The notes under the pieces: generated by a model
What the model was told of the DNA's origin: nothing
Databases searched by the model: none
The model's input: the letters and a program-made list of their open reading frames with translations, nothing else
Shown here: positions 1-64,000 of the stretch, one piece after another
How the letters are laid out: every line of letters starts with the position of its first letter
Numbering within the stretch: the first letter of the stretch is position 1
Translations under genes and position numbers: made by a program
DNA from: an uncultured Opitutia bacterium
GTDB taxonomy: Bacteria; Verrucomicrobiota; Verrucomicrobiia; Opitutales; UBA953
Length of the DNA: 64,000 bases
Direction of reading: 5' to 3'
Assembly: GCA_903855995.1 (NCBI GenBank)
Contig: CAIOAN010000012.1
Location: forward strand, 186,001-250,000

Positions 1-305
1 AAGACGCCGCCGACGAAATGGCCGCCGCGGGGGCTGTCGACCTTGAGGAACTCCGTGACGGAATCCGCTACGCCCGTGCCCTTTGTGTCGCGGGCAAGCA
101 GAATCCGGCCCATGCCCGGAATGTGTCCGAGCGAGCCGTTCTTATCGGACGAAATATAGAGATCGCCGTTGCCGGCCGCCGAGAGCGCCGTCGGGTAGAG
201 CTCCGGCTCCTGCTTGGTGCCGACATATTCGTGGATGGTGAAGCCTTCGGGGACCGCCTGCGCCAAGGCGGCGAGGAAGAGGAGGCTGAGTGATGAGCGT
301 ACCAT
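1..305 (-). CDS. Secreted dehydrogenase-like protein, N-terminal part (runs off the window)
   Basis: The reading frame starts with ATG at 305 on the minus strand and stays open to base 1. It begins with a short signal peptide (MVRSSLSLLFLAALAQA) followed by a segment typical of the secreted PQQ-type or membrane-bound dehydrogenases that are abundant in Verrucomicrobia and Planctomycetes (EGFTIHEYVGT, then a YPTALSAAGNGDLYIS strand and a D-K-N-G-S-L-G turn, as in beta-propeller sugar dehydrogenases). Such proteins usually continue with a long propeller and often a C-terminal cytochrome c, but only about 101 residues are visible. It is divergent from the GH20-type gene, sharing a roughly 118-bp upstream region. 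Substrate unknown; assignment is by family resemblance only. Confidence 0.6.
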   Translation of the reverse strand, partial: MVRSSLSLLFLAALAQAVPEGFTIHEYVGTKQEPELYPTALSAAGNGDLYISSDKNGSLGHIPGMGRILLARDTKGTGVADSVTEFLKVDSPRGGHFVGGV

Positions 306-423
306 AGGTGTAGCGGGGTATGGGAGTAGATGTAGCCCTCCCGGGGTTTGTTCCAAGCGGGAAGAGCATTCGCCCCCATCTTAGCGTCTTGCCCGTCCGC
401 TTCCGGGGGATAACCCTCGTGCC

Positions 424-2166
424 ATGGCCCTTCCGGTGCTCAAGCTCTTCCCCCGACCGAGGGAATTGACCCTGCGCGGGGGCTGGCTGGCCGTCCCCGC
501 CCCACCCCACCCCACCGCCACCTTCTTAAAGGGACTCCCGACCACGATGTCCGAGGCCCAGGCAGCCCTAGACTCGGCCGGCGAGGGGGCTTGCCGGATT
601 GTCCACAAGCCCGAGCGAGGCCCCGAAGGCTATCATATTGAAATCCTCGCCAGCGGCATCCGCCTCAATGCCGGCGATGCGCATGGCGTGCTCTATGGAG
701 CGCAGACCCTCCGCCAGATTGCTGAGCAGTATCCCGACGAACTGCCGCACCTCGAGATCACCGATTCACCCGACCTGCCCGTGCGCGGCTTCATGGTCGA
801 CCTCTCGCGGACCCGCGTGCCCAAGCAGGGCGAGTTACTCCAACTCATCGCCGCCCTCGGCAAATTACGCGCGAATCAACTCCAACTCTATATAGAGCAT
901 ACCTTCGCCTTTCCCGGACACGAGGATGCCTGGAAAGATGCCTCGCCACTGACCCCCGCGGAGATCCGCGAACTCGACGACGCCTGCGCAGCGGTCGGCA
1001 TCGAACTCGTCCCGAACCTGAACACCTTTGGCCACATGGAGCGCTGGCTACGCCACCCGCGTTACCGGGCGATGGCCGAATGCCCCGATGGCTGGATTCA
1101 TCCGCTGACAAATCAGTTCAAAGAATTTCCTGGCACACTACGCCCCGACCAGGCCTCCCTCGATTTCGCAGCCTCACTGCTGGACAGCTACCTGCCGAAC
1201 TTCCGCAGCCGCCAAGTGAACATCGGCGGCGACGAGCCCTGGGAGCTGGGGCAAGGCTTCAGCAAGCAGGCCGTGGCAGAACGCGGCAAGCATCGCGTCT
1301 ACCTCGACCACCTGAAGAAACTGTGCGCATTAGCCACAGCCCGCGGACACACCACGCAATTCTGGGGCGACATCCTCCTCGAAGACCTCGCCCTCGCACA
1401 AGATGCACCCGCGGACACCGTGCCCGTCGTCTGGGGTTACGATGCGGGACACCCTTTCAATGAGCAGTGCGGACGATTACACGAACTTGGCCGCAACTAC
1501 CTGGTCGCGCCGGGCACGAGTGCCTGGCAGAGTTTCACGGGGCGCCTCGATAACGCGCTCACGAATCAGGCCGAAGCGGTCGGCGCGGCGATTCGTCACG
1601 AGGCACGCGGCATCCTCCTCACCACTTGGGGCGACAACGGTCATCACCAGCCTTGGCCGACTTCCTGGCTGCCCATGGCGGCGGGGCTCGCACAGGCCTG
1701 GGGTTTCCCCGCTAATCATAAGACCGACTTCACCGCCGGCTGCGCGATCCTCGGCGGGCTTTCCGCCGGCGACAGCCAAGCCGTCGCCGCCGCGCTCACG
1801 CAGCTCGGCACGCTCGATGGCAAGATTGCCAAGGCCAACCGCAACAAGAGCCTGACCTGGGATTTCCTCACCGCCAAGCCCGAGACGCTCGCAAAATTCA
1901 CCGACGGCGTGACAGCCGCGGAAATTACCGCCGCGCAGACCCACCTCGCGGAAGCTGAGGCGCTTATCACGAACATCGCCGACGCGACCATTCGCGAAGA
2001 ACTATCGCTGGGGGCGCGTCTGGCCGGCGCCGGATTATGTCGTGCGGCCGGTCAGGCCATTTCCATCGAAGAACAAGCCCGGCTCACGAAGGAATATGAA
2101 GTTGTCTGGTTGCGTCGCTCGCGCCCGGGTGGACTTGCGGAAAGCGCGGCTGGGTTGTTCGGATAA
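424..2166 (+). CDS. GH20-type beta-N-acetylhexosaminidase-like glycoside hydrolase
   Basis: A 580-residue protein with the GH20 layout: an alpha/beta N-terminal domain (residues about 1-115, including GVLYGAQTLRQI) and then a TIM-barrel (RGFMVDLSRTRVP at about 121). The hallmark Asp-Glu pair of GH20 enzymes is present in NIGGDEPWE (D270, E271). This pair performs substrate-assisted hydrolysis of terminal N-acetylhexosamines. The segment LVPNLNTFGHMERWL (about 195) fits another barrel strand. No clear signal peptide is seen, so it may act on imported sugars or in recycling. The ATG at 424 has no Shine-Dalgarno sequence. Exact substrate is not deducible. Confidence 0.8.
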   Translation: MALPVLKLFPRPRELTLRGGWLAVPAPPHPTATFLKGLPTTMSEAQAALDSAGEGACRIVHKPERGPEGYHIEILASGIRLNAGDAHGVLYGAQTLRQIAEQYPDELPHLEITDSPDLPVRGFMVDLSRTRVPKQGELLQLIAALGKLRANQLQLYIEHTFAFPGHEDAWKDASPLTPAEIRELDDACAAVGIELVPNLNTFGHMERWLRHPRYRAMAECPDGWIHPLTNQFKEFPGTLRPDQASLDFAASLLDSYLPNFRSRQVNIGGDEPWELGQGFSKQAVAERGKHRVYLDHLKKLCALATARGHTTQFWGDILLEDLALAQDAPADTVPVVWGYDAGHPFNEQCGRLHELGRNYLVAPGTSAWQSFTGRLDNALTNQAEAVGAAIRHEARGILLTTWGDNGHHQPWPTSWLPMAAGLAQAWGFPANHKTDFTAGCAILGGLSAGDSQAVAAALTQLGTLDGKIAKANRNKSLTWDFLTAKPETLAKFTDGVTAAEITAAQTHLAEAEALITNIADATIREELSLGARLAGAGLCRAAGQAISIEEQARLTKEYEVVWLRRSRPGGLAESAAGLFG

Positions 2167-2278
2167 GCGTTCGCCGAATGGTGAACGCAAAGGTAGGGGC
2201 GCCCCTGTCCGCCGCAGGCCCGCCCTCATCCTTATTGCCACCTCCCAACGACGAGAACATCTTCTTCCCACCCGCCCC

Positions 2279-3898
2279 GTGGAAAGTCTCCGTCCATTCA
2301 TTCGCCGGCTTCCCCGGCTCGCCTGCGGCCTGTTGGCGGCGGCCGGCCTGATCGCCGCCGAAACACCGACGGCCCTCCCGCCGCGGCCGGCGAAATTCAA
2401 GCATACGGACTTCAACGATGATGGGCTGTTCGGTGACACCCTGCCTGTCATTCAATTGATCATCTCCAAGGAGAACATCGACCACCTGATCAAGACCCCG
2501 CGGGAATTCGTCGAACTCACCCTGCGGGAAAAAGGTGCTGAGCCGATGGAGCACTGCGTCGTGAAACTCAAAGGGTCGGCCGGAAGTTTCCGCCAGATCA
2601 CCGAAGACCGGCCCGGTTTCTCCATCCGCACCGCCAAGACGCACGACCAGGAGTTTCACGGCCTCAGCAAGTTCATGCTGAACAACTGCGCCCAGGACGG
2701 CACGCTGCTGCACGAGCAGATCGCCGGCGAAATGGCACGGGCCGCGGGGGTGCCAGCCTCGCGCTGCGGCCACGCGTATGTGACCCTGAACGGCAAAGCC
2801 CTCGGCACCTACGTCCTGAAAGAGGGATTCAATAAGGAATTCCTCTCTTACTTCTTCCCGAACACCAAGGGCCACCTCTATGACGGCGGCTTCGTCTCCG
2901 AGATCAACCCCGACCTCCAGTGCGAGAAGGGCGATCCGCGGGACAAGTCCTCCCTCCTCGAACTCATTGGCTCCTTCAATGAGACCAAACCCGACATCCG
3001 GCTGCGCCGCATGGAGCGCATCGTGGATATCGACGCCTACCTGCGCCACGTCGCGCTCGAGGAGATCCTCTGCCACTGGGACGGCTACTCCTTCAACCGG
3101 AATAATTACCGCATCTACGAGAACCCCGCCGACGATAAATTCGCTTTCATTCTCCACGGAATGGATCAGATGTTCGGGGACACGCGCTGGTATATTTTCA
3201 AAACCCCTTCCGCCGCCGTGCCCAACGCGATCTGGTCCGATCGGAAAATCCGGGAACGTTTCCGCGCCCAATTCTTCGCGGTCTATGAGCAAACCTTCCG
3301 GCACACCGACTGGCCCGGGCACGCGATCCATGTCGCCGCCGCGCTTAACAAGCGCCTCGCGCCCGTCGATGCCGAAGAGGCGAAGCGCTTTGACCAGCGC
3401 GGCAAGGACGCCGCCGGGGAGATCAGCCGCCGGCTCGAATGCGTGCGCAGTCAGCTCGAAGATGCCAGCCGGCTCAATCAAATCGGCGGCCGGGCCGTGC
3501 TCGGCGTGAATCAATACGCCTGGGCCGGTTCATCGGACAAAGGCGACACCACTGAAGTAGACCTCGACGGTAAAAATTGCCTGCATCTCCTCATCGGCGA
3601 ACAGAAAGGCGGAGACTTTCGCCTCCCGCTCTCACTCGGACAAGGCAACTACCGCCTGACGGGGAAGATCAGAACTGCAGGCGTGAAGCCAGGCAAGGAG
3701 CTCAAGGGCAAGGGCGCCCGCCTCCGGATTTCCGGAGATACGTCCGTCGCGAGCCTCGACGGCGACCATGATTGGACCGAGGTCTCGCTGGACTTCACCG
3801 TACGCGAGGCGGACCCCGTACTCGTCTTTGAACTTCGCAGCCCGGCCGGCCAGGCCTGGCTGGATCGCAACAGCGTCAGCCTCACGCGCCTGCCCTAA
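2279..3898 (+). CDS. CotH kinase family protein, secreted
   Basis: The frame is open from 2042, but a GTG at 2279 gives a normal signal peptide (R/K-rich start, then LACGLLAAAGLIAAE) and a 539-residue protein, so I chose it. The CotH core follows: VKLKGSAGSFRQ, HGLSKFMLNN, LGTYVLKEGFN and the acidic HGMDQMFGD motif, which corresponds to the metal/catalytic segment of CotH protein kinases. The last ~120 residues look like a beta-sandwich, carbohydrate-binding-like domain. It is followed 6 bp later by a VTC-domain gene and then a DUF4956 membrane protein; these three families are repeatedly found together in bacteria. The joint function is unproven, though a surface or envelope phosphorylation/polymer role is often inferred. 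Confidence 0.8.
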   Translation: MESLRPFIRRLPRLACGLLAAAGLIAAETPTALPPRPAKFKHTDFNDDGLFGDTLPVIQLIISKENIDHLIKTPREFVELTLREKGAEPMEHCVVKLKGSAGSFRQITEDRPGFSIRTAKTHDQEFHGLSKFMLNNCAQDGTLLHEQIAGEMARAAGVPASRCGHAYVTLNGKALGTYVLKEGFNKEFLSYFFPNTKGHLYDGGFVSEINPDLQCEKGDPRDKSSLLELIGSFNETKPDIRLRRMERIVDIDAYLRHVALEEILCHWDGYSFNRNNYRIYENPADDKFAFILHGMDQMFGDTRWYIFKTPSAAVPNAIWSDRKIRERFRAQFFAVYEQTFRHTDWPGHAIHVAAALNKRLAPVDAEEAKRFDQRGKDAAGEISRRLECVRSQLEDASRLNQIGGRAVLGVNQYAWAGSSDKGDTTEVDLDGKNCLHLLIGEQKGGDFRLPLSLGQGNYRLTGKIRTAGVKPGKELKGKGARLRISGDTSVASLDGDHDWTEVSLDFTVREADPVLVFELRSPAGQAWLDRNSVSLTRLP

Positions 3899-3904
3899 AT
3901 CCTC

Positions 3905-4645
3905 ATGGCCTCCGCCGATCGCTTTGAATATAAGTTCCTGCTGAGCTCGGAACAGCGCGAGGAAATCATCGCCATGCTGGCGGGTGAAATTCAGCCCGAC
4001 ACCCAAGGCGCCCCGGACGGACGCTATCCGATTGTCAGCCTCTATTACGATTCACCGGACCTGCGTTGCTATTGGGACAAGTGGCGGGGCGTGCCGTCAC
4101 GGCGCAAGCTGCGCATCCGCGTCTACGGCACCGCGGATGGGCGGGTTCCTTTCGCTTGTTTCATCGAGGTAAAGCACAAGGCCGATGGACGCGGTGCCAA
4201 GCGACGCGTCCAGACGACCCTGCCCACGGCGCTCGCGCTGCTCCAGGGCGCGGGCTCCCCGGCAGCCTTCCCGCCGGCCGAGCAACGCATCCTGGAGGAA
4301 GTCCGCCGCATGATGAGCGCGGACGGACTGCGCCCGACCTGCGTGATGCGCTATGATCGCCACGCCTATTTCCTTCCTCACGTCGGCGAAGACGAACCTC
4401 TCCGGATCACCTTCGATGAAGGACTCGCCGTACGCTTCGAAGAGCTGGCGCCACAACCCGACGATCGGCGATTCGAACGGCATGTCCTCGCCCCGGGCCA
4501 GTGTATCATGGAAATCAAAGGCTCCGGCGCCGTGCCGTATGCGCTCGCCCGCAAACTCACCTGCGCCCGCCTCTTCCCCCGCAAGCTCAGTAAATACGGA
4601 GAAGCCATCCGCCTCTTCGGACTAACCGCGGCCCGCGCCGCCTGA
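3905..4645 (+). CDS. VTC-domain (polyphosphate polymerase-like) protein
   Basis: A 246-residue soluble protein with the VTC tunnel-fold signatures: FEYKFLLS at the N-terminus, the SLYYDSPDL strand, basic KLRIRVYG, acidic FIEVKHK, VMRYDRHAYF, LRITFDEGL, IMEIKGSG and the C-terminal KLSKYGEAI. In yeast Vtc4 this fold makes polyphosphate from ATP inside a basic tunnel. The alternating Arg/Lys/Glu strands here are consistent with a nucleotide/triphosphate-handling enzyme. It lies 6 bp after cotH and 13 bp before the DUF4956 gene, so the three are almost certainly co-transcribed. The DUF4956 partner may supply the membrane part that yeast VTC carries on separate subunits, but this is inference. Confidence 0.85.
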   Translation: MASADRFEYKFLLSSEQREEIIAMLAGEIQPDTQGAPDGRYPIVSLYYDSPDLRCYWDKWRGVPSRRKLRIRVYGTADGRVPFACFIEVKHKADGRGAKRRVQTTLPTALALLQGAGSPAAFPPAEQRILEEVRRMMSADGLRPTCVMRYDRHAYFLPHVGEDEPLRITFDEGLAVRFEELAPQPDDRRFERHVLAPGQCIMEIKGSGAVPYALARKLTCARLFPRKLSKYGEAIRLFGLTAARAA

Positions 4646-4658
4646 CCCTTTCATAAAC

Positions 4659-5414
4659 ATGCACCCCATCCTCGCCAAATCTTTCGAGCCCATCACCAAC
4701 GACGCCCCGCCCAGCATCATCGATAAACTCCTCGCCACGGACCCGTCGCCCGTCGCCCACCCCAAGGTGGCCGAGATCCTCTTCGCCATCCTGCTCAGCT
4801 TTGCGCTGAACAGCCTGATCGCCTTCGTCTACAAGCGCACCTACCGCGGTGCCCGCTACTCACAGGACTACGTCCACTCCCTGCTCATCCTCGGCACCGT
4901 GGTGACCATGGTGATCATGGTCGTGCACGGGGACCGGAACATGGCCTTCGGCATGTTCGCGGCCTTCTCTATCATCCGCTTCCGCCGGACGGTCGGGCAG
5001 GCTCGCGACATCGGCTTCATCTTCTTCGCGATGGCGGCCGGCCTCGCGGTGGGCGCTCAGCAGTATATGCTCGCCCTGATCACTGTGCCACTGGTCGCCC
5101 TGATCATCTGGTTAATCTCCAAGGCCGACCTTTTTGTCGCCCACCGCGGCTCCCACCTCCTGCGCATCCGCGTCTCGAACGACTGCAATTACGACACCGC
5201 GTTCAGCGAGATCTTTGGGCGCTACCTCACCGCCCATGAGTTGAAATCCGTGGAGACTATCCAGGCCGGCATGATGACCGAAGTACTCTACGAAGTGACC
5301 CTCAAGGAGGTCGGCGAGCTGGGCAACTTCGTCAACACCCTGCAACAGGCCAACGGCAATCACCGCGTCATCATCACCAAGATCAGCGACCAGGCCGCGC
5401 AGGACGGGGACTGA
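4659..5414 (+). CDS. DUF4956 family membrane protein
   Basis: 251 residues. After a polar N-terminus come hydrophobic segments at about 45-65 (ILFAILLSFALNSLIAFVY), 82-98 (LLILGTVVTMVIMVV), and a long paired segment at 120-160. The family-defining strip AFSIIRFRRTVGQARDIGFIF lies between them, and a soluble C-terminal domain of about 80 residues follows, with a ferredoxin-like pattern (LLRIRVSND ... VLYEVTLKEV). It is the third gene of the CotH-VTC-DUF4956 set and is followed by a strong hairpin terminator at 5528. The biochemical function of DUF4956 is not known. Association with VTC suggests it anchors or exports the VTC product. Confidence 0.8.
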   Translation: MHPILAKSFEPITNDAPPSIIDKLLATDPSPVAHPKVAEILFAILLSFALNSLIAFVYKRTYRGARYSQDYVHSLLILGTVVTMVIMVVHGDRNMAFGMFAAFSIIRFRRTVGQARDIGFIFFAMAAGLAVGAQQYMLALITVPLVALIIWLISKADLFVAHRGSHLLRIRVSNDCNYDTAFSEIFGRYLTAHELKSVETIQAGMMTEVLYEVTLKEVGELGNFVNTLQQANGNHRVIITKISDQAAQDGD

Positions 5415-5490
5415 GCGCGAAGATAGGGCTGGCCGCCTCGGTCAGCCGCAACCGGGGAAGGATATTCGGCCCTCCCCGACTCACCTTGGA

Positions 5491-5515
5491 CAGCACGCGG
5501 TGCTGCCCCTGCCTC
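5491..5515. repeat. REP-like palindrome, shared with 35243
   Basis: The palindrome CAGCAC-GCG-GTGCTG (5491-5506) and the adjoining CCCCTGCCT recur almost exactly at about 35243-35268, where 20 bases are identical. Both copies are intergenic. This looks like a small dispersed palindromic element of the REP type. Confidence 0.6.
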
Positions 5516-5527
5516 GAGGCACCAAAC

Positions 5528-5557
5528 AAGAAGGGCGCCTGACGGCGCCCTTCTTTT
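5528..5557. terminator. Intrinsic terminator between DUF4956 and sdhB
   Basis: A perfect 12-bp stem (5528-5539 with 5544-5555) with a TGAC loop, ending in TTCTTTT on the plus strand and AAGAA-rich on the other side. It sits between two convergent operons and could stop transcription from both. Confidence 0.85.
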
Positions 5558-5603
5558 CCACGTGTCCTCGTGGCCTCTTGCCCACGTGACCCTCGCGACG
5601 CGC

Positions 5604-6413
5604 TCAGTCGCCGCCCTTGGAAGGCTTGCCGGTGGAGGAGAAGAACTCCTTCACCCGGGCGCGGAGATAATCGCGGTTCAGCTTGGCGATGACGTCGAGC
5701 GTGATGCTCTTCGGGCAATGCGCCTGGCACTCGCCGTAGTTGGTGCAGTTACCGAAGCCGGCTTCGTCCATCGTCTTCACCATGGCGAGGGTGCGGCGGT
5801 CGCGTTCGGCCTGACCCTGCGGCAGGATGTTGAGGTGGTTGATCTTGGCGCCGACGAAAAGCATCGCGGAACCGTTCTTGCAGGAGGCGACGCAGGCGCC
5901 GCAACCGATGCATTCCGCGGCGTCCATGGCCTCATCGGCGACAGGCTTGGGCACCGGGATATTATTGGCCTCCGGCGCGGAGCCGGTGCGCACGGTGATG
6001 AAACCGCCGGACTGGATGACCTTATCGAAGCCGGAGCGGTCGACGATCATATCCTTGAGCACCGGGAAGGCGCGGGCGCGCCAGGGCTCGACGGTGATTG
6101 TCTCGCCGTCGCGAAAATTGCGCATATGCAGCTGACAAGTCGTCACACCCGGGAGCGGGCCGTGGGGCATGCCATTGATCGTCATCGAGCACATGCCGCA
6201 GATGCCTTCGCGACAGTCGTGGTCGAAGGCGAAGGTGTCCTTACCCGCCTTGATGAGCTGCTCGTTGAGCATGTCCATCATCTCGAGGAACGAGGCCGAC
6301 GTCGGCACAGCGGCGAGGGCGTGCTCCTCGAAGGCGCCGGGCTGGCAGCGGCGCTGACGCCAGACGCGCAGCTTGAGCGCGAGGGTTACTTCTTTTTCGT
6401 TTTCCTGGACCAT
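5604..6413 (-). CDS. sdhB: Succinate dehydrogenase / fumarate reductase iron-sulfur subunit
   Basis: 269 residues from ATG 6413; the frame is open further upstream but that part overlaps sdhA and is not conserved-looking. It shows the [2Fe-2S] cluster segment [11 protein letters not shown], then [11 protein letters not shown] and [12 protein letters not shown] for the [4Fe-4S] and [3Fe-4S] clusters. The protein passes electrons from the flavin of SdhA to the membrane cytochrome b. The cluster spacing and the extended middle region match the b558/Bacteroidetes-type complex II rather than the E. coli type. It is the last gene of sdhCAB, 5 bp after sdhA. Confidence 0.95.
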
Positions 6414-6418
6414 GGTGA

Positions 6419-8347
6419 TTACTTGTAAGAGCGGGTGGAGAGTTGGGTCTCCTCGTAGACGAGGGGCTCGATGTGGCGGACGGGCAGCTGACCGTCGCCC
6501 TGCCATTCCCAGACGGCGGCGTGGGCGAACTGGGCGTCATCGCGCTTGGCTTCGCCGGAATCCTGAAACTCCGTGCGGAAGTGGCCGCCGCAGGATTCCT
6601 CGCGCTTGAGGGCGTCGAGGCACATCATGATACCGAAGTCGAGGAAGTCGGCCACGCGGCCCGCGCGTTCGAGTTCGGGGGCGAGGGCGTCGCCGGAGCC
6701 GACGACCTTCACATTCTTCCAGAAATCAGCGCGCAGTGCCTGAAGTTCGGCGACGGCCTGGGTGAGGCCGACCTTGTCGCGGGCCATGCCGCACTTTTCC
6801 CAGGTGATCTTACCGAGTGCCTTATGATACTGGCGCGGGGACTTCGTCCCGTTGATCGAAAGTAGTTTCGCGACGCGGTCGTTGACGTCTTTCGTGACGG
6901 CCTTGAATTCCGGGGCTTCCTTGGAGGGGCGGCTGCCGATCGGCACGCCGGCGAGGTAATCCGTCACCGTATAAGGCAGCACGAAATAGCCGTCCGCGAG
7001 GCCTTGCATGAGGGCCGAGGCGCCGAGGCGATTGGCACCGTGGTCGGAGAAATTCGCTTCACCGCCAACGAAGAGACCCGGGATATTGGACTGCAGGTTA
7101 TAGTCCACCCAGAGGCCGCCCATCGTGTAGTGCACAGCGGGGAAGATGCGCATCGGCTGCTTGTACGCGCTCTCACCGGTGATGTTCTCGTACATGTCGA
7201 ACAGATTGCCGTAACGGGCGCGAATTTCAGGCTCACCCAGGCGCTTGATGGCGGCGGAGAAGTCGAGGTAGACGCCGAGGCGCTTTCCGTCGACCATCTG
7301 GCCGACGCCGCGACCTTCATCGCAGACTTCCTTCGCGGCGCGGGAAGCGATGTCACGAGGGGCGAGGTTGCCGTAGCTCGGGTATTTGCGTTCGAGGAAA
7401 TAATCGCGGGCCTCCTCGGGAATCTCCGCGGCGGGCTTGGCGCAATCGGCCTTGTTCTTCGGGACCCAGACGCGGCCGTCGTTGCGGAGCGACTCGGACA
7501 TCAGGGTGAGTTTCGACTGGTCTTCGCCGTGGACCGGAATGCAGGTCGGGTGAATCTGGGTGTAGCAGGGATTAGCGAAACCGGCACCACGGCGGTGGGC
7601 GCGGAATGTCGCGGTGACGTTGCAACCCTGCGCGTTGGTCGAGAGGTAGAACACGTTGCCGTAGCCGCCCGTGCAGACCACGACGACATCGGAGGCCCAT
7701 GACTCGACGGCACCCGTGACGAGGTCGCGGGTGACGATGCCCTTCGCTTTGCCGTCGACCAGCACGAGGTCGAGCATCTCGTGGCGGGTATACATCTTCA
7801 CCGTGCCGAGGCCGATCTGGCGGGAGAGCGCGGAGTAGGCACCGATGAGCAACTGCTGGCCGGTCTGGCCACGGGCATAGAAAGTACGCGAGACCTGCGC
7901 GCCGCCGAAGGAGCGATTAGCGAGCAAACCTCCGTATTCACGGGCAAAAGGCACGCCCTGCGCGACGCATTGGTCGATGATGTTGGTCGAGACCTGCGCG
8001 AGGCGGTAGACGTTGGCTTCGCGGGCGCGGTAATCGCCGCCCTTGATCGTGTCCTGGAAAAGGCGGCGCACGCTGTCGCCGTCGTTCTGGTAATTCTTCG
8101 CGGCGTTGATGCCACCCTGGGCGGCGATCGAGTGAGCGCGGCGCGGGCTGTCCTGATAGCAGAAGCAGGAGACCTCGTAGCCCATCTCGGCGAACGAAGC
8201 GGCGGCGGCGGAACCGGCGAGGCCGGAGCCGACCACGATGACGTGGTATTTGCGGCGATTGGCAGGATTCACCAAGCGGAGCTTTGCCTTATGGTTGTTC
8301 CACTTATCGACCAGCGGGCCGGCGGGGATCTTGGAGTCGAGATTCAT
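6419..8347 (-). CDS. sdhA: Succinate dehydrogenase / fumarate reductase flavoprotein subunit
   Basis: A 642-residue flavoprotein. The FAD-binding dinucleotide motif [12 protein letters not shown] starts near residue 38, and the flavin-attachment region [13 protein letters not shown] follows. Substrate-site segments include the HPTC motif and the conserved GGLWVDY and [14 protein letters not shown] near 430-460. It oxidises succinate to fumarate in the citric acid cycle. The length and the N-terminal extension ahead of the FAD motif fit the non-classical (b558-linked) branch. It lies between sdhC (12 bp) and sdhB (5 bp) and has no Shine-Dalgarno site. Confidence 0.95.
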
Positions 8348-8359
8348 GATCGCGTATGC

Positions 8360-9031
8360 TTACTTGAGGCAGCCCGTGAGGACGGCGAGAGGGAGGGAGA
8401 TGAAGCCGAGGGCGATGATCCAGCCATAGGCCAGCGCGAGTCCGTCCAGACGAGAGCGCCAGCGCTCATTGCGGAGGCCCAGGGTCTGGAAGACGCTGCT
8501 CACACCGTGGCTGAGGTGCAGGCAGAGGAGCAGCATGCTCACGATATAGAAGACCGCGACTGGCTTGGAGCTGAAGCCGGCGACTACCATCGCGTGGACA
8601 TCATCGCCGAAGGTCATGCCGCCGAGGGCCACGGTGCGGAAAGTGAAGTGCAGCAGGTGGAAAACGATGAAGGCCAGAATCACCACGCCGGAATAAGGCA
8701 TGGTCCGGGAGGCCGTCGAAGCGCGGCGGGTCGCCTCATCGGCGGGACCTCCGGCGCGGGCGGCGCGATTTTCCAGAGTAAGCTGGATGCCGACCCAGAT
8801 ATGGGCGACGACGCTCAAGATTAAGGTCAGGCGGGCGACCCAGAGCAGGCCGGCATGATCATGCAGCCACTTGGCGTACTCATTGATCGCGGCCGGACCC
8901 TTGAACATCAGCAAGTTGCCCGACATGTGGCCGAGGACGAATCCGGCCAGGACGAGACCAGTGAGAGCCATCACGACCTTCTTCCCGATGGAAGAGGGTC
9001 GGCAGCTGGAGCAACAAGGACTTGCGGACAT
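8360..9031 (-). CDS. sdhC: Succinate dehydrogenase cytochrome b558 subunit
   Basis: 223 residues from ATG 9031, chosen over an in-frame start at 9091 because the shorter form begins just ahead of the conserved SSIGKKVVMALTGLVLAGFVLGHMSGNL segment. Five hydrophobic helices are visible, with histidines that can bind two hemes (HMSGN, HDHAGL, VVAHIW, VFHLLHFTF, CLHLSHG). This is the diheme, single-polypeptide membrane anchor of complex II, so no separate SdhD is needed, and none is present. It is the first gene of sdhCAB. The 287-bp gap to pyrG should hold divergent promoters. Confidence 0.9.
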   Translation of the reverse strand: MSASPCCSSCRPSSIGKKVVMALTGLVLAGFVLGHMSGNLLMFKGPAAINEYAKWLHDHAGLLWVARLTLILSVVAHIWVGIQLTLENRAARAGGPADEATRRASTASRTMPYSGVVILAFIVFHLLHFTFRTVALGGMTFGDDVHAMVVAGFSSKPVAVFYIVSMLLLCLHLSHGVSSVFQTLGLRNERWRSRLDGLALAYGWIIALGFISLPLAVLTGCLK

Positions 9032-9286
9032 AGCGAGGGTGCGGGGACGGGATGCAAAAAGCATCAAATAGGTCGGGCCCACCCTTCCCACCCCGGACCT
9101 CTCTTAATGGGGAGGTATTAGCGAAAGCCCCCCGGGGTGTGAAAAAGGCTCATAAGCCGAAGGCCCCCGCGCCGGCCGACTGGAGGCGGGAAGCCGGAAA
9201 AACCGCTTGCCACAGTTTTTTTCGGCCGTGCAATTCGAAAGTCCAGACCGGCTCTCCGTCACAGGACCTGCCGGTCTTATCTTTTT

Positions 9287-10920
<1,634 letters not shown>

Positions 10921-11008
10921 TTCAGAGACGAAACCGGCTCAGCCGGACGCTGCTTAGTGGGCGGAGAACCGCCGAACGCGCACCCCTGCGCGAAATTTCC
11001 CCACCCCC

Positions 11009-11977
11009 ATGTCCACCAACATCAACGCCGCCGGCACTTGGGTGCCGCGCCTCCGCGAGCAGGTCGCCCGTGTCGTCGTCGGCCAGCAATACCTCGTCGA
11101 CCGACTGCTGATCGGCCTCCTCGCTAACGGGCACGTGCTGCTCGAAGGTGTTCCGGGCCTGGCGAAGACACTCTCGGTGCGCACGCTCGCCCAGACCGTG
11201 CACGCGGATTTCTCGCGCATCCAGTTCACCCCCGACCTGCTGCCCGCCGACATCGTCGGCACGCTCATCTACGACCCGAAGTCCGGCGAGTATAACGTCA
11301 AGCGCGGCCCGATCTTCGCCAACTTCGTGCTCGCCGATGAAATCAACCGCGCGCCGGCCAAGGTGCAGTCCGCCCTCCTTGAGGCGATGCAGGAACGCCA
11401 GGTGACGCTCGGCGGCGAAACCCATAAGCTCCCCTCGCCGTTCCTCGTGCTGGCCACGCAGAACCCGATTGACCAAGAAGGCACCTACCCGCTGCCCGAA
11501 GCCCAAGTCGATCGCTTCATGCTCAAGCTCAACATCGGCTACCCAACGCGCGAGGAAGAGCGCCGGATTCTCGACGCCATGGCGACCACTTCGCCGAAGC
11601 TCGATGTCGAGGCGGTCATCTCACAGCAGGAGATCCTCGACGCCCGCAAGGCCGTCGACGCCATCCACGTCGCCGACCCGATTCGCGATTACATCGTCTC
11701 GCTCGTGCTGGCCACGCGCGGACAACACCCGGGCGGCCCCGACCTCGCCAAGTTCCTCCAGTTCGGCGCCTCGCCGCGCGCGACGATCAACCTCACCCTC
11801 GCCGCCAAGGCCTGGGCTTTCCTGCAGGGCCGCGATCACGTGACGCCGCAGGACATCAAGGATATCGCGCCGGACGTGCTCCGCCACCGCTTGATCCTCA
11901 CCTACGAAGCCGACGCCGAAGGGGTCGACGCCGACGCCATCGTGCGCCGGGTGCTCGACGCCGTCAGCGTTCCCTAA
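11009..11977 (+). CDS. MoxR-family AAA+ ATPase
   Basis: 322 residues. Walker A is GVPGLAKT (47-54), Walker B is FVLADEINRAP (about 106-116), and the sensor/arginine region includes ATQNPIDQEGTYPLPEAQVDRFM. MoxR ATPases act as chaperones that insert cofactors or mature partner proteins, working with the VWA proteins encoded next to them. It heads the Bat block here: DUF58, a small membrane protein, two VWA proteins, a TPR protein, BatD and BatE-like follow in order with tiny gaps. Its 88-bp upstream region has no clear terminator after pyrG. Confidence 0.93.
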   Translation: MSTNINAAGTWVPRLREQVARVVVGQQYLVDRLLIGLLANGHVLLEGVPGLAKTLSVRTLAQTVHADFSRIQFTPDLLPADIVGTLIYDPKSGEYNVKRGPIFANFVLADEINRAPAKVQSALLEAMQERQVTLGGETHKLPSPFLVLATQNPIDQEGTYPLPEAQVDRFMLKLNIGYPTREEERRILDAMATTSPKLDVEAVISQQEILDARKAVDAIHVADPIRDYIVSLVLATRGQHPGGPDLAKFLQFGASPRATINLTLAAKAWAFLQGRDHVTPQDIKDIAPDVLRHRLILTYEADAEGVDADAIVRRVLDAVSVP

Positions 11978-11993
11978 ACCGACCGGAGCGCCC

Positions 11994-12902
11994 GTGGACC
12001 GCCCCGTCCAGACCAACCCGCAGGAGACCCTCCGACGCGCCCAGCGTGTCGAGATTGTCGCCACGCGGATGGTCAACGACGCCATGGTCGGCGCCTACCT
12101 TTCACGCTTCAAGGGACGCGGCACCGACTTCGAGGAACTCCGCGAATACGTGCCGGGCGACGACGTGCGGGCGATGGATTGGAACGTCACCGCGCGCATG
12201 GGCAAGCCTTTCATCCGCCTCCACCGCGAAGAGCGCGAGCTCACCATGGTGATCGCGCTCGACGTCTCGGGTTCAGCCTCTTTCGGCTCCGGCGAAGCCA
12301 CGCTCCGTGAACGCGCGGCCGAAGTCGCCGCGTGTCTTGCCGTCTCCGCGCTCAAGGCCGGCGACAAAGTCGGCCTGCTTCTCTTCAGTGATCAAGAGGA
12401 GCTCTGGGTGAGTCCGAAGAAAGGCCGCCGTCACGTCCTGCGTATCATCCGAGATGCACTCGAGTTCACCGCCGTCTCCCGCCGCACTTCTTTCACCCGC
12501 CCCATGCGCCGGCTCGGCCGCGCGCTGCGCCGCCGCTCGATGGTGTTCGTCGTCTCCGACTTCCTGCCGGGGGCGGAAGGCGGCGAAGCCATGGCCGCCG
12601 CCCTGGGCGAACTCAACGCGCGCCACGACACCGCATGCGTCCAGCTCGTCGACGAACGTGAGCGCATTCTGCCCGACGTCGGCGTCATCGCCTTGGAGGA
12701 CGCCGAAACCGGCGAAATCCGCGAAGTCGACACCGGCTCCGCGGTGACCCGTCAGCGTTTCGCCGACACCGCCGAAGCCCGGCTTGCCGACACCGCCGCC
12801 GGACTAGCGCGCGCCGGTATGGACGTCGCCCGGCTCGAAGCCGCCGCCGCGGTGGCGCCCGCCCTCTCCCGCTTCTTCGAACGCCGCCGGCGCCGCCGCT
12901 GA
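11994..12902 (+). CDS. DUF58 domain protein (Bat operon)
   Basis: 302 residues from GTG 11994. It carries the DUF58 signature (FKGRGTDFEELREYVPGDDVRAMDW, near residue 40) and then a VWA-like fold with the MIDAS start ALDVSGSASF (about 88). DUF58 proteins are the usual direct partners of MoxR ATPases and are soluble here, with no membrane helix. It sits 16 bp after moxR and overlaps the next start by one base (TGATG), implying translational coupling. Confidence 0.9.
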   Translation: MDRPVQTNPQETLRRAQRVEIVATRMVNDAMVGAYLSRFKGRGTDFEELREYVPGDDVRAMDWNVTARMGKPFIRLHREERELTMVIALDVSGSASFGSGEATLRERAAEVAACLAVSALKAGDKVGLLLFSDQEELWVSPKKGRRHVLRIIRDALEFTAVSRRTSFTRPMRRLGRALRRRSMVFVVSDFLPGAEGGEAMAAALGELNARHDTACVQLVDERERILPDVGVIALEDAETGEIREVDTGSAVTRQRFADTAEARLADTAAGLARAGMDVARLEAAAAVAPALSRFFERRRRRR

Positions 12903-13402
12903 TGTTTCTCGCGATCGACGAAGTTCCGGTGGTCCTGCTCGGCCCCAAGCCGCCGATCGCCCCGAGCGGATGGGAAGCCCACTGGCCGTTCGCTTTACTG
13001 GCACTCATCGTCATCGGCGGACTCACCATCGCCTCGCGGCAGTGGCGCCGCCGCCGCCCTTCTCTCCCGGCCATCATCGAACTCGAGAAGGCCCTGCTGC
13101 AGGCAGAAGCCCGCCCGGGCGAAGGGGCCACCCGCGAAGTCACCTCCGCATTGCGGACCTATCTCGCGGCGATCGACACACGCGTCGCCGCCTCGCTTTC
13201 CACCGAAGAACTCAGCGTGCGCATCAGCGGACTCGCGGTCTTCCTGCCCGCCCGCCAGCCGCTGCTGGCGGCCCTGCGCAGCGCCGACGCCGCGAAGTTC
13301 GCCGGCACTCCGGTGGAGCTTCCCCTGTTGCTCGCCGGCGTGCGCGAAGCCGCGCAGCGCATCGAGGACGCCCGCCGAACCTTCGGCCAACTCCGCCGCT
13401 GA
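12902..13402 (+). CDS. Small single-pass membrane protein of the Bat operon (DUF4381-like)
   Basis: 166 residues. One transmembrane helix lies at about 28-46 (HWPFALLALIVIGGLTIA), followed by a basic RQWRRRRP stop-transfer and a helical cytoplasmic domain. Position, size and topology match the DUF4381-type component that lies between DUF58 and the first VWA gene in Bat operons. The sequence itself is weakly conserved, so the family name is tentative. The start overlaps the DUF58 stop, and the next gene begins 1 bp after its stop. Confidence 0.65.
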   Translation: MFLAIDEVPVVLLGPKPPIAPSGWEAHWPFALLALIVIGGLTIASRQWRRRRPSLPAIIELEKALLQAEARPGEGATREVTSALRTYLAAIDTRVAASLSTEELSVRISGLAVFLPARQPLLAALRSADAAKFAGTPVELPLLLAGVREAAQRIEDARRTFGQLRR

Positions 13403-13403
13403 C

Positions 13404-14444
13404 ATGGAAACCGGCTTCGAATTCCAGTATCCGTGGGTGCTCCTGTTGCTGGCGCTGCTGCCGCTTTACGCGTGGTTGCGCGGGCGCATCGGAAAATCCG
13501 CCGCCCTGCTCTTCCCCGACACCACCCTGCTCGCCGGCATCTCGCGCCCTGTCCGCGAGCAAGCCGGTCGCCTGCGCGCGTTCGTCCGCCTGCTGACTGC
13601 CTCGGCACTCCTCATCGCGATCGCCGGGCCCCGGACCGCCAACAAGGAGATCGAACGGGAGACCGAAGGCCTCGACATCATGCTGGTCGTGGATCTTTCC
13701 TGGTCGATGATGGCGTTGGACATGAGCACCAAGCGCGAGGAAGTCACGCGCTGGCAGGCCAGTCAGAACGTCATCTACGACTTCCTCGGCAAGCGGCCCG
13801 ATGACCGCATCGGCGCCGTGGTCTTCTCTGGCAAGCCCTACCTGCTGAGCCCGCTCACCATTAATAAGATCTGGGTCGAGAAAGGCATCGACCGGATGCA
13901 CATCGGCATCATCCAGGAAACCGGCACCGCAATCGGCGAAGCCGTGGCCATGGCCGTCGACCGGATGAAGAACGTGAAGGGCAAGAACTCCAAGGTCATC
14001 ATCCTGCTTACGGATGGCGACGACAACATGAGCAAGGCCATCCTCCCCGTGCCGGCCGCGGAGCTGGCCGCCGCGATGGGCATCCGCCTCTACTGCATCG
14101 GACTCGGCAAGGACGAACCCACGGTGCTTCCGCAGTTCGATCGCCGCACGGGCAAGCTTTACCGCGATGTCTTCGGCAAGACGCTGCCGATGCAGACAAT
14201 CAACCCCGCCAATTACCTCATGCTCGGCAAGATGGCCAAGGTCACCGGCGGACGTTTCTACCGCGCACTGGACCAGAACCAGCTCAGTCGAGTCTACGAG
14301 GAAATCAATCGACTCGAACGGACCGAGGTGAAGATCCGCGAGTCGACGACCTACGAAAGCTACCGGCTCATCTGGGCCGCCATCGCGGGACTACTCCTGC
14401 TATGGGAACTCATCGCAGCCCTCGTGTGGCCGCGCTCCCCCTGA
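13404..14444 (+). CDS. BatA-like VWA-domain membrane protein
   Basis: 346 residues. An N-terminal helix pair (about 9-24 and 62-74) precedes a VWA domain whose MIDAS begins at MLVVDLSWSMMAL (about 93-105), with further MIDAS segments in TGTAIGEAV and LLTDGDDN. A final helix lies at about 322-340 (IWAAIAGLLLLWELIAAL). This is the classical Bat protein topology: a periplasm-facing or membrane-anchored VWA domain held by N- and C-terminal helices. It acts with the MoxR ATPase; in Bacteroides the operon is linked to aerotolerance, but the molecular role is still unclear. Confidence 0.88.
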   Translation: METGFEFQYPWVLLLLALLPLYAWLRGRIGKSAALLFPDTTLLAGISRPVREQAGRLRAFVRLLTASALLIAIAGPRTANKEIERETEGLDIMLVVDLSWSMMALDMSTKREEVTRWQASQNVIYDFLGKRPDDRIGAVVFSGKPYLLSPLTINKIWVEKGIDRMHIGIIQETGTAIGEAVAMAVDRMKNVKGKNSKVIILLTDGDDNMSKAILPVPAAELAAAMGIRLYCIGLGKDEPTVLPQFDRRTGKLYRDVFGKTLPMQTINPANYLMLGKMAKVTGGRFYRALDQNQLSRVYEEINRLERTEVKIRESTTYESYRLIWAAIAGLLLLWELIAALVWPRSP

Positions 14445-14447
14445 GGC

Positions 14448-15461
14448 ATGGACTCCGCCGACTTCCATTTCGAGCAACCCTGGCTGCTGGCCGTCGCCAT
14501 CGTCGGCGGTATCGCCGCGTTCGCCGCCCTGCGCTGGACTGAACGCCGGCGCCGCCTAGGGCTCGCTGATTTCGCCGCCTCGCGATTGCTGAGCCAACTC
14601 ACCGCCGGCTATTCCGCCGCCCGCCGCACCACCAAAGACATCGCCCTATCGGCCGCCGTGATCCTGCTCGGGGCCGCCTTCGCCGGCCCCCGCTGGGGCA
14701 TCGAGGTCAGCCAACAGCGCGGCGCCACCGAAGACGTCGTCTTCGCGCTCGACGTCTCCAAGTCGATGCTCGTGGCGGACATGTCCCCGACCCGGCTGGC
14801 CCGGGCGAAGGCGGCGATCGCCAATTTCGTGAAGCGCAAGGGCACGGGCAACGTCGGCTTGGTCGCCTTTGCGGGTCAGGCCTTCCTGCAATGCCCACTG
14901 ACACGCGACTACGATGCGTTCTTCCGCTCGCTCGAAGAAACGGATACCACGAGCATCCAGGTTCCTGGCACCGACATCGGGCGCGCGCTGGAAGAAGCCG
15001 AGCTCGCCTTTTACTCCAACCGCAACCGCAAGCTCCTGATCCTCCTCACCGACGGCGAGGACCTCGAGGCCGGCGGCATCGAGAGCGCCAAGAAACTCAA
15101 ACGCCGCGGCCTCGTCGTGCACGCCGTCGGCGTCGGCACGCCCGCCGGTGGCCCGATTCGGGTTCTCAGCGCCATGGGCGCCGTCGACACCCTGAAGGAT
15201 TCTGCGGGCGAGGAAATCCGCAGCCGACTGGATGAAAAGACCCTCGGTGAACTCGCCGGCAGCACCGGCGGGCGCTTCATCCGCCTCGGCCAGGCCGGCG
15301 AGGGCATGGAAGCCCTGCGCCTCGCCATTCAAGCCGGCACCGACGAGAACGGCAGCGGCCGCCGCGGTATCCCGCGCGAGGAATGGCTCATCGCTGCCGC
15401 CCTGCTCCTGCTCATCATCGAATCACTCACTTCCACCCGCCGCGCCGCCGCCCGCCCATGA
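14448..15461 (+). CDS. BatB-like VWA-domain membrane protein
   Basis: 337 residues with the same topology as its upstream neighbour: helices near the N-terminus (WLLAVAIVGGIAAFAAL and ALSAAVILLGAAFAG), a VWA domain with MIDAS DVSKSMLVADMSP and LLTDGEDLEAGG, and a C-terminal helix (LIAAALLLLIIES). The pair is probably an ancient duplication and gives two VWA subunits per operon, as in Bacteroidetes (BatA/BatB). Its stop overlaps the ATG of the next gene (ATGA at 15458-15461). Confidence 0.88.
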   Translation: MDSADFHFEQPWLLAVAIVGGIAAFAALRWTERRRRLGLADFAASRLLSQLTAGYSAARRTTKDIALSAAVILLGAAFAGPRWGIEVSQQRGATEDVVFALDVSKSMLVADMSPTRLARAKAAIANFVKRKGTGNVGLVAFAGQAFLQCPLTRDYDAFFRSLEETDTTSIQVPGTDIGRALEEAELAFYSNRNRKLLILLTDGEDLEAGGIESAKKLKRRGLVVHAVGVGTPAGGPIRVLSAMGAVDTLKDSAGEEIRSRLDEKTLGELAGSTGGRFIRLGQAGEGMEALRLAIQAGTDENGSGRRGIPREEWLIAAALLLLIIESLTSTRRAAARP

Positions 15462-16435
15462 GAGCCTCGCTCTGCTTCCTCTTCCTCGCGGCCGGCCTCT
15501 TCGCCGCCGACAAGCCGCCCGGCGACCTTTCTGGCATGAACGCCCGAGAGCTGCATAACCGCGGCACCGAGCGACTCAAGGAAGGCGATCTGACCAGCGC
15601 CGAGGAAGCCTTGCGCGCGTCGCTCGCGATGGATGTGGATGAACTCCGCCCTCCCGCCCTTCATAATCTCGGCCATGTGCGCTTCGGCCGTGGCCGCGCC
15701 GCCCTTGGCGGGAAAACCTCCGCCGATATCAGCGAGCTGACCATCGCGCGCTCTTACCTGGAAGCAGCGGACGCCGATATCTCGGACATGAAGGACCAGA
15801 TCGAGCTGCTCGACAAAGCCAAAGCCGAGAAGCGCGAGCCCGACTACGTACCCGCCACCGCCGCGCTCGGCGGAGGTATCAGCACTTACCGCACCATCAA
15901 GAAACTCATCCCGAAGGAGGAGGCCATGGTCGCCAAGCGCAACGGCATCATCGCCAGCTGGACACGCTCGGTCGGCGACTTCCGCGGCGCCTTGGAACTC
16001 GACGCCGCCGATGCCCAGGCCAAGGCCAACGCCGAGACGATCGAAGAACTGCTCCGGGCTCTGCGCCTCGAGACCCAGGCCTTGGAAGAGACGATCGAGG
16101 CCCAACGGAAGAAACTCGAGGAATTGCGCGAGGTCATCAAGGAGCTCGCCAAACGCATCCCCGACGAACACCTGCCGCAGTCGGCCCAAGGCGACGATGA
16201 TGACGATGAGAATTTCCTCCCCCCCGAACGCCAGAAGCCGAATGACGGCAAGGGCAGCCAGAAGAAACCGCGCGAAGGCGATGAGCAGAAGATGACCGAG
16301 CAGGAAGCCCGGGGATCGCTCGAGGGCCTGAAGAATGAATTCGGCCGCAAGATGCCCGCCGGCCAGAAGGACGGCCCGAACGGCACTGGCGGCAAGGGCG
16401 GCAAACCCACCGACAAGAAAGGCAAGGATTACTAA
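15458..16435 (+). CDS. Bat-operon TPR protein (BatC-like)
   Basis: 325 residues from ATG 15458, which overlaps the previous stop and gives a clean signal peptide (RASLCFLFLAAGLFAAD). TPR-like helices follow (ELHNRGTERLKEGDLTSAEEALRASL), then a long charged coiled-coil (about 200-245, rich in E, L, R, K) and an acidic Asp run (DDDDDE). The last 80 residues are a disordered Lys/Gly/Pro tail. Position between the VWA genes and batD matches BatC, a periplasmic TPR protein. Sequence conservation outside the TPR part is low. Confidence 0.75.
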   Translation: MRASLCFLFLAAGLFAADKPPGDLSGMNARELHNRGTERLKEGDLTSAEEALRASLAMDVDELRPPALHNLGHVRFGRGRAALGGKTSADISELTIARSYLEAADADISDMKDQIELLDKAKAEKREPDYVPATAALGGGISTYRTIKKLIPKEEAMVAKRNGIIASWTRSVGDFRGALELDAADAQAKANAETIEELLRALRLETQALEETIEAQRKKLEELREVIKELAKRIPDEHLPQSAQGDDDDDENFLPPERQKPNDGKGSQKKPREGDEQKMTEQEARGSLEGLKNEFGRKMPAGQKDGPNGTGGKGGKPTDKKGKDY

Positions 16436-16436
16436 G

Positions 16437-18113
16437 ATGTGCCGCTTGCTCTCCCTCCTGACGGTTGGCCTGTTCGTGTGCGTCGCACGAGCGGAAGATC
16501 GTGTCAGTTGGGAGATCACGCCGCGCGTCACCGCCCCTGGACAGCCCTTTCGCCTGCAGATCCAGGTCGAGTCCGACGTCGTGCTCGGTGGCGCCCAGAA
16601 CGTTGGCAAGGAAATCAAGCCGCCGCGCGGCATGGCCCTCCGCCTTTCGGGGCAGATCATCCGGCCGGACTCCACCGAGGCCACCCTGAACTTCTCCGGC
16701 GTCGCTCCAGATCAAGAAGGTGAATATATCATCCCGAGCTTCAACCTGCGCTTTGCGCGCAAGATCATCGTCGCCCCCGAGGTCAAACTGATCGTCAGCA
16801 AGACCGTGAACTTCCGCCGCTCCGAACAGGCCCGAGCGGAGCTGGAAATCCCGCGCCGCACCTTCTTCGTCGGCGAGCTCATCCACGGCGCCATCAACAT
16901 GTACGGCGGAGAGTCCGAGGGTGTCGTCGCTTCCTTCGGACTCGAATCAGTCGCCGAAGGCTTCACGTTTCAGATTTCGGCCGACCGCCAGCCACTCCCC
17001 GTCGACAAAGGCCAGGGACTCCAGACGACCTTCGACCTGACGCCCATTCGCGAAGGCGAGAACGAGATCGCGATCAACGGTATCATGCTCATCCAAGCGG
17101 GCGAAGTTAATGCCTTCAGCACGGCCGGGCGCGACCGACCCTTCGCCTTCCGCCGCCGGATCAGCGTAGAGCACGTGCCGGAAAAAGGCCGCCCCGCGGA
17201 TTGGTCCGGGGCGATCGGAAAGTTCACCGTCGAGACCGTGCAGGTCTCAAATGAAAAGCCCGAGGTCGGCGAGCCCATCCGCCTGCGCGCCGTGCTCACC
17301 GGCGCCGGCAATCTCGACCGCATCGTCCCGCCCGAGCTCGCCAGCAGTGAAATCTGGGATGTGCTCCCCGCCGTGGAGCGCCGCCGCCATGCGGAAGAGC
17401 AGCGCTTCTTCGTCTACACACTCGTACCCCGACTGCCCGGCAAACACGCCACTCCCGCGATTCACTTCTCCGTCTTCAACCCCGAGACACGCACTTATAG
17501 CAGGCTCGATTTCCCCGCCCAGGAGGTAACCGTCACCGGCAATGCGCCTGCGAAAGTCGACCTCGTGAACGCCGATCCGGCGGCACCCGTCGGCGGGCCA
17601 GGCAAGATTTCCGGTTTGGCGACGCCGCAGCCCCGCCAGGGTGCGACCTTCCTGCGCACCCAAGGCCCCGTGGCGCCGCTCGCCGCCTCGCGCGGATTCT
17701 GGTCTGGCAACCTCCTGGCCCTCCTCGCCACGACGCTCACCGTGGCTATCCTACTATACGCCGGCTACCTCGCGGCTCATCCCGAGATTCTCATCCGCCG
17801 CCGCGCCCGCGCCATCGTGAAGACGGCCCAGACAGCGACGTCTGAGGCCCAACGCCGAGGTGACGCGCACGCCGCGGCCATCGCCGCCGTCGGCGGACTC
17901 CAGGCCGGCTGTGCCGCCCTGCTCGGAGCGGAACCCGAAGCCATGACCCAGAGCGACGTGCAACGCGTCTTCCCTGGCGCCAACCGCGAGGATCTCGATA
18001 TTCTGTTCGCCCACGCCCACGCCGGACGTTTCGGCGCTCAATCCGGCAACGAATCCGCCACCGCCCGAGAAGTCGCCCTCTCTCTCCTGCGCCAACTCCA
18101 TAAAATGCTATGA
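16437..18113 (+). CDS. BatD-like protein (oxygen-tolerance family)
   Basis: 558 residues from ATG 16437, two bases after the previous stop. A signal peptide (CRLLSLLTVGLFVCVARA) is followed by repeated Ig-like/beta-sandwich domains with the BatD pattern (VSWEITPRVTAPGQPFRLQI, then FFVGELIHG, then VETVQVSNEKPEVGEPIRLRAVLTGAGNLDRI). A transmembrane helix lies at about 432-450 (LLALLATTLTVAILLYAGYL), and a cytoplasmic helical tail follows. It is the largest Bat component and probably scaffolds the VWA subunits at the membrane. The 3' end overlaps the next gene by 4 bp (ATGA). Confidence 0.85.
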   Translation: MCRLLSLLTVGLFVCVARAEDRVSWEITPRVTAPGQPFRLQIQVESDVVLGGAQNVGKEIKPPRGMALRLSGQIIRPDSTEATLNFSGVAPDQEGEYIIPSFNLRFARKIIVAPEVKLIVSKTVNFRRSEQARAELEIPRRTFFVGELIHGAINMYGGESEGVVASFGLESVAEGFTFQISADRQPLPVDKGQGLQTTFDLTPIREGENEIAINGIMLIQAGEVNAFSTAGRDRPFAFRRRISVEHVPEKGRPADWSGAIGKFTVETVQVSNEKPEVGEPIRLRAVLTGAGNLDRIVPPELASSEIWDVLPAVERRRHAEEQRFFVYTLVPRLPGKHATPAIHFSVFNPETRTYSRLDFPAQEVTVTGNAPAKVDLVNADPAAPVGGPGKISGLATPQPRQGATFLRTQGPVAPLAASRGFWSGNLLALLATTLTVAILLYAGYLAAHPEILIRRRARAIVKTAQTATSEAQRRGDAHAAAIAAVGGLQAGCAALLGAEPEAMTQSDVQRVFPGANREDLDILFAHAHAGRFGAQSGNESATAREVALSLLRQLHKML

Positions 18114-18871
18114 GGACTCCTTTCCTCGCCATCACTTGCTGGCTGACGGCTTGTTTTGCCGCCGAAACCACCGGCCCCTCGGCCGCGGAACGCAGTTACG
18201 CCAAGGGTGATTACGCCGCGGCCGTCGAACAATGGCAGCAGGAGATTCACTCCCAGGGCGTGACCGCCGGCCTCCTCGGGGCCGTGGGCAATGCAGAATG
18301 GAAACTCGGCCGCAAAGGCCGGGCGATGATCTGCTGGGAAAGGGCACTGCTATTGGACCCTCGTGACACCGTAGCCCTGGCGGGTATCCGCCACGCTCAG
18401 AATGCCGGCGGCACGGAACGTCCGGCGATGACCTGGGCGGAAACTTTTTCGACAGCCGTAGGGGCAGATACCTGGCTGATCGTCGCGGCCGCCTCGTTCT
18501 GGGTGGCGCTGCTCACCGTCATCATCCCGAAGATGCGCCGCAAGCCGGCCAACGACTGGACCCAGCGCGCGCGCCTCAGCGCCGTCACGCTACTCGCCTT
18601 GTGCATTCCCGGACTATGGGGAGCGCGTTCGTACGCTTCACGTGCCGTCGTCCGCAAGACCGAGGTATCCCTGCGACTCACGCCCACCTTGCTCGGAGAG
18701 CCCCTGCACGGGGTGGCGGAAGGCGATGTCGTGCGCACGGGCCGCCCCTTCAACGGACACATCCGCATCACCACCGCCGATGGCAAGACCGGCTGGGTGC
18801 GGGCCGGTGAGATTGAGAGCGTCTGGGGCGGTGGCCTGCCGGCCGACCTCGACCAGAAGGCCGCGCCCTAA
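18110..18871 (+). CDS. BatE-like TPR / SH3 protein
   Basis: 253 residues: signal peptide (LAITCWLTACFAAE), a short TPR stretch (AERSYAKGDYAAAVEQWQQEI ... WERALLLDPRD), two transmembrane helices (about 122-143 and 158-172) and a C-terminal bacterial SH3-like domain (LRLTPTLLGEPLHGVAEGDVV ... GKTGWVRAGEIE). This TPR-TM-TM-SH3 order is that of BatE. It closes the Bat operon; the following LptF-type gene starts about 33 bp later and could be co-transcribed. Confidence 0.8.
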   Translation: MRTPFLAITCWLTACFAAETTGPSAAERSYAKGDYAAAVEQWQQEIHSQGVTAGLLGAVGNAEWKLGRKGRAMICWERALLLDPRDTVALAGIRHAQNAGGTERPAMTWAETFSTAVGADTWLIVAAASFWVALLTVIIPKMRRKPANDWTQRARLSAVTLLALCIPGLWGARSYASRAVVRKTEVSLRLTPTLLGEPLHGVAEGDVVRTGRPFNGHIRITTADGKTGWVRAGEIESVWGGGLPADLDQKAAP

Positions 18872-18904
18872 TCCTTTCGCCTTGGAGAAGTCGGCCCGCT
18901 GGGC

Positions 18905-20062
18905 TTGGATGTCCCCGTGCGCATCCTTGACCGCCACGTCCTGATCGAAACCGCCATTGCTGGCGGAGCCGCGACGGGTGCGTTCGTCTTCGTGATGGTA
19001 GCCAGCAACATCCTCCAGCAGGTGGCGGGAGCCATCGCCTCCGGGCGAGTCAGCGGCTGGGAAGGCCTAGAGCTGGTCGGGCTGCTTTTCCCGGGCGTCA
19101 TTCCTTACGCACTGCCAATGGGCATGCTCACCGGCGTGCTCATGGCCGTCGGCCGCATGAGCTCGCAACATGAGATCACGGCTATGAAAGCCAGCGGGAG
19201 CAGCCTCAGCCGGATTGCCCGACCGATTTTCGTGCTCGCGGCGTGCCTCGCCGTGATCTCCGCCTGGCTCAATCTCGAGATCGCCCCGATTTCCAACACC
19301 GAATACCGCCGACTCCTCGTCGGGTCCGCAAAAGATAATCCGGCCTCGGTGATCGCCCCTGGTAAACTCAACCGCCAGTTCCCGGGCATGGTCATCCGTG
19401 CCGCCGAGCGGGATGGAGAAGTCCTCCGCGACTTCTGGCTCTGGCGGCTCGACGCCCAAGGGCGACTGGTTCAGACCATCCACGCCAGCGAGGCACGCCT
19501 GAGTCGGGGCGAGAACAAAGCGGGGGAAGGCATCCTGCGCGTGGCACTCACCGACGCCCGCATGGAGTCGCGGCAAACCGGCGACCAGAGCTTCCTGCAG
19601 CCCGCCTCTTATGCGTCGGCCAAGACTTCCACCCTGGAGTTCCCCGCCTCGGGCGTCTTCAAAGATGGCGCGAATTTTGATCGCAAACTGCGATGGCTGA
19701 CGACCTCCGAACTTTTTGATGCGATGGACAAAGGCTGGCAGGTGCCGCCCAAGGCCACGCCCGCGCAAATTGAACTGAGCAAAATGCTTCCCCGCACGCA
19801 GTTCATGTCACACCTCGCCGGCGCCTTTTCCGTCTTCTCCCTGGCCCTGCTCGCGGTACCGCTCGCCGTGCGCGTGGGACGCGCCGAGACCTTCGTCAAC
19901 GCCTCCATCGCCCTCGGCGTGGCGCTGTCTTACTACATGCTGACCTCGGCGGCGGCCTACGTGAAGAATCCAGCCTGGCATCCCGACCTCCTGATCTGGA
20001 TACCCAATGTCGTGGTCGTGGTCGTGGCCCTGACGCTGCTCCGGCGCGCCTCGCGCCACTAA
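18905..20062 (+). CDS. LptF/LptG family permease
   Basis: 385 residues from TTG 18905; GTG 18917 is an alternative. Six hydrophobic helices are arranged as three N-terminal (about 17-40, 60-85, 104-122) and three C-terminal (about 300-380) around a periplasmic beta-jellyroll domain. This is the YjgP/YjgQ arrangement used to pull lipopolysaccharide from the inner membrane with LptB. Conserved features include PYALPMGMLTGVLMAVGRMSSQHEITAMKASG. Only one such gene is here; its partner is presumably elsewhere. It converges on ctaG with a 4-bp gap. Confidence 0.88.
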   Translation: MDVPVRILDRHVLIETAIAGGAATGAFVFVMVASNILQQVAGAIASGRVSGWEGLELVGLLFPGVIPYALPMGMLTGVLMAVGRMSSQHEITAMKASGSSLSRIARPIFVLAACLAVISAWLNLEIAPISNTEYRRLLVGSAKDNPASVIAPGKLNRQFPGMVIRAAERDGEVLRDFWLWRLDAQGRLVQTIHASEARLSRGENKAGEGILRVALTDARMESRQTGDQSFLQPASYASAKTSTLEFPASGVFKDGANFDRKLRWLTTSELFDAMDKGWQVPPKATPAQIELSKMLPRTQFMSHLAGAFSVFSLALLAVPLAVRVGRAETFVNASIALGVALSYYMLTSAAAYVKNPAWHPDLLIWIPNVVVVVVALTLLRRASRH

Positions 20063-20066
20063 GCGC

Positions 20067-20846
20067 TCAACGGTCGCGCCGATACCAAGCGAAAAAGGCG
20101 GAGCCCATGCAGAGCAAGGCGAAGATTTCGTTAAAGCCCTTCATCACCACCGCCCCCATGATCATATCAGATGAAGCGGTGAGGCCGCTGATGCGCGGCG
20201 CCAGCCGGTAGGAGTCGTAGATCGGGTGTTCGCCGAAGATGAGCGCGGCCCAGAGCGGCAAGTCGGCGATCATGAGCGCAAACGAATAGAACATCGCCGC
20301 CCCGAAACTGATGCGCGGCAACACGCGCGAATGGGAGAGCAGCGGCCAGACCATCAGCACCGCGGGCAGGAACATCGACCAATGCTCAATCACGTGCAGG
20401 GGGCGGCTCCGCAAGGCAGCCTCGTAGAGCTCGGGGAAATGCCAGATTGAGAAAAACAGCGTGAAGAGCACGCCGCCGCCGAGGGGGTGCACAAGGACCC
20501 GCAGGATCTTTGTCAGGCGTGGTCGCGGAGCCAGAAACCCATCCGTCAACTCGGGGGGTAGGCCCGTCACCAGCAACGGCGCGGCCACGTAAATGAGCAG
20601 CATGTGCTGCAACATATGCGCGGAGAATAAGAACCCCTCCCCGAGCTGATCCAGGGGCGAGCCCACGGCGAGGTAACCCACCAGGACCCCGAGGTGAAAG
20701 CGGACCGCATAGCCGACCGGATACGCCTCGCGACCGGGGAGGCAGCGCTGGCGAAACGGGCCGCAGGCGAGCGAGTAGGCCCAAGAGGCGCCGACCACCA
20801 GCAGCAGGAGGAGCGGCTCGGTGTGCCAGTGGAGCGGGATGCGCAT
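20067..20846 (-). CDS. ctaG: Cytochrome c oxidase assembly protein, caa3 CtaG family
   Basis: 259 residues and about seven transmembrane helices. Family marks include a His-rich helix (FLFSAHMLQHMLLIYVAAPLLVTG, about 73-95), the segment LFFSIWHFPELYEAAL, and VIEHWSMFLPAVLMVWPLL. These histidines are thought to handle copper during assembly of the CuB centre in caa3-type oxidases. It lies downstream of coxBACD on the same strand but behind a terminator, so it may have its own promoter. The leader AGAAGGTGA is one of the few weak Shine-Dalgarno-like sequences here. Confidence 0.88.
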   Translation of the reverse strand: MRIPLHWHTEPLLLLLVVGASWAYSLACGPFRQRCLPGREAYPVGYAVRFHLGVLVGYLAVGSPLDQLGEGFLFSAHMLQHMLLIYVAAPLLVTGLPPELTDGFLAPRPRLTKILRVLVHPLGGGVLFTLFFSIWHFPELYEAALRSRPLHVIEHWSMFLPAVLMVWPLLSHSRVLPRISFGAAMFYSFALMIADLPLWAALIFGEHPIYDSYRLAPRISGLTASSDMIMGAVVMKGFNEIFALLCMGSAFFAWYRRDR

Positions 20847-20891
20847 TCACCTTCTAATTAAAGCAACCGCCTGCCTCCGCAAGCGTAGGCA

Positions 20892-20913
20892 CAAAAAAGC
20901 CCCTCACGGGGCT
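20892..20913 (-). terminator. Intrinsic terminator after the cox operon
   Basis: On the minus strand, AGCCCC-GTGA-GGGGCT is followed by a run of T (plus strand 20893-20898 is all A). It lies just after the coxD stop and before the ctaG start. Confidence 0.8.
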
Positions 20914-20937
20914 ACGGCCGACAGGAGCGTCTAGCGC

Positions 20938-21279
20938 TCAACTAAACCACTTCGGGTCGATGCGGTCGGGCGACAGCAAAGCGAGTAGTCCCGTAAAGGT
21001 CGCGAACGCCAACATGAGCGCTCCCACGAAGATCCAGAAGAGCAGGCGCTTGTCGTAGATCAGGTGCATGAACCACAGGATGACGGCGAAGAACTTGCCG
21101 GCGGACATGAGGCTGAGCACCGTCAGGACGACGGGCATCGGCACGGGCAGGAAGATCAGGACGATCTCCGCGCCGGTGACGACGGCCAGCCACAGGGCCA
21201 GCGTGATGAAGTGGTGATAGCGGCGAGTCTCCTCGGCGAGGAAGGCCGGGCTGGGAGCGGCTTCGGTAGAATGGGACAT
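20938..21279 (-). CDS. coxD: Cytochrome c oxidase subunit IV family protein
   Basis: 113 residues with three helices (about 26-46, 50-75 and 84-105). The last pair, ending in FVGALMLAFATFTGLLAL, and the AGKFFAVILWFMHLIYDKRLLFW core are typical of the prokaryotic subunit IV (COX4_pro) of heme-copper oxidases. It stabilises the CuB site and has no cofactor. It is the last gene of the coxBACD operon, 15 bp after coxC. Confidence 0.88.
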   Translation of the reverse strand: MSHSTEAAPSPAFLAEETRRYHHFITLALWLAVVTGAEIVLIFLPVPMPVVLTVLSLMSAGKFFAVILWFMHLIYDKRLLFWIFVGALMLAFATFTGLLALLSPDRIDPKWFS

Positions 21280-21294
21280 GGTCGGAAAGGTGGT

Positions 21295-21963
21295 TTATTT
21301 GGTGACGGCGGGAAGTCCAGTGCCCCAGAAGCCGTTGGGCCCGAGATACTCGACGAGATAGACCGCCGTGAAGATGATAATCCAGACGATGTCGACGAAG
21401 TGCCAGTAAAGGCCCGCGACTTCGACATCGAGCGCGCCGACGTGGCCGCCCAGCTTGCCGGTAAAGCTGTAGAAATACATCAGGATGAGCCAGAGCACGC
21501 CGATGGCGACGTGCGTGCCGTGCGTGCCAGTGAGGACGTAGAACGTCGAGCCCAGCACGCTATTCTGGATCGTCAGGCCCTGGTGATAGAAGTGTGTGAA
21601 CTCGAAGACCTGGCAGCCCAGGAAGATCAGGCCGAAGAAGATCACGCCGAGGACATTGCGGCGAAAGGACTTGATCTGGCCCTTGTGCATCGCGGAAACC
21701 GCGAGCGCCATCAGGAACGAGGACATCAGCAGGATAAACGTCGAGAAGGACGTCAGTTCGATGTTGAACAGGTTCTGGATGAAGCGCTGGTGGCCTTCGG
21801 CGTCGGTGAAGCCGGCGGGGTAGAGCTTACGGTAGAGCAGGTGCGTCGAGATCAGGGTCCCGAAGAACATGCAATCCGAGGCCAAGAAGAGCCACATGAT
21901 GAGCTTCTTGTGGTCGATCCCGGTGGAGGTGGGCGCATCGTGCGCGGCGGCGTTTTCAGACAT
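21295..21963 (-). CDS. coxC: Cytochrome c oxidase subunit III
   Basis: 222 residues with five helices, the short five-helix form found in caa3 oxidases rather than the seven-helix mitochondrial form. It starts with KLIMWLFLASDCMFFGTLISTHLL and contains the conserved THGTHVAIGVLWLILMY and GLYWHFVDIVWIIIF (HFVD motif). The two helices missing from this subunit are probably those appended to subunit I. It lies 36 bp after coxA. Confidence 0.93.
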   Translation of the reverse strand: MSENAAAHDAPTSTGIDHKKLIMWLFLASDCMFFGTLISTHLLYRKLYPAGFTDAEGHQRFIQNLFNIELTSFSTFILLMSSFLMALAVSAMHKGQIKSFRRNVLGVIFFGLIFLGCQVFEFTHFYHQGLTIQNSVLGSTFYVLTGTHGTHVAIGVLWLILMYFYSFTGKLGGHVGALDVEVAGLYWHFVDIVWIIIFTAVYLVEYLGPNGFWGTGLPAVTK

Positions 21964-21999
21964 GGAGGTCGAAGTTGGAAATGAGCGGTGAGACGTTGA

Positions 22000-24036
22000 T
22001 CAGTGGGCGGCGGTCTCGGTCGGCGCCGGGGAGCCGGCGACAGCAGGAGTCTTGAGCATGTAGCCGCCCGGACCTTCGAGGGCCCAGAGCCAGATGCCGA
22101 CAATCAGGACACCGAGGCCCGTGATGACGATCCAGCCGGCGTGCGGGACGCCCATGGCCATCATCGGCATGCCGAAACCGGCGAAGAGGAAGCCCGCGGA
22201 GGCGAGCAGCGGCATCCAGGACTGGCTGGGCATGTGGACACCGGCCTCACCGCCGTCGTTCTCAAACCCGATGCGCTTGCCACCGTGCTTGTCTTCAAAG
22301 AAGGCGTCGCGCGCGGCGATGACCGGAGCCTGCGCGAAGTTATATTCCGGCACCGGCGAAGGCAGCGACCATTCGAGCGTGCGTCCGTCCCATGGATCGC
22401 TGGCGCACTTCTTGCCCTTGAAGGCCGTCCAGACGAGGTTGACGAATGAGATGAACACGCCGAGGCCGAGGATGTAGGCGCCAATCGTGGCCACGAAATT
22501 CCAGGTCTCCCAGCCGAAGCCGGCGTGGTAGGTGTGTGTGCGGCGCGGCTGGCCGGCGAGGCCGAGGTAGTGCATCGGACCGAAGGCGAGATTGAAGCCG
22601 AGGATGACCATGCCCGAGGCGATATAGGCGACCGTGGCGTTCGGCATGCGGCCGAAGATCTTCGGGAACCAGAAATACAGGCCGGCCATCAGGCCAAGGA
22701 GCACGCCACCGAGGAGCACGTAGTGGAAGTGCGCGATGACGAAGTAGCTATCCTGCTGCTGGGCGTCGGCGGGAGCCGAGGAGTGCATGACGCCGGAGAA
22801 ACCGCCGCACATGAACATCCAGATAAAGCCAAGGGAGAGGACCATCGGCGGCGTGAAGCGGACGCGGCCGCCCCAGATTGTGCCGAGCCAGTTGAAGATC
22901 TTGACGCCCGTCGGGACGGCGATGGCCATCGTGAGGAGCGAGAAGGCGGCGGTGGGCACGGGGCCGAGGCCGGTCGTGAACATGTGGTGGCTCCAGACGG
23001 CGAAGCCGAGGAAGCCGATGACGGCGCCGGAGAAGACGATGATCGGGTAACCGAAGAGCGACTTACCGGAGAAGGTCGGGAGGATTTCCGAGACGATACC
23101 CATCGCCGGCAGCACGAGGATGTAGACTTCGGGGTGGCCGAAAATCCAGAAGAGGTGCTGCCAGAGGATAGGCTGGCCACCGGCGGACGGGTTGAAGAAG
23201 TTGGCGCCGAAGGCGCGGTCGAACATGAGCTCGATGAGCGCGACCGTGATGGCCGGGAAGGCGAGGATGATGAGGATCGCGGTGACGAGCGTCATCCAGG
23301 TGAACACGGGCAGGCGCATCATGGTCATGCCCTTGGCGCGCATGTTGATGATGGTACAGATGAAGTTGAAGGAGGCAGCAAGGGAGGCGATGCCCAGCAC
23401 CTGGATGCCGATGATCCAGAAATCCGTGCCCACCCCGGTGAAACGCGGCGCGTGGAGCGAGGCGTCGGCTTGGCCGAACGTGCCCGAGAGCGGTGCGTAG
23501 CTGAACCAACCGTTGGCGGGGGCGAAGTCCGTGTAGACCAGGTTCTTGTGCCATTCGAAGTTATTGAACCAACCGGCGAGGTGGCCGAACTCGAAAAGCC
23601 AGGAAGCGTTGAGCACGAAGGCGCCGAACACGAAGGTCCAGAGCGAGAACGCGTTCAGACGGGGGAAGGCGACGTCGCGCGCACCGATCTGCAGGGGCAC
23701 GAGGAAGTTGAAGAACGCGGCCGAGAGCGGCATGACCCCGAGGAAGATCATCGTCGTGCCGTGCATGGTGAACAGTTGGTTATACATGCGCGCGGTCACG
23801 AAATCGTTGTCCGGGCGGATCAGCTGGGTGCGGATCGCGAGGGCTTCGACGCCGCCGACGAGGAAGTAGAACATGGCGAACGCTCCGTAGAGGATGCCGA
23901 TCTTCTTGTGGTCGACGGTCGTCAACCAGTCAGACCAGCCGGTCGTACGGTCCGGACGGAGGAGGCCGAGGTCGCTGCGCTCGGGCGCCAGCTCGAGCTT
24001 GCTGGCGACGGGGGCGTGATGGGAATCGTGGGACAT
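22000..24036 (-). CDS. coxA: Cytochrome c oxidase subunit I (caa3 type)
   Basis: 678 residues, longer than the ~530 of aa3 oxidases. Heme and copper ligands are in LFTMHGTTMIFLGVMP, WQHLFWIFGHPEVYILVLP (CuB His and the cross-linked Tyr region), VWSHHMFTTG and YFVIAHFHYVLLGG. The catalytic core reduces oxygen to water and pumps protons. About 100 extra C-terminal residues include two further helices (MPLLASAGFLFAGFGMP and WIVITGLGVLIVGIWLWAL), as in the caa3 branch where subunit I carries the first two helices of subunit III. It is the second gene of the operon. Confidence 0.96.
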   Translation of the reverse strand: MSHDSHHAPVASKLELAPERSDLGLLRPDRTTGWSDWLTTVDHKKIGILYGAFAMFYFLVGGVEALAIRTQLIRPDNDFVTARMYNQLFTMHGTTMIFLGVMPLSAAFFNFLVPLQIGARDVAFPRLNAFSLWTFVFGAFVLNASWLFEFGHLAGWFNNFEWHKNLVYTDFAPANGWFSYAPLSGTFGQADASLHAPRFTGVGTDFWIIGIQVLGIASLAASFNFICTIINMRAKGMTMMRLPVFTWMTLVTAILIILAFPAITVALIELMFDRAFGANFFNPSAGGQPILWQHLFWIFGHPEVYILVLPAMGIVSEILPTFSGKSLFGYPIIVFSGAVIGFLGFAVWSHHMFTTGLGPVPTAAFSLLTMAIAVPTGVKIFNWLGTIWGGRVRFTPPMVLSLGFIWMFMCGGFSGVMHSSAPADAQQQDSYFVIAHFHYVLLGGVLLGLMAGLYFWFPKIFGRMPNATVAYIASGMVILGFNLAFGPMHYLGLAGQPRRTHTYHAGFGWETWNFVATIGAYILGLGVFISFVNLVWTAFKGKKCASDPWDGRTLEWSLPSPVPEYNFAQAPVIAARDAFFEDKHGGKRIGFENDGGEAGVHMPSQSWMPLLASAGFLFAGFGMPMMAMGVPHAGWIVITGLGVLIVGIWLWALEGPGGYMLKTPAVAGSPAPTETAAH

Positions 24037-24057
24037 TTGAGGAGAAAAGGTCGGGGT

Positions 24058-25341
24058 TTATTTAAGCGTGAGGAGGTATTCCGCGAGGCAGTCGAGCTCA
24101 TGGTCGGTGAACTTCTGCTGGGTCTCATTGAGACCGGCCACGTTGAACATCTTGTAGAAGTGCATGCGGTTGCCGGGCTTGACGTCCTTGGTCGGCTTAC
24201 CGTCGGCGCCCGTGGCGACACCCGAGGAGCCGATCCACTTGATGAGATTGGCCTTGAGCACGGCGTTATCGACCGCGACCGAGGATTCGGTGTTCTTATC
24301 CTTCTGCTCGAGGGCGAGCTGGGCCTTGGGATCGCGGTTGTCGAGCCAGGCGCCGGCGAGCGATTTGCGCGAGGCAACGTGCGTGAGGTCCGGAGCGAAC
24401 GCACCGGCGGCCATAGGGTTGCCATTGATGTTGTGGCACATCACGCAGGTCTTGGTGCCAAAGAGAGCCTTGCCCGTCTCGGCCTTACTGCCGGCGGCGA
24501 CAGGCTGGGAGTCGGTCTTCTGCTTCTGCACCCACTTGGCGAACTCCGCCGGCTCGACGACTTCAACGCGGAAAAGCATGTAGGCATGGGAGTCGCCGCA
24601 GAACTCGGCGCACTGGCCGTAGTAGTGGCCGACTTCGTCGCCCTGGATCCACATATGATTCTTACGACCAGGCATGAGGTCGACCTTGCCGGCGATCTTC
24701 GGAATCCAGAAAGAGTGGATGACGTCTTCCGAGCGGAGATTGATGCGCACGGCCTTACCCTTCGGGATCACGAACTCATTCGGGACGGAACGCTTGTTGT
24801 CGTTGGTCAGGCCGAACTGCGGATACTCGAAGCGGAACCACCACTGCTTGCCGATGACATCAATCTCGAGCACCTGCTCCTCGACGACCTTCGCATAGTT
24901 TTCCTTGGCGCCTTCGACGCGGGGATACCAAGCGGCAAGCTTCGAAGTCGGGACCGCCGCATCGGGTACGTCATCGTCATACCAGATCGCACTGAGCGTC
25001 GGGATGGCGATGATGACCAAGGCGCCGATGGACGCGGTAATCAGGCCGATTTCGACGAGAGGGTTGCCGTGGCCTTCTTCGATGCGCGGGGCGTTCTCAT
25101 CACCGGGCCGGGCGCGGAACTTGATGACCGCATAGACCAGCAGGCCGCCGACGAGGGCGAAGAGGACGACCACGAGCCAGACGGTGTCCATGAAGACATC
25201 ATACTGGACCTGAGCCACCGGGCCCTTGGGGTCCAAGGTGGACTGGCGGACGTTCATGTCGGCCTTGGAGCAACCGGCCACGACGAGGGCCAGAATGGGG
25301 GTGGCCAACAGACCTACCCGACTAAAGAAGCGAGAAAACAT
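24058..25341 (-). CDS. coxB: Cytochrome c oxidase subunit II fused to cytochrome c
   Basis: 427 residues. A lipoprotein signal (LALVVAGC) is followed by two helices (about 48-68 and 88-110) and the CuA domain, whose ligands lie in VIHSFWIP and CAEFCGDSHAYM. A C-terminal cytochrome c domain with CVMCH (about 300) and an axial Met in the final part completes it. This subunit II-cytochrome c fusion defines caa3-type terminal oxidases, which take electrons through the attached heme c. It is the first gene of the operon, preceded by a good promoter match. Confidence 0.95.
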   Translation of the reverse strand: MFSRFFSRVGLLATPILALVVAGCSKADMNVRQSTLDPKGPVAQVQYDVFMDTVWLVVVLFALVGGLLVYAVIKFRARPGDENAPRIEEGHGNPLVEIGLITASIGALVIIAIPTLSAIWYDDDVPDAAVPTSKLAAWYPRVEGAKENYAKVVEEQVLEIDVIGKQWWFRFEYPQFGLTNDNKRSVPNEFVIPKGKAVRINLRSEDVIHSFWIPKIAGKVDLMPGRKNHMWIQGDEVGHYYGQCAEFCGDSHAYMLFRVEVVEPAEFAKWVQKQKTDSQPVAAGSKAETGKALFGTKTCVMCHNINGNPMAAGAFAPDLTHVASRKSLAGAWLDNRDPKAQLALEQKDKNTESSVAVDNAVLKANLIKWIGSSGVATGADGKPTKDVKPGNRMHFYKMFNVAGLNETQQKFTDHELDCLAEYLLTLK

Positions 25342-25379
25342 AAAGGATGAGTTTCGGACGCCGGAAAATCCGTAAAAAG

Positions 25380-25408
25380 TATGTAATTTGCAAGCCCCCG
25401 CCTCCCAA
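25380..25408 (-). promoter_or_regulatory. Predicted sigma70-type promoter of coxB
   Basis: Reading the minus strand: TTGGGA (25408-25403), a 17-bp spacer, then TACATA (25385-25380), about 38 bp before the coxB ATG. It lies at the edge of an AT-rich island (about 25425-25495) that also carries a perfect TATAAT at 25467-25472 pointing toward folP, without a good -35 partner. Confidence 0.45.
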
Positions 25409-25595
25409 ATCGCCTTACTAGCGGGCGGAAATCAAAATGGGCGAAATTTTGTTTATGTAAAATACTTATAATTAACGACTTAACTAATATATCACCCCAT
25501 CAAATCGCCTAATGAGGCCTCCCTCTGCCCCCTTCTACCCAACTTCCCCCTTGGTGGTTGCACCGCCCGCCGCCGTCTTTAACCCCCAAGGAGAG

Positions 25596-26459
25596 ATGTC
25601 CTGGAGCAGCCCACATGGCACCCCCTTGCCCGACTGGCGAAGCCGCACGGTGGTCATGGCCATCATGAATCTCACCCCGGATTCTTTTTCCGATGGCGGC
25701 GCGATTATGAGTCCTGACAGTGCGCTGCGCCGGGCCGAACTCCTGCTGAACGAAGGGGCCGAGGTACTTGATCTGGGTGCGGAATCCACGCGACCTGGCG
25801 CCATGCCCGTCGACGCCGCCACCGAACTCAGCCGTCTCCTTCCCGTCATCGCGGCGCTGCGCCGGCGTTTTCCCGCGGCCGTTCTTTCCGTCGACACCTA
25901 TAAGGCCGAAGTCGCCCGCGCCACGGTCGCCGCCGGCGCCGACCTGGTCAACGATGTCGAGGGAGGTCGCTTTGGAGCCCGTGGAATGGAGTCCCCGATG
26001 GCCTCGGCCTGTGCTGCGCTACGCTGTCCGCTGATCTTGATGCACCGCCGGCCAGCCGCAGCCTACACGGATTTCTGGTCAGAAGTAACCGACGATTTGC
26101 GGACCTCGATACGCCGCGCACTGGCCGCCGGCCTGCCCGCCGAACAAATCTGGACCGATCCAGGTTTTGGTTTCGGCAAGACCCCCGCTCAGAATCTCGC
26201 GCTCGTCCGGAACCTTGAACGCATCTCCGCTCTAGGGTTTCCGGTCATGCTCGGCGCTAGTCGCAAGTCGACCTTGGGCGCAGTCTTGCAGGAAACCGAC
26301 CCGCTCCAGCGCGAACCCGGTAATATCGCGGCCATGGTGTGGGGCGTCAGCCGTGGTTGCTCGATGATCCGCACCCATGCGGTCGCGGAAATCCAGCCCT
26401 ACCTCCGGATGGCCGAGGCCATGCGGCGTGGTCAGAACTGGCAGGCGGAAGAATCCTAA
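25596..26459 (+). CDS. folP: Dihydropteroate synthase
   Basis: 287 residues from ATG 25596. An earlier in-frame ATG at 25512 would add 28 unconserved residues. The chosen start is preceded by AAGGAG, although very close, and places MAIMNLTPDSFSDGG about 20 residues in, as in other FolP proteins. Other signatures are LDLGAESTRPGA, SVDTYKAEVA, DLVNDVEGG and IWTDPGFGFGKT, with MLGASRKS near the end. It joins p-aminobenzoate to the pterin in folate synthesis. The other folate gene here is folC at 36.2 kb. A hairpin overlapping its stop codon ends the transcript. Confidence 0.93.
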   Translation: MSWSSPHGTPLPDWRSRTVVMAIMNLTPDSFSDGGAIMSPDSALRRAELLLNEGAEVLDLGAESTRPGAMPVDAATELSRLLPVIAALRRRFPAAVLSVDTYKAEVARATVAAGADLVNDVEGGRFGARGMESPMASACAALRCPLILMHRRPAAAYTDFWSEVTDDLRTSIRRALAAGLPAEQIWTDPGFGFGKTPAQNLALVRNLERISALGFPVMLGASRKSTLGAVLQETDPLQREPGNIAAMVWGVSRGCSMIRTHAVAEIQPYLRMAEAMRRGQNWQAEES

Positions 26460-26482
26460 AAGAGGCCTCTTAAGGCCTCTTT
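26459..26482. terminator. Hairpin terminator between folP and tRNA-Thr
   Basis: A perfect 10-bp stem AAAGAGGCCT / AGGCCTCTTT with loop CTTA, starting at the last base of the folP stop codon. On the minus strand it is followed by TTTT, so it can also end the convergent tRNA transcript. Confidence 0.75.
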
Positions 26483-26501
26483 GCGGAGGGCGGATCGGAA
26501 A

Positions 26502-26577
26502 TGGAGCCAGCAGTCGGGCTTGAACCGACGACCTGCCGCTTACAAGGCGGCTGCTCTACCAACTGAGCTATGCTGGC
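26502..26577 (-). tRNA. tRNA-Thr (anticodon TGT)
   Basis: 76 nt on the minus strand with all four arms: acceptor GCCAGCA/TGCTGGC, D-arm GCTC/GAGC, anticodon stem GCCGC/GCGGC enclosing CTTGTAA (anticodon TGT), T-arm GTCGG/CCGAC with TTCAAGC loop, discriminator T, and an encoded CCA end. It reads ACN threonine codons. Confidence 0.97.
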
Positions 26578-26592
26578 CAAATCCGTCATTCA

Positions 26593-26621
26593 CAGACTTG
26601 TTCACAGCCCGAGTCTGTCAA
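26593..26621 (-). promoter_or_regulatory. Possible promoter of tRNA-Thr
   Basis: On the minus strand a perfect TTGACA (26621-26616) is followed 17 bp later by AGTCTG, a poor -10, about 16 bp before the tRNA 5' end. Position fits, the -10 does not. Confidence 0.4.
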
Positions 26622-26699
26622 CCTTCCGCATCGGGCGTGTTTAGGGGTTGAAATGGATTTGTTTTTGAACGGAATTCAAACCCCCCAAGCCCCGAAACC

Positions 26700-28343
26700 A
26701 TGCGTATCCCTGTTTCCCTCCTTGTGCTCTGTGCTGGCATCGCCGGCTGCACCTCCTCCGTCGACAGCTCACTCGCCGATGTCGTCGAGATTCAGTCCAG
26801 CCCGAGCAGCGCCGCGATTCGCCTCAACGGCACGCTGGTGGGCCGCACGCCTACTAAGCTGACGCTTGACCGCACGCAGAACTACGACCTGCAGGTCGGC
26901 AAGGGTGGCTACACCGCCGAAAGCACCACGCTTAAGCCTCACCTGGTCACGACCAATGAAGGCATCGAGTTCGGCTTCCCCGCCACGATCAAAGTCAATC
27001 TCACCAAGGTCGCCGACGCCGGTGACGCCGTGGTCCCCGCCGGCGACCTGGCTGAATTTAAAAACGTGACCAAGAAGGTGGTCGGCGATGAGCCGAGCGC
27101 CGCCGCCAGCACCCGCGCTGACATCGCCTCCGCCAAGGAAGCCGCCACAAAGATCAAAGCCGAACTCGCCCGCCGTGAAGCCGCCAGCAAGGCGACCCTC
27201 GCCGCCATCGCCAAGTCCATCGCCGAAGCCAAGGCTGCCGCCGCTTCCGACACCGCCGCCCAGGCGAAGATCGCCGAAGCCGAGCTGGCACTTAAGGAAG
27301 CCACCGCCGAGGCGGAAGCCGTGCGCGCCAAGGCCGAGAACTCCCTTCGCAACATCGAGTCCCGCCGCCTCGCCCTCGAGAGCCCCAGCAAACAGGCTCA
27401 GGTTAAGTTCGAAGCCGAAAAGGCCGCCGTCGCCCAGAACGTCGCCGCCGCTGACGGGAAGGTCGCCGAAGCCCATAATGCCGTGACCGCCGCCGCCGTC
27501 CGCGGCTCCAGCCTTCTCGCCACCGAAGAACGCCTCGCCAAACTGGAAGCTTCTTATGCCGCTGAAGTGAAGGCCCTCAACGCCACCCAGGCGAACAGCA
27601 ACGCCGCCCTCAAGGCTCTCAACGCCCGCACGGAAGAACTCGCCCGCATCAACGTGGGTGGTATCAAGGCCGCGAAGGCCGAAGCCTCCAAGGAACTCGC
27701 CGACATCCAGAAAGCCCTGGAAGAACAGAAGACTGCCGCTGGCAAGGCCCAGGAAGAACTCGCCGCCGCCAAGGCCCAGGAAGAACTCGCCGCCGCCAAG
27801 GCCGAGGCCGCCAAGAATTCCGCCGGCGGCGCCGAGAAGGCTCTGGCCGAAGCCAAACTCGCCAATGCCAAGGCCCTCGCGGAAGCCAATGCGAATGCCG
27901 ACAAGGCGATCTCCGACGCCAATGCCCAGCTGAAGTCTCTTCAGGATAAGCTCGCCGCCAATGAGAAGGACGCGGGCGAGAAGCTCGCCGCCGCCGACAA
28001 AGCGCTCGCCGAGACCAAGGAGAACGCCGCGCGCGCCCTCGCCGAAACGAAGGCCGAGAGCGAGAAGCTCCTCGCCGCCGCCAAGGAAGCCGGTGAAACC
28101 AAGTTTGCCGAAGCCACCAAGGCCGCCGAGAAAGCCCTCGCGGATGCCCGCCTCGACGCCGAAGCCAAGATCGCCGAGGCCACCAAGGTCGCCACCGAAG
28201 CCAAGGCCAAGGCCGAGAAGCTCGCCTACTCGGAGTTCAACGCCCGCTACGCGCTGCTCGAAAGCCGCCTCCGCTCCAAGGCCATCACGGCTGACCAGTA
28301 TAAAGACCAGCTCGCTGCGCTCCGCAAGGAACTCGGCCTCTGA
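26700..28343 (+). CDS. Lipoprotein with PEGA domain and a long Ala/Lys/Glu-rich helical domain
   Basis: 547 residues. The lipobox is LCAGIAGC (Cys at about 17). Residues about 30-100 form a PEGA-type beta domain (VEIQSSPSSAAIRLNGTLVGRTPTKLTL). From about 130 to 515 the protein is almost pure Ala/Lys/Glu/Leu with no Pro, a long continuous helix or coiled coil; it contains a short internal duplication, AQEELAAAK repeated at about 350. A conserved-looking C-terminal cap follows (YSEFNARYALLESRLRSKAITADQYKDQLAALRKEL). It resembles cell-envelope spacer or TolA-like proteins. It has its own terminator. Function unknown; a peptidoglycan or envelope-spanning role is a guess. Confidence 0.7.
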   Translation: MRIPVSLLVLCAGIAGCTSSVDSSLADVVEIQSSPSSAAIRLNGTLVGRTPTKLTLDRTQNYDLQVGKGGYTAESTTLKPHLVTTNEGIEFGFPATIKVNLTKVADAGDAVVPAGDLAEFKNVTKKVVGDEPSAAASTRADIASAKEAATKIKAELARREAASKATLAAIAKSIAEAKAAAASDTAAQAKIAEAELALKEATAEAEAVRAKAENSLRNIESRRLALESPSKQAQVKFEAEKAAVAQNVAAADGKVAEAHNAVTAAAVRGSSLLATEERLAKLEASYAAEVKALNATQANSNAALKALNARTEELARINVGGIKAAKAEASKELADIQKALEEQKTAAGKAQEELAAAKAQEELAAAKAEAAKNSAGGAEKALAEAKLANAKALAEANANADKAISDANAQLKSLQDKLAANEKDAGEKLAAADKALAETKENAARALAETKAESEKLLAAAKEAGETKFAEATKAAEKALADARLDAEAKIAEATKVATEAKAKAEKLAYSEFNARYALLESRLRSKAITADQYKDQLAALRKELGL

Positions 28344-28365
28344 TTCGTCCGCCCGCGCGACACAC

Positions 28366-28394
28366 AAAGCCCGACCCTCTGGTCGGGCTTTTTT
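28366..28394 (+). terminator. Intrinsic terminator after the PEGA lipoprotein gene
   Basis: An 11-bp perfect stem (28366-28376 with 28381-28391), loop CTCT, followed by TTT continuing the T-run (TTTTTT at 28389-28394). Confidence 0.9.
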
Positions 28395-28432
28395 GTTGGA
28401 AGCATGGCCAAGGCCCGCACCTTGTAGGGCCT

Positions 28433-29524
28433 ATGTCGGAAACGCTCGCCCGCACGCCTCTCTACGCGCTCCACGTCGAACTCGGCGGACGCATCGTCCC
28501 CTTCGCCGGCTGGGAGATGCCCGTGCAGTATACGGGCATCATCGATGAACACATGGCCGTACGCAAGACGGCCGGATTATTCGACGTCTCCCACATGGGC
28601 GAAGCCCGCGTGCGCGGACGCGACGCCGCCGCATTCCTCGACGGCATCATGACCAACGACATGGCCACGATCCGCGTAGGCATGGCCCGGTATACGGTGA
28701 TGTGCCAGCCCGACGGCGGCTGCGTCGACGACCTCATCGTCTACCGCCTCGCGGACACGGAGTTCCTGATCTGCCTCAACGCCTCCAACGCCCAGAAAGA
28801 CATCGCATGGATGCGCTCGCTCGTCGGCCACCAGCAGGTCGAGATCATCGATGAATGTTCGGCGTGGGCCCAGCTGGCGATCCAAGGCCCCGTCGCGGAA
28901 AAAGTGCTGTCGGAGGTCACGGCCCTCCCGCTCGCCACCATCAAGCGCTTTGGTTTCCTCATCGGCGAAGTCGCCGGCGCCGCAGGCTGCATCGTCTCCC
29001 GGACCGGCTACACAGGCTCACCTGGGTTTGAAATCTATCTCCCCGCCGACTCGGCCGAAAAAGTCGCCCGCGCCCTACTCGCCGCCGGACAGCCCCACGG
29101 CCTGGTCCCCGCTGGCCTCGGTGCCCGCGATTCCCTCCGCCTCGAGGCGCACTACCCACTCTACGGACACGAAATCTCGGAACGAATCTCGCCCATCCAG
29201 GCAGGTCTCGGCTGGACCGTTAAATTCGCCAAGCCGGCCTTCGTCGGCCGCGAAGCCCTCCACCGCCAGGCGGAAGGCGGCCCGTCTTCCTCGGTGATTC
29301 TGTTCTCCCTCGAGGATCGCCGGATCGCCCGCCAAGGCGCCGCGGTCTTCGCCGGCCAGACCCAGGTGGGCGAAGTGCTTTCGGGCACGCTTTCACCAGT
29401 CCTGAACAAGCCCATCGGCACCGCGCTCGTGGCCGCAGGCTTCGCCGACTCACGCGAGCTGACCGTCGATATCCGCGGCCTCCGCCTCCCGCTGCACATC
29501 GCCGTGGCTCCCTTCGTGAAGTGA
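28433..29524 (+). CDS. gcvT: Aminomethyltransferase, glycine cleavage system T protein
   Basis: 363 residues, normal length. Signatures are FAGWEMPVQY, the folate-binding FDVSHMGEARV (about 45), GYTGSPGFEIYLP, LGARDSLRLEAHYPLYGHEI and the C-terminal barrel. It takes the aminomethyl group from lipoylated GcvH and passes it to tetrahydrofolate, releasing ammonia. gcvH follows 38 bp downstream, but gcvP is not in the window; thiH comes next instead. Confidence 0.95.
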   Translation: MSETLARTPLYALHVELGGRIVPFAGWEMPVQYTGIIDEHMAVRKTAGLFDVSHMGEARVRGRDAAAFLDGIMTNDMATIRVGMARYTVMCQPDGGCVDDLIVYRLADTEFLICLNASNAQKDIAWMRSLVGHQQVEIIDECSAWAQLAIQGPVAEKVLSEVTALPLATIKRFGFLIGEVAGAAGCIVSRTGYTGSPGFEIYLPADSAEKVARALLAAGQPHGLVPAGLGARDSLRLEAHYPLYGHEISERISPIQAGLGWTVKFAKPAFVGREALHRQAEGGPSSSVILFSLEDRRIARQGAAVFAGQTQVGEVLSGTLSPVLNKPIGTALVAAGFADSRELTVDIRGLRLPLHIAVAPFVK

Positions 29525-29562
29525 AGGGTTGAAATAATCTCATCCGACCATACCCCGAAGAC

Positions 29563-29943
29563 ATGAGCAACGTGCCCGCCGACCTCCGCTACACCAAAGA
29601 CCATGAATGGGTCAAAGTCGCCGCGGACGGCACCGCCACGATCGGTATCACGGATCACGCGCAAGCCGCGCTGGGCGACGTGACGTTCGTCGACCTGCCG
29701 AAGGTCGGCCAGTCCTTCGGCCATGGGGACGTCTTCGGCACCGTGGAATCCGTCAAGGCAGCCTCGGACCTCTACAGCCCGATCTCGTGCGAAGTCCTGG
29801 CCGCCAACGGCGACCTGAATAATTCCCCTGACCTGGTGAACCGTGAACCCTACGGCGGCGCCTGGATGATCAAGGTGAAGGTCAAGAACGCCGCGGAACT
29901 CGCCAGTCTGCTCGACGCCGCAGGCTACTCCGCGATTCTCTGA
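29563..29943 (+). CDS. gcvH: Glycine cleavage system H protein
   Basis: 126 residues. The start RYTKDHEWVKV is typical. The lipoyl-carrying lysine is in GTVESVKAASDLYSP (K about 65). It shuttles the aminomethyl intermediate between GcvP, GcvT and the L protein. In some bacteria GcvH also hosts lipoate assembly. It lies between gcvT and thiH on the same strand. Confidence 0.96.
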   Translation: MSNVPADLRYTKDHEWVKVAADGTATIGITDHAQAALGDVTFVDLPKVGQSFGHGDVFGTVESVKAASDLYSPISCEVLAANGDLNNSPDLVNREPYGGAWMIKVKVKNAAELASLLDAAGYSAIL

Positions 29944-30007
29944 GGAAGTCGGCGCTGGCGCCGCGAACCCTTGCCCTCGCAGGACTTTGGCCTACATAGT
30001 CAGGCCG

Positions 30008-31147
30008 ATGTCCTTCGCATCCGTCCACGCCGCCCATCCCTGGGAAGAGGTCCTCGCCTCGGTCCAGGCGAAGACCGACGCTGAGGTGCGTCGGGCGCTC
30101 GGCCGCGCCGAAGCCGACACGGCCGACCTCGAAGATTTCAAGGCGCTCGTCTCGCCCGCCGCCGCACCGCACCTCGAACGCATGGCGCAGCTCAGTCACG
30201 AGAAGACGGTGCGTCGTTTCGGACGGACGATGCAGCTGTTCGCTCCGGCCTATCTTTCCAATGAGTGCCAGAATATCTGCACCTATTGCGGATTCTCAGC
30301 CGGGAATAAAGTCGCCCGCCGCACGCTCAACCCGGCCGAGATTCTCCGCGAGGCCGGCGCCCTGAAGAAACAAGGGTTCGATCACCTGCTCCTGCTGACC
30401 GGCGAATCCAACAAGGTGGCCGTGCCTTATTTCGTCGAAGCCCTCGATCTGCTCCGCCCGCACTTCTCCTCGCTGTCGATGGAGGTCCAACCGATGGAAA
30501 CCGCGGAGTATGCCGAACTCCGCCGGCACGGACTCAACGCGGTGCTGGTCTACCAGGAAACTTATCACCGCGAGACTTATAACGTCCATCACCCGAAGGG
30601 CCGGAAATCCGACTTCGCCTATCGCCTTGACGCTCCCGACCGCGTGGGCGCCGCCAGAGTCCACAAGATCGGCCTCGGCGCACTGTTCGGCCTCGAAGAC
30701 TGGCGAGCGGAATGCTTCTTCACGGCGCTCCACCTTCGCTGGCTGGAACGTCAGCACTGGCAGAGCCGCTACAGCGTATCGTTCCCGCGCATCCGCCCCC
30801 ACGAGGGCGAACTGCAACCGAAGGTTGAGATGACCGACCGCGACCTGGTCCAGGCCATCTGCGCCTTCCGCCTCCTGAGCAGCGAAGTGGAACTCACCTT
30901 GAGCACCCGCGAGAGCCGTAAATTCCGCGATCACGCCTGTCGCATCGGTGTCACGGCGATGAGCGCAGGCTCGCGCACCAACCCCGGCGGCTACGCCGAA
31001 GGGAAGGACGCCTCCTTGGAACAATTCGCCATCGAAGACGATCGCACGCCGGCGGAATTTGCGGCAATGCTCCGCGCGGCCGGCTACGAAACGGTCTGGA
31101 AAGACTGGGATCCCTCCTACGACCGTCCCATCGCCCTGCAATCATGA
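30008..31147 (+). CDS. thiH: 2-iminoacetate synthase (tyrosine lyase), radical SAM
   Basis: 379 residues from ATG 30008; a TTG at 29987 is also in frame. The radical SAM cluster motif is CQNICTYCGF (CxxxCxxC), followed by GFDHLLLLTGE, LHLRWLERQHWQSRYSVSFPRIRP and STRESRKFRDHACRIGVTAMSAGSRTNPGGY, all typical of ThiH rather than of HydG, which has a C-terminal extension. It splits tyrosine to give dehydroglycine for the thiazole ring of thiamine. No thiG, thiS or thiF lies nearby. It overlaps rsmE by 4 bp (ATGA). Confidence 0.93.
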   Translation: MSFASVHAAHPWEEVLASVQAKTDAEVRRALGRAEADTADLEDFKALVSPAAAPHLERMAQLSHEKTVRRFGRTMQLFAPAYLSNECQNICTYCGFSAGNKVARRTLNPAEILREAGALKKQGFDHLLLLTGESNKVAVPYFVEALDLLRPHFSSLSMEVQPMETAEYAELRRHGLNAVLVYQETYHRETYNVHHPKGRKSDFAYRLDAPDRVGAARVHKIGLGALFGLEDWRAECFFTALHLRWLERQHWQSRYSVSFPRIRPHEGELQPKVEMTDRDLVQAICAFRLLSSEVELTLSTRESRKFRDHACRIGVTAMSAGSRTNPGGYAEGKDASLEQFAIEDDRTPAEFAAMLRAAGYETVWKDWDPSYDRPIALQS

Positions 31148-31902
31148 GCCCGCTCCGCGTCTGGATCCATCACGACCAAGCCCCGGCCTGCAAGCCCGGC
31201 GCCCACGTGCATCTTTCGGCCGAGGAAAGCGCCCACGTCGTGCGCAGCCTGCGCGCCCGCCGGGGTGATGCACTGGTGCTGCTCGATGGCGAAGGCCTGG
31301 TCGTCGAAGGCAAGCTAGCTTCCGCCGATGGCGACGCCGCCGTCGTCGAAGTGATTCGCGCCCGCACCTCCGAACGCAGCCAACCGGAAATCACCGTCGC
31401 CCAGGGCATGCCCAAGGGCGGCACGATGGATGACTTGGTCCGCGGCGTCTGCGAAGCCGGAGCGGCGGCCGTCGTCCCGCTCGAGACCGCGCGCACGGAA
31501 CTAAAATTGGAGGGCGACCGCGCCCGCACGCGCACCCAGCGCTGGCGGCAGCAAGCCGTCGAAGCCTGCAAACAATCCGGCCACCCCTGGCTGGCCGCGA
31601 TCTCTGCGCCGATGAAATTCCAGGAATGGATCGAGCGTCTCCCCGAAGCCCAGCCAGACGAACTCCGGCTCACGGGTTCGCTGGAGTTCGACGCCGAACC
31701 CGTCGCCCACCTTGATTTCACGCCGGTGAAAAAAGTGCTCTGGCTCATCGGGCCCGAAGGCGATCTAACCTCGATGGAATATGCCGCGGCCCGCGCGGCC
31801 GGATTCCGTCCCGTCGTGCTCGGCCCGACGGTCCTGCGCGCCGAAAACGCGGCCCTCGCCTGCGTGGTAATCACCCAGGCTTTGGCGCGCAGGCTGGGTT
31901 AA
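31144..31902 (+). CDS. rsmE: 16S rRNA m3U1498 methyltransferase
   Basis: 252 residues. N-terminal PUA-like part (SAEESAHVVRSLRARRGD) followed by a SPOUT/trefoil-knot domain with AQGMPKGGTMDDLVRGVCEAG and the knot signature LIGPEGDLTSMEY...VVLGPTVLRAENAAL. It methylates U1498 of 16S rRNA. Translationally coupled to thiH; its stop codon overlaps the stop of the convergent membrane-protein gene. Confidence 0.92.
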   Translation: MSPLRVWIHHDQAPACKPGAHVHLSAEESAHVVRSLRARRGDALVLLDGEGLVVEGKLASADGDAAVVEVIRARTSERSQPEITVAQGMPKGGTMDDLVRGVCEAGAAAVVPLETARTELKLEGDRARTRTQRWRQQAVEACKQSGHPWLAAISAPMKFQEWIERLPEAQPDELRLTGSLEFDAEPVAHLDFTPVKKVLWLIGPEGDLTSMEYAAARAAGFRPVVLGPTVLRAENAALACVVITQALARRLG

Positions 31903-32645
31903 ATCAACAAGGCCGTCGCGAGAGCCGCGAAGGTCACGGCATCGATCGCCGCCCGGCGGCGTTCCGGCCAGCGCCCCGATCCACCACCCATGACCCAAAT
32001 GGTGAGCGCACCGCCCATCGTCGCTCCGGAAAGAACCGCGGGCGCGAAGGCGAAATGGACGGCCGCCGCTAATGCCACCCAGGCAGGCAAAGGGGCCATG
32101 AAGCGGTCGGTCGGCACCTCGGCTCTCCGTATCGCCGCCAGATTGGCGAAACCTAATATCATGACGCTCGTGAAATCGGTGAACGTCCAAGATTCGCCCC
32201 AGCCCGCGCACGCCGCCATCAACCACGCCACACACAGCGCGCGCACCAGCCAACCGAAATACAGCCAGCGGCCGCAGTAGATGGCCACCAGCCCGATTGG
32301 CAGACCTCCGCCCACCCATCGGAAGATGCCCGACCAGATAACGAATGGGCGCGCGCCCGCGAACATGGCAGCAAGCACCAGCACCCCCGCTGCGAGCAGG
32401 AAGAACGGTCCGTGGCGACGCGCGGCTTGGTGACGCCAAGTCGGCGCCTCTGCCTCAAGCCGAGCATCGAGCCAACGATCGGCGACATAGCCCGCCCACA
32501 CGAGCGCGCCGATGAGCATCATGTCGAACGGCCGCTCATGCTGGCCACGGCCGCCGGCCAGCCGCGCAAGCAGCACGAAAACCGGCCCGTCAAGAGACAT
32601 CATCGCCAAACGTGCCCACCACGGCGGGGTCGGCGAAGCCTTCAT
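31899..32645 (-). CDS. Multi-pass membrane protein, possibly UbiA-like
   Basis: 248 residues from ATG 32645, whose A overlaps the upstream TGA (TGATG). About seven hydrophobic helices are present, separated by short loops. One loop carries YVADRWLDARLEAE, which resembles the first Asp-rich (DxxxD) motif of UbiA prenyltransferases, but the second motif is not clear, so the family is uncertain. It is coupled to the upstream PatB/MalY-type gene. At its 3' end the TAA stop overlaps the rsmE stop on the other strand by two bases, so there is no room for a terminator. Confidence 0.55.
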   Translation of the reverse strand: MKASPTPPWWARLAMMSLDGPVFVLLARLAGGRGQHERPFDMMLIGALVWAGYVADRWLDARLEAEAPTWRHQAARRHGPFFLLAAGVLVLAAMFAGARPFVIWSGIFRWVGGGLPIGLVAIYCGRWLYFGWLVRALCVAWLMAACAGWGESWTFTDFTSVMILGFANLAAIRRAEVPTDRFMAPLPAWVALAAAVHFAFAPAVLSGATMGGALTIWVMGGGSGRWPERRRAAIDAVTFAALATALLI

Positions 32646-33808
32646 CAAGCCTGGGCGCCCGGCGCCCGCGCGACGACCGCTTTCATGCGCCGCAGGATCT
32701 CGCGCAGTTTCTCGCGCGAACATCCGAAATTAAGCCGCACGTGCCCGGGACCGCCGAAGTCGGCGCCGTTGCTGAAACCGATGCCGCCTTTTTCAAATTC
32801 GGCGTGCGGATCCTCGAAACCGAGCGCAGTGACGTCGAACCACGCCAAGAAACTGGATTGCGGACGGGTGCGCAGCACGACGCCCGGCATGGTCTTTAGC
32901 TCCTGTTCGATAAGGTCCACATTGCCGCGGAGGTAGCTGATGCAGGCCTGGCGCCACTCTTCGCCGTGATCAAACGCGGCCTGAGTCGCGGCTAGGCCGA
33001 AGACATTCTGGTCGAGCGACAGTCCCTGCAGGACACGGCGAAAGCGCGTGCGCAGCTGGGGGTCAGGGATGATCGCGAAGCCGCAGGTGAGGCCAGCGAT
33101 ATTGAAAGTCTTGCTCGCGGCCATCAGCGTGACGGTGCGGGCGGCGATATCCTCGCTGAGGCTGGCGAAGATGATGTGCTTCGCGGCCGGATCCAGGATG
33201 AGGTCGCAGTGAATTTCATCAGAGCAGACGGTAAGGTCATGCTGGCGCACGAGCGCGGCGAGGCGGTCCAGTTCGGCCCGGTCGAAGACGCGGGCGAGCG
33301 GGTTATACGGATTGCAGAGGAGAAGCACCTTGGCGTGCGGCTGCGCACAGGCGGCCTCGAGCTTCGGCCAGTCAAACGTCCAGCGGCCACCTTCGAACAC
33401 CATCTCGAGCTTTAGGGGATTGCGCTCTGACAGCACGGGAGCGGTCATGAACGGCGGGTAAACGGGAGCGGTGGTGACGACGGATTCGCCGGGCTTGCTG
33501 GCGCAACGAATGGTCGCGTGGATGCCCGGCACGAGCGAGCACATGAAGGTGATCCACTCGGGCTTAATCTCCCAGCCATGCTGTCGGCGCAGATGGCCGA
33601 CGATGGAATGGAAGACCTGGTCGCGCTGGGCGGGATAGCCGAAGATTCCGTGCGCGGCGCGCTCCTTGATCGCGTCGACGACGGCTGGCGGCGACGTGAA
33701 ATCCATGTCCGCGATCCAGCAAGGGATGATATCGCGGTTAGCATACTTGTGCCACTTGGTGCTGTCGGTCCCGGAGCGCTCCGGACAGCTGTCAAAATCG
33801 AAAGCCAT
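32645..33808 (-). CDS. PatB/MalY-type PLP enzyme (aminotransferase / cystathionine beta-lyase)
   Basis: 387 residues from ATG 33808; the frame is open upstream but that part is antisense to ogt. It has the fold-type I PLP features: PCWIADMDFTSPPAV at the start, NPYNPLARVFDRAEL, SDEIHCDLIL, and the cofactor lysine in MAASKTFNIAGL. These match the PatB/MalY subfamily, which cleaves cystathionine or other C-S bonds. Divergent from ogt with a 55-bp gap. Confidence 0.88.
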   Translation of the reverse strand: MAFDFDSCPERSGTDSTKWHKYANRDIIPCWIADMDFTSPPAVVDAIKERAAHGIFGYPAQRDQVFHSIVGHLRRQHGWEIKPEWITFMCSLVPGIHATIRCASKPGESVVTTAPVYPPFMTAPVLSERNPLKLEMVFEGGRWTFDWPKLEAACAQPHAKVLLLCNPYNPLARVFDRAELDRLAALVRQHDLTVCSDEIHCDLILDPAAKHIIFASLSEDIAARTVTLMAASKTFNIAGLTCGFAIIPDPQLRTRFRRVLQGLSLDQNVFGLAATQAAFDHGEEWRQACISYLRGNVDLIEQELKTMPGVVLRTRPQSSFLAWFDVTALGFEDPHAEFEKGGIGFSNGADFGGPGHVRLNFGCSREKLREILRRMKAVVARAPGAQA

Positions 33809-33863
33809 AGTCTGAGGTGAACCTTGGATTGAACCCGCCCACGGGCAAACGCATTTTCTAGAG

Positions 33864-34328
33864 ATGCGCTTTATCTCCGTGTCTTCGGCTTCCCTCCGCG
33901 GATGCCGCGTCCGTATCGGGCGGCGTGCGGGCTTCACCCAAGCCGTGACCGAGATGGGCGACCTCATCCTGCAGACCCCGGCGTCGGCCGCCGCCGCCCG
34001 GAACCGACTGCTCCGCTGGGGCGTCACCATCGTCCCGGGCCCGCTCCCCATCCATCGCCGCACCGTGGCCGCTGGCACGGATTTCCAATTCCGTGTCTGG
34101 CAAGCGACGCGCGGCATCCCCTCGGGCCAAACCCGAACTTACGGGGAGCTCGCCCAGAGAATCGGCTGCGAGTCGGCCCAAGCCGTCGGCGGCGCCCTCG
34201 GCGCGAATCCCCTAGCCATCCTGATCCCCTGCCATCGCATCGTCAGCGCCTCCGGGCTAGGCGGTTTCGCCTGGGGGCTTCGCCGCAAGCAGGCCTGGCT
34301 GGCCGCCGAACGCCGTGGGGTTGCTTGA
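33864..34328 (+). CDS. ogt: Methylated-DNA-protein cysteine methyltransferase
   Basis: 154 residues. The active-site motif is LIPCHRIVSASG (Cys about 119), with FQFRVWQATRGIPSGQTRTYGELA as the helix-turn-helix and Arg-finger region before it. It transfers alkyl groups from O6-alkylguanine to its own cysteine, a suicide repair reaction. The N-terminal domain is short and divergent. It overlaps comF by 14 bp. Confidence 0.92.
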   Translation: MRFISVSSASLRGCRVRIGRRAGFTQAVTEMGDLILQTPASAAAARNRLLRWGVTIVPGPLPIHRRTVAAGTDFQFRVWQATRGIPSGQTRTYGELAQRIGCESAQAVGGALGANPLAILIPCHRIVSASGLGGFAWGLRRKQAWLAAERRGVA

Positions 34329-35043
34329 GGACCTGGATCGCGGGCTGTTCGATCTGGTCTTCCCCCGCGACTGTGCCGTCACGCAGGAGCCGATGGAGAC
34401 ATCGGAGCGCCTGCACCTTTCGGCGGCCGGCGCCGACCGACTCGACCGCATCACCGACCCACGCTGTATGTGCTGTGGCCACCCTTTCGAGGGCGTCATC
34501 GAAGGCGACCGGGCCTGCCCGCACTGCCACGAACTCCACCCGGCGTTCGGCCGGGCGGTCTGCGTCTTCCGCGCCCGCGGGCCAGCCCGTCGGATCATCC
34601 ATCGTATCAAATACCGGCACAGTCCTTTCCTGGTAGATGACCTAGCCTCGGTCGCCCTGGCGGATGACCTTTTCCGCCGGCACCTCGCTGGCTCCGTCCT
34701 GGTGCCGGTTCCGTTGCACCCCGCCCGACTACGCGACCGCGGTTACAATCAGGCGGAACGCATCGCGACCTTTCTCGCAGCGCACGTCCCAGGGTGCCGG
34801 GCCGAGTTCGTGCTCCGCAAGCAGAATGAGACCGTCTCGCAGACCCGCCTCGGAAGACAAGAACGCCGAAAGAATGTCGCCGGTGCGTTCGTCGTCATCG
34901 ACGGAAAGCCCGTCGATCCGACGACCCGTTATGTCGTCATCGATGATGTCCTCACCACTGGGGCCACTTTGCATGCCTGCGCGCTCACGTTGCGGAAAGC
35001 CGGCGCGACGCTGGTCGATGCCGCAGCGCTCGCTCATGGGTGA
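34315..35043 (+). CDS. comF: ComF-family phosphoribosyltransferase-like protein
   Basis: 242 residues from GTG 34315. Zinc-ribbon cysteines lie in CMCCGHPF and CPHCHEL near residues 50-70. The PRPP-binding motif of type I phosphoribosyltransferases is VVIDDVLTTGATLHAC (about 205). Also present are VPVPLHPARLRDRGYNQAE and RKQNETVSQTRLGRQERRKNV, the standard ComF strings. ComF proteins assist DNA uptake or use of incoming single-stranded DNA. No other competence gene is nearby. Confidence 0.9.
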   Translation: MGLLEDLDRGLFDLVFPRDCAVTQEPMETSERLHLSAAGADRLDRITDPRCMCCGHPFEGVIEGDRACPHCHELHPAFGRAVCVFRARGPARRIIHRIKYRHSPFLVDDLASVALADDLFRRHLAGSVLVPVPLHPARLRDRGYNQAERIATFLAAHVPGCRAEFVLRKQNETVSQTRLGRQERRKNVAGAFVVIDGKPVDPTTRYVVIDDVLTTGATLHACALTLRKAGATLVDAAALAHG

Positions 35044-35412
35044 GTGAAGCGTGGAGGACTGAGTCGATGACAGCATAGAGGGCTGAATTGAGGATGCAAC
35101 TGAAGGGGGATTCTCGGATTCCTGACCTCGGGCTTGGGTAGGGACGGTTCTCCGAACCGTCCGCCCTCAATCAAACAAACGGTCTCCGGTTTCGCTTTGG
35201 GTTATATGTCCTCCCGCCACCTGCCACCTGAAACGACAACTAGGGCAGCACGCGGTGCTGCCCCTACCCAAGGCATCACTCCCCCGATACTCTATACTCG
35301 ATACTCTCCATCAGTCCGGCCCACCAATCAAGGGGTCAACTAACGATGCCTCTCTCTGGTCAACGGAGCCTCTGAGCCTCCGGGCCTCTCAGTTGCCTCC
35401 CTTGCCAACTTG
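35044..35412. repeat. Intergenic mosaic R1: palindromes plus octamer elements
   Basis: No gene is visible in this 369-bp convergent gap. It holds the palindrome GGACGGTT-CTCCG-AACCGTCC (35142-35162), the palindrome GGGCAGCAC-GCG-GTGCTGCCC (35243-35263, also near 5491), a GCCACCTGAAACGA segment and a TACTC-rich stretch (both shared in form with 39.9-40.1 kb), one reverse-strand copy of the 32-nt octamer core (35353-35390), and the first bases of a GTTGACCN octamer array that continues into the end of the next gene. Confidence 0.75.
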
Positions 35413-35439
35413 TCAACTGGTCAACTGGTCAACCAACTC
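35411..35439 (-). repeat. GTTGACCN octamer array in the rluA-type 3' end
   Basis: On the minus strand the octamer GTTGACCA occurs twice and then a third, degenerate copy, GTTGACAA, follows, all in exact 8-nt register. The array supplies the last codons and the TGA stop of the pseudouridine synthase gene. Confidence 0.75.
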
Positions 35440-36216
35440 GCCCGCCACGCCCATCTTGGCGACGACGAACGCGCGCATGTCCGGTGCAAGGGGCGCGGTG
35501 AACGTCCGCGTGATGCGCGGCGGGAAACGGAACTCAAGCTTGGCGGCGTGCAGTGCCTGGCGGCCCATCTCGAGCGCGGCACCGAGACGCTTGGTCCAGC
35601 CGTGCGCGATGAATTCCATGTAGAGCGAATCGTCGCCGCCGTAAAGTTTGTCGCCGATGACGGGCAGCCCGAGCCAGAAGGCGTGGGCGCGGATCTGATG
35701 CTTGCGGCCGGTGTGCGGCTGCACGCGCGCGAGGGTGTAACCGTTGCGGACGAGCATGGGCTCGAAGAATGTCGCGGCGGGGAGCGTGCCAGGGCCTTCG
35801 CGCACCGCGGTCTTCACCACCACCTGACTGGTCTCATCGGGCCCCAGCGGCTGATCGACCATGACGGGCTCCTTGAGCTCGCCCTTGAGGAGCGCGTAGT
35901 AGGTCTTAATCACCATCCGGCGCTCCATCGCGGTCTGCGCGGCGGAAGCGGCTTCGTAATGCTTGGCGATGAGGATGACGCCGCTGGTCTCGCGGTCGAG
36001 GCGGCTGACGAGGTGGGAGACTTCCATCTGCTTCCATTCCTTCACCGCGCCGACAAGCGAGGACCACGGGCCGTCCTTCGACGGATGGCACACGAGCCAG
36101 CCCGGTTTATCGAAGACCATGTAATCGTCGTCTTCTTGGATCAGCCAATTCGGCAGCTCTGCCGGATCGACCTTCGGCGTGGTGCCGCTCGGCGGACTGA
36201 AATGATATTCGCTCAT
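35413..36216 (-). CDS. RluA-family pseudouridine synthase
   Basis: 267 residues from ATG 36216, which overlaps the folC stop (ATGA). The catalytic motif is SHLVSRLDRETSGVILIAK (Asp in RLD), preceded by YMVFDKPGWLVCHPS and followed by LARVQPHTGRKHQIRAHAFWLGLPVIGD, all diagnostic of RluA-type enzymes that convert uridine to pseudouridine in rRNA or tRNA. The target cannot be told. The last six codons (VDQLTS) and the stop lie inside an array of GTTGACCN octamers, so the original C-terminus was probably altered by the repeat. Confidence 0.88.
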   Translation of the reverse strand: MSEYHFSPPSGTTPKVDPAELPNWLIQEDDDYMVFDKPGWLVCHPSKDGPWSSLVGAVKEWKQMEVSHLVSRLDRETSGVILIAKHYEAASAAQTAMERRMVIKTYYALLKGELKEPVMVDQPLGPDETSQVVVKTAVREGPGTLPAATFFEPMLVRNGYTLARVQPHTGRKHQIRAHAFWLGLPVIGDKLYGGDDSLYMEFIAHGWTKRLGAALEMGRQALHAAKLEFRFPPRITRTFTAPLAPDMRAFVVAKMGVAGELVDQLTS

Positions 36217-37496
36217 GTGCGGCCAGGCAGGCGGTCCTGCCAATCTGCTCCGCTCGCATGATGTCCGTGAAAACGGGCCAGCACTTCACCGACCAGATAA
36301 AGCGAGCCGAGCACCACGATGACTTCGCCGTCGACGACGCAGATGCCGGCCTGCGGGAAAGTCTCCGCCACGGTCGCCAGCCGCACCTCGCCCTTGAAAT
36401 CTTCCGGCAATAACGCGGCGAGTTCCGCGGCCGCCAGCGCGCGTTCGTTATCGGGCCGCACCAAGACCAAACGAGCGGCGTGCCGCGAAGCCACGCGCAG
36501 TAAGGAACGGCCGCGGTCGACGCTCAGTGCGCCCAGCACGACCGTCGGCGAAGGCAACGCACCCAGGAGGGGCTCGATGGCCCGGACGCCCTCTTCGTTA
36601 TGCGAACCGTCGATGATCAGCCGGCGGCCATCAGCCAGCTTCAGTTCCTGCCAGCGGCCGGGCCACTCGACATGCTGCAAAGCCCAGCGCGCCTTCTCGG
36701 CGACGAACGGCAGGCGTCCCGCCAGTTCGCAGGCGAGCCAGGCGGCACCGGCGTTGCGACGTTGATGGGCGCCGCTGAGATTCGTCTCGGGTAATCCGGC
36801 CGCGAATCGGTCGCGGACAAAATGCAGCGGCGCTCCGACCTCCCGGGCCCGCGCGACGACCGCCGCCTCGGCATCGGCGGGTAAATCGCCGACCACGCAG
36901 GGCACGCCGGGCTTGAGAATGCCCGCTTTCTCGGCGGCGATTTGCGCCAGGGTGTCACCCAGGTATTCCTGGTGATCAAAACCGATCGACGTGATCACGC
37001 ACACTTCCGGAGAACAGATATTCGTCGCGTCGAGGCGGCCGCCGAGGCCGGTCTCGAGCACGGCGACGTCGACCTTCTGCGCCCGAAACTCGATCAACGC
37101 GGCGGCCGTGATGAGTTCGAAGAAAGTCGGCGCCATCTCCGGGTCAGCGGCCCGGATCGCTTCGTAATGCGGCCGCAACTGCTCGGCAAGCGCCACGACC
37201 GCGGCGTCTTTCAAGGGCGCGCGGCCGAGCTGGATGCGCTCCCCGATGTGCACGAGGTGCGGGCTGGTGTAGAGCCCGGTGAGCCGGCCATGGGCACGCT
37301 GGATCGCCTCGATCATCGCCGAGGTCGAACCTTTGCCGTTCGTACCGGCGATATGAAAACAGGGCGCCGCCCGCTCCGGCTGACCGAGCCGGTCCGAGAG
37401 CACGCGCATGCGATCCACGCCGAGGCGCGAACCGAGATTGCGGAGTCCCGTGAGCCAGCGCAGCGTCTCGGCGGGATTCATCTCCGCGGCGGCCAC
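36213..37496 (-). CDS. folC: Folylpolyglutamate / dihydrofolate synthase
   Basis: 427 residues. The P-loop is HIAGTNGKGSTSA (about 48-60), followed by YTSPHLVHIGERI, FFELITAAALIEF and VLETGLGGRLDATNICSPEVCVITSIGFDHQEYLG, the Mur-ligase-like core of FolC. It adds glutamates to folates and, in the bifunctional form, also makes dihydrofolate from dihydropteroate, the product of FolP at 25.6 kb. It is located directly after accD (2 bp), the accD-folC order seen in many bacteria. Confidence 0.94.
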   Translation of the reverse strand: MAAAEMNPAETLRWLTGLRNLGSRLGVDRMRVLSDRLGQPERAAPCFHIAGTNGKGSTSAMIEAIQRAHGRLTGLYTSPHLVHIGERIQLGRAPLKDAAVVALAEQLRPHYEAIRAADPEMAPTFFELITAAALIEFRAQKVDVAVLETGLGGRLDATNICSPEVCVITSIGFDHQEYLGDTLAQIAAEKAGILKPGVPCVVGDLPADAEAAVVARAREVGAPLHFVRDRFAAGLPETNLSGAHQRRNAGAAWLACELAGRLPFVAEKARWALQHVEWPGRWQELKLADGRRLIIDGSHNEEGVRAIEPLLGALPSPTVVLGALSVDRGRSLLRVASRHAARLVLVRPDNERALAAAELAALLPEDFKGEVRLATVAETFPQAGICVVDGEVIVVLGSLYLVGEVLARFHGHHASGADWQDRLPGRT

Positions 37497-37498
37497 GC

Positions 37499-38371
37499 TC
37501 AGGCGCGGCTCTTCGCGGCCTTCACTTTGACCTTACGGTGAGCCAGGGCGCGCAGGAGGCTCGCGAGCTTCGACTTCATCTCCTTACGGTGGATGATCAT
37601 GTCGATCAGGCCGCGCTTGAGGAGGAACTCGGAAGACTGGAAGCCTTCGGGCAGGTCCTGGTTGGTCGTCTCTTTGATCACGCGGGCGCCGGCGAAGCCG
37701 ATGAGCGCACCGGGTTCGGCGACGATGACATCACCAAGGGTGGCGTAGCTGGCCATAACGCCGGCCATGGTGGGATTGGTGAGGACGGCGATGTAAGGCA
37801 GGCCGGCGGCGCGCAACTTGGCGAGCGCGGCGCTGGTCTTGGCCATCTGCATCAGGGAAAGGATGCCTTCTTGCATGCGGGCGCCACCGGAAGCGCACAC
37901 GACGACACACGGACACTTCAGCTTGATCGCGCGCTCGATGGCGCGGGTGACTTTCTCGCCGGCGACGGAGCCCATCGAGGCGCCCATGAACGTGAAGTCC
38001 ATAATCGCCAGGGAGACCGGCAGGCCGTCCATCAAGCCGTGGCCGCAGACGACGGAGTCACGGAGGCCCGACTTCTTCTGGTGCTGCACGAGGCGCTCGG
38101 GATAGGAGCCGCCGGCGGTGAATTTAAGGGGGTCCTTGGAGGCGAGCTTGTGGTCGGTTTCCTTCCAGGTGCCGTCGTCAATCAGGAGCGCGATGCGGCG
38201 CTTGGTGGACAAGCGCTCGTGGTATCCGCTGATCGGGAAAACGTTCCAGTTAGCCTCAAGGTCCTTGGTATAGACCATCTCGCCATCGAGGGGGCACTTA
38301 GTCCAAAGACCCGCCGGGATATCCTTCTTCTTAGGAGTCGGGGTGTGCGTACGTTTACGAAAGACAGCCAT
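37499..38371 (-). CDS. accD: Acetyl-CoA carboxylase carboxyltransferase subunit beta, degenerate zinc ribbon
   Basis: 290 residues. The crotonase-fold body is intact: [67 protein letters not shown] and [21 protein letters not shown]. It transfers the carboxyl group from biotin to acetyl-CoA for fatty acid synthesis. The N-terminal zinc ribbon, normally four Cys (CPxC...CPxC), reads [10 protein letters not shown] ... [11 protein letters not shown], so only the first Cys remains. The flanking ribbon residues are still recognisable. The protein is therefore unlikely to bind zinc in the usual way. accA is not in the window. Confidence 0.93.
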
Positions 38372-38477
38372 GGTGAATGCCCGAAGATTGAAGAGTTATC
38401 GCCCGAAGCGAAAGGGTAAACCTGCCGCCAAACCCTCGAAAACCAAGGGAAAGAGGCGTTTAAGGGGGTCGCCCGGC

Positions 38478-39863
38478 TTAACGCGGACCGCGGTCGGTGC
38501 CGGCTAGTCGCTCGAGCACCTTCTCGTAAGCGTTCACGGCGCGCTCCGCCAAGCGGAGTTCGAAATTCTCGTCGGGGGCGTGCAGGTTCGAATCTGGGGT
38601 GAACAGACCGATCATGACCGAATCCAGGCCGGTCTCGCGGCGGATATCACCGATGATGGGGACGCTGCCCCCTTCGCGCAGGTAAAGCGGGGCCTTGCCG
38701 AAAGCCTCGGCGATGGCCTTGTCCGCCTCGCGGAACGCGCGGGCGAGCACTGGATTCTGGTCCTTGGGCGTATTGGGCCGATCGGGCGGGCAGACGTAAT
38801 AAGCGGCGTTGCCCTGCATCTCGATGACCTCGGTGCGGACGCCTTTCGGGGCGCGGGCGCGGATAGCCGCCGCGACCTTGGCATGGACGTCGACCGGATC
38901 CTGTCCTGGCACGAGGCGGCAGGTGATCTTGGTGAAGACCTTGGAAGGAATGACGGTCTTGGAGCCTTTGCCCTGATAGCCACCGCCGATGCCGTTGAAT
39001 TCCAACGTCGGAGCGAAACGGACGGCCTCAAGGCCATCGAGGCCAGGCGCGGGGTGCAGTTCATCAACCGCGAGGAAGCGGCGATACTCATCTTCGCTGA
39101 GCGGCAGTTTGCGTAATTCCTCCCGCTCCCAGCGGGTTGGCTGTTCGACGCCGTCGTAGAAACCGTCGACCGTCACGGCGTTGTCCGCGTCGTGCAGCGA
39201 GGAGCAGAGCTCGGCGAGAGCCTGGATGGGATTGTAGACCGCCCCACCGTGCAGGCCGGAATGCAGGTCCGAACGCGGTCCGGTAAGGCCGACCTCGAGC
39301 CCGATGATGCCGCGCAGTCCAGTCGTGATGACAATCTGGTCGGCCGAAGGCGAGGCGGTGTCGGACAGCAGCACGCAATCGGCCTCGGTGAGCTCGGCCT
39401 TATGATTATGCAGGAATTCCGGGAAACTCGGGGAGCCGATCTCTTCTTCGCCTTCGATCAGGAAGGTGATGCGCAGCGGGAGGTCCGGGCGGCGCTTCAG
39501 CAGGCGCGTGAGGGCCGCGACGGCGACCAGGTGCGGTCCTTTGTTGTCCGCGGTGCCGCGACCCCAGACCTTGCCGTCGCGCACGACGGGCTCGAAAGCA
39601 GGCGTCGTCCAGAGATTCAGCGGGTCGGCCGGCTGCACGTCATAATGGCCATATAACACGATGTGCGGCCACTCCTTCGGACCACGGCGGCGACCCAGCA
39701 CAATCGGGTGCAGGGGCGTCGGGACGACTTCGACCTCAAGCCCCGCCTGCTGGAGCAAGCCGCAGATGTGCGCCCGGGCGCCGTCCATGCCTGCCTTGAA
39801 GGCCGGGTCGGTGGACACGCTGGGGTGCTTGACGTAGTCGATCAGTTCGCGGACGAGATCCAT
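38478..39863 (-). CDS. M20-family dipeptidase
   Basis: 461 residues from ATG 39863. Metal-binding M20 motifs are visible: VLYGHYDVQPADP (His and Asp ligands), GRGTADNKGPHL (bridging Asp), LIEGEEEIGSP (catalytic and ligand Glu) and DLHSGLHGG in the dimerisation/lid domain. The closest recognised group is the M20 dipeptidases (CNDP-like), which cut dipeptides; the exact substrate is unknown. Divergent from tyrS across a repeat-filled gap. Confidence 0.9.
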   Translation of the reverse strand: MDLVRELIDYVKHPSVSTDPAFKAGMDGARAHICGLLQQAGLEVEVVPTPLHPIVLGRRRGPKEWPHIVLYGHYDVQPADPLNLWTTPAFEPVVRDGKVWGRGTADNKGPHLVAVAALTRLLKRRPDLPLRITFLIEGEEEIGSPSFPEFLHNHKAELTEADCVLLSDTASPSADQIVITTGLRGIIGLEVGLTGPRSDLHSGLHGGAVYNPIQALAELCSSLHDADNAVTVDGFYDGVEQPTRWEREELRKLPLSEDEYRRFLAVDELHPAPGLDGLEAVRFAPTLEFNGIGGGYQGKGSKTVIPSKVFTKITCRLVPGQDPVDVHAKVAAAIRARAPKGVRTEVIEMQGNAAYYVCPPDRPNTPKDQNPVLARAFREADKAIAEAFGKAPLYLREGGSVPIIGDIRRETGLDSVMIGLFTPDSNLHAPDENFELRLAERAVNAYEKVLERLAGTDRGPR

Positions 39864-40145
39864 GGGGTGAAGTAAGGAGGGAATGGGACGAAGGGCAATC
39901 ACTAGAGGCACGGAGGCTCAGAGGCTTGGTGGACCAGAAGGCTACAAACAGGTGGCGGTTGTCGGGCAAATCATTCCTGCCACCTGGAACGAAACCCCCT
40001 GCCTCACCCCTCCCCGATGCCTCCCTTGCCAACAGGTCAACCGGTCAACGGGTCAACTGATGCTACCTCTTCCGCCCCCATACTCCATACTCTTGAATCT
40101 GGAATTTTGTCTTCCCCCTTCCCTCTCTCTGGGGAGAGTAAAGGC
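39864..40145. repeat. Intergenic mosaic R2 upstream of tyrS: octamer core and GTTGACCN array
   Basis: The gap holds a plus-strand octamer core at 39902-39940 (GAGGCACG, GAGGCTCA, GAGGCTTG, GTGGACCA in 8-nt register), a CAGGTGGC ... GCCACCTG inverted pair (39949-39985), and at about 40029-40055 three octamers reading GTTGACCC, GTTGACCG, GTTGACCT on the minus strand. The strings GATGCCTCCCTTGCCAAC and TACTCCATACTC closely match R1 at 35 kb. Any tyrS promoter must lie within or beside these repeats. Confidence 0.75.
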
Positions 40146-41333
40146 ATGTCCCCCGCGGAACAGTTGAAGGTCATGAAATCCCGCACCGAGAAATTCATCG
40201 GTGAGGCGGAGATCCTCAAGCGCCTCGAGGCCGGCAAGACCCTGCGCGTGAAGCTCGGCGTCGACCCCACCCGCCCTGATCTGACCTTCGGCCACATGGT
40301 GGTCTTTCAGAAACTCCGCCAATTTCAGGAGCTCGGCCACCAGGCCGTGCTCATCATCGGCGATTACACCACGCGCATCGGCGACCCCACCGGCAAATCC
40401 GAGACGCGCCCGGTCCTTTCCGAAGCTGAAATCGAGGAGAACGCCAAGACCTACCTCGAACAGGCCTACCAGATCCTTGACCCCAAGAAGACCGAGGTCC
40501 GCCGCAACAGCGAGTGGTTCGGCCAGATGTCGTTCCTCGACGCCCTCCAGCTCAGCCGCCGCATGACGGTCGCGCAGATGCTCGCGCGCGATGACTTCGC
40601 GAAACGCCACGCTTCGAACACGCCCATCTCGATCGTCGAATTCCTCTACCCGCTCCTCCAGGGCTACGACTCGGTGATGCTGAAGTGTGACATCGAGATC
40701 GGCGGCAGCGACCAGCTGTTCAACATGCTCGTCGGCCGCGACCTGCAGGAACAAGACGGCCAGCCGCCGCAGGCCGTGCTCGGCATGCCCCTACTCGTCG
40801 GCCTCGATGGCGAGAAGAAGATGTCGAAGAGCCTCGGTAACTACATCGCTTTCAATCACGGCGCGAAGGATATGTTCGGACGCATCATGTCCGTGCCCGA
40901 CGCCACCATGTGGGTCTACTACGACCTGCTCCTGCTCTCAACGCCGGAAGAGATGGCCGCGCTCAAGGCCGGCCACCCGATGGAAGCCAAGAAGCAGCTC
41001 GCCACGCGCCTGACGGATAAATTCCACGGCGCGGGCGCGGGCGCGCAAGAACGCGCGGAATTCGAAAACGTCTTCTCCAAGGGCGGCGTGCGCACCGATA
41101 TGCCCGAATTCGCCTGGTTGGCCGTCTCTGGCGGCGCGACCGAGATTGGCATCGTCGACCTACTGGCCGCGACGAATCTCTTCCCGTCGAAGAAGGAGAT
41201 CCGCCGTCTCATCGAGGGCGGTGCGGTCAAGATCGGCGACGACAAGGTCTCTGATCCAGCCCTGAAAATCACTCAGCCCGCGGGCGAGCTGATCATCCAG
41301 GCCGGCAAGCGCACCTTCGTAAAGGTGAAGTAG
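40146..41333 (+). CDS. tyrS: Tyrosyl-tRNA synthetase
   Basis: 395 residues from ATG 40146; the frame is open upstream into repeat sequence, and ATG 40173 is an alternative. The class I signature HIGH appears as FGHM in VDPTRPDLTFGHMVVFQKL, and the KMSKS loop is EKKMSKSLGNYIAF. IGDPTGKSETRPVLS and the tyrosine/tRNA region GGSDQLFNMLVGRDLQ match the TyrZ-type branch. A C-terminal S4 RNA-binding domain (SKKEIRRLIEGGAVKIGDDKV) completes it. No T-box leader is seen. Confidence 0.95.
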   Translation: MSPAEQLKVMKSRTEKFIGEAEILKRLEAGKTLRVKLGVDPTRPDLTFGHMVVFQKLRQFQELGHQAVLIIGDYTTRIGDPTGKSETRPVLSEAEIEENAKTYLEQAYQILDPKKTEVRRNSEWFGQMSFLDALQLSRRMTVAQMLARDDFAKRHASNTPISIVEFLYPLLQGYDSVMLKCDIEIGGSDQLFNMLVGRDLQEQDGQPPQAVLGMPLLVGLDGEKKMSKSLGNYIAFNHGAKDMFGRIMSVPDATMWVYYDLLLLSTPEEMAALKAGHPMEAKKQLATRLTDKFHGAGAGAQERAEFENVFSKGGVRTDMPEFAWLAVSGGATEIGIVDLLAATNLFPSKKEIRRLIEGGAVKIGDDKVSDPALKITQPAGELIIQAGKRTFVKVK

Positions 41334-41342
41334 GCGCGGCGC

Positions 41343-42332
41343 TTAGGCAGCCTGCTCGGCGCGGGCTTTGATGATCCGCAGGATATATGTCTGCAGGTCG
41401 TTCATGAGCCATTCCGTCCACCAGTGGGAGTAGAAGTTGAAGCCCGTCGAGAGACGCTGGTCGCTGGCGAGGTGCAACACGACGCGGTCGGCACCGCGCG
41501 GCTCAATCCAATAAGAACCATGCAGGACGTCGAAATACGGGCCCCCAATGGTGACGTGTTCATCAAACGTCGTCGGGGGGATATTCTTCGTGTCGGCTAC
41601 GATGGAAAACGACAGGCGTTTATTCTCCTCCCACTCGGTCACTTTCTCGACGAAGAGCACGCCGCCTTCGAAGCGGGCGTAGCGCACCGAACCGACACCG
41701 GCGCCTTCCAGGATTGCTTCGGTCGGCCGCGGGAAACCCAGCTTATGGCTGAGCGAGAAACCGTGCTCGGCTTCGGTGATACGGGGCACCGAACGGATCT
41801 GCTTCCAGACCTGTCCTGGCGTAGCCTTGATTTCAATCGTCGTGTGGACCGTGCCAATCTCTGTCGCCCGATCTCGCCATGATTCCAACGGCCCGGTCAC
41901 CAACGGCAGCAACGCCACCGCGGCGACGCAAAGGCGTTTCGAGCCGTCCGACGCCTGGGAATCGCGGATGACGCCGGCCACTACTCCGCCGAGAGAGGAC
42001 ATGAACGACACAATCGGGAGCCAGAGAATCACGCAGATCAGGCCTTCCAAGTTGAAGGCCAAGGCCGCCGCCATGAAAACAAGGCTGGCCAACCACGGGC
42101 CGAAGATCCGGCGCGGCCAGCTCTTCTGCACCTCGCCAAACCAGACCACCATGAAGCCGAGCACCAGGGGGACCAAGAAGATGAAACTGATGGTCATGAT
42201 CTCGTAGAAGGCCGACGCCTTACCGCCATGTCTGGTCGGCGCGAACAGCAGGCGGCAGATGAGGCCGTAGCCCGCGCCGAGGACCAAACCGACCAAAAGC
42301 TGCTGGAGGGATGAAAGGCGACGGTCGCTCAT
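41343..42332 (-). CDS. Membrane protein with C-terminal SRPBCC (START-like) domain
   Basis: 329 residues from ATG 42332; the alternative ATG 42344 adds four residues. Four hydrophobic helices (about 10-28, 42-65, 76-96, 98-120) form the N-terminal half. The C-terminal half, after GTVHTTIEIKATPGQVWKQIRSV, is an SRPBCC/polyketide-cyclase-like hot-dog pocket domain (GVGSVRYARFEGGVLFVEKVTEWEENKRLSFSI). Such domains bind lipids or other hydrophobic ligands. I know no characterised protein with this combination. Convergent with tyrS (9 bp apart). Confidence 0.65.
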   Translation of the reverse strand: MSDRRLSSLQQLLVGLVLGAGYGLICRLLFAPTRHGGKASAFYEIMTISFIFLVPLVLGFMVVWFGEVQKSWPRRIFGPWLASLVFMAAALAFNLEGLICVILWLPIVSFMSSLGGVVAGVIRDSQASDGSKRLCVAAVALLPLVTGPLESWRDRATEIGTVHTTIEIKATPGQVWKQIRSVPRITEAEHGFSLSHKLGFPRPTEAILEGAGVGSVRYARFEGGVLFVEKVTEWEENKRLSFSIVADTKNIPPTTFDEHVTIGGPYFDVLHGSYWIEPRGADRVVLHLASDQRLSTGFNFYSHWWTEWLMNDLQTYILRIIKARAEQAA

Positions 42333-42458
42333 GAGAATATCCAATCCTAAGGCATCACCCCGGAGGCAGGCAAGTCCGTCGCGGGACCGCCCCGCGAATA
42401 ACCCCTCTGATTATGCCCTTCCCCTGCCCTCCGGGCCCTCCCTATTATCGCCCCTCGC

Positions 42459-45400
42459 ATGGTCGACCCCGCAAACATCAGTCGAGACTTCGTGCACCTG
42501 CACGTGCACACCGACTACAGCATGCTCGATGGCTGCAGCCGCATCGACCGCCTAATGGAGCGGGCCTGCGATATGAACATGCGCGCGGTCGCCATCACGG
42601 ACCACGGGAACCTCTTCGGCCTATTTGATTTCTGGAACGAGGCCAAGCAGCGCTCCAAGGGCGACGTGAAACTCAAGCCCCTCCTCGGCTGCGAGCTCTA
42701 CCTGGTCTGGGACCACGCGCTCACCGACAAGCCCGATCGCCGCGAGCACAAGTATTACCACATGGGCGTGCTCGCCCGGAATTTCAAAGGCTACCAGAAC
42801 CTCACCAAGCTCGTCTCCGACGCCCACGTCCGTGGCCTCCACTATAAGCCTCGCACCGACCTCGAGCAGCTCGCCAAGCACGCCGACGGCCTGATTGGCT
42901 TTTCCGGCTGCCTCCAGGGCGTCATCCCGCAGGCCCTCCTGCGCAGCGACTACGAAGCGGCGCGCAAAGCCTGCGGTAAGTTCGTCGAGATCTTCGGTCG
43001 CGAGAACTTCGTCATCGAAATCATGGACCACGGCCTGGAGGAGCAGAAGCGCATCATCGCCGACCTCCTCAAGCTCGCCACGGAATTCCAACTGCGCGTC
43101 GTCGCGACCAACGACGTGCACTACGTCGACGCCGGCGATTCCACCGCACACGACGCGATGCTCTGCATCCAGACCGGGGCGCGCCTCGCCGACGAGCGTC
43201 GCATGCGCTACTCGGCCCAGGAGTTCTACCTGAAGAGCGAGGCCGAGATGCTCCGCGTCTTCGGCGAAGTCCCCGACGCGATCAAGAACACCGTGGCCAT
43301 CGCGGAGATGTGCGACGTCAAACTGCCCGTGGGGCAGAACAACTACCCGGTCTATATCTTCAGCGAAGGGGTGAAGCCCAAGGCCTCCGACAAGATCGAT
43401 GAGATCCTCGACGGTTACGAGAAACTCAAGAACGGCCTGCTCGTCTCGGCGGGCAAGGCCGGCGAGTTCGTCATCGAAGCCGAGAAACGTAAAGGAATGC
43501 GGGCCAACGGCTCTTACCTCCTCGAACAGGTGAAGGCCGGCCTGAAGGAACGCTACGGCGTGGACTACGATTCTCCGAAGGCTTGGCAGGATGAGAAGAT
43601 TCCTGGGGTCGGCCAGACCAGCCCCGCCGAACTCTGCCGCCGCGTCGACTACGAGATGGGCGTCATCGCCGGCACGGGCTTCGTCGACTACTTCCTGATC
43701 GTCTGGGATTTCATCGACTGGTCGCGTAAGCATGACATCCCCGTCGGCCCGGGCCGAGGCTCGGGCGCCGGCTCAATCGTGGCGTATTGCCTCAAAATCA
43801 CGGACATCGATCCGATCCGTTTCGGCCTGCTCTTCGAGCGCTTCCTAAATCCTGAGCGCGTCTCCGCACCCGACTTCGACATCGACTTCTGCATGCGCCG
43901 TCGCGACGAGGTCGTCGGCTACGTCCGCAAGAAATACGGGGAAGACCGCGTCGCCAACATCATCACCTTCGGCACCTTTGGCGCCAAGATGGTCGTCCGC
44001 GACCTCGCCCGTATCCGCGACCTGCCGTTCATCGAGACCAACCGCCTCGCGAAGCTCGTCCCGGATGACATCAATATCTCGCTCGAGGACGCTCTGAAGA
44101 AATCCAACGAGCTCCGCGAAGAAGTCAGCATCAACCCACAGGCCGCGAGTATTATCGAGACCGGCCGCATCATCGAGGGCATGGTCCGCAACTCGGGTAA
44201 ACACGCGTGCGGCATGATTATCGCCGACCGACCGCTCACCGACATCATCCCGGTGACGATGCAGGAAGGCGACCTGACGACCCAATACGCCAAGGACCCG
44301 GTCGAGAAACTCGGCCTCCTGAAGATGGACTTCCTGGGCCTGAAGACGCTCACGATCATCGACGATGCCCAGAAGCTCGTGCGCAAGCACCGGGGCAAGA
44401 CCGCATTTGATATTGAAAAAGTCGGTTTTGAAGACGCCGCGACTTTCGCCCTGCTCAACGAGGCGAAGACTGTCGGCGTGTTCCAGCTGGAATCCGGCGG
44501 CATGCAATCGCTCTGCCGCAAGTTCCACATCTCCGCCATCGATGAGATCGTCGCGCTGATCGCCCTCTACCGTCCGGGTCCGATGCAGTTCATCGGCGAC
44601 TACATCAAGGGCAAGGACGACCCCAGCTTCGTCAAATACGCGCACCCTCTCCTCGAGAAAGTCGCCAAGGAAACTTATGGCATCCTAGTCTACCAGGAAC
44701 AGGTGATGGAGGCGGCCCGCGTGGTCGCCGGCTACACCCTCGGCGGCGCCGACATGCTCCGTCGCGCGATGGGCAAGAAGATCCGCGAGGAGATGGAGCA
44801 GCAGCGCTCGATCTTCGTCGAGGGCGCCAAGACGACCAACAACATCGACAAGAAGAAGGCCGAGGAAATCTTCGCGACCCTGGAGAAGTTCGCCGAATAC
44901 GGCTTCAATAAGTCGCACTCCGCCGCCTACGCCATCCTCTCCTACCGCACCGCCTACCTGAAAGCCAACTACCCGGTGGAGTTCATGTCAGCCGTGCTGA
45001 CCTCCGAACAGGGCAACGCCGACAAGCTCGCAGAATTCATGGCGGAAGTCGAAGCCCTCGGCATGAAAGCACTCGGGCCCGACGTAAACCAGTCCGACAC
45101 GGACTTCACGCCGGTCATCAAGGATAACGCCATTCGCTTTGGTCTCGGCGCCATTAAGGGCGTCGGCGAGCAGGCCGCCCGCAATATCGTCGCCGAGCGC
45201 GAGAAGAACGGCCCCTTCAAGGACTTCACCGACTTCGTCGGCCGCATGGGCGAGTTCGACCTCAATGCCCGCACGCTGGACTGCCTCGTCCGTGCCGGCG
45301 GCTTCGACTTCACCGGCGAGGATCGCCGCCACCTCGTCGACTCCATCGAATCCGTCCGCCGCCACTTCGCCGGCGAGCGCAAGGAACGTGCCAGCGGCCA

Positions 45401-46205
45401 GGGTTCGCTCTTCGACATGCTCGGAGCAGAAGACGCTGGCGCCGCGCGCCCGACCGACCTGATTCTGCGCAAATCGGAGAAGATGCCGAAGCTCGAGATG
45501 CTCAACAGCGAGAAGGCCCTCCTTGGCTTCTACCTCAGCGGCCACCCGCTCGCCGATTACCATGGCCTCGACGAAGCCATCGCCACGCTCACCGTCACGC
45601 CGGACCGGATCGACCTTAATAAGACCGAGCGCCACACGGTGCGCGTCTGCGGCATCGTCGCCGGCCTCGAGAAGAAGATTTCCAAGAAGGACAATCGCCC
45701 CTGGGCCCTCTTCACCGTCGCCTCTCGCTCGGTGACCATCCCGGTCATGATGTTCTCCGATGCCTATGACGCCGCTGCCCAGATTAAGGACGGCGAACTC
45801 CCGCTGCTCATGGATGGCTCGCACGTCATCGTCGACGCCCGCCTCAACTGGCGCGAAGAGCGCGGCGAATGGTCGCTCAGTGCCCACGGCATCACGCCAC
45901 TCCGGCGCGCACCGAGCCTGATTAAGAAAATCCTCTTCGCCCTCAAGCCCGGCCCGGAGGCCGGCGACTTCATGGAGAAGATCGTCGCCCACACCCGCAA
46001 GGTCGACGGCCCCACGATTGTGCAGATCGGCTTCCTCCAGCCCGACGGGCGTGTGCTCGTCGCCGAGGCAGCCCGCGGCATGACCACGCGCTTCGACACC
46101 GAGAGCTACGGCGCCTTCGGCCGCCACCCGGCCTGCGCCGGCATTCAGATCGAGCCCGTGCCGCCGGCCCAGGCCCCCCAGCGCAAGTACGGCCCGCGTG
46201 CCTGA
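42459..46205 (+). CDS. dnaE: DNA polymerase III subunit alpha
   Basis: 1248 residues. The N-terminal PHP domain ([14 protein letters not shown] ... [10 protein letters not shown]) is followed by the polymerase palm with the catalytic Asp residues in [16 protein letters not shown] (about 475), then [27 protein letters not shown], and [27 protein letters not shown] helix-hairpin-helix and an OB-fold close to the C-terminus ([29 protein letters not shown]) complete the DnaE1 layout. It is the main replicative polymerase. It begins a plus-strand run; the GT10 gene starts 5 bp after its stop. Confidence 0.97.
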
Positions 46206-46210
46206 GCCCC

Positions 46211-47209
46211 ATGCGAACGCTGCGAATCGCCTTCAGCGACTTCATCTTCAGCCGCAACGACCGGGACCGGATGGCCTCATTTGACCCGAAGGACAACGTC
46301 TTCACTCGCCTGCTCGCCCAGGAATACGACGTGCGGGTCGTGCCGATGGCCGAAGCCGAGGTGCTCGTTTATTCCACCTTCGGCGAAGCCCACCGCGCCT
46401 TCCGCGGGCGCAAGGTCTTCTTCACCTCCGAGAACGTCCTGCCGGACTTCGATGCGTGCGACCACGCGATCACGTTCAGCCAACTGCCCGACGACCCGCG
46501 CCACTACCGCCTGCCGCAGTATGTATTCTACGTGGATGATGCCCGTCGTCTCGTGAAAGGCGCCGGCTTCGATGCCGCGGCGGCGCTTCGAGCCAAGACC
46601 AAGTTCTGCAACTTCGTCGTCTCCAACCCCCGCTGCCCACAGCGCAACCGCTTCTTCCGGAAGCTCAACCGCCGGAAGCCCGTCGACTCCGGCGGCCGCC
46701 ATTTCAACAACCTCGGCCGCCCCATCGCCGACAAGCTCGCGTTCGTCCGCGACTACAAGTTCACCCTGGCCTTCGAGAACTCGGTCTCCGACGGCTACAC
46801 CACCGAGAAGCTCGTCGAGCCCATGCTCGCGGGCAGCCTGCCGATCTACTGGGGCAACCCCCAGGTCGCGCTCGACTTCAACCCGCGCAGCTTCATCGAC
46901 GTCTCGGCCTTCCCGGACTTCGACGCCGCCATCGATCACATCCTCAAGGTCGACGCCGACGACGCGCTCTACCTGTCCTACCTCCGCGAACCCTGGTTTA
47001 ACGGAGACACCCCGCCGAGCTGGTTCGACGAAGGCGAGCACCTCGCGGCTTGGCGCCGCTTCTTGGCGACCCCGTGGAGCGAACGTCCGCGCATCTACCG
47101 CGATCGCGGCCTGCGCGACCACGCGCTCGGCACCGGGCTTGGCAGACATCTCTCCAGCCTCGGCACCAAGGTCGACGGACTACTCTGGAAGGCCGGCTGG
47201 CGCTTCTGA
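46211..47209 (+). CDS. GT10-family (fucosyltransferase-like) glycosyltransferase
   Basis: 332 residues. The diagnostic GT10 segment is YKFTLAFENSVSDGYTTEKLVEPMLAGSLPIYWGNP (about 188-222), which binds the GDP-sugar; VFFTSENVLPDF in the N-terminal half is also typical. GT10 enzymes move fucose from GDP-fucose to GlcNAc or Glc, usually making Lewis-type caps on surface glycans. It is the first gene of the polysaccharide region, only 5 bp behind dnaE, so it is probably on the dnaE transcript. No GDP-fucose synthesis genes are in the window. Confidence 0.85.
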   Translation: MRTLRIAFSDFIFSRNDRDRMASFDPKDNVFTRLLAQEYDVRVVPMAEAEVLVYSTFGEAHRAFRGRKVFFTSENVLPDFDACDHAITFSQLPDDPRHYRLPQYVFYVDDARRLVKGAGFDAAAALRAKTKFCNFVVSNPRCPQRNRFFRKLNRRKPVDSGGRHFNNLGRPIADKLAFVRDYKFTLAFENSVSDGYTTEKLVEPMLAGSLPIYWGNPQVALDFNPRSFIDVSAFPDFDAAIDHILKVDADDALYLSYLREPWFNGDTPPSWFDEGEHLAAWRRFLATPWSERPRIYRDRGLRDHALGTGLGRHLSSLGTKVDGLLWKAGWRF

Positions 47210-47213
47210 TTGC

Positions 47214-47957
47214 CTAGGGGAAGGACCTGGCCAGGCACGCTAGGGTGTGCAGGCGCTTGAGCGTCGAATCCCTTAAGGCAGAACAAACGCGGACGAGCTT
47301 GCCAAATCCTTCCGCCGGAGGAGAAATGCGCACGCCGATTATGGACTTGCCCCCGTCGTCATGCAGACAAGGGAAAGGCCAGCAATGGAGCCCTCTTACC
47401 CCGTGGACCCAGCCCCGGACTAGGTATCCATCCACCGGCCTCGTGATGGTTTCGGAGCCCTTGAGCAAAGCGCGGGCACCTTCGGGTCCGATGGCATAGG
47501 CCACCGTCGTGTTGCCTGTAGATGACGGAATGCCGATGCGCACCCCACCCCCTACTTCGATCGAGCGCAGCAGGTGACGCTGCCAATCCGAATACAGGCT
47601 GACGAAGTCCGCACGCGGCATCTTCGCGACGACGCTACGAATGGCAGCGGCCGCCTCCGGCTTAAATCCGATATCATCCTCGACGACAACTACCGGTCCG
47701 CGCTCTTGGGCGACAATGCTTTGCCATGCGGAACGGTGGGCCAAGAAGCATCCGAGCTCGGCGAGCTTCATGTCGCATCCCCAACTCCGACGCATCTCGG
47801 CGCCCTCATAGGCCGGCGACATCACGGTCGGCCGTATGGCGGGTACGTGGACGAACTCGGCGCCAAGCGACTCGATGCGCGCCTTCGCCCGCTCGAACCT
47901 CGCCGAACCAGATTCGCTGATACAGTATATCCTGAAAGAAGAGGCGAGGGGGGCCAT
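47214..47957 (-). CDS. GT25-family glycosyltransferase
   Basis: 247 residues. The GT25 pattern is present: an opening ISESGSARFERAKARIESLGAEF strand, then KLAELGCFLAHRSAWQSIV, then the metal-binding GPVVVVEDDIGF (DD about 99-100), and SGN/STGNTTVAYAIGPEGARALL. GT25 enzymes add galactose or related sugars to lipooligosaccharide. The minus-strand gene converges on the GT10 gene with a 4-bp gap, and follows the 48.0-kb gene by 45 bp on the same strand. Confidence 0.8.
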   Translation of the reverse strand: MAPLASSFRIYCISESGSARFERAKARIESLGAEFVHVPAIRPTVMSPAYEGAEMRRSWGCDMKLAELGCFLAHRSAWQSIVAQERGPVVVVEDDIGFKPEAAAAIRSVVAKMPRADFVSLYSDWQRHLLRSIEVGGGVRIGIPSSTGNTTVAYAIGPEGARALLKGSETITRPVDGYLVRGWVHGVRGLHCWPFPCLHDDGGKSIIGVRISPPAEGFGKLVRVCSALRDSTLKRLHTLACLARSFP

Positions 47958-48002
47958 GAAGTGGGAAGGGCCTGCTTGCCCTTGGTGTAAAGCCGATGTC
48001 GG

Positions 48003-48785
48003 CTAGATTCGACGCAGGATACGCCCCAGCCAAGGTCGTCGCAACCAAGCGGTCGGCCAGCCGAGGCGATGCTTCCAGCGGCGGGTATGCAGCGGATAGT
48101 CCAGATGCTGATTCCAATCGGGCGACCAATCCGTCTCGTCCTTCGCGTGATCGACGCCGCGGCGGTGGGCGAGAATCGAAAAGACGCTCTGGTCATGGCG
48201 ATGGGCGATGAAGCCGATGACTTCGTCGGCGGCGGCCGAGTCATCAATCAGGGCCCTCTCCTGCATGGCCTGGAACCATTGCTTCGCCAGGGCGACGTTA
48301 TCCGGGCGCGCGACGATGAGCTGGCATCCCGCCTGCAGCATCGGGAGGGCACGCGACGTCGCGTCGTCGGCCCCGTGCTTCCGCAACAGGGAGCGCTTGG
48401 TGTAGGGGCCGATCGGATGGCCGGTCTCAAAAACAAACCAGCCTGCTGGATGAGCGCAGGTACGGGCAATGTAGTCCTGGAAGCGCGCCCTCCCTTCCTC
48501 GTTCAGCGAATACCCAGCGTCCACATACAGCAGGACGTCGCCCTCGGGCAGCGACGCGAGATGGCGCAGAATGATGTAGGGCTTCCACGTCCAGAATCCG
48601 TAGCCGCGGCTTGGATGCGTGCGGACGAAATCACCGCACACTTTCAAATAATCGGCTCCCAGGTCTGCGGCGCTCCATAGCGTGATTGTAGCGAAGCCGC
48701 CCATCGCCAAGGCTTCACGTCGCAACCGATACAATGAACCCATGCGTGAGCTCGCGAAGCTGAGAAGGTGGACCCGCGCGGTCAT
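48003..48785 (-). CDS. Glycosyltransferase-like protein of unnamed family
   Basis: 260 residues, soluble. Recognisable strings are RGYGFWTWKPYIILRHL and GDVLLYVDAGYSLNEEGRARF; a DxD-like acidic site (VDAG) after a hydrophobic strand is typical of GT-A nucleotide-sugar transferases. Similar proteins occur in surface-polysaccharide clusters and in some large viruses, generally unannotated. It is transcribed together with the GT25 gene, divergent from the GT2 gene at 48.9 kb. The donor and acceptor cannot be told. Confidence 0.65.
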   Translation of the reverse strand: MTARVHLLSFASSRMGSLYRLRREALAMGGFATITLWSAADLGADYLKVCGDFVRTHPSRGYGFWTWKPYIILRHLASLPEGDVLLYVDAGYSLNEEGRARFQDYIARTCAHPAGWFVFETGHPIGPYTKRSLLRKHGADDATSRALPMLQAGCQLIVARPDNVALAKQWFQAMQERALIDDSAAADEVIGFIAHRHDQSVFSILAHRRGVDHAKDETDWSPDWNQHLDYPLHTRRWKHRLGWPTAWLRRPWLGRILRRI

Positions 48786-48904
48786 GTCATCCCATCATGA
48801 GCACCCACGCTCATCGGCAATCATTTATGAAGCATTTATGTCGAGAATTCCGGCCTGCCCATTCTGGATTGCTAAGGGCCTAGCCCCTTACCTTATATTC
48901 TTCT

Positions 48905-49903
48905 GTGGAAAAAATCCGCCTCAGCGTCGTCTTGCCGACCTACAATTGCCGCAGGCAGATGGCCCGGCATCTCGCCTCCATGGCGACCTGGGCAGATTTG
49001 GCGGATGAAATCGTCATCGTGGACAGCCGCTCCACCGATGGCACGCTTGAAGTCATCCGCAACGGACTCCGGCACCCCAATCTCCGCATCATCGAACGCG
49101 ATCGAGGCCTCTACGAATCCTGGAACGAAGGCATCGCCGCGACCACCGGCGATTGGGTCTATATCAGTACCGCCGGCGACACCATCGAACGCGAACACTT
49201 GCTGCACCTGCTTGACCTCGGGGAAAGTTCCGCGGCCGACGTCGTGATTAGCGCGCCCACGTTCGTCCATGAAGATGGAAGCCCGCACCGCGACTTGGAT
49301 TGGCCTCCGACCAAACTGCTATCGGCCTTCGGCCGGGGGCGCCCCTTCATAATTTACCCCGAGGCCACGCAGTTCCTGGCTTTCCAGAACTGCCCCAACG
49401 CGCTGCTGGGAAGCTCAGCCGCCGACCTCTACCGAGGATCCCACCTTCGAGCCCGGCCTTTCCCTGATGAATACGGAGTGGTCGGCGACACCGCGTGGAT
49501 TATGCGCTACGGCCATGAGACCCGATTAGCGCTGACGCCAAGCAAGGGCTCGACCTTTTGTATTCACGAGAAGGAGACCAAGCTAACGCCCGAGGGTGCC
49601 TACTTGCTCTACTTACGCTTGCTTGAATGCGAACGAAAACTGCTGATGACTAAAAGCCTCGGTCAACGCTCACTGCTCGGTAGATTCTTCTCCTCGCAGG
49701 AGCTACCGCAACGGACAAAGCAGCTATGGGTAAAGAAGCGATCGCTTTGGCATGCGCGCGAAAACCATTTCGTCAATAAACTGCAGTGGATCGGCACGAC
49801 CTTGAACTACCTTTGGCATAGCGCAGGAATGAAATTACGGGAGCGAAATGAATTGGCTGAACTAGGAATAGAAAAAACGTGGTTTAAACACCTTGAATCC
49901 TAG
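48905..49903 (+). CDS. GT2-family glycosyltransferase
   Basis: 332 residues from GTG 48905. GT-A signatures: RLSVVLPTYNCRRQMARHLASM at the N-terminus, EIVIVDSRSTDGTLEVI, and IIERDRGLYESWNEGIAATTGDWVYISTAGDTIE, where the usual DD of the DxD site is replaced by AGD. The N-terminal domain resembles WcaE-type transferases. The 3' half drops in GC and is Lys-rich, unlike earlier genes, marking the start of a low-GC patch (about 48.8-51.1 kb). Confidence 0.82.
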   Translation: MEKIRLSVVLPTYNCRRQMARHLASMATWADLADEIVIVDSRSTDGTLEVIRNGLRHPNLRIIERDRGLYESWNEGIAATTGDWVYISTAGDTIEREHLLHLLDLGESSAADVVISAPTFVHEDGSPHRDLDWPPTKLLSAFGRGRPFIIYPEATQFLAFQNCPNALLGSSAADLYRGSHLRARPFPDEYGVVGDTAWIMRYGHETRLALTPSKGSTFCIHEKETKLTPEGAYLLYLRLLECERKLLMTKSLGQRSLLGRFFSSQELPQRTKQLWVKKRSLWHARENHFVNKLQWIGTTLNYLWHSAGMKLRERNELAELGIEKTWFKHLES

Positions 49904-49942
49904 CCTCTTGGAGGTTCGTCCTTCCCCTGCCCTGCGGAGTTG

Positions 49943-50146
49943 GGCTAAGGTGCCTCCATGTCCCAACGGCCCCTTGGTTTCGGCATCTGGGGAACTGGCA
50001 TGATTGCTGAGTTCTACGCGAAGGCTCTGGCCGAGATCGTCGGGGTGAAGTTGGTTGTCGCGGCTAACCACTCGACCTCCAAGGGGCGTGACTCCGCGGC
50101 AGGGTGCTTGCAGCCGCTGACGGAGCACGACAGGAGACTAACGTGA
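49943..50146 (+). pseudogene. Truncated 5' duplicate of the Gfo/Idh/MocA oxidoreductase gene
   Basis: Bases 49943-49995 are identical, over 53 nt including the leader, to 54536-54588 at the start of the intact oxidoreductase gene. Similarity then continues with scattered substitutions, many at third codon positions, to about 50100. The fragment encodes MSQRPLGFGIWGTGMIAEF then KALAEI.GVKLV.A.N.S..KGRD, about 49 matching residues of a 62-codon frame, and then runs into unrelated sequence, ending at 50146. It lacks almost the whole enzyme and cannot be functional. It marks one edge of a rearranged block lying between the two copies. Confidence 0.85.
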
Positions 50147-50925
50147 TGAAGAGGGCCTTTTCCTTTTGTATTTATGGCGATAACCGCACCTACCTCGAAG
50201 GCTTGCTGAAGAACCTCGTGGCCATCAGCGCGCTGTACCCATCATTCGAAAAGCATATCTATGCGGGGTGTGACATTAGCGAGGCCTTCATCGATGCTTG
50301 TGAATCCTTCAGCTCGACTTACGTGCACCGGCTCCCGTTTACGGGCGGCAGGCTGATGTCCTGCCGGTTCCTTGCCATCGATCTACCTAATATAGAACTC
50401 ATGATTGTCCGCGACGCGGATAGCCGAATTACGGCTCGCGACCGTTGGTGCATCGATGATTTCATCGCCTCGGACTACGAGCTTTTCACGATCAGAGACC
50501 ACAAGTTCCATTATCGGGAAATCATGGGCGGGCTCTGGGGCATGCGGCGAATCCCGGGCTTCTCAATGCAAGCCGCTTATGCAGAATTCACGGCCGCCAC
50601 CCGCGACCTAGACCGTTACCAATCCGACCAGGATTTCCTTCGGAACTTCATCTACCGTCGTTATCGAGAATCAATATTGATCTACTCCCCCACTTGGGCC
50701 TTCCCTGGGGAAACTTGCCGGAAAATAAGCCTCGAACGCAATGGTCCTCACGATTTCTGCGGCAACGTTATCATCGTTGACGCGCTCGGAGAGCGACCGC
50801 AGTTCGAGTCAAACGACGCATTGCCAGATAATTTCCAGCACCTGATTCGCTTGTATAAGCACAGCAAGGACGGGGTGAGGCTTACGCTTGCCGAGCGAAT
50901 ACGGGCTTTCTGGGACGGCGACTGA
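50146..50925 (+). CDS. Glycosyltransferase-like protein of unnamed family (low-GC gene)
   Basis: 259 residues from ATG 50146, which shares a base with the stop of the truncated duplicate (TGATG). A real Shine-Dalgarno sequence, AGGAG, lies at 50132-50136, unlike nearly all other genes here. Conserved-looking strings are FCIYGDNRTYLEGLLKNL, ELMIVRDADSRITARDRWCIDDFI (DxDSR), and MGGLWGMRR. The same pattern occurs in hypothetical proteins of polysaccharide clusters, where the DxD suggests a GT-A transferase. GC is clearly lower than in neighbouring regions, consistent with recent acquisition. Confidence 0.65.
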   Translation: MKRAFSFCIYGDNRTYLEGLLKNLVAISALYPSFEKHIYAGCDISEAFIDACESFSSTYVHRLPFTGGRLMSCRFLAIDLPNIELMIVRDADSRITARDRWCIDDFIASDYELFTIRDHKFHYREIMGGLWGMRRIPGFSMQAAYAEFTAATRDLDRYQSDQDFLRNFIYRRYRESILIYSPTWAFPGETCRKISLERNGPHDFCGNVIIVDALGERPQFESNDALPDNFQHLIRLYKHSKDGVRLTLAERIRAFWDGD

Positions 50926-51071
50926 AGCCTGGCACAACGGGAGATCCGACCGTGAGTTCACTTGTCGTCTGTCTGCTTGAGGCAAACGTATCTGCTAGGA
51001 TTCAGTTACCATAAACCTCCGCCCGTGGATACCCTTTTGACAGCCGCGATTGGGTGACTTTAAGTCCATAT

Positions 51072-51803
51072 ATGGCTACGATCTCCTCGCTGCTTGGCGC
51101 ACTTCGAAGGTTCTGCGGACTGAGCGGGGGCGTGGAATATCCTTTGGTTAGCTACACGGATGCCCGCTTCCACGCCCACATCCCGAGAAACAGCCTTAGA
51201 ACGATCTTCGAGGTGGGTGCGCGGCATGGCGACGAGAGCCGAGCACTGGCGATGATGCTCCCTGGCGCCAAAATCTACTCCTTTGAGTGCAATCCGGCGA
51301 CGATTGAGTCCTGCCGCGAGAAATTAAGGCCCTTCGTGAATGTGACGTTTCATGACCACGCCCTGGGCTCCCGCGAAGAGACGCGCGACTTTTTCCCATT
51401 CGTCGTCGATGATAATCCGGGGGCGAGCAGCTTCTTGGAGCGCGTTGATGCGACCTTAACCCAGAATCGCACGGGCGTGAAGATACTGGTGCGCACCGGA
51501 ATGGACTCCATGGAGAAGCATGGCCTGACCACGATCGACTTGCTTTGCATGGATGTCCAAGGCCTTGAGCTTGAGGTTCTAAAGGGCTTCGGGGAACGCT
51601 TGGAGCAGGTGCGCTACATCATCATGGAAGAACCTTCGCTGACGCCTTCTCGAGAGCACCTACCGGAGGGGATGCACTCCAAATACCTCGACGCGCCCAA
51701 CCCCATCGCCATCCGCGCCTTCATGAAGTCGCACGGCTTCCGCGAATTAGTACGCCTCCCGGAAAACCTCATCGAGGACAATGTCCTTTACGGCCGGGCC
51801 TAA
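51072..51803 (+). CDS. FkbM-family methyltransferase
   Basis: 243 residues from ATG 51072; GTG 51054 is an alternative. The SAM-binding motif I is TIFEVGARHGDESRAL, followed by IYSFECNPATIESCREKL, and later LLCMDVQGLELEVLKGFGE and YIIMEEPS, the typical FkbM layout. FkbM enzymes O-methylate sugars or other small groups, so it probably decorates the glycan. A perfect TTGACA lies at 51037-51042, but a good -10 box is not seen. The end of the gene abuts the remnant of a second FkbM gene on the other strand. Confidence 0.82.
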   Translation: MATISSLLGALRRFCGLSGGVEYPLVSYTDARFHAHIPRNSLRTIFEVGARHGDESRALAMMLPGAKIYSFECNPATIESCREKLRPFVNVTFHDHALGSREETRDFFPFVVDDNPGASSFLERVDATLTQNRTGVKILVRTGMDSMEKHGLTTIDLLCMDVQGLELEVLKGFGERLEQVRYIIMEEPSLTPSREHLPEGMHSKYLDAPNPIAIRAFMKSHGFRELVRLPENLIEDNVLYGRA

Positions 51804-52195
51804 GCCGGCTTCATCGCCCTGCATGCGCACGTCGCACTTGGCCTCGCGGTCAGAAGCCGCAAAGGGATAGATTAAGACGTTTTTACGCCGGCCATATTAT
51901 GTCGCAGGCATTCGAGAGCCTCCGCGTTCGGCTCCATACAGATGATTTGCCTGGCGCGATCAACGAAGGCGCAGGCATAACAGCCGATATTCGCGCCGAC
52001 ATTCAACAGCACGCCACCTTTGCGAAAGAGATGCTGGTAGCATCCGAGCGCCGACTGGTCGAAATCGAGTCGGCCGACCTGCTCGACCCACCGACCGAGA
52101 TGCGTGTCCCTATCAACGATTGCCCAGCCTTGCTTCGTAAGTCGCATCCCAGATGAGGATACACTGGATAGACCGTCATTCAAGCCATCAAGCAA
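51804..52195 (-). pseudogene. Frameshifted, truncated FkbM-type methyltransferase
   Basis: From TTG 52195 the minus strand encodes LGRWVEQVGRLDFDQSA and the SAM motif GGVLLNVGANIGCYACAF, then IICMEPNAEALECLRHNMAG, and stops at 51872. In the next frame the family sequence goes on (RKNVLIYPFAASDREAKCD, then VRMQGDEAGLG), so a frameshift lies at the GTAAAAACG run near 51880. The similarity ends at about 51804, where the other FkbM gene ends on the opposite strand. The enzyme lacks its C-terminal half, so it is dead. Confidence 0.8.
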
Positions 52196-53399
52196 GCGAC
52201 GGGAGTAGCCGCGCCCATGCCTCGGCCTGTTCGGCGAAGAGGCGCTGGTTCTCGGTCTTCATCCGGTCATGCAAGGCGACCAAGTCCGTGCGATACAGCT
52301 TACCGAAAAGCTCCTCTGGAGTGGACCAACGCTGGGCATTCTCGACCTGGTTGAAATACATGTATTTAAGCCAGGCCCGCTGAGCCTCGGGCGAGGGATC
52401 ATTAGGCGAATGCGAATATCCCGTACTGGCGACAGGATGATGGCGCTCGAGCTCATCCACGGCTTCCTGGCTTTGATAAATTGGATGCAACCGCACATCA
52501 CCCATCTGGTCGACGAGGAGCTCGTCCGACGGCACGAAGAACGGCAGGTTCATCTGGTAAAGCTCCACCATCGAGATGGAAAAGGCCGAATAGGGATTCA
52601 TCAGCACGGCCGGGTGCCGGGCGAGGTTCTCCGGCGAAGCCGTATTACCGGGATAGATTTTCTTGATGAATTCGAACGTGTAAGGCTCGAAGCCATGGCG
52701 GGCCGCGTAGGCCGCGCTCTGCTGATTCAGGGCGGCGAGGTTATTCGCGAAGCCGATGATAGTATCGAGGTTGTGTGAAGGGCCGATAAGCACGATGCGA
52801 TTCGCGGGCGCATAGGGGCCGGCCAGCAGTTCGGGCGCCAGATGGACGCAGACGACCGGTAAGCGGCGCAGTTCCACTCCGGTGTAATACTTGGTGTAGT
52901 GGAAATCATATTCCGACATCGTCGCCAGGACGTAGCGGGGATCCGCCGCCAGGACACGCAGATGACGAGTGACTTCCTCGAGCCGGTCGGCGGCGACGCT
53001 GATGTGAATACGGTGACCGATGTTCAGGATAAGCTTCACCGAGGTCGGCAGTTTAGTCAGTGCCTCGAGCCGCGACGGCGGGAAACTGCACAGCGCCTGG
53101 CGGAGTTTCCGTAATCCGGGTTGCCGGGCGAATTCCTCGCGCACCTGCGCCTCGGACCATTCGGCGAGATTCAGGAAGAACGCATCGCTGGTGACTGTCT
53201 TGCTGGAGGCATACTGGGCGTGCTTCGAAAGCGTACGAGCCTCCGCGTCGACACCGATCGAGCGGAGTAACGCGGTCTGCCACATGGTGGTGCCGATGTG
53301 CATATCCGAGACGATCAGCGTCGGCGTCGTCTCGCGACCGCGCCAGCGACGCCAGGCCTCTGCAAGACGTAGACCCAGCATGCGTAGCGGCTTCGCCAT
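52188..53399 (-). CDS. Uncharacterised protein of the polysaccharide region
   Basis: 403 residues; I do not recognise the family. There is no signal peptide or membrane helix. The sequence alternates hydrophobic strands and amphipathic helices (TPTLIVSDMHIGTTMWQTAL; TSVKLILNIGHRIHISV; NRIVLIGPSHNLDTIIGF), with a two-domain alternation that suggests a GT-B glycosyltransferase. Later segments (HPAVLMNPYSAFSISMVELYQMNLPFFVPSDELL) look like the donor-binding side. It sits 8 bp after the STELLO-like gene on the same strand, implying a joint role in glycan assembly. The stop overlaps the start region of the FkbM remnant. Confidence 0.6.
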   Translation of the reverse strand: MAKPLRMLGLRLAEAWRRWRGRETTPTLIVSDMHIGTTMWQTALLRSIGVDAEARTLSKHAQYASSKTVTSDAFFLNLAEWSEAQVREEFARQPGLRKLRQALCSFPPSRLEALTKLPTSVKLILNIGHRIHISVAADRLEEVTRHLRVLAADPRYVLATMSEYDFHYTKYYTGVELRRLPVVCVHLAPELLAGPYAPANRIVLIGPSHNLDTIIGFANNLAALNQQSAAYAARHGFEPYTFEFIKKIYPGNTASPENLARHPAVLMNPYSAFSISMVELYQMNLPFFVPSDELLVDQMGDVRLHPIYQSQEAVDELERHHPVASTGYSHSPNDPSPEAQRAWLKYMYFNQVENAQRWSTPEELFGKLYRTDLVALHDRMKTENQRLFAEQAEAWARLLPSLA

Positions 53400-53407
53400 G
53401 GTCTGGC

Positions 53408-54445
53408 TTAGGCGAGGGCCTCGATCCAGGCAGCGAGCAGCGGTAGCTCGCGGGCGTCCTTCACGATGCCCTCGGTGACTAGGCGGGCGTAGAATTGCTT
53501 GAGGCCGTCGGGGCCGCTCGCGAAGCCTCCCGCTGCCAGGCCTTCATCGAGCAGGGCGATGAGGCGGTCGACGTGGACATACATTTCGCACTCCTGGAGG
53601 TAGTCCTTGAAATAATCGTGGGGGTTACGGTCCTGGAAGACCGTCGCGCCCTGGAAGACCATGCTCCGACCGGCGCTGCGGACGAAGGCCTGGGCGATAT
53701 ACATCTTGAGGATATCGCAGAAGCGGAAGCTCACGTAACTCGGGACGTAGAGCAGCGGGAAGTCGGCCCGCCGGCGCCAGACGGTGTTCTGCGTGTTGCC
53801 GGGACAATACTGGGTCGGGCCGAGCTTATAGTAGGCGCCGGTCTTCGCGAACATCACCGGCGAGAGCGACTCGTTCGCCGTTAGGCGGAAGATGGCGTCC
53901 ACATCCGGATCGCCGTCCGCCAGGCCCTGGATGATGCTGACGTCGTCGAAGAATCCAGCCGCGGCGGCGGGCGTGCCATGGCGGTGGGAATCCTGATCGA
54001 GCACGCGGCTGAGCGGCAAACCGCGCGGCCAGATATGCTTATCAGTGAAGAGTCGGTAGAGGTTGACGGTCTTCGGACCGCCGACGACGAAGTGCGATGT
54101 GGCCGGGGCGAGTTCTGGATGGACCGACTTAGCGGTCCAGTCGTCGTAAGGGATATTATCATCATCGGTCTCAATGATGCACTCGTATCCTTGGTGCGCC
54201 GCGAACAGGTAGCCCATGTTCTTCCGGGCATAATGATTGAAGGGCAGCAAGGCGTCGAACGCCGGCGCGAGCTCCTTCTGGCGGGCCACGGAGAGGAACT
54301 CACAATCGAGTCCGGCGTAAGTCGCCTCGGGGGTCTTACGGTCGGCGACAATGATCACATCGACGGCGGGATCAGCGATGTATTTGAGCACGGACGGCGT
54401 CGGTGCGTTGATGGTCGTGATGATGACGCAGGCCCGGTTGCTCAT
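53408..54445 (-). CDS. STELLO (DUF288)-like glycosyltransferase
   Basis: 345 residues from ATG 54445; the long frame continues upstream only as antisense of the oxidoreductase gene. The start CVIITTINAPTPSV and VIIVADRKTPEATY match the first strands of the STELLO/DUF288 family. The metal site is IIETDDDNIPYDDW. Later strings WPRGLPLSRVLDQD and LFTDKHIWPRG are also characteristic. Plant STELLO proteins act in the Golgi in cellulose synthase assembly; bacterial members lie in polysaccharide clusters and are assumed to be glycosyltransferases. The role here is inferred from context. Confidence 0.78.
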   Translation of the reverse strand: MSNRACVIITTINAPTPSVLKYIADPAVDVIIVADRKTPEATYAGLDCEFLSVARQKELAPAFDALLPFNHYARKNMGYLFAAHQGYECIIETDDDNIPYDDWTAKSVHPELAPATSHFVVGGPKTVNLYRLFTDKHIWPRGLPLSRVLDQDSHRHGTPAAAAGFFDDVSIIQGLADGDPDVDAIFRLTANESLSPVMFAKTGAYYKLGPTQYCPGNTQNTVWRRRADFPLLYVPSYVSFRFCDILKMYIAQAFVRSAGRSMVFQGATVFQDRNPHDYFKDYLQECEMYVHVDRLIALLDEGLAAGGFASGPDGLKQFYARLVTEGIVKDARELPLLAAWIEALA

Positions 54446-54550
54446 GAGGAGATGTGTATGGGGGTATCGATGCACCCGCGGAGAGTCAATCCGAGGCGAC
54501 CGCGATGCTTCTTCCTTCCCTGCGCCGCCGTCCGTGGCTAAGGTGCCTCC

Positions 54551-55648
54551 ATGTCCCAACGGCCCCTTGGTTTCGGCATCTGGGGAACCGGCATGATCGC
54601 CGAGTTCCACGCGAAGGCGCTCGCCGAGATCGCCGGCGTGAAGCTTGTCGCTGCCTATAACCGTTCGCCCGCCAAGGGCCGCGATTTCGCGACCAAGCAT
54701 GGCATCGCGTTCGCCGAGACACCGGAGGCGCTCCTCGCGAACCCCGACGTGGATATCGTCTGCCTCTGCACGCCCAGCGGCGACCACCTCGCCCCGGCCC
54801 TCGCCTGCGCCAAGGCGGGGAAGCACGTGGTCGTTGAGAAGCCGCTCGAAGTCACGCTCGCCCGCTGCGACGAGCTCACCGCCGCTTGCGCTAAGGCCGG
54901 CGTGACAGTCGCGGGCATCTTGCCTCGCCGCTTCGGCTCCGGCGCGGTCGCGCTCAAGGCCGCGCTCGACGGCGGTCGCTTCGGCAAGCTCACCCTCACC
55001 GGCGCGCTCATCCCGTGGTGGCGCACGCAGGCATATTATGATTCCGCGGCTTGGCGCGGTACGTTCGCCCTCGATGGCGGTGGTGCCGTGATGAACCAAG
55101 GGATCCACACGATCGACCTCCTACTCTGGTTCCTTGGCGCGCCCAAGCGCGTCTCCGCCACCGCCGGTCTCGTCGCCCATGACGGCATTGAGGTCGAGGA
55201 TATCGCCGCCGGCTGGATCGAGTTCGCCAACGGTTGCCGCGCGACGCTCGCCAGCTCGACTGCGTGCTGGTCCGGCACGGGCTTCCCCGCTGAGATCCGT
55301 ATTCATGGCACGACCGGCGCCGCCGTCCTGCGCGACGATAAGCTGACCGCTTTCGAATTTGAAAAGCCCCTGCCCTCCGACGCCGCGGTTATCGCACCTG
55401 CCACCGAAGGTGGCGGCGCGGGCGCCAACGACCCTAAGGCCATCGGCCATGCCTGGCATCGCTCCAATCTGGAAGAAGCCATCGCTGCGATCCGCACCGG
55501 CAAGCAGCCCGCCGTCAACGGCGCCGAAGGCCGCAAGGCCGTGGAATTGATTCTCGCGCTGTATCAGTCCGCGCAGGCCGGCGGTACGCCGGTGGAGCTG
55601 CCCCTCGCGCGAGATCCGGTGCTGAAGAAGCTCGGGGCTAAACGCTAG
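54551..55648 (+). CDS. Gfo/Idh/MocA-family oxidoreductase
   Basis: 365 residues. The Rossmann motif is GFGIWGTGMIAEFHAKAL, followed by VDIVCLCTPSGDHLAPAL, VVEKPLEVT (cofactor and catalytic lysine) and a C-terminal alpha/beta domain with GGGAVMNQGIHTIDLLLWFLG. Such enzymes oxidise or epimerise sugars, often NDP-sugars, using NAD(P). AAGGTG lies 6 bases before the ATG as a weak Shine-Dalgarno. A truncated copy of the leader and first ~49 codons occurs at 49943. The TAG stop (55646-55648) is the beginning of an octamer repeat element. Confidence 0.88.
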   Translation: MSQRPLGFGIWGTGMIAEFHAKALAEIAGVKLVAAYNRSPAKGRDFATKHGIAFAETPEALLANPDVDIVCLCTPSGDHLAPALACAKAGKHVVVEKPLEVTLARCDELTAACAKAGVTVAGILPRRFGSGAVALKAALDGGRFGKLTLTGALIPWWRTQAYYDSAAWRGTFALDGGGAVMNQGIHTIDLLLWFLGAPKRVSATAGLVAHDGIEVEDIAAGWIEFANGCRATLASSTACWSGTGFPAEIRIHGTTGAAVLRDDKLTAFEFEKPLPSDAAVIAPATEGGGAGANDPKAIGHAWHRSNLEEAIAAIRTGKQPAVNGAEGRKAVELILALYQSAQAGGTPVELPLARDPVLKKLGAKR

Positions 55649-56037
55649 AGGCTCGGAGGCCCAGAGGCTCAGTTGACCAGACGATTCAGTTACCGCATCG
55701 GAACACGGGTACTGGGTTTCGGGTGTTAGAGTATCGGACCGTTTGCGCTCCTATATTTTTAGACTGCGTTGCCCTTTCTGTGCTGAGCCTCCGAGCCTCT
55801 GGTCAACTAAGCCTCTAACTCGCGGCTGCTCCGAGGCCCAGAGGCTCAGTTGACCAGACGATTCAGTTACCGCATCGGAAAACGGATACTGGGCTTCGGG
55901 TGTTAGAGTATCGGACCGTTTGCGCTCCTATATTTTTAGACTGCGTTACCCTTTCTGTGCTGAGCCTCCGAGCCTCTGGTCAACTAAGCCTCTAACTCGC
56001 GGCTGCTCCGAGGCCCAGAGGCTCAGTTGACCAGACG
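55645..56037. repeat. Tandem 177-bp repeat made of inverted octamer elements
   Basis: The string GAGGCCCA recurs at 55656, 55833 and 56010, giving two full 177-bp units and a partial third. Each unit has a plus-strand octamer core (55645-55683; 55833-55860), a ~100-bp unique middle (ending ...TATATTTTTAGACTGCGTT), and a minus-strand core (55782-55819; 55959-55996). The two units differ at only a few bases. In the minus-strand cores the order of the 8-nt words is permuted relative to the plus-strand cores. The gap from 55649 to 56135 contains no gene. Confidence 0.85.
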
Positions 56038-56135
56038 GCCGAGAAAACATCAGGGTGAAATCGGGGGCCAACCTAAGGTGTTAGACTCCATAAGGTCTTT
56101 GATGCTTACGTCAGCTGGGCAACCAGGCTGGAGTG

Positions 56136-56543
56136 ATGGATTCAAAAGCCTCATCCGGAAAGCCGGTTATATTCACCTTCAGAGATCTACACGTCTGGCG
56201 GCTGTCTCGGTCGCTATCTGCTGATGTCTATCGAGCCTGCTCTTCGCCAATGCTTAGCCCGCACTATGCCTTATGCGATCAAATGGGGCGAGCTGCGCTC
56301 TCCGTGCCTTCCAACATCGCCGAGGGCAACGATCGTAGCAGCAACAAGGATGCGCTTAACTTTCTCCGAATCGCGCGAGGGTCGCTCGCCGAACTAGAGA
56401 CCCAGCTGTGGATTGCGCACGATGTTGGCTGGCTTGACGCCGAATCCTATCGCCGTCTCTGCGAAAAACGTGGCGAGGTCGAACGTATGCTCGGCGGCCT
56501 TATCCGGACTCGCCAGGCCCGACTGAAAACCGACCAAGCCTAA
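56136..56543 (+). CDS. Four-helix-bundle protein (S23 / 23S rRNA IVS type)
   Basis: 135 residues from ATG 56136; GTG 56133 is adjacent. The family pattern is clear: TFRDLHVWRLSRSLSADVYRAC, DQMGRAALSVPSNIAEGNDRSS, and FLRIARGSLAELETQLWIAHDVGWL. These small proteins were first seen encoded in intervening sequences of 23S rRNA genes and are common as orphans with unknown function. Here the gene is bounded by octamer repeat elements on both sides (ending at 56037 and starting at about 56553), an arrangement that suggests a mobile cassette. GC is lower than in the housekeeping genes. Confidence 0.85.
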   Translation: MDSKASSGKPVIFTFRDLHVWRLSRSLSADVYRACSSPMLSPHYALCDQMGRAALSVPSNIAEGNDRSSNKDALNFLRIARGSLAELETQLWIAHDVGWLDAESYRRLCEKRGEVERMLGGLIRTRQARLKTDQA

Positions 56544-56552
56544 CTCTGCCTT

Positions 56553-56591
56553 TCTCTGGTCAACCGAGCCTCTGGGCCTCGGGGCCTCTAG
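56553..56591 (-). repeat. Octamer core element at the 3' end of the sugar transferase gene
   Basis: On the minus strand the words GAGGCCCC, GAGGCCCA, GAGGCTCG and GTTGACCA follow each other in 8-nt register, starting from the TAG stop codon of the sugar transferase (CTAGAGG). Confidence 0.8.
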
Positions 56592-57187
56592 TTTTTATGA
56601 CTTCCGCTAAACTCTTCCATCGTCTTCCCTTCCCCCGCGTTAATGCCCGTGCGGGCGAAGACCTTGAAGAAGGTCATGACGACGATCTTCATGTCCAAAA
56701 GGAAGGACCGGTGATCGACATACCACACATCGAGCGCGAACTTCTCCTCCCAGCTGAGCAGGTTGCGGCCGTTGACCTGCGCCCAGCCGGTGACGCCGGG
56801 CTTCACTTCCATCCGGCGCGCCTGGAATGGGTTGTAGCGAGGGATATACCGCATGAGCAGCGGACGCGGGCCGACGACGCTCATGTCGCCGATGAGCACG
56901 TTCCACATTTCGGGAAACTCATCGAGCGTGCTGGCGCGTAGGAATTTCCCAAAAGCGGTCAGGCGCGCCTCATCCGGCAACAGTTCGCCCTCCGGGCCGC
57001 GGTCATCGGTCATGGTGCGGAACTTGACCATGCGGAACGGGCGCCCGAGGTATCCCGGCCGCTCCTGGATGAAAAGGACGGGGGAGCCGAGTTTCAGTCG
57101 AACGAGGATCGCGACGAGCAGCAGCAACGGCGCAAAGACGATGAGCCAGCCGAGCGAGAAGCCGATATCGAAGAGACGCTTGAGCAT
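56588..57187 (-). CDS. Initiating sugar-phosphate transferase (polyprenyl-phosphate type)
   Basis: 199 residues, the compact single-domain form. One N-terminal helix (IGFSLGWLIVFAPLLLLVAILV) precedes the conserved PVLFIQERPGYLGRPFRMVKFRTM, the DEFPEMWNVLIGDMSVVGPRPLLM catalytic stretch and VKPGVTGWAQVNGRN. It moves a sugar-1-phosphate from an NDP-sugar to undecaprenyl phosphate, the first step of O-unit or exopolysaccharide assembly. It abuts the DUF4838 gene upstream. The final TAG is the first base set of an octamer element. Confidence 0.92.
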   Translation of the reverse strand: MLKRLFDIGFSLGWLIVFAPLLLLVAILVRLKLGSPVLFIQERPGYLGRPFRMVKFRTMTDDRGPEGELLPDEARLTAFGKFLRASTLDEFPEMWNVLIGDMSVVGPRPLLMRYIPRYNPFQARRMEVKPGVTGWAQVNGRNLLSWEEKFALDVWYVDHRSFLLDMKIVVMTFFKVFARTGINAGEGKTMEEFSGSHKN

Positions 57188-59389
57188 TTAGCGGTGAGCC
57201 GGGGTGATCCGCTGGGCGGAGACCTCTTGGATGAACGCTTCACGTGTGAAAGCAATTTCGTACTCCGCACGGGTGGCGTCGACCGGTACGGCCACCGTCA
57301 GCGTGCCGCCGCCCGCAAGGCAGTTGATCGCGGCCGTCTGTGTCTTGCCCGCGCCCAAGAACCGCAGGGTGAGCTGCGTGACAGCCTCCGCGTCGGCCAC
57401 CGGCCGCCCCGTGAGAGTGACCCGCAGAAGTTGGCCCGCGTCGAGGAGTCCTTTGATCGGGAACGGCCCAAGCCGGCCAGCGGGTGCCACCAGATGCAGG
57501 CCGCTGCTCTGCCATGTGATCAGCGGGTGACGCGAGGGCGCGAGGTCGATGAGCGGTTCGACCAACGCGCGGTCTGGGCCCAAAGACACCCCGCCGGCGT
57601 CGGTCGCTTCGGAGCCCCAGGGTTTCGCCAAGCCGGCAGCGGCCACAAAGCCGGACCATCTCACCGGGACGCCCGAAGTGCCCCAGCGATGATTAAAGAG
57701 CTGCTCGCGACGGAGATAATCGGACTCGATGGAGCGCATGTCGCCCGCCTCCGCCAGGCGTGCGGCCACCGTGGATCGGTAGGCACAGTAAAGCGACCAA
57801 GCTTGGGCGAATTGATGCAGGCGTGCCCGCTGTCGCTCGTGCGGGCCGGCGGCATTGCCCGCGAGACGATCGAGTTCCGCTTGCGCCGTCTGTAAATCGA
57901 TCTCGATACGTTGCCGTTCCGCCTCATTGAGCACGAAGACCCCGCGCTCATCCTGGAAGTGTCGCAGGAACTGATCTTTCCCGCCTTTCTGCGCATCGCG
58001 CGTCCAGGCGACGCCGACCGTATTAAAGATAGCGCGCATCGACCCCGCGGCGGGGCCGTAGGCGGCGGCAAACCAGCGGCGGAGGAGTTCTTCCGGATCG
58101 CGATCGGGGTCTTCGAGCAGCTTCGCCGTCAACCAGACCTTCGGCGCATCAAACGCCCACAAGGGTTGCAACTCCGCATACCAACCTTGTGCCCCCGCCC
58201 CGTGCGTGGCGCGGATGGCGGCGGTAAGCGGTCCGAAATTCACCCGCGGGCAGGCGACCGGCGCGCCGTAGGCATAATCATAAACACCGACGCGGCGGGC
58301 GCCCGATTGCGCCCAGGCGGCCACGTTGGCCCGGTCTTGGGTGGCGAAGGCGGGATCGCCGTAACCGAGCCGATCAGCGCAGACCCAGGGGAAGATGGCC
58401 GGATGCACGCGCACCGACGGTGCGCGCAAGGTCTGCATATAGGCCAGCGTGCCGATGGCATGATGTTCGCCGGCCAGATCGCCCGTCGGCTGCCAGAAGG
58501 AAGCCGCTACCTTGTTCAGAAAGCCGATCAGGTAATCCGTGCGGACCGGGCGATCACGATACCATCCTTCGGAGGCGACGGAGTCATCGAATTTTACCGA
58601 GTCGTTGACGCCGAAAGGAGCCGAGAACGCCTCCGGGTGGTCATAGAAAAAACTGCGGACGTAGTGGGCGCCCATCTCAGGGGCCTTGGGGTGCGCCAGG
58701 TTCGGGTTCGGCTCATACGCGCCGAGTAACGGTTCGTGGAGTTGCCCGCCGACGCGCGGGAAGAGCGTCGGGTCTTCCTGCCATTCTTTTTTCCCAAAGG
58801 CCGCATTCATCGCATGGGAGAAGGCCGGCGCGTGGCCGAGGCCGATGGAAAAAGCCCAGTCGGCCGAGACTTCATTCAGGCCGCTGAACTCGCGCCAACG
58901 AAACGCCGGCGAGAAATCATCGTGCGCGGGCGTGCCGACCTGCGTCAGCTTCGTCCATTCCGCGCCCTGCGGGCCAGGCTGGACGAAGAAAATCCCCAGC
59001 TGCTGTTCACAGAAGCGGCCGACGGCGATGCGCGTGGCCACCGGATTATTACCGAGCAGAAAAACGGCCGAGCCCACCACGCGGCGGACGGCGACGTCGC
59101 CCTCGACCGCTGGGGCAGCCACGCCGGCGAGGCGAGCGGCTTCCGTCTGGCCGACAAAGAGGGCGAGCGTCGGCGCGGCGCGGCCGGGAGTTTCGGAAAG
59201 TACCTCGGGCCGCTGGCCTGTCACCCGTTCGCACCATTCCGCCAAGGACTGGGCCGCATACCATTCATCGGGCTCAGGTTTTGCCGGCAGGATAATCGAA
59301 GCGTGCCAATGCCCCGCGTCGAATAGCCGTTCCGCCGCCGGCAAAGTGGCGGCGAGCGCGACCAGCAGAACTATCCATATCCGGGGCAT
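57188..59389 (-). CDS. Secreted DUF4838-domain protein
   Basis: 733 residues from ATG 59389; the frame is open for 44 more codons into repeat DNA, but the chosen start gives a clean signal peptide (RIWIVLLVALAATLPAAE). The N-terminal part (ASIILPAKPEPDEWYAAQSLAEWCERVTGQRP) is the alpha/beta accessory fold common ahead of DUF4838, as in glucuronidase-like proteins. The core, with GLGHAPAFSHAMN, RVHPAIFPWVCADRLGYGD and WYAELQPLWAFDAPKVWLTAKLLEDPDRDPEELLRRWF, matches DUF4838. A C-terminal beta domain follows. Probably a glycoside hydrolase acting outside the cytoplasm; no substrate is known. It abuts the sugar transferase. Confidence 0.8.
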   Translation of the reverse strand: MPRIWIVLLVALAATLPAAERLFDAGHWHASIILPAKPEPDEWYAAQSLAEWCERVTGQRPEVLSETPGRAAPTLALFVGQTEAARLAGVAAPAVEGDVAVRRVVGSAVFLLGNNPVATRIAVGRFCEQQLGIFFVQPGPQGAEWTKLTQVGTPAHDDFSPAFRWREFSGLNEVSADWAFSIGLGHAPAFSHAMNAAFGKKEWQEDPTLFPRVGGQLHEPLLGAYEPNPNLAHPKAPEMGAHYVRSFFYDHPEAFSAPFGVNDSVKFDDSVASEGWYRDRPVRTDYLIGFLNKVAASFWQPTGDLAGEHHAIGTLAYMQTLRAPSVRVHPAIFPWVCADRLGYGDPAFATQDRANVAAWAQSGARRVGVYDYAYGAPVACPRVNFGPLTAAIRATHGAGAQGWYAELQPLWAFDAPKVWLTAKLLEDPDRDPEELLRRWFAAAYGPAAGSMRAIFNTVGVAWTRDAQKGGKDQFLRHFQDERGVFVLNEAERQRIEIDLQTAQAELDRLAGNAAGPHERQRARLHQFAQAWSLYCAYRSTVAARLAEAGDMRSIESDYLRREQLFNHRWGTSGVPVRWSGFVAAAGLAKPWGSEATDAGGVSLGPDRALVEPLIDLAPSRHPLITWQSSGLHLVAPAGRLGPFPIKGLLDAGQLLRVTLTGRPVADAEAVTQLTLRFLGAGKTQTAAINCLAGGGTLTVAVPVDATRAEYEIAFTREAFIQEVSAQRITPAHR

Positions 59390-59423
59390 GAGGTGAGTTA
59401 GGGGGTAAGGGGCTGCGGGGGCA

Positions 59424-59790
59424 AGATGAGTTGAACCGTTGATCAGTGGGCAGATTGGCAACGGATGCATCATGAGAGGCTCGGAGGCCCAGAGGCTCGG
59501 TTGACCAGAGAGAGCCAACACTAGTTGACCGGTTGATCAGAGGCCGAAACATCAAAGGGAAACCGGAGATCGGAGAGAGATAGCGTTAGTTGAACCGTTG
59601 ATCAGTGGGCCCGTGGGCCAGATCGAGACAGTATGAGAGGCTCGGAGGCCCAGAGGCTCAGTTGATCAGAGAGAGCCAACACTAGTTGGCCGGTTGATCA
59701 GCTGGCCGAAACATCAAAGGGAAACCGGAGATCGGAGAGATAGCGTTAGTTGACCGGTTGATCAGTGGGCCCGTGGGCCAGAGGAGAGGC
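59424..59790. repeat. Tandem ~160-bp repeat with octamer cores and GTTGACCN/GTTGATCA words
   Basis: Two units with a period of 160-161 bp: octamer cores at 59474-59510 and 59635-59671, each followed by AGAGCCAACACTAGTTG and by AACATCAAAGGGAAACCGGAG. Between them are five copies of a paired word (GTTGACCG or GTTGAACC or GTTGGCCG, then GTTGATCA) at about 59429, 59523, 59588, 59683 and 59748. The whole gap 59390-59940 contains no gene; the part after 59800 holds the presumptive promoter of the methyltransferase. Confidence 0.85.
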
Positions 59791-59940
59791 AACCGAAGGG
59801 GAGCCGGGAACCGGATGATTGCTTTGGGCAGGGGCGCGACTGCCTTCGATACCGCGATACCACACAATCGTGACCCGACGCAGCCGCCTTTTTGCTAACA
59901 TTCGGGGGGAGCGCTCGCACATTAGCCCCACCCCGCAGCC

Positions 59941-60753
59941 ATGACTGAATTGAACGATGTTCGCGACTTCTGGAATCGTAGCAGCTGCGGCGAAGTCTAC
60001 GCCGGTCAGGGCACCGACCAAGAGCGCTACGCCCAGGTCAGCAAGCTGCGTTACGAACTAGAGCCCTACCTTTGTCCCTTTGCGCGTTTCGAAGAAGCCC
60101 AGGATAAAGACGTGCTCGAGATTGGCGTCGGCATGGGCTCTGACCACCAGAAGCTCGCCGAAGCCGGCCCGCGCAGCCTGCGCGGCCTCGACCTCACCGA
60201 TCGCGCACTCGAGCATACCCGCCAGCGCTTCCAGGCCTTCGGGTTGCATAGCGAACTGGCCGCCGGCAACGCGGAGAAACTCACCTTCGCGGATAACTCC
60301 TTCGACTTCGTCTATAGCTGGGGCGTCATCCAACACTCCCCGGACACGCCGCAGGCGGCCCTGGAAATCCTCCGTGTGCTCCGCCCCGGCGGCGTGGCCC
60401 GCGTGATGATCTATCATCGCCGCTCGCCGGTCGGCTGGATGCTCTGGACGCGTTACGCCCTGCTGCGGGGCCGGCCCTGGATCGGGCTCGATGAGATCTA
60501 CGCCCGCTACCTCGAATCGCCTGGCACCAAGGCCTACAGCGCCGCGGAAGCCCGGGCGCTCTTCGCCGGTGCGGCCAGCGTGCGGACCATCGTCACGCCC
60601 TGCCTCGGCGACCTGCTTGAAGGTGAAGTCGGCCAGCGCCACCGCGGCCTCCTCCTCACCGTCGCCAAGGCCCTGTGGCCGCGCTGGCTAATCAAGGCCG
60701 TCGCGCGGCACATCGATTTAGGCCTCGGGCTCATGATCGAGATCCGCAAGTAA
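59941..60753 (+). CDS. Class I SAM-dependent methyltransferase
   Basis: 270 residues. Motif I is VLEIGVGMGSDHQKLAEAG, motif II/III FADNSFDFVYSWGVIQHSPDTPQA, and motif IV LRVLRPGGVARVMIYHRRS, the order found in UbiE/type-11 methyltransferases. The C-terminal part is helical and long. The substrate is unknown; its place in the polysaccharide region suggests a sugar or lipid-linked acceptor. The preceding gap is filled by octamer repeats; no Shine-Dalgarno is present (CCCCGCAGCC). Confidence 0.85.
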   Translation: MTELNDVRDFWNRSSCGEVYAGQGTDQERYAQVSKLRYELEPYLCPFARFEEAQDKDVLEIGVGMGSDHQKLAEAGPRSLRGLDLTDRALEHTRQRFQAFGLHSELAAGNAEKLTFADNSFDFVYSWGVIQHSPDTPQAALEILRVLRPGGVARVMIYHRRSPVGWMLWTRYALLRGRPWIGLDEIYARYLESPGTKAYSAAEARALFAGAASVRTIVTPCLGDLLEGEVGQRHRGLLLTVAKALWPRWLIKAVARHIDLGLGLMIEIRK

Positions 60754-60773
60754 GCGCCGACCCATCCGGGCAC

Positions 60774-60799
60774 AAAAAAGCCGCGCATCATGCGCAGCT
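60774..60799 (-). terminator. Intrinsic terminator for the minus-strand glycan operon
   Basis: On the minus strand a 9-bp stem (60799-60791 with 60787-60779, one G-T pair), loop TGA, followed by TTTTT. It lies 27 bp after the stop of the broken methyltransferase gene. Confidence 0.7.
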
Positions 60800-60825
60800 A
60801 AGAAAGACGGAGGCGGGAGAAGAAG

Positions 60826-61434
60826 TTATTCGGCCAAGACGAGCAGACTATATCCGCCGAACCAGCGGGCAGACAATTTCTTTGAAAATAGCCCGACTAA
60901 AGAGCGGGGCAGATTGGCCAGCGTCCGGCGAAAACTAGGGTGTAGCTGCGCTAAAGCTACGCCTCCATCCGTATACATATAATCGATGACCTTATGCCCG
61001 GTGTCCGTGAGCGTATCCAATGCCGACTCTGCGGAAAAATAATGCAGGTGTCCCACAGTCCGTCGACCGACGACGAAGCGAGCACGCAGTACGGAGGATA
61101 CGTGGATATCGAGCGGAATATGATAGACCTTATAGCGGGCCTTGGCGCGACACCGGGCGGTGAACCCGAGATAATCTGGAATATGCTCGATGACATCGAT
61201 GACGAGTAGCAGGTCGTTCTGTTCAGGACTCTGCAGGAGATCCTCGCAGAAATAGTCGAGCCCAGGCCGTCGATGCTTGGCGGCTAGCTCAATGGCATCG
61301 GGCGAGATATCGTAGCCCTTGAATTCAGCGGATGAGCCCATCTGGTCCGCCAGCGCCTTGATGACACCGCCGGCGCCGCAGCCGATCTCCGCGACCTTCT
61401 TGGCCGCAAGTCGATTGCGGGTGAGAAGCGCCAT
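60826..61434 (-). CDS. SAM-dependent methyltransferase, frame interrupted upstream by TAG
   Basis: The open frame encodes 202 residues from ATG 61434, with motif I AEIGCGAGGVIKALAD, then FKGYDISPDAIELAAKH and LLLVIDVIEHIPDYLGF. The family normally begins earlier. In the same frame upstream, bases 61521-61435 read MDNIYTNQ, then TAG, then YLKANPSWHDEDSPWKASQV, an N-terminus typical of these enzymes. The gene is therefore either a pseudogene, translated from an internal start (losing the N-terminal part), or a read-through case. It follows the GT4 gene on the same strand. Confidence 0.75.
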   Translation of the reverse strand: MALLTRNRLAAKKVAEIGCGAGGVIKALADQMGSSAEFKGYDISPDAIELAAKHRRPGLDYFCEDLLQSPEQNDLLLVIDVIEHIPDYLGFTARCRAKARYKVYHIPLDIHVSSVLRARFVVGRRTVGHLHYFSAESALDTLTDTGHKVIDYMYTDGGVALAQLHPSFRRTLANLPRSLVGLFSKKLSARWFGGYSLLVLAE

Positions 61435-61494
61435 GACCTGGCTCGCCTTCCAAGGCGAGTCCTCGTCATGCCAGGACGGATTTGCCTTCAGGTA

Positions 61495-61497
61495 CTA
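61495..61497 (-). other. In-frame amber codon in the methyltransferase gene
   Basis: TAG at codon 9 of the frame starting with ATG 61521. The residues on both sides (NIYTNQ before, YLKANPSWH after) belong to one family N-terminus, so a single nonsense change is the simplest reading; a sequencing error is possible. Confidence 0.75.
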
Positions 61498-61611
61498 CTG
61501 ATTGGTGTAGATATTGTCCATAATTTGTCGTCTATATCGGCGGTGCCGCCACACTCTGAAAGCAGGAGTCGGAGCTGAGCGTGCTCCCCACGTGATTGGG
61601 CAGGAAATGCT

Positions 61612-62748
61612 TCATGGGGAGGGGGTGTCGAACCAAGGCGCGGTCGGTCGCACACCTTCGCCCAGGAAGGCGTGGCGGAAAACATCGACGAGATGCGCGC
61701 CGACCGCGGCAGGGGAGATTCTGGACGCAAAGGCCTTGGCCCGGAGTTTCTCATCCGCGATCAAAGCTGGAGAGTCCATCCGACGGGCCAGTTGCGCCGA
61801 CAGTTGAGCGAGCTGGCCGGAGGCGAATACCTCGCCCGCCCGGCTCGCGGCGATGAGATCGCGGGAACCGGCGGCATCGCTGACCAGTACGGGGATGCCT
61901 GCACGCAGCGCCTCGCTCGTCGCCATTCCCCAGCCGTCATAGCGACTAGGCACCACGCAAAGATCAGCGGCAGCCAAAGCAGGGACGACTTGGTCGGAGG
62001 GAATTACGCCACGAAAGCGAACCTGTGCAGCCAATCCTAGGCGTTCGGCTGATGCACGTACGTTCGCCTGCGACGGTCCATCACCATAGACATCCAGCGT
62101 CCACGCCCGTCCTGCGAGCGGAGCCAAGGCCCCTAGTAGGATATCCAAGCCTTTATAGGGCGCGAGCCGGCCGACGAAAATGATGCGCAAAGCCCCTGAG
62201 GGTGAGGCTGCGACGGCGGGTGCGGGCGCGTCGCACTGATAAAGATACGGGAAAATCTGGGTCTTGGCGAACCCGATGGAATGATAGAAGTTTTCCGCCA
62301 GAGAACTGATCGCCATGACGGCGCCGATCTGACGACGGACGGGATAGTAATAACCGAGCGCCTTCAAGGCGTTCGGGATGCGCAACCAAGGCGACTTCAT
62401 GGCGGTCTCGACAATCAGCCCCGCCTTGGGGTGCGCCTGCTTCAGAATGATCCGCGCCGCGCGGGTCACCGGCGGGTAGGAGCCTAAGCCGGAGAACAGA
62501 TGGATCGCGTCGAGGTTGGCTGCGGCCAACGTATCCACGTTGGGCCGCCACCCGACGGCCGGCAAGAAGTGATCGCGCAAATGAGACCGAGCGGGCGACC
62601 TCCAGCCATCGCGCAGGCGATCCGCATACATATCCTCCACCCAGACGCCGGTCACGGGGGCGCCCCACTCTGCGGCGAAAGCATCGAGCGCGCCCACCTG
62701 ATGGTGGGCTGGCATGTTCTGCCAGAAGAAGACAGGGGGCCTATCCAT
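61612..62748 (-). CDS. GT4-family glycosyltransferase
   Basis: 378 residues with a GT-B fold. The C-terminal half has the GT4 signatures IIFVGRLAPYKGLDILLGAL, WTLDVYGDGPSQANVRASAERLG, VRFRGVIPSDQVVPALAAADLCVVPSRYDGWGMATSEALRAGIPVLVSD, which includes the E-x7-E retaining motif in degenerate form. It transfers a sugar from an NDP donor in glycan assembly. It overlaps the upstream GT2 gene by 8 bp, and the following broken methyltransferase frame lies 90 bp downstream. Confidence 0.9.
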   Translation of the reverse strand: MDRPPVFFWQNMPAHHQVGALDAFAAEWGAPVTGVWVEDMYADRLRDGWRSPARSHLRDHFLPAVGWRPNVDTLAAANLDAIHLFSGLGSYPPVTRAARIILKQAHPKAGLIVETAMKSPWLRIPNALKALGYYYPVRRQIGAVMAISSLAENFYHSIGFAKTQIFPYLYQCDAPAPAVAASPSGALRIIFVGRLAPYKGLDILLGALAPLAGRAWTLDVYGDGPSQANVRASAERLGLAAQVRFRGVIPSDQVVPALAAADLCVVPSRYDGWGMATSEALRAGIPVLVSDAAGSRDLIAASRAGEVFASGQLAQLSAQLARRMDSPALIADEKLRAKAFASRISPAAVGAHLVDVFRHAFLGEGVRPTAPWFDTPSP

Positions 62749-63763
62749 GACGCATCGAGCGCTTGCGTTCGCTTAGCCGGATACGCGCCTTGAGCACCGG
62801 ACCATAAAGTGAAGGAAAGATAAACAAGGTGAGTAGTTTTACCGCCTTGGCCGTACCGACTCGGCGCAGCAACCATGCGCACAGGACTTGACCGGCCCGG
62901 ACGAGCAGTGAACGCGTCTGCAGCAACCGCTGCTCCAGCGCAGAATAATCCGTCTCCCGGCGTAGATATTCATCCAGCTCAACCGGCAAGTTACGTCCAT
63001 CGGCCCGGGCTTTGGCGATGTCGGCGGACAACTGCGCGCAGAACGCCGCCCGATCGTCGGCGAATCTTAGATTGCGCTGGACCATGTCCGCCGAGGTCTG
63101 CGCCTGCGAGGGGCTGTGCAGATTACCGTCGTGCGTCCGATAGCGGACCAGCTTGCTGGACAGGAAGCGGCCTTCGCCCAGCATGAGTCCGCGGATGGGC
63201 AGAATGACGTCTTCCCTTAGGATTCGGGGCGGAAGCTCGGCGAACGCCCGGAAGACATCCGCCCGGTAGGCGCATGAGGCCCCGATGATGGGGACATCCG
63301 TGCCTAGCATCATACCTAGCATAGAGAGCGCGGTATCCTCATGGCATTCCCCCTGACGCCCTTCGACCGGATTTCCTACCGCGTCGATGACGCTCACGGC
63401 GGTGTGGGCAAATGCGATGCGCGCATCGGCGAACAATTGCATCGTGCGCGCGACCCGTTCGGGCTCGGAGACATCATCCCCGGCGCCAAAGATGATGACG
63501 CGCCCCGAAGCGCGGCGCGTGGCGGCGTTGATAACCCCCGGGATACCCTGGTTCTGCGCATGATTGATGCGGATGACGGAAATATCTGAAGGGAAATCGC
63601 GGAGGGCCTCCTCGATCTGCTCACGCGTGCGATCCGGCGAGGCATCGTCGGTGAGAATGAGTTCCAGCGGGCGATACGTCTGCCGCGCCACGCCGCGGAT
63701 GGCCTCCGCTACGAATGCCTCGTGTCGGTAGGCGAACAACGCGTAGGTGGCCAGTTCGGGCAT
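62741..63763 (-). CDS. GT2-family glycosyltransferase
   Basis: 340 residues. GT-A core: YALFAYRHEAFVAEAIRGVARQTYRPLELILTDDASPDRT at the N-terminus, then VIIFGAGDDVSEPERV, where GDD is the metal site, and CAYRADVFRAF. A hydrophobic stretch near the C-terminus (LLTLFIFPSLYGPVL) may touch the membrane. Its ATG shares one base with the upstream aminotransferase stop (TGATG), so the genes are translationally coupled. Confidence 0.88.
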   Translation of the reverse strand: MPELATYALFAYRHEAFVAEAIRGVARQTYRPLELILTDDASPDRTREQIEEALRDFPSDISVIRINHAQNQGIPGVINAATRRASGRVIIFGAGDDVSEPERVARTMQLFADARIAFAHTAVSVIDAVGNPVEGRQGECHEDTALSMLGMMLGTDVPIIGASCAYRADVFRAFAELPPRILREDVILPIRGLMLGEGRFLSSKLVRYRTHDGNLHSPSQAQTSADMVQRNLRFADDRAAFCAQLSADIAKARADGRNLPVELDEYLRRETDYSALEQRLLQTRSLLVRAGQVLCAWLLRRVGTAKAVKLLTLFIFPSLYGPVLKARIRLSERKRSMRHG

Positions 63764-64000
63764 CAGGCTTGAAATGAATTGATTGCGCCGATGACTCGCT
63801 CGGCCTGGTCGTCGCTCATCACGGGGCTGAGGGGGAGCGACACCACCTCGCGATGGATGGCCTCGGTCAGCGGGAAGTTCAGGTGACCCAGTTCGCGCGC
63901 ATAAGCGGCCTGCTTGTGGGGAGGAATCGGGTAATGCACCTGGGTCTGCACGCCCGCGGCCGCCAATTGGGCCTGGAAGGCTTCGCGATCAGGAACACGC
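63763..64000 (-). CDS. DegT/DnrJ/EryC1-type sugar aminotransferase, C-terminal part (runs off the window)
   Basis: The frame enters from the right edge (reading RVPDREAFQAQL) and ends QAERVIGAINSFQA. The segment QLAAAGVQTQVHYPIPPHKQAAYA followed by FPLTEAIHREVVSLPLSPVMSDDQAERVI is the highly conserved end of the DegT/DnrJ/EryC1/StrS PLP family, which adds amino groups to NDP-keto-sugars. Its lysine domain lies outside the window. It implies an amino-deoxy sugar in the surface glycan. Confidence 0.9.
   Translation of the reverse strand, partial: RVPDREAFQAQLAAAGVQTQVHYPIPPHKQAAYARELGHLNFPLTEAIHREVVSLPLSPVMSDDQAERVIGAINSFQA

Follow-up and report, generated by a model that had tools for sequence, protein, structure and literature searches.

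The locus considered here lies within a 64,000-nt stretch (the window) of contig CAIOAN010000012.1, from an uncultured Opitutia bacterium, and was compared with 55 genomes of an uncultured Opitutae genus (one per species, mostly fragmented MAGs, designated by G numbers). Positions 49915-50098 of the window consist of 43 upstream nt and 141 coding nt of the Gfo/Idh/MocA oxidoreductase gene found intact at 54551-55648, to which they are ~82% identical, and a 4.45-kb block lies between the two copies. The features of this region are the following.

48905..49903, plus strand: GT2 glycosyltransferase, left neighbour of the remnant (PF00535, 7.4e-18)
49915..49957, plus strand: leader of remnant A, a putative promoter, with GGCTAAGGTGCCTCC adjoining the ATG (from local alignment with the region upstream of B)
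49958..50098, plus strand: remnant A of the Gfo/Idh/MocA gene, first 141 nt (nhmmer E 9e-35, profile 1-143)
50146..50925, plus strand: inserted gene without a family, its start overlapping the remnant ORF stop (TGATG), with AGGAGA upstream
51054..51803, plus strand: FkbM-family methyltransferase (PF05050, 2.2e-15; TIGR01444, 3.5e-22)
51872..52195, minus strand: FkbM-like remnant that is truncated and retains only the N-terminal part (TIGR01444, E 8.3e-7 over positions 1-43 of 143, under the cut-off)
52188..53399, minus strand: 403-aa gene with no family, a cassette gene common to the window and G023 (2/55 genomes, E <= 1e-30)
53408..54442, minus strand: STELLO-like glycosyltransferase gene, a cassette gene also in G023 (PF03385, 2.8e-5, below the gathering score; 2/55 genomes, E <= 1e-30)
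54443..54550, plus strand: intergenic DNA containing the leader of copy B (91% identity to G023 when taken together with the gene upstream)
54551..55648, plus strand: intact Gfo/Idh/MocA oxidoreductase, copy B, apparently bounding the variable glycan locus on its right side
54566..54613, plus strand: proposed crossover zone, a core spanning codons 6-21 of the intact gene in which synonymous codons are conserved
56588..57187, minus strand: bacterial sugar transferase, right of the edge gene (PF02397)

The first-pass annotation, whose coordinates and most details were correct, had described a 5' fragment upstream of the intact gene in the same orientation. This fragment is real, since A and B form a direct repeat of 174 nt (82% identity) with copy starts 4593 bp apart, and the 53-nt identity reported to include the leader was recovered at 49943-49995 and 54536-54588, where it comprises 15 leader nt and 38 coding nt. 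A 206-nt repeat query matched only A and B in the 2.66-Mb genome (E <= 0.001; second match E 5.7e-45). Over the 47 codons compared, the two copies differ at 24 positions (5/5/14 at codon positions 1/2/3) and eight codons are non-synonymous; the ORF of the remnant stops at 50144-50146. Along the gene start there are 0/38 and then 22/103 differences, a contrast that is weakened because intact copies are likewise least variable there. Similar leaders precede several intact Gfo copies.

Copy B has both its NAD-binding N-terminal and its C-terminal domains over cut-off (PF01408 94.2 bits, PF22725 95.4, PF02894 78.6). The contents previously ascribed to the interval (an FkbM gene, an FkbM remnant, an unknown gene and a STELLO-like gene) were borne out by family searches, weakly so for the last; no NCBIfam match was found for the STELLO-like gene and no Pfam FkbM match for the truncated remnant at 51872..52195. 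The gene at 50146-50925 had been called atypical, with low GC and a strong Shine-Dalgarno site. Its GC is indeed lower (53.8% vs 63.3% for the window) and AGGAGA does precede it, but the shift is mild; a match to this gene was found in 1/55 genus genomes (E <= 1e-12). Family searches with this gene and with the 403-aa gene, which is 88% identical to G023 at the nucleotide level, gave no useful match, and the predicted structures of these two family-less block proteins have mean pLDDT values of 37 and 33. Judged by family names only, the surface-glycan content of the window comprises GT10, GT25, GT2, FkbM, STELLO-like (weak) and sugar transferase genes.

The Gfo gene is present in 38/55 genus genomes (18/22 of the better ones). 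It shares a stretch with dnaE in 11 of 40 cases, dnaE being upstream and in the same orientation in 10 of those 11, while the other stretches were ended by a contig end or by the retrieved length, or had no dnaE in reach. In this genus, the Gfo gene appears to bound a variable glycan locus on the right. The first-pass annotation had proposed that the block was inserted by recombination and that relatives be searched for its absence. Six genus contigs (L068, L083, L084, L085, L086 and L096) display GT2 followed directly by intact Gfo, with no block and 53-67 nt between match ends, much like the GT2-remnant spacing in the window. This arrangement in six distant relatives suggests that the 4.45-kb block was probably added to the window lineage, and insertion by recombination is supported both by these block-free contigs and by a near before/after pair (G032/G044) described below. 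The block-free contigs belong to distant genus members (Gfo 80-83% identical in amino acids). G050 is colinear with the window through GT2 into remnant A, from -1036 to +103 (69.6%), but only 45/60 of the first 60 nt of the remnant match.

In the 55 genomes, 5' Gfo remnants were found three times (window, G044 and G023), while 3'-only Gfo pieces occur at contig ends only (search at E <= 1e-60; profile search covering the window and 80 loci). The remnants match the profile up to nt 51, 114 and 143, and the left joints of all three could fall within nt 27-60. The clearest case is provided by G032 and G044, which are colinear at 97.6% over 7459 bp, up to nt 101 of Gfo, beyond which G044 has a 1137-bp insert with an FkbM-like gene and then Gfo anew from its ATG. 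Compared with G032, the G044 remnant shows one difference in 500 upstream nt and 0/59 in the gene, followed by 15/46 (Fisher 9e-7); between nt 60 and 105, it equals the consensus at 7/11 sites where G032 departs from it. Conversely, the intact gene of G044 differs from G032 at 7/59 and 27/142 positions, then at 0/194 (Fisher 3e-11), which places a right-hand switch in similarity near nt 201, and there are further mosaic patches. Both G044 copies therefore look chimeric, and their breakpoints fall in the 5' portion of the gene. Had a dead copy simply decayed, one would not easily expect a single difference from G032 across 559 nt followed by 15/46; however, the best donor candidate for the distal part of this remnant is only 80% identical over 46 nt, so that decay could give the appearance of a joint if nt 1-59 were under some constraint.

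G023 contains two genes of the window block behind a 5' remnant, and its DNA upstream of the gene is more similar to the window than the gene itself (0.915 vs 0.821). The block genes at 50146-51803 are absent beside this remnant, and the window block is therefore not the result of one simple event. Relatives sharing block and fragment had been named as a sign of an old conserved layout; G023 does share the remnant and two block genes, but its left neighbour differs from that of the window, which makes its arrangement look more like a cassette that was transferred than a layout fixed long ago.

The reading that we consider probable is that homologous recombination placed a cassette in the 5' portion of the gene at the edge of a variable surface-glycan locus, and that the fragment is what this insertion left behind. 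On the DNA that came in, an old 5' remnant of the gene would have been followed by sugar-modification genes and then by the leader and 5' portion of the gene, with the remnant serving as left homology arm and the gene as right homology arm. One crossover would have joined the donor remnant to the resident gene within its conserved first ~60 nt, and the other would have lain deeper inside the gene, so that the first few dozen nt of the resident would remain at the left within the remnant, the new genes would lie in the middle and the gene would be rebuilt at the right with the leader and 5' end of the donor. The order of events in the window is conjectural, and the first two block genes may have arrived separately. 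The presumed route into the cell is natural transformation, and ComEC- and DprA-family genes are present in the genome; the first inserted gene may use the leader of the remnant and the coupled ORF, and the benefit would be new surface sugars. No donor was identified for the 5' end of B. Counting against this reading are the low numbers, three remnants in 55 genomes and one close pair.

The identical leader next to diverged codons had originally been attributed to partial gene conversion. This explanation is mostly unneeded, because the core of the identical run (nt 16-50, <=3 mismatches) is common to most genomes with the gene (33/55 genomes), and A-B conversion as its main cause is mostly ruled out. 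G010, G030, G038 and G049 agree with the consensus at nt 1-38 no less exactly than A and B (consensus of 36 copies, some cut at contig ends, without G012, G015, G025, G026, G029, G033, G034 and one G040 copy). A small point in favour of some local A-B exchange is the CTCC found before the ATG only in A and B among the 11 leaders with GGTGC at -9. The core comparison comprised 32 copies, G018, G012, G017, G019, G029, G033, G034, G039, two of G040, G015 and G025 being left out as cut, frameshifted or not retrieved. In 37 copies (>=60% identity, beginning no later than residue 4, about half length or more), codons 1-5 were variable (0.370) and codons 6-20 conserved (0.198), with a p of 0.0004 for synonymous conservation of the core by amino acid-matched resampling, in a region picked after the data had been seen; at core codons 9, 16 and 20, conservation is no higher than elsewhere. 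A constraint on initiation as the sole cause is difficult to reconcile with variable codons 1-5 preceding conserved codons 6-20, and with the lack of such an effect in the sugar transferase (21 copies, 0.385 vs 0.441) and GT10 (5 copies, 0.410 vs 0.412) genes; dnaE, DUF4838 and methyltransferase genes had too few copies for this comparison. That the first ~60 coding nt are a true recombination element, a genus-wide landing site for successive, integrase-free capture of glycan-modification modules that each bring a copy of the site, the gene being rebuilt every time, is a doubtful extension of the cassette reading.

Mobile elements inserting site-specifically in a gene start, whether ICE-like or integron-like, have a linked integrase or recombinase and the same exact joint in independent insertions. 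An integron- or att-like scenario, in which the 5' core would be the recombination site for circular cassettes handled by a recombinase acting in trans, would account for the synonymous conservation of the (post hoc) core, the regeneration of the gene by inserts and left joints that could all sit in or near the core. It is nevertheless very improbable, as family searches with the proteins of the window block and with the one recognised gene of the G044 insert (263 aa) gave no recombinase, the remnants end at differing distances, and the right-hand switch and mosaic patches in G044 are what homologous recombination predicts. These differing ends would instead suit homology-facilitated illegitimate recombination, known from naturally competent species and E. 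coli conjugation in the available part of PMC3240628, in which the right end is anchored in the gene, the left is joined without homology to the resident 5' part and the remnant is the 5' end of the resident itself, which would also provide a natural source for the first remnant. A simple illegitimate joint would be resident to the end of the remnant, however, and the G044 remnant, which leaves the resident match at nt 60 yet stays gene-like to ~nt 105-114, counts against this mechanism, making it unlikely.

Duplication in tandem within a single lineage, either of the whole gene or of its 5' end, with unrelated genes then inserted between the copies or the first copy mostly deleted, is very improbable. 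Duplications of a start before a full gene do have a precedent in the accessible text on qacC' before qacC, where 45 upstream and 97 coding nt are repeated (PMC5037232), but the leader and nt 1-201 of the second copy in G044 differ from the G032 type at the 7/59 and 27/142 positions given above, so that simple copying of the resident start does not account for it, and the similarity between G023 and the window is higher for the block genes than for the gene. Cassette insertion by homologous recombination can be set beside known systems, here as far as the available parts of the papers describe them. The qacC' locus of staphylococcal plasmids resembles the window in having a leader and ~100 coding nt repeated upstream of an intact gene, mobility without insertion sequences and a recombination hotspot at the leader, but concerns a plasmid drug-resistance gene with no genes between the copies and mobility via replication origins (PMC5037232). 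The meningococcal cps locus is likewise a polysaccharide locus with horizontally acquired parts and has full galE1 and truncated galE2, although galE2 is 5'-truncated and what is described is inversion between copies, not insertion at a gene start (PMC6619384). Gene remnants also record recombination within galactose-initiated O-antigen clusters of Salmonella, but these are wzy genes and an H-repeat element rather than an edge gene serving as homology arm (PMC3715488). In pneumococcus, repeats paired in alternative register during transformation give duplications, yet these merodiploids involve ~100-900 kb of own genome and no foreign module insertion (PMC3784515).

The closest parallel is with replacement flexible genomic islands of aquatic prokaryotes, in which whole clusters are swapped between close strains, typically of >96% ANI, and which share with the present locus a surface-glycan content and homologous recombination at the edges, and perhaps also a single genome position between conserved flanks (PMC4033161). 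Here, unlike in those islands, single small modules are added between different species and a remnant is left; 'remnant' and 'duplicat' appear 0 times in the available part of that paper. Among the matches listed in a search of open-licence papers for Opitutae genomic islands, none concerned Opitutae, which does not prove absence. The cassette and remnant of the window are best read as a variant of these known recombining islands, distinguished by the remnant of the edge-gene start that accompanies an added module. The glycan cluster seems to grow by gene blocks slotted into the start of a conserved gene, two relatives having a like scar, and this would be a readable record of single modules being added to a surface-glycan island across species boundaries, beyond whole-cluster swaps. 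It also suggests a self-propagating logic, since a module with a copy of the edge-gene start can enter any relative having the gene, and if the core were truly held for recombination, why some edge genes are exchange hotspots would become testable.

Whole-cluster exchange is not what is seen in G044, which gained 1137 bp with one recognised FkbM-like gene adjoining the colinear 7.4 kb. Across the genus, similarity is higher in the gene than in the DNA upstream of it in 20/26 border-spanning pairs, and module transfer is therefore not the usual pattern. Recombination at the island edge is nonetheless visible in the mosaic Gfo of G044 vs G032 and in the 6/26 pairs where the upstream DNA is more alike than the gene; for G024a-G046, the values are 0.957 upstream vs 0.904 in the gene.

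The start of the Gfo/Idh/MocA gene (Gfo) is present twice in the window, in direct orientation and 4593 bp apart, which bears out the claim of the first-pass annotation that a 5' fragment identical over 53 nt, leader included, lies upstream of the intact gene. The features concerned are as follows.

48905-49903 (+), glycosyltransferase gene (GT2), left neighbour of remnant A
49915-50098, remnant A, a 5' piece of Gfo
54551-55648, copy B, the intact Gfo

A 206-nt query of the repeat matched only A and B across the whole 2.66-Mb genome. Their identical run comprises 15 nt of leader and 38 coding nt. A and B differ at 24 positions across the 47 compared codons, and 14 of these are third codon positions (binomial p 0.01 versus an expected one third), an excess that makes part of the A-B divergence look like that of a working gene. 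Relative to a genus consensus built from 36 Gfo copies, some ending at contig ends, A shows no change in nt 1-38 (counted from the ATG) and 22 changes in nt 39-141. Its open reading frame ends at a TGATG shared with the first inserted gene, whose start codon overlaps the stop and has AGGAGA upstream; that gene may now be driven by the leader of A. Both A and B have a TAAGGT motif 7-12 nt upstream of the ATG (49946-49951 and 54539-54544), which might act as the -10 box of a leaderless transcript.

Gfo occurs in 38 of 55 genomes of the same uncultured Opitutae genus (E <= 1e-60), and a family search (E <= 1e-80) matched 38 of 79 genomes, every one in that genus (one of five genera). Sample names that resemble those of lakes suggest a freshwater habitat. 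The locus was compared on 40 contig stretches from 33 other genomes (G015, G025, G029 and G033 were not fetched this way). Their usual order is dnaE, a species-variable block of glycan genes, Gfo, and beyond it genes for a bacterial sugar transferase and a DUF4838 protein, whose order and orientation vary. dnaE lies on 11 of the 40 stretches, upstream of Gfo on the same strand in 10 and on the opposite strand in L087. On this layout, Gfo may mark the right-hand boundary of a glycan locus with variable contents. In three genomes (G045, G040 and G024; L063/L064, L066-L069 and L070-L072) Gfo is present as two to four copies or pieces, on separate contigs whose upstream DNA differs, reflecting either true multiplicity or strain mixture in the MAG, and the G018 gene (L065:7665-8760) is broken into two overlapping frames, probably by a frameshift. 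Two public records titled Polynucleobacter meluiroseus (L109) and Akkermansia muciniphila (L117) look mislabelled because they contain this Opitutae-genus locus.

Is the block between A and B an addition? On six contigs of the genus (L068, L083, L084, L085, L086 and L096) GT2 (63-70% aa identity) directly precedes an intact Gfo, the two matches lying 53-67 nt apart; in the window, GT2 is followed by a 54 nt gap and then A. The colinear alignment of G050 with the window begins 1036 nt before A and continues through its first 103 nt (69.6% identity). Given these layouts, the 4.45 kb between A and B would most simply have been added. The six contigs come from distant genus members (Gfo 80-83% aa); in the relatives whose Gfo exceeds 90% aa, the left neighbours are not GT2, and the first 60 nt of A match G050 at 45 of 60 positions, which is not close.

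DNA similarity, local BLAST, pattern and profile searches of the 55 genomes found three 5' remnants, in the window, G044 and G023. Pieces with only the 3' part were seen at contig ends alone (E <= 1e-60 search, and a profile search of 80 loci plus the window, neither covering short 3' remnants genome-wide). G032 and G044 are colinear for 7459 bp (97.6%), a stretch that ends at nt 101 of Gfo; from there G044 has a 1137-bp insert absent there from G032, with one recognised gene, FkbM-like (PF05050, 2.1e-6), and then Gfo anew from its ATG. G032 is a sister state without the insert, unproven as ancestor. Compared with G032, the G044 remnant carries a single difference in 500 upstream nt and none in the first 59 coding nt, followed by 15 in the next 46 (Fisher 9e-7 between the two coding parts). 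Of 11 sites at which G032 deviates from consensus, this remnant has the consensus base at 7. The intact G044 gene shows 7/59 and 27/142 differences, then 0/194, with mosaic patches further along (16/139, 0/312, 12/174). These joints would be read most simply as a pair of homologous crossovers, with the left one falling in the conserved gene start, where a remnant carried by the donor recombined with the resident gene, and the right one at about nt 201. No good donor match was found for remnant nt 60-105 (best 80%), so decay rather than donor origin may explain the left side.

The proposed crossover zone (the core, about codons 6-21) is conserved. A pattern of nt 16-50 (<=3 mismatches) matched 33 of 55 genomes and its reversed control none. 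Among 32 Gfo copies, synonymous codon differences are minimal at codons 11-20 (0.157, the lowest of 37 ten-codon windows). Among 37 copies they average 0.198 at codons 6-20 versus 0.398 for the whole gene; the sugar transferase (21 copies) and GT10 (5 copies) show no such 5' dip. In resampling matched by amino acid, core diversity is below chance (p 0.0004, the region having been picked after the data were seen). All but one of 36 copies use GGA at codon 12, and codons 9, 16 and 20 show nothing unusual. Such conservation may reflect repeated recombination at this site, a role of the DNA or RNA itself, or the two together.

The third remnant, in G023, links the window block to another genome. 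The 403-aa and STELLO-like genes each occur in two of the 55 genomes, the source genome and G023, and the gene at 50146 has a match in one. In G023 the 403-aa gene ends beside a decayed remnant, and STELLO then Gfo lie on a separate contig; both contigs end inside the block and are presumably adjacent. The left neighbour of the G023 remnant is a GT25-like gene, versus GT2 in the window, and on the right identity is 91.5% upstream of Gfo versus 82.1% within Gfo from nt 201 on, so this seems to be one module in differing surroundings on both sides. The genes at 50146-51803 and the FkbM remnant were either gained later in the window or lost in G023. Across 26 border-spanning pairs, upstream DNA is more alike than the gene in 6 (3 of them based on just 72-101 upstream nt) and less alike in 20.

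The main rival to homologous crossover is illegitimate joining, which may have produced the first remnant. Site-specific capture of cassettes finds no recognised recombinase in the block or in the gene of the G044 insert, and internal duplication of the gene start is a poor fit to the differing leaders. ComEC- and DprA-family genes in the genome allow transformation but do not demonstrate it, since of 14 control genomes 10 also match the first family and 11 the second.

It is known that surface-glycan islands are exchanged through homologous recombination at their conserved edges (PMC4033161). Truncated gene starts ahead of an intact gene are known from qacC'/qacC (PMC5037232), and meningococcal capsule loci contain both a complete and a truncated galE (PMC6619384). 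What appears new here is an additive step, in which single modules move between species and a remnant of the edge gene can serve as a homology arm; the open-licence papers searched held no earlier case of this kind.

Repeats also lie to the right of Gfo.

55651-56590, 23S rRNA intervening-sequence-type four-helix-bundle gene (PF05635), with a 177-bp tandem repeat and inverted-repeat arms
59416-59782, more GAGGCCCAGAGGCTCAGTTGACCAGA-type repeat copies, direct and inverted relative to those around 55651-56590

In relatives the PF05635 gene adjoins Gfo in either orientation or, in L072 and L016, precedes it, which would fit a piece that flips or moves.
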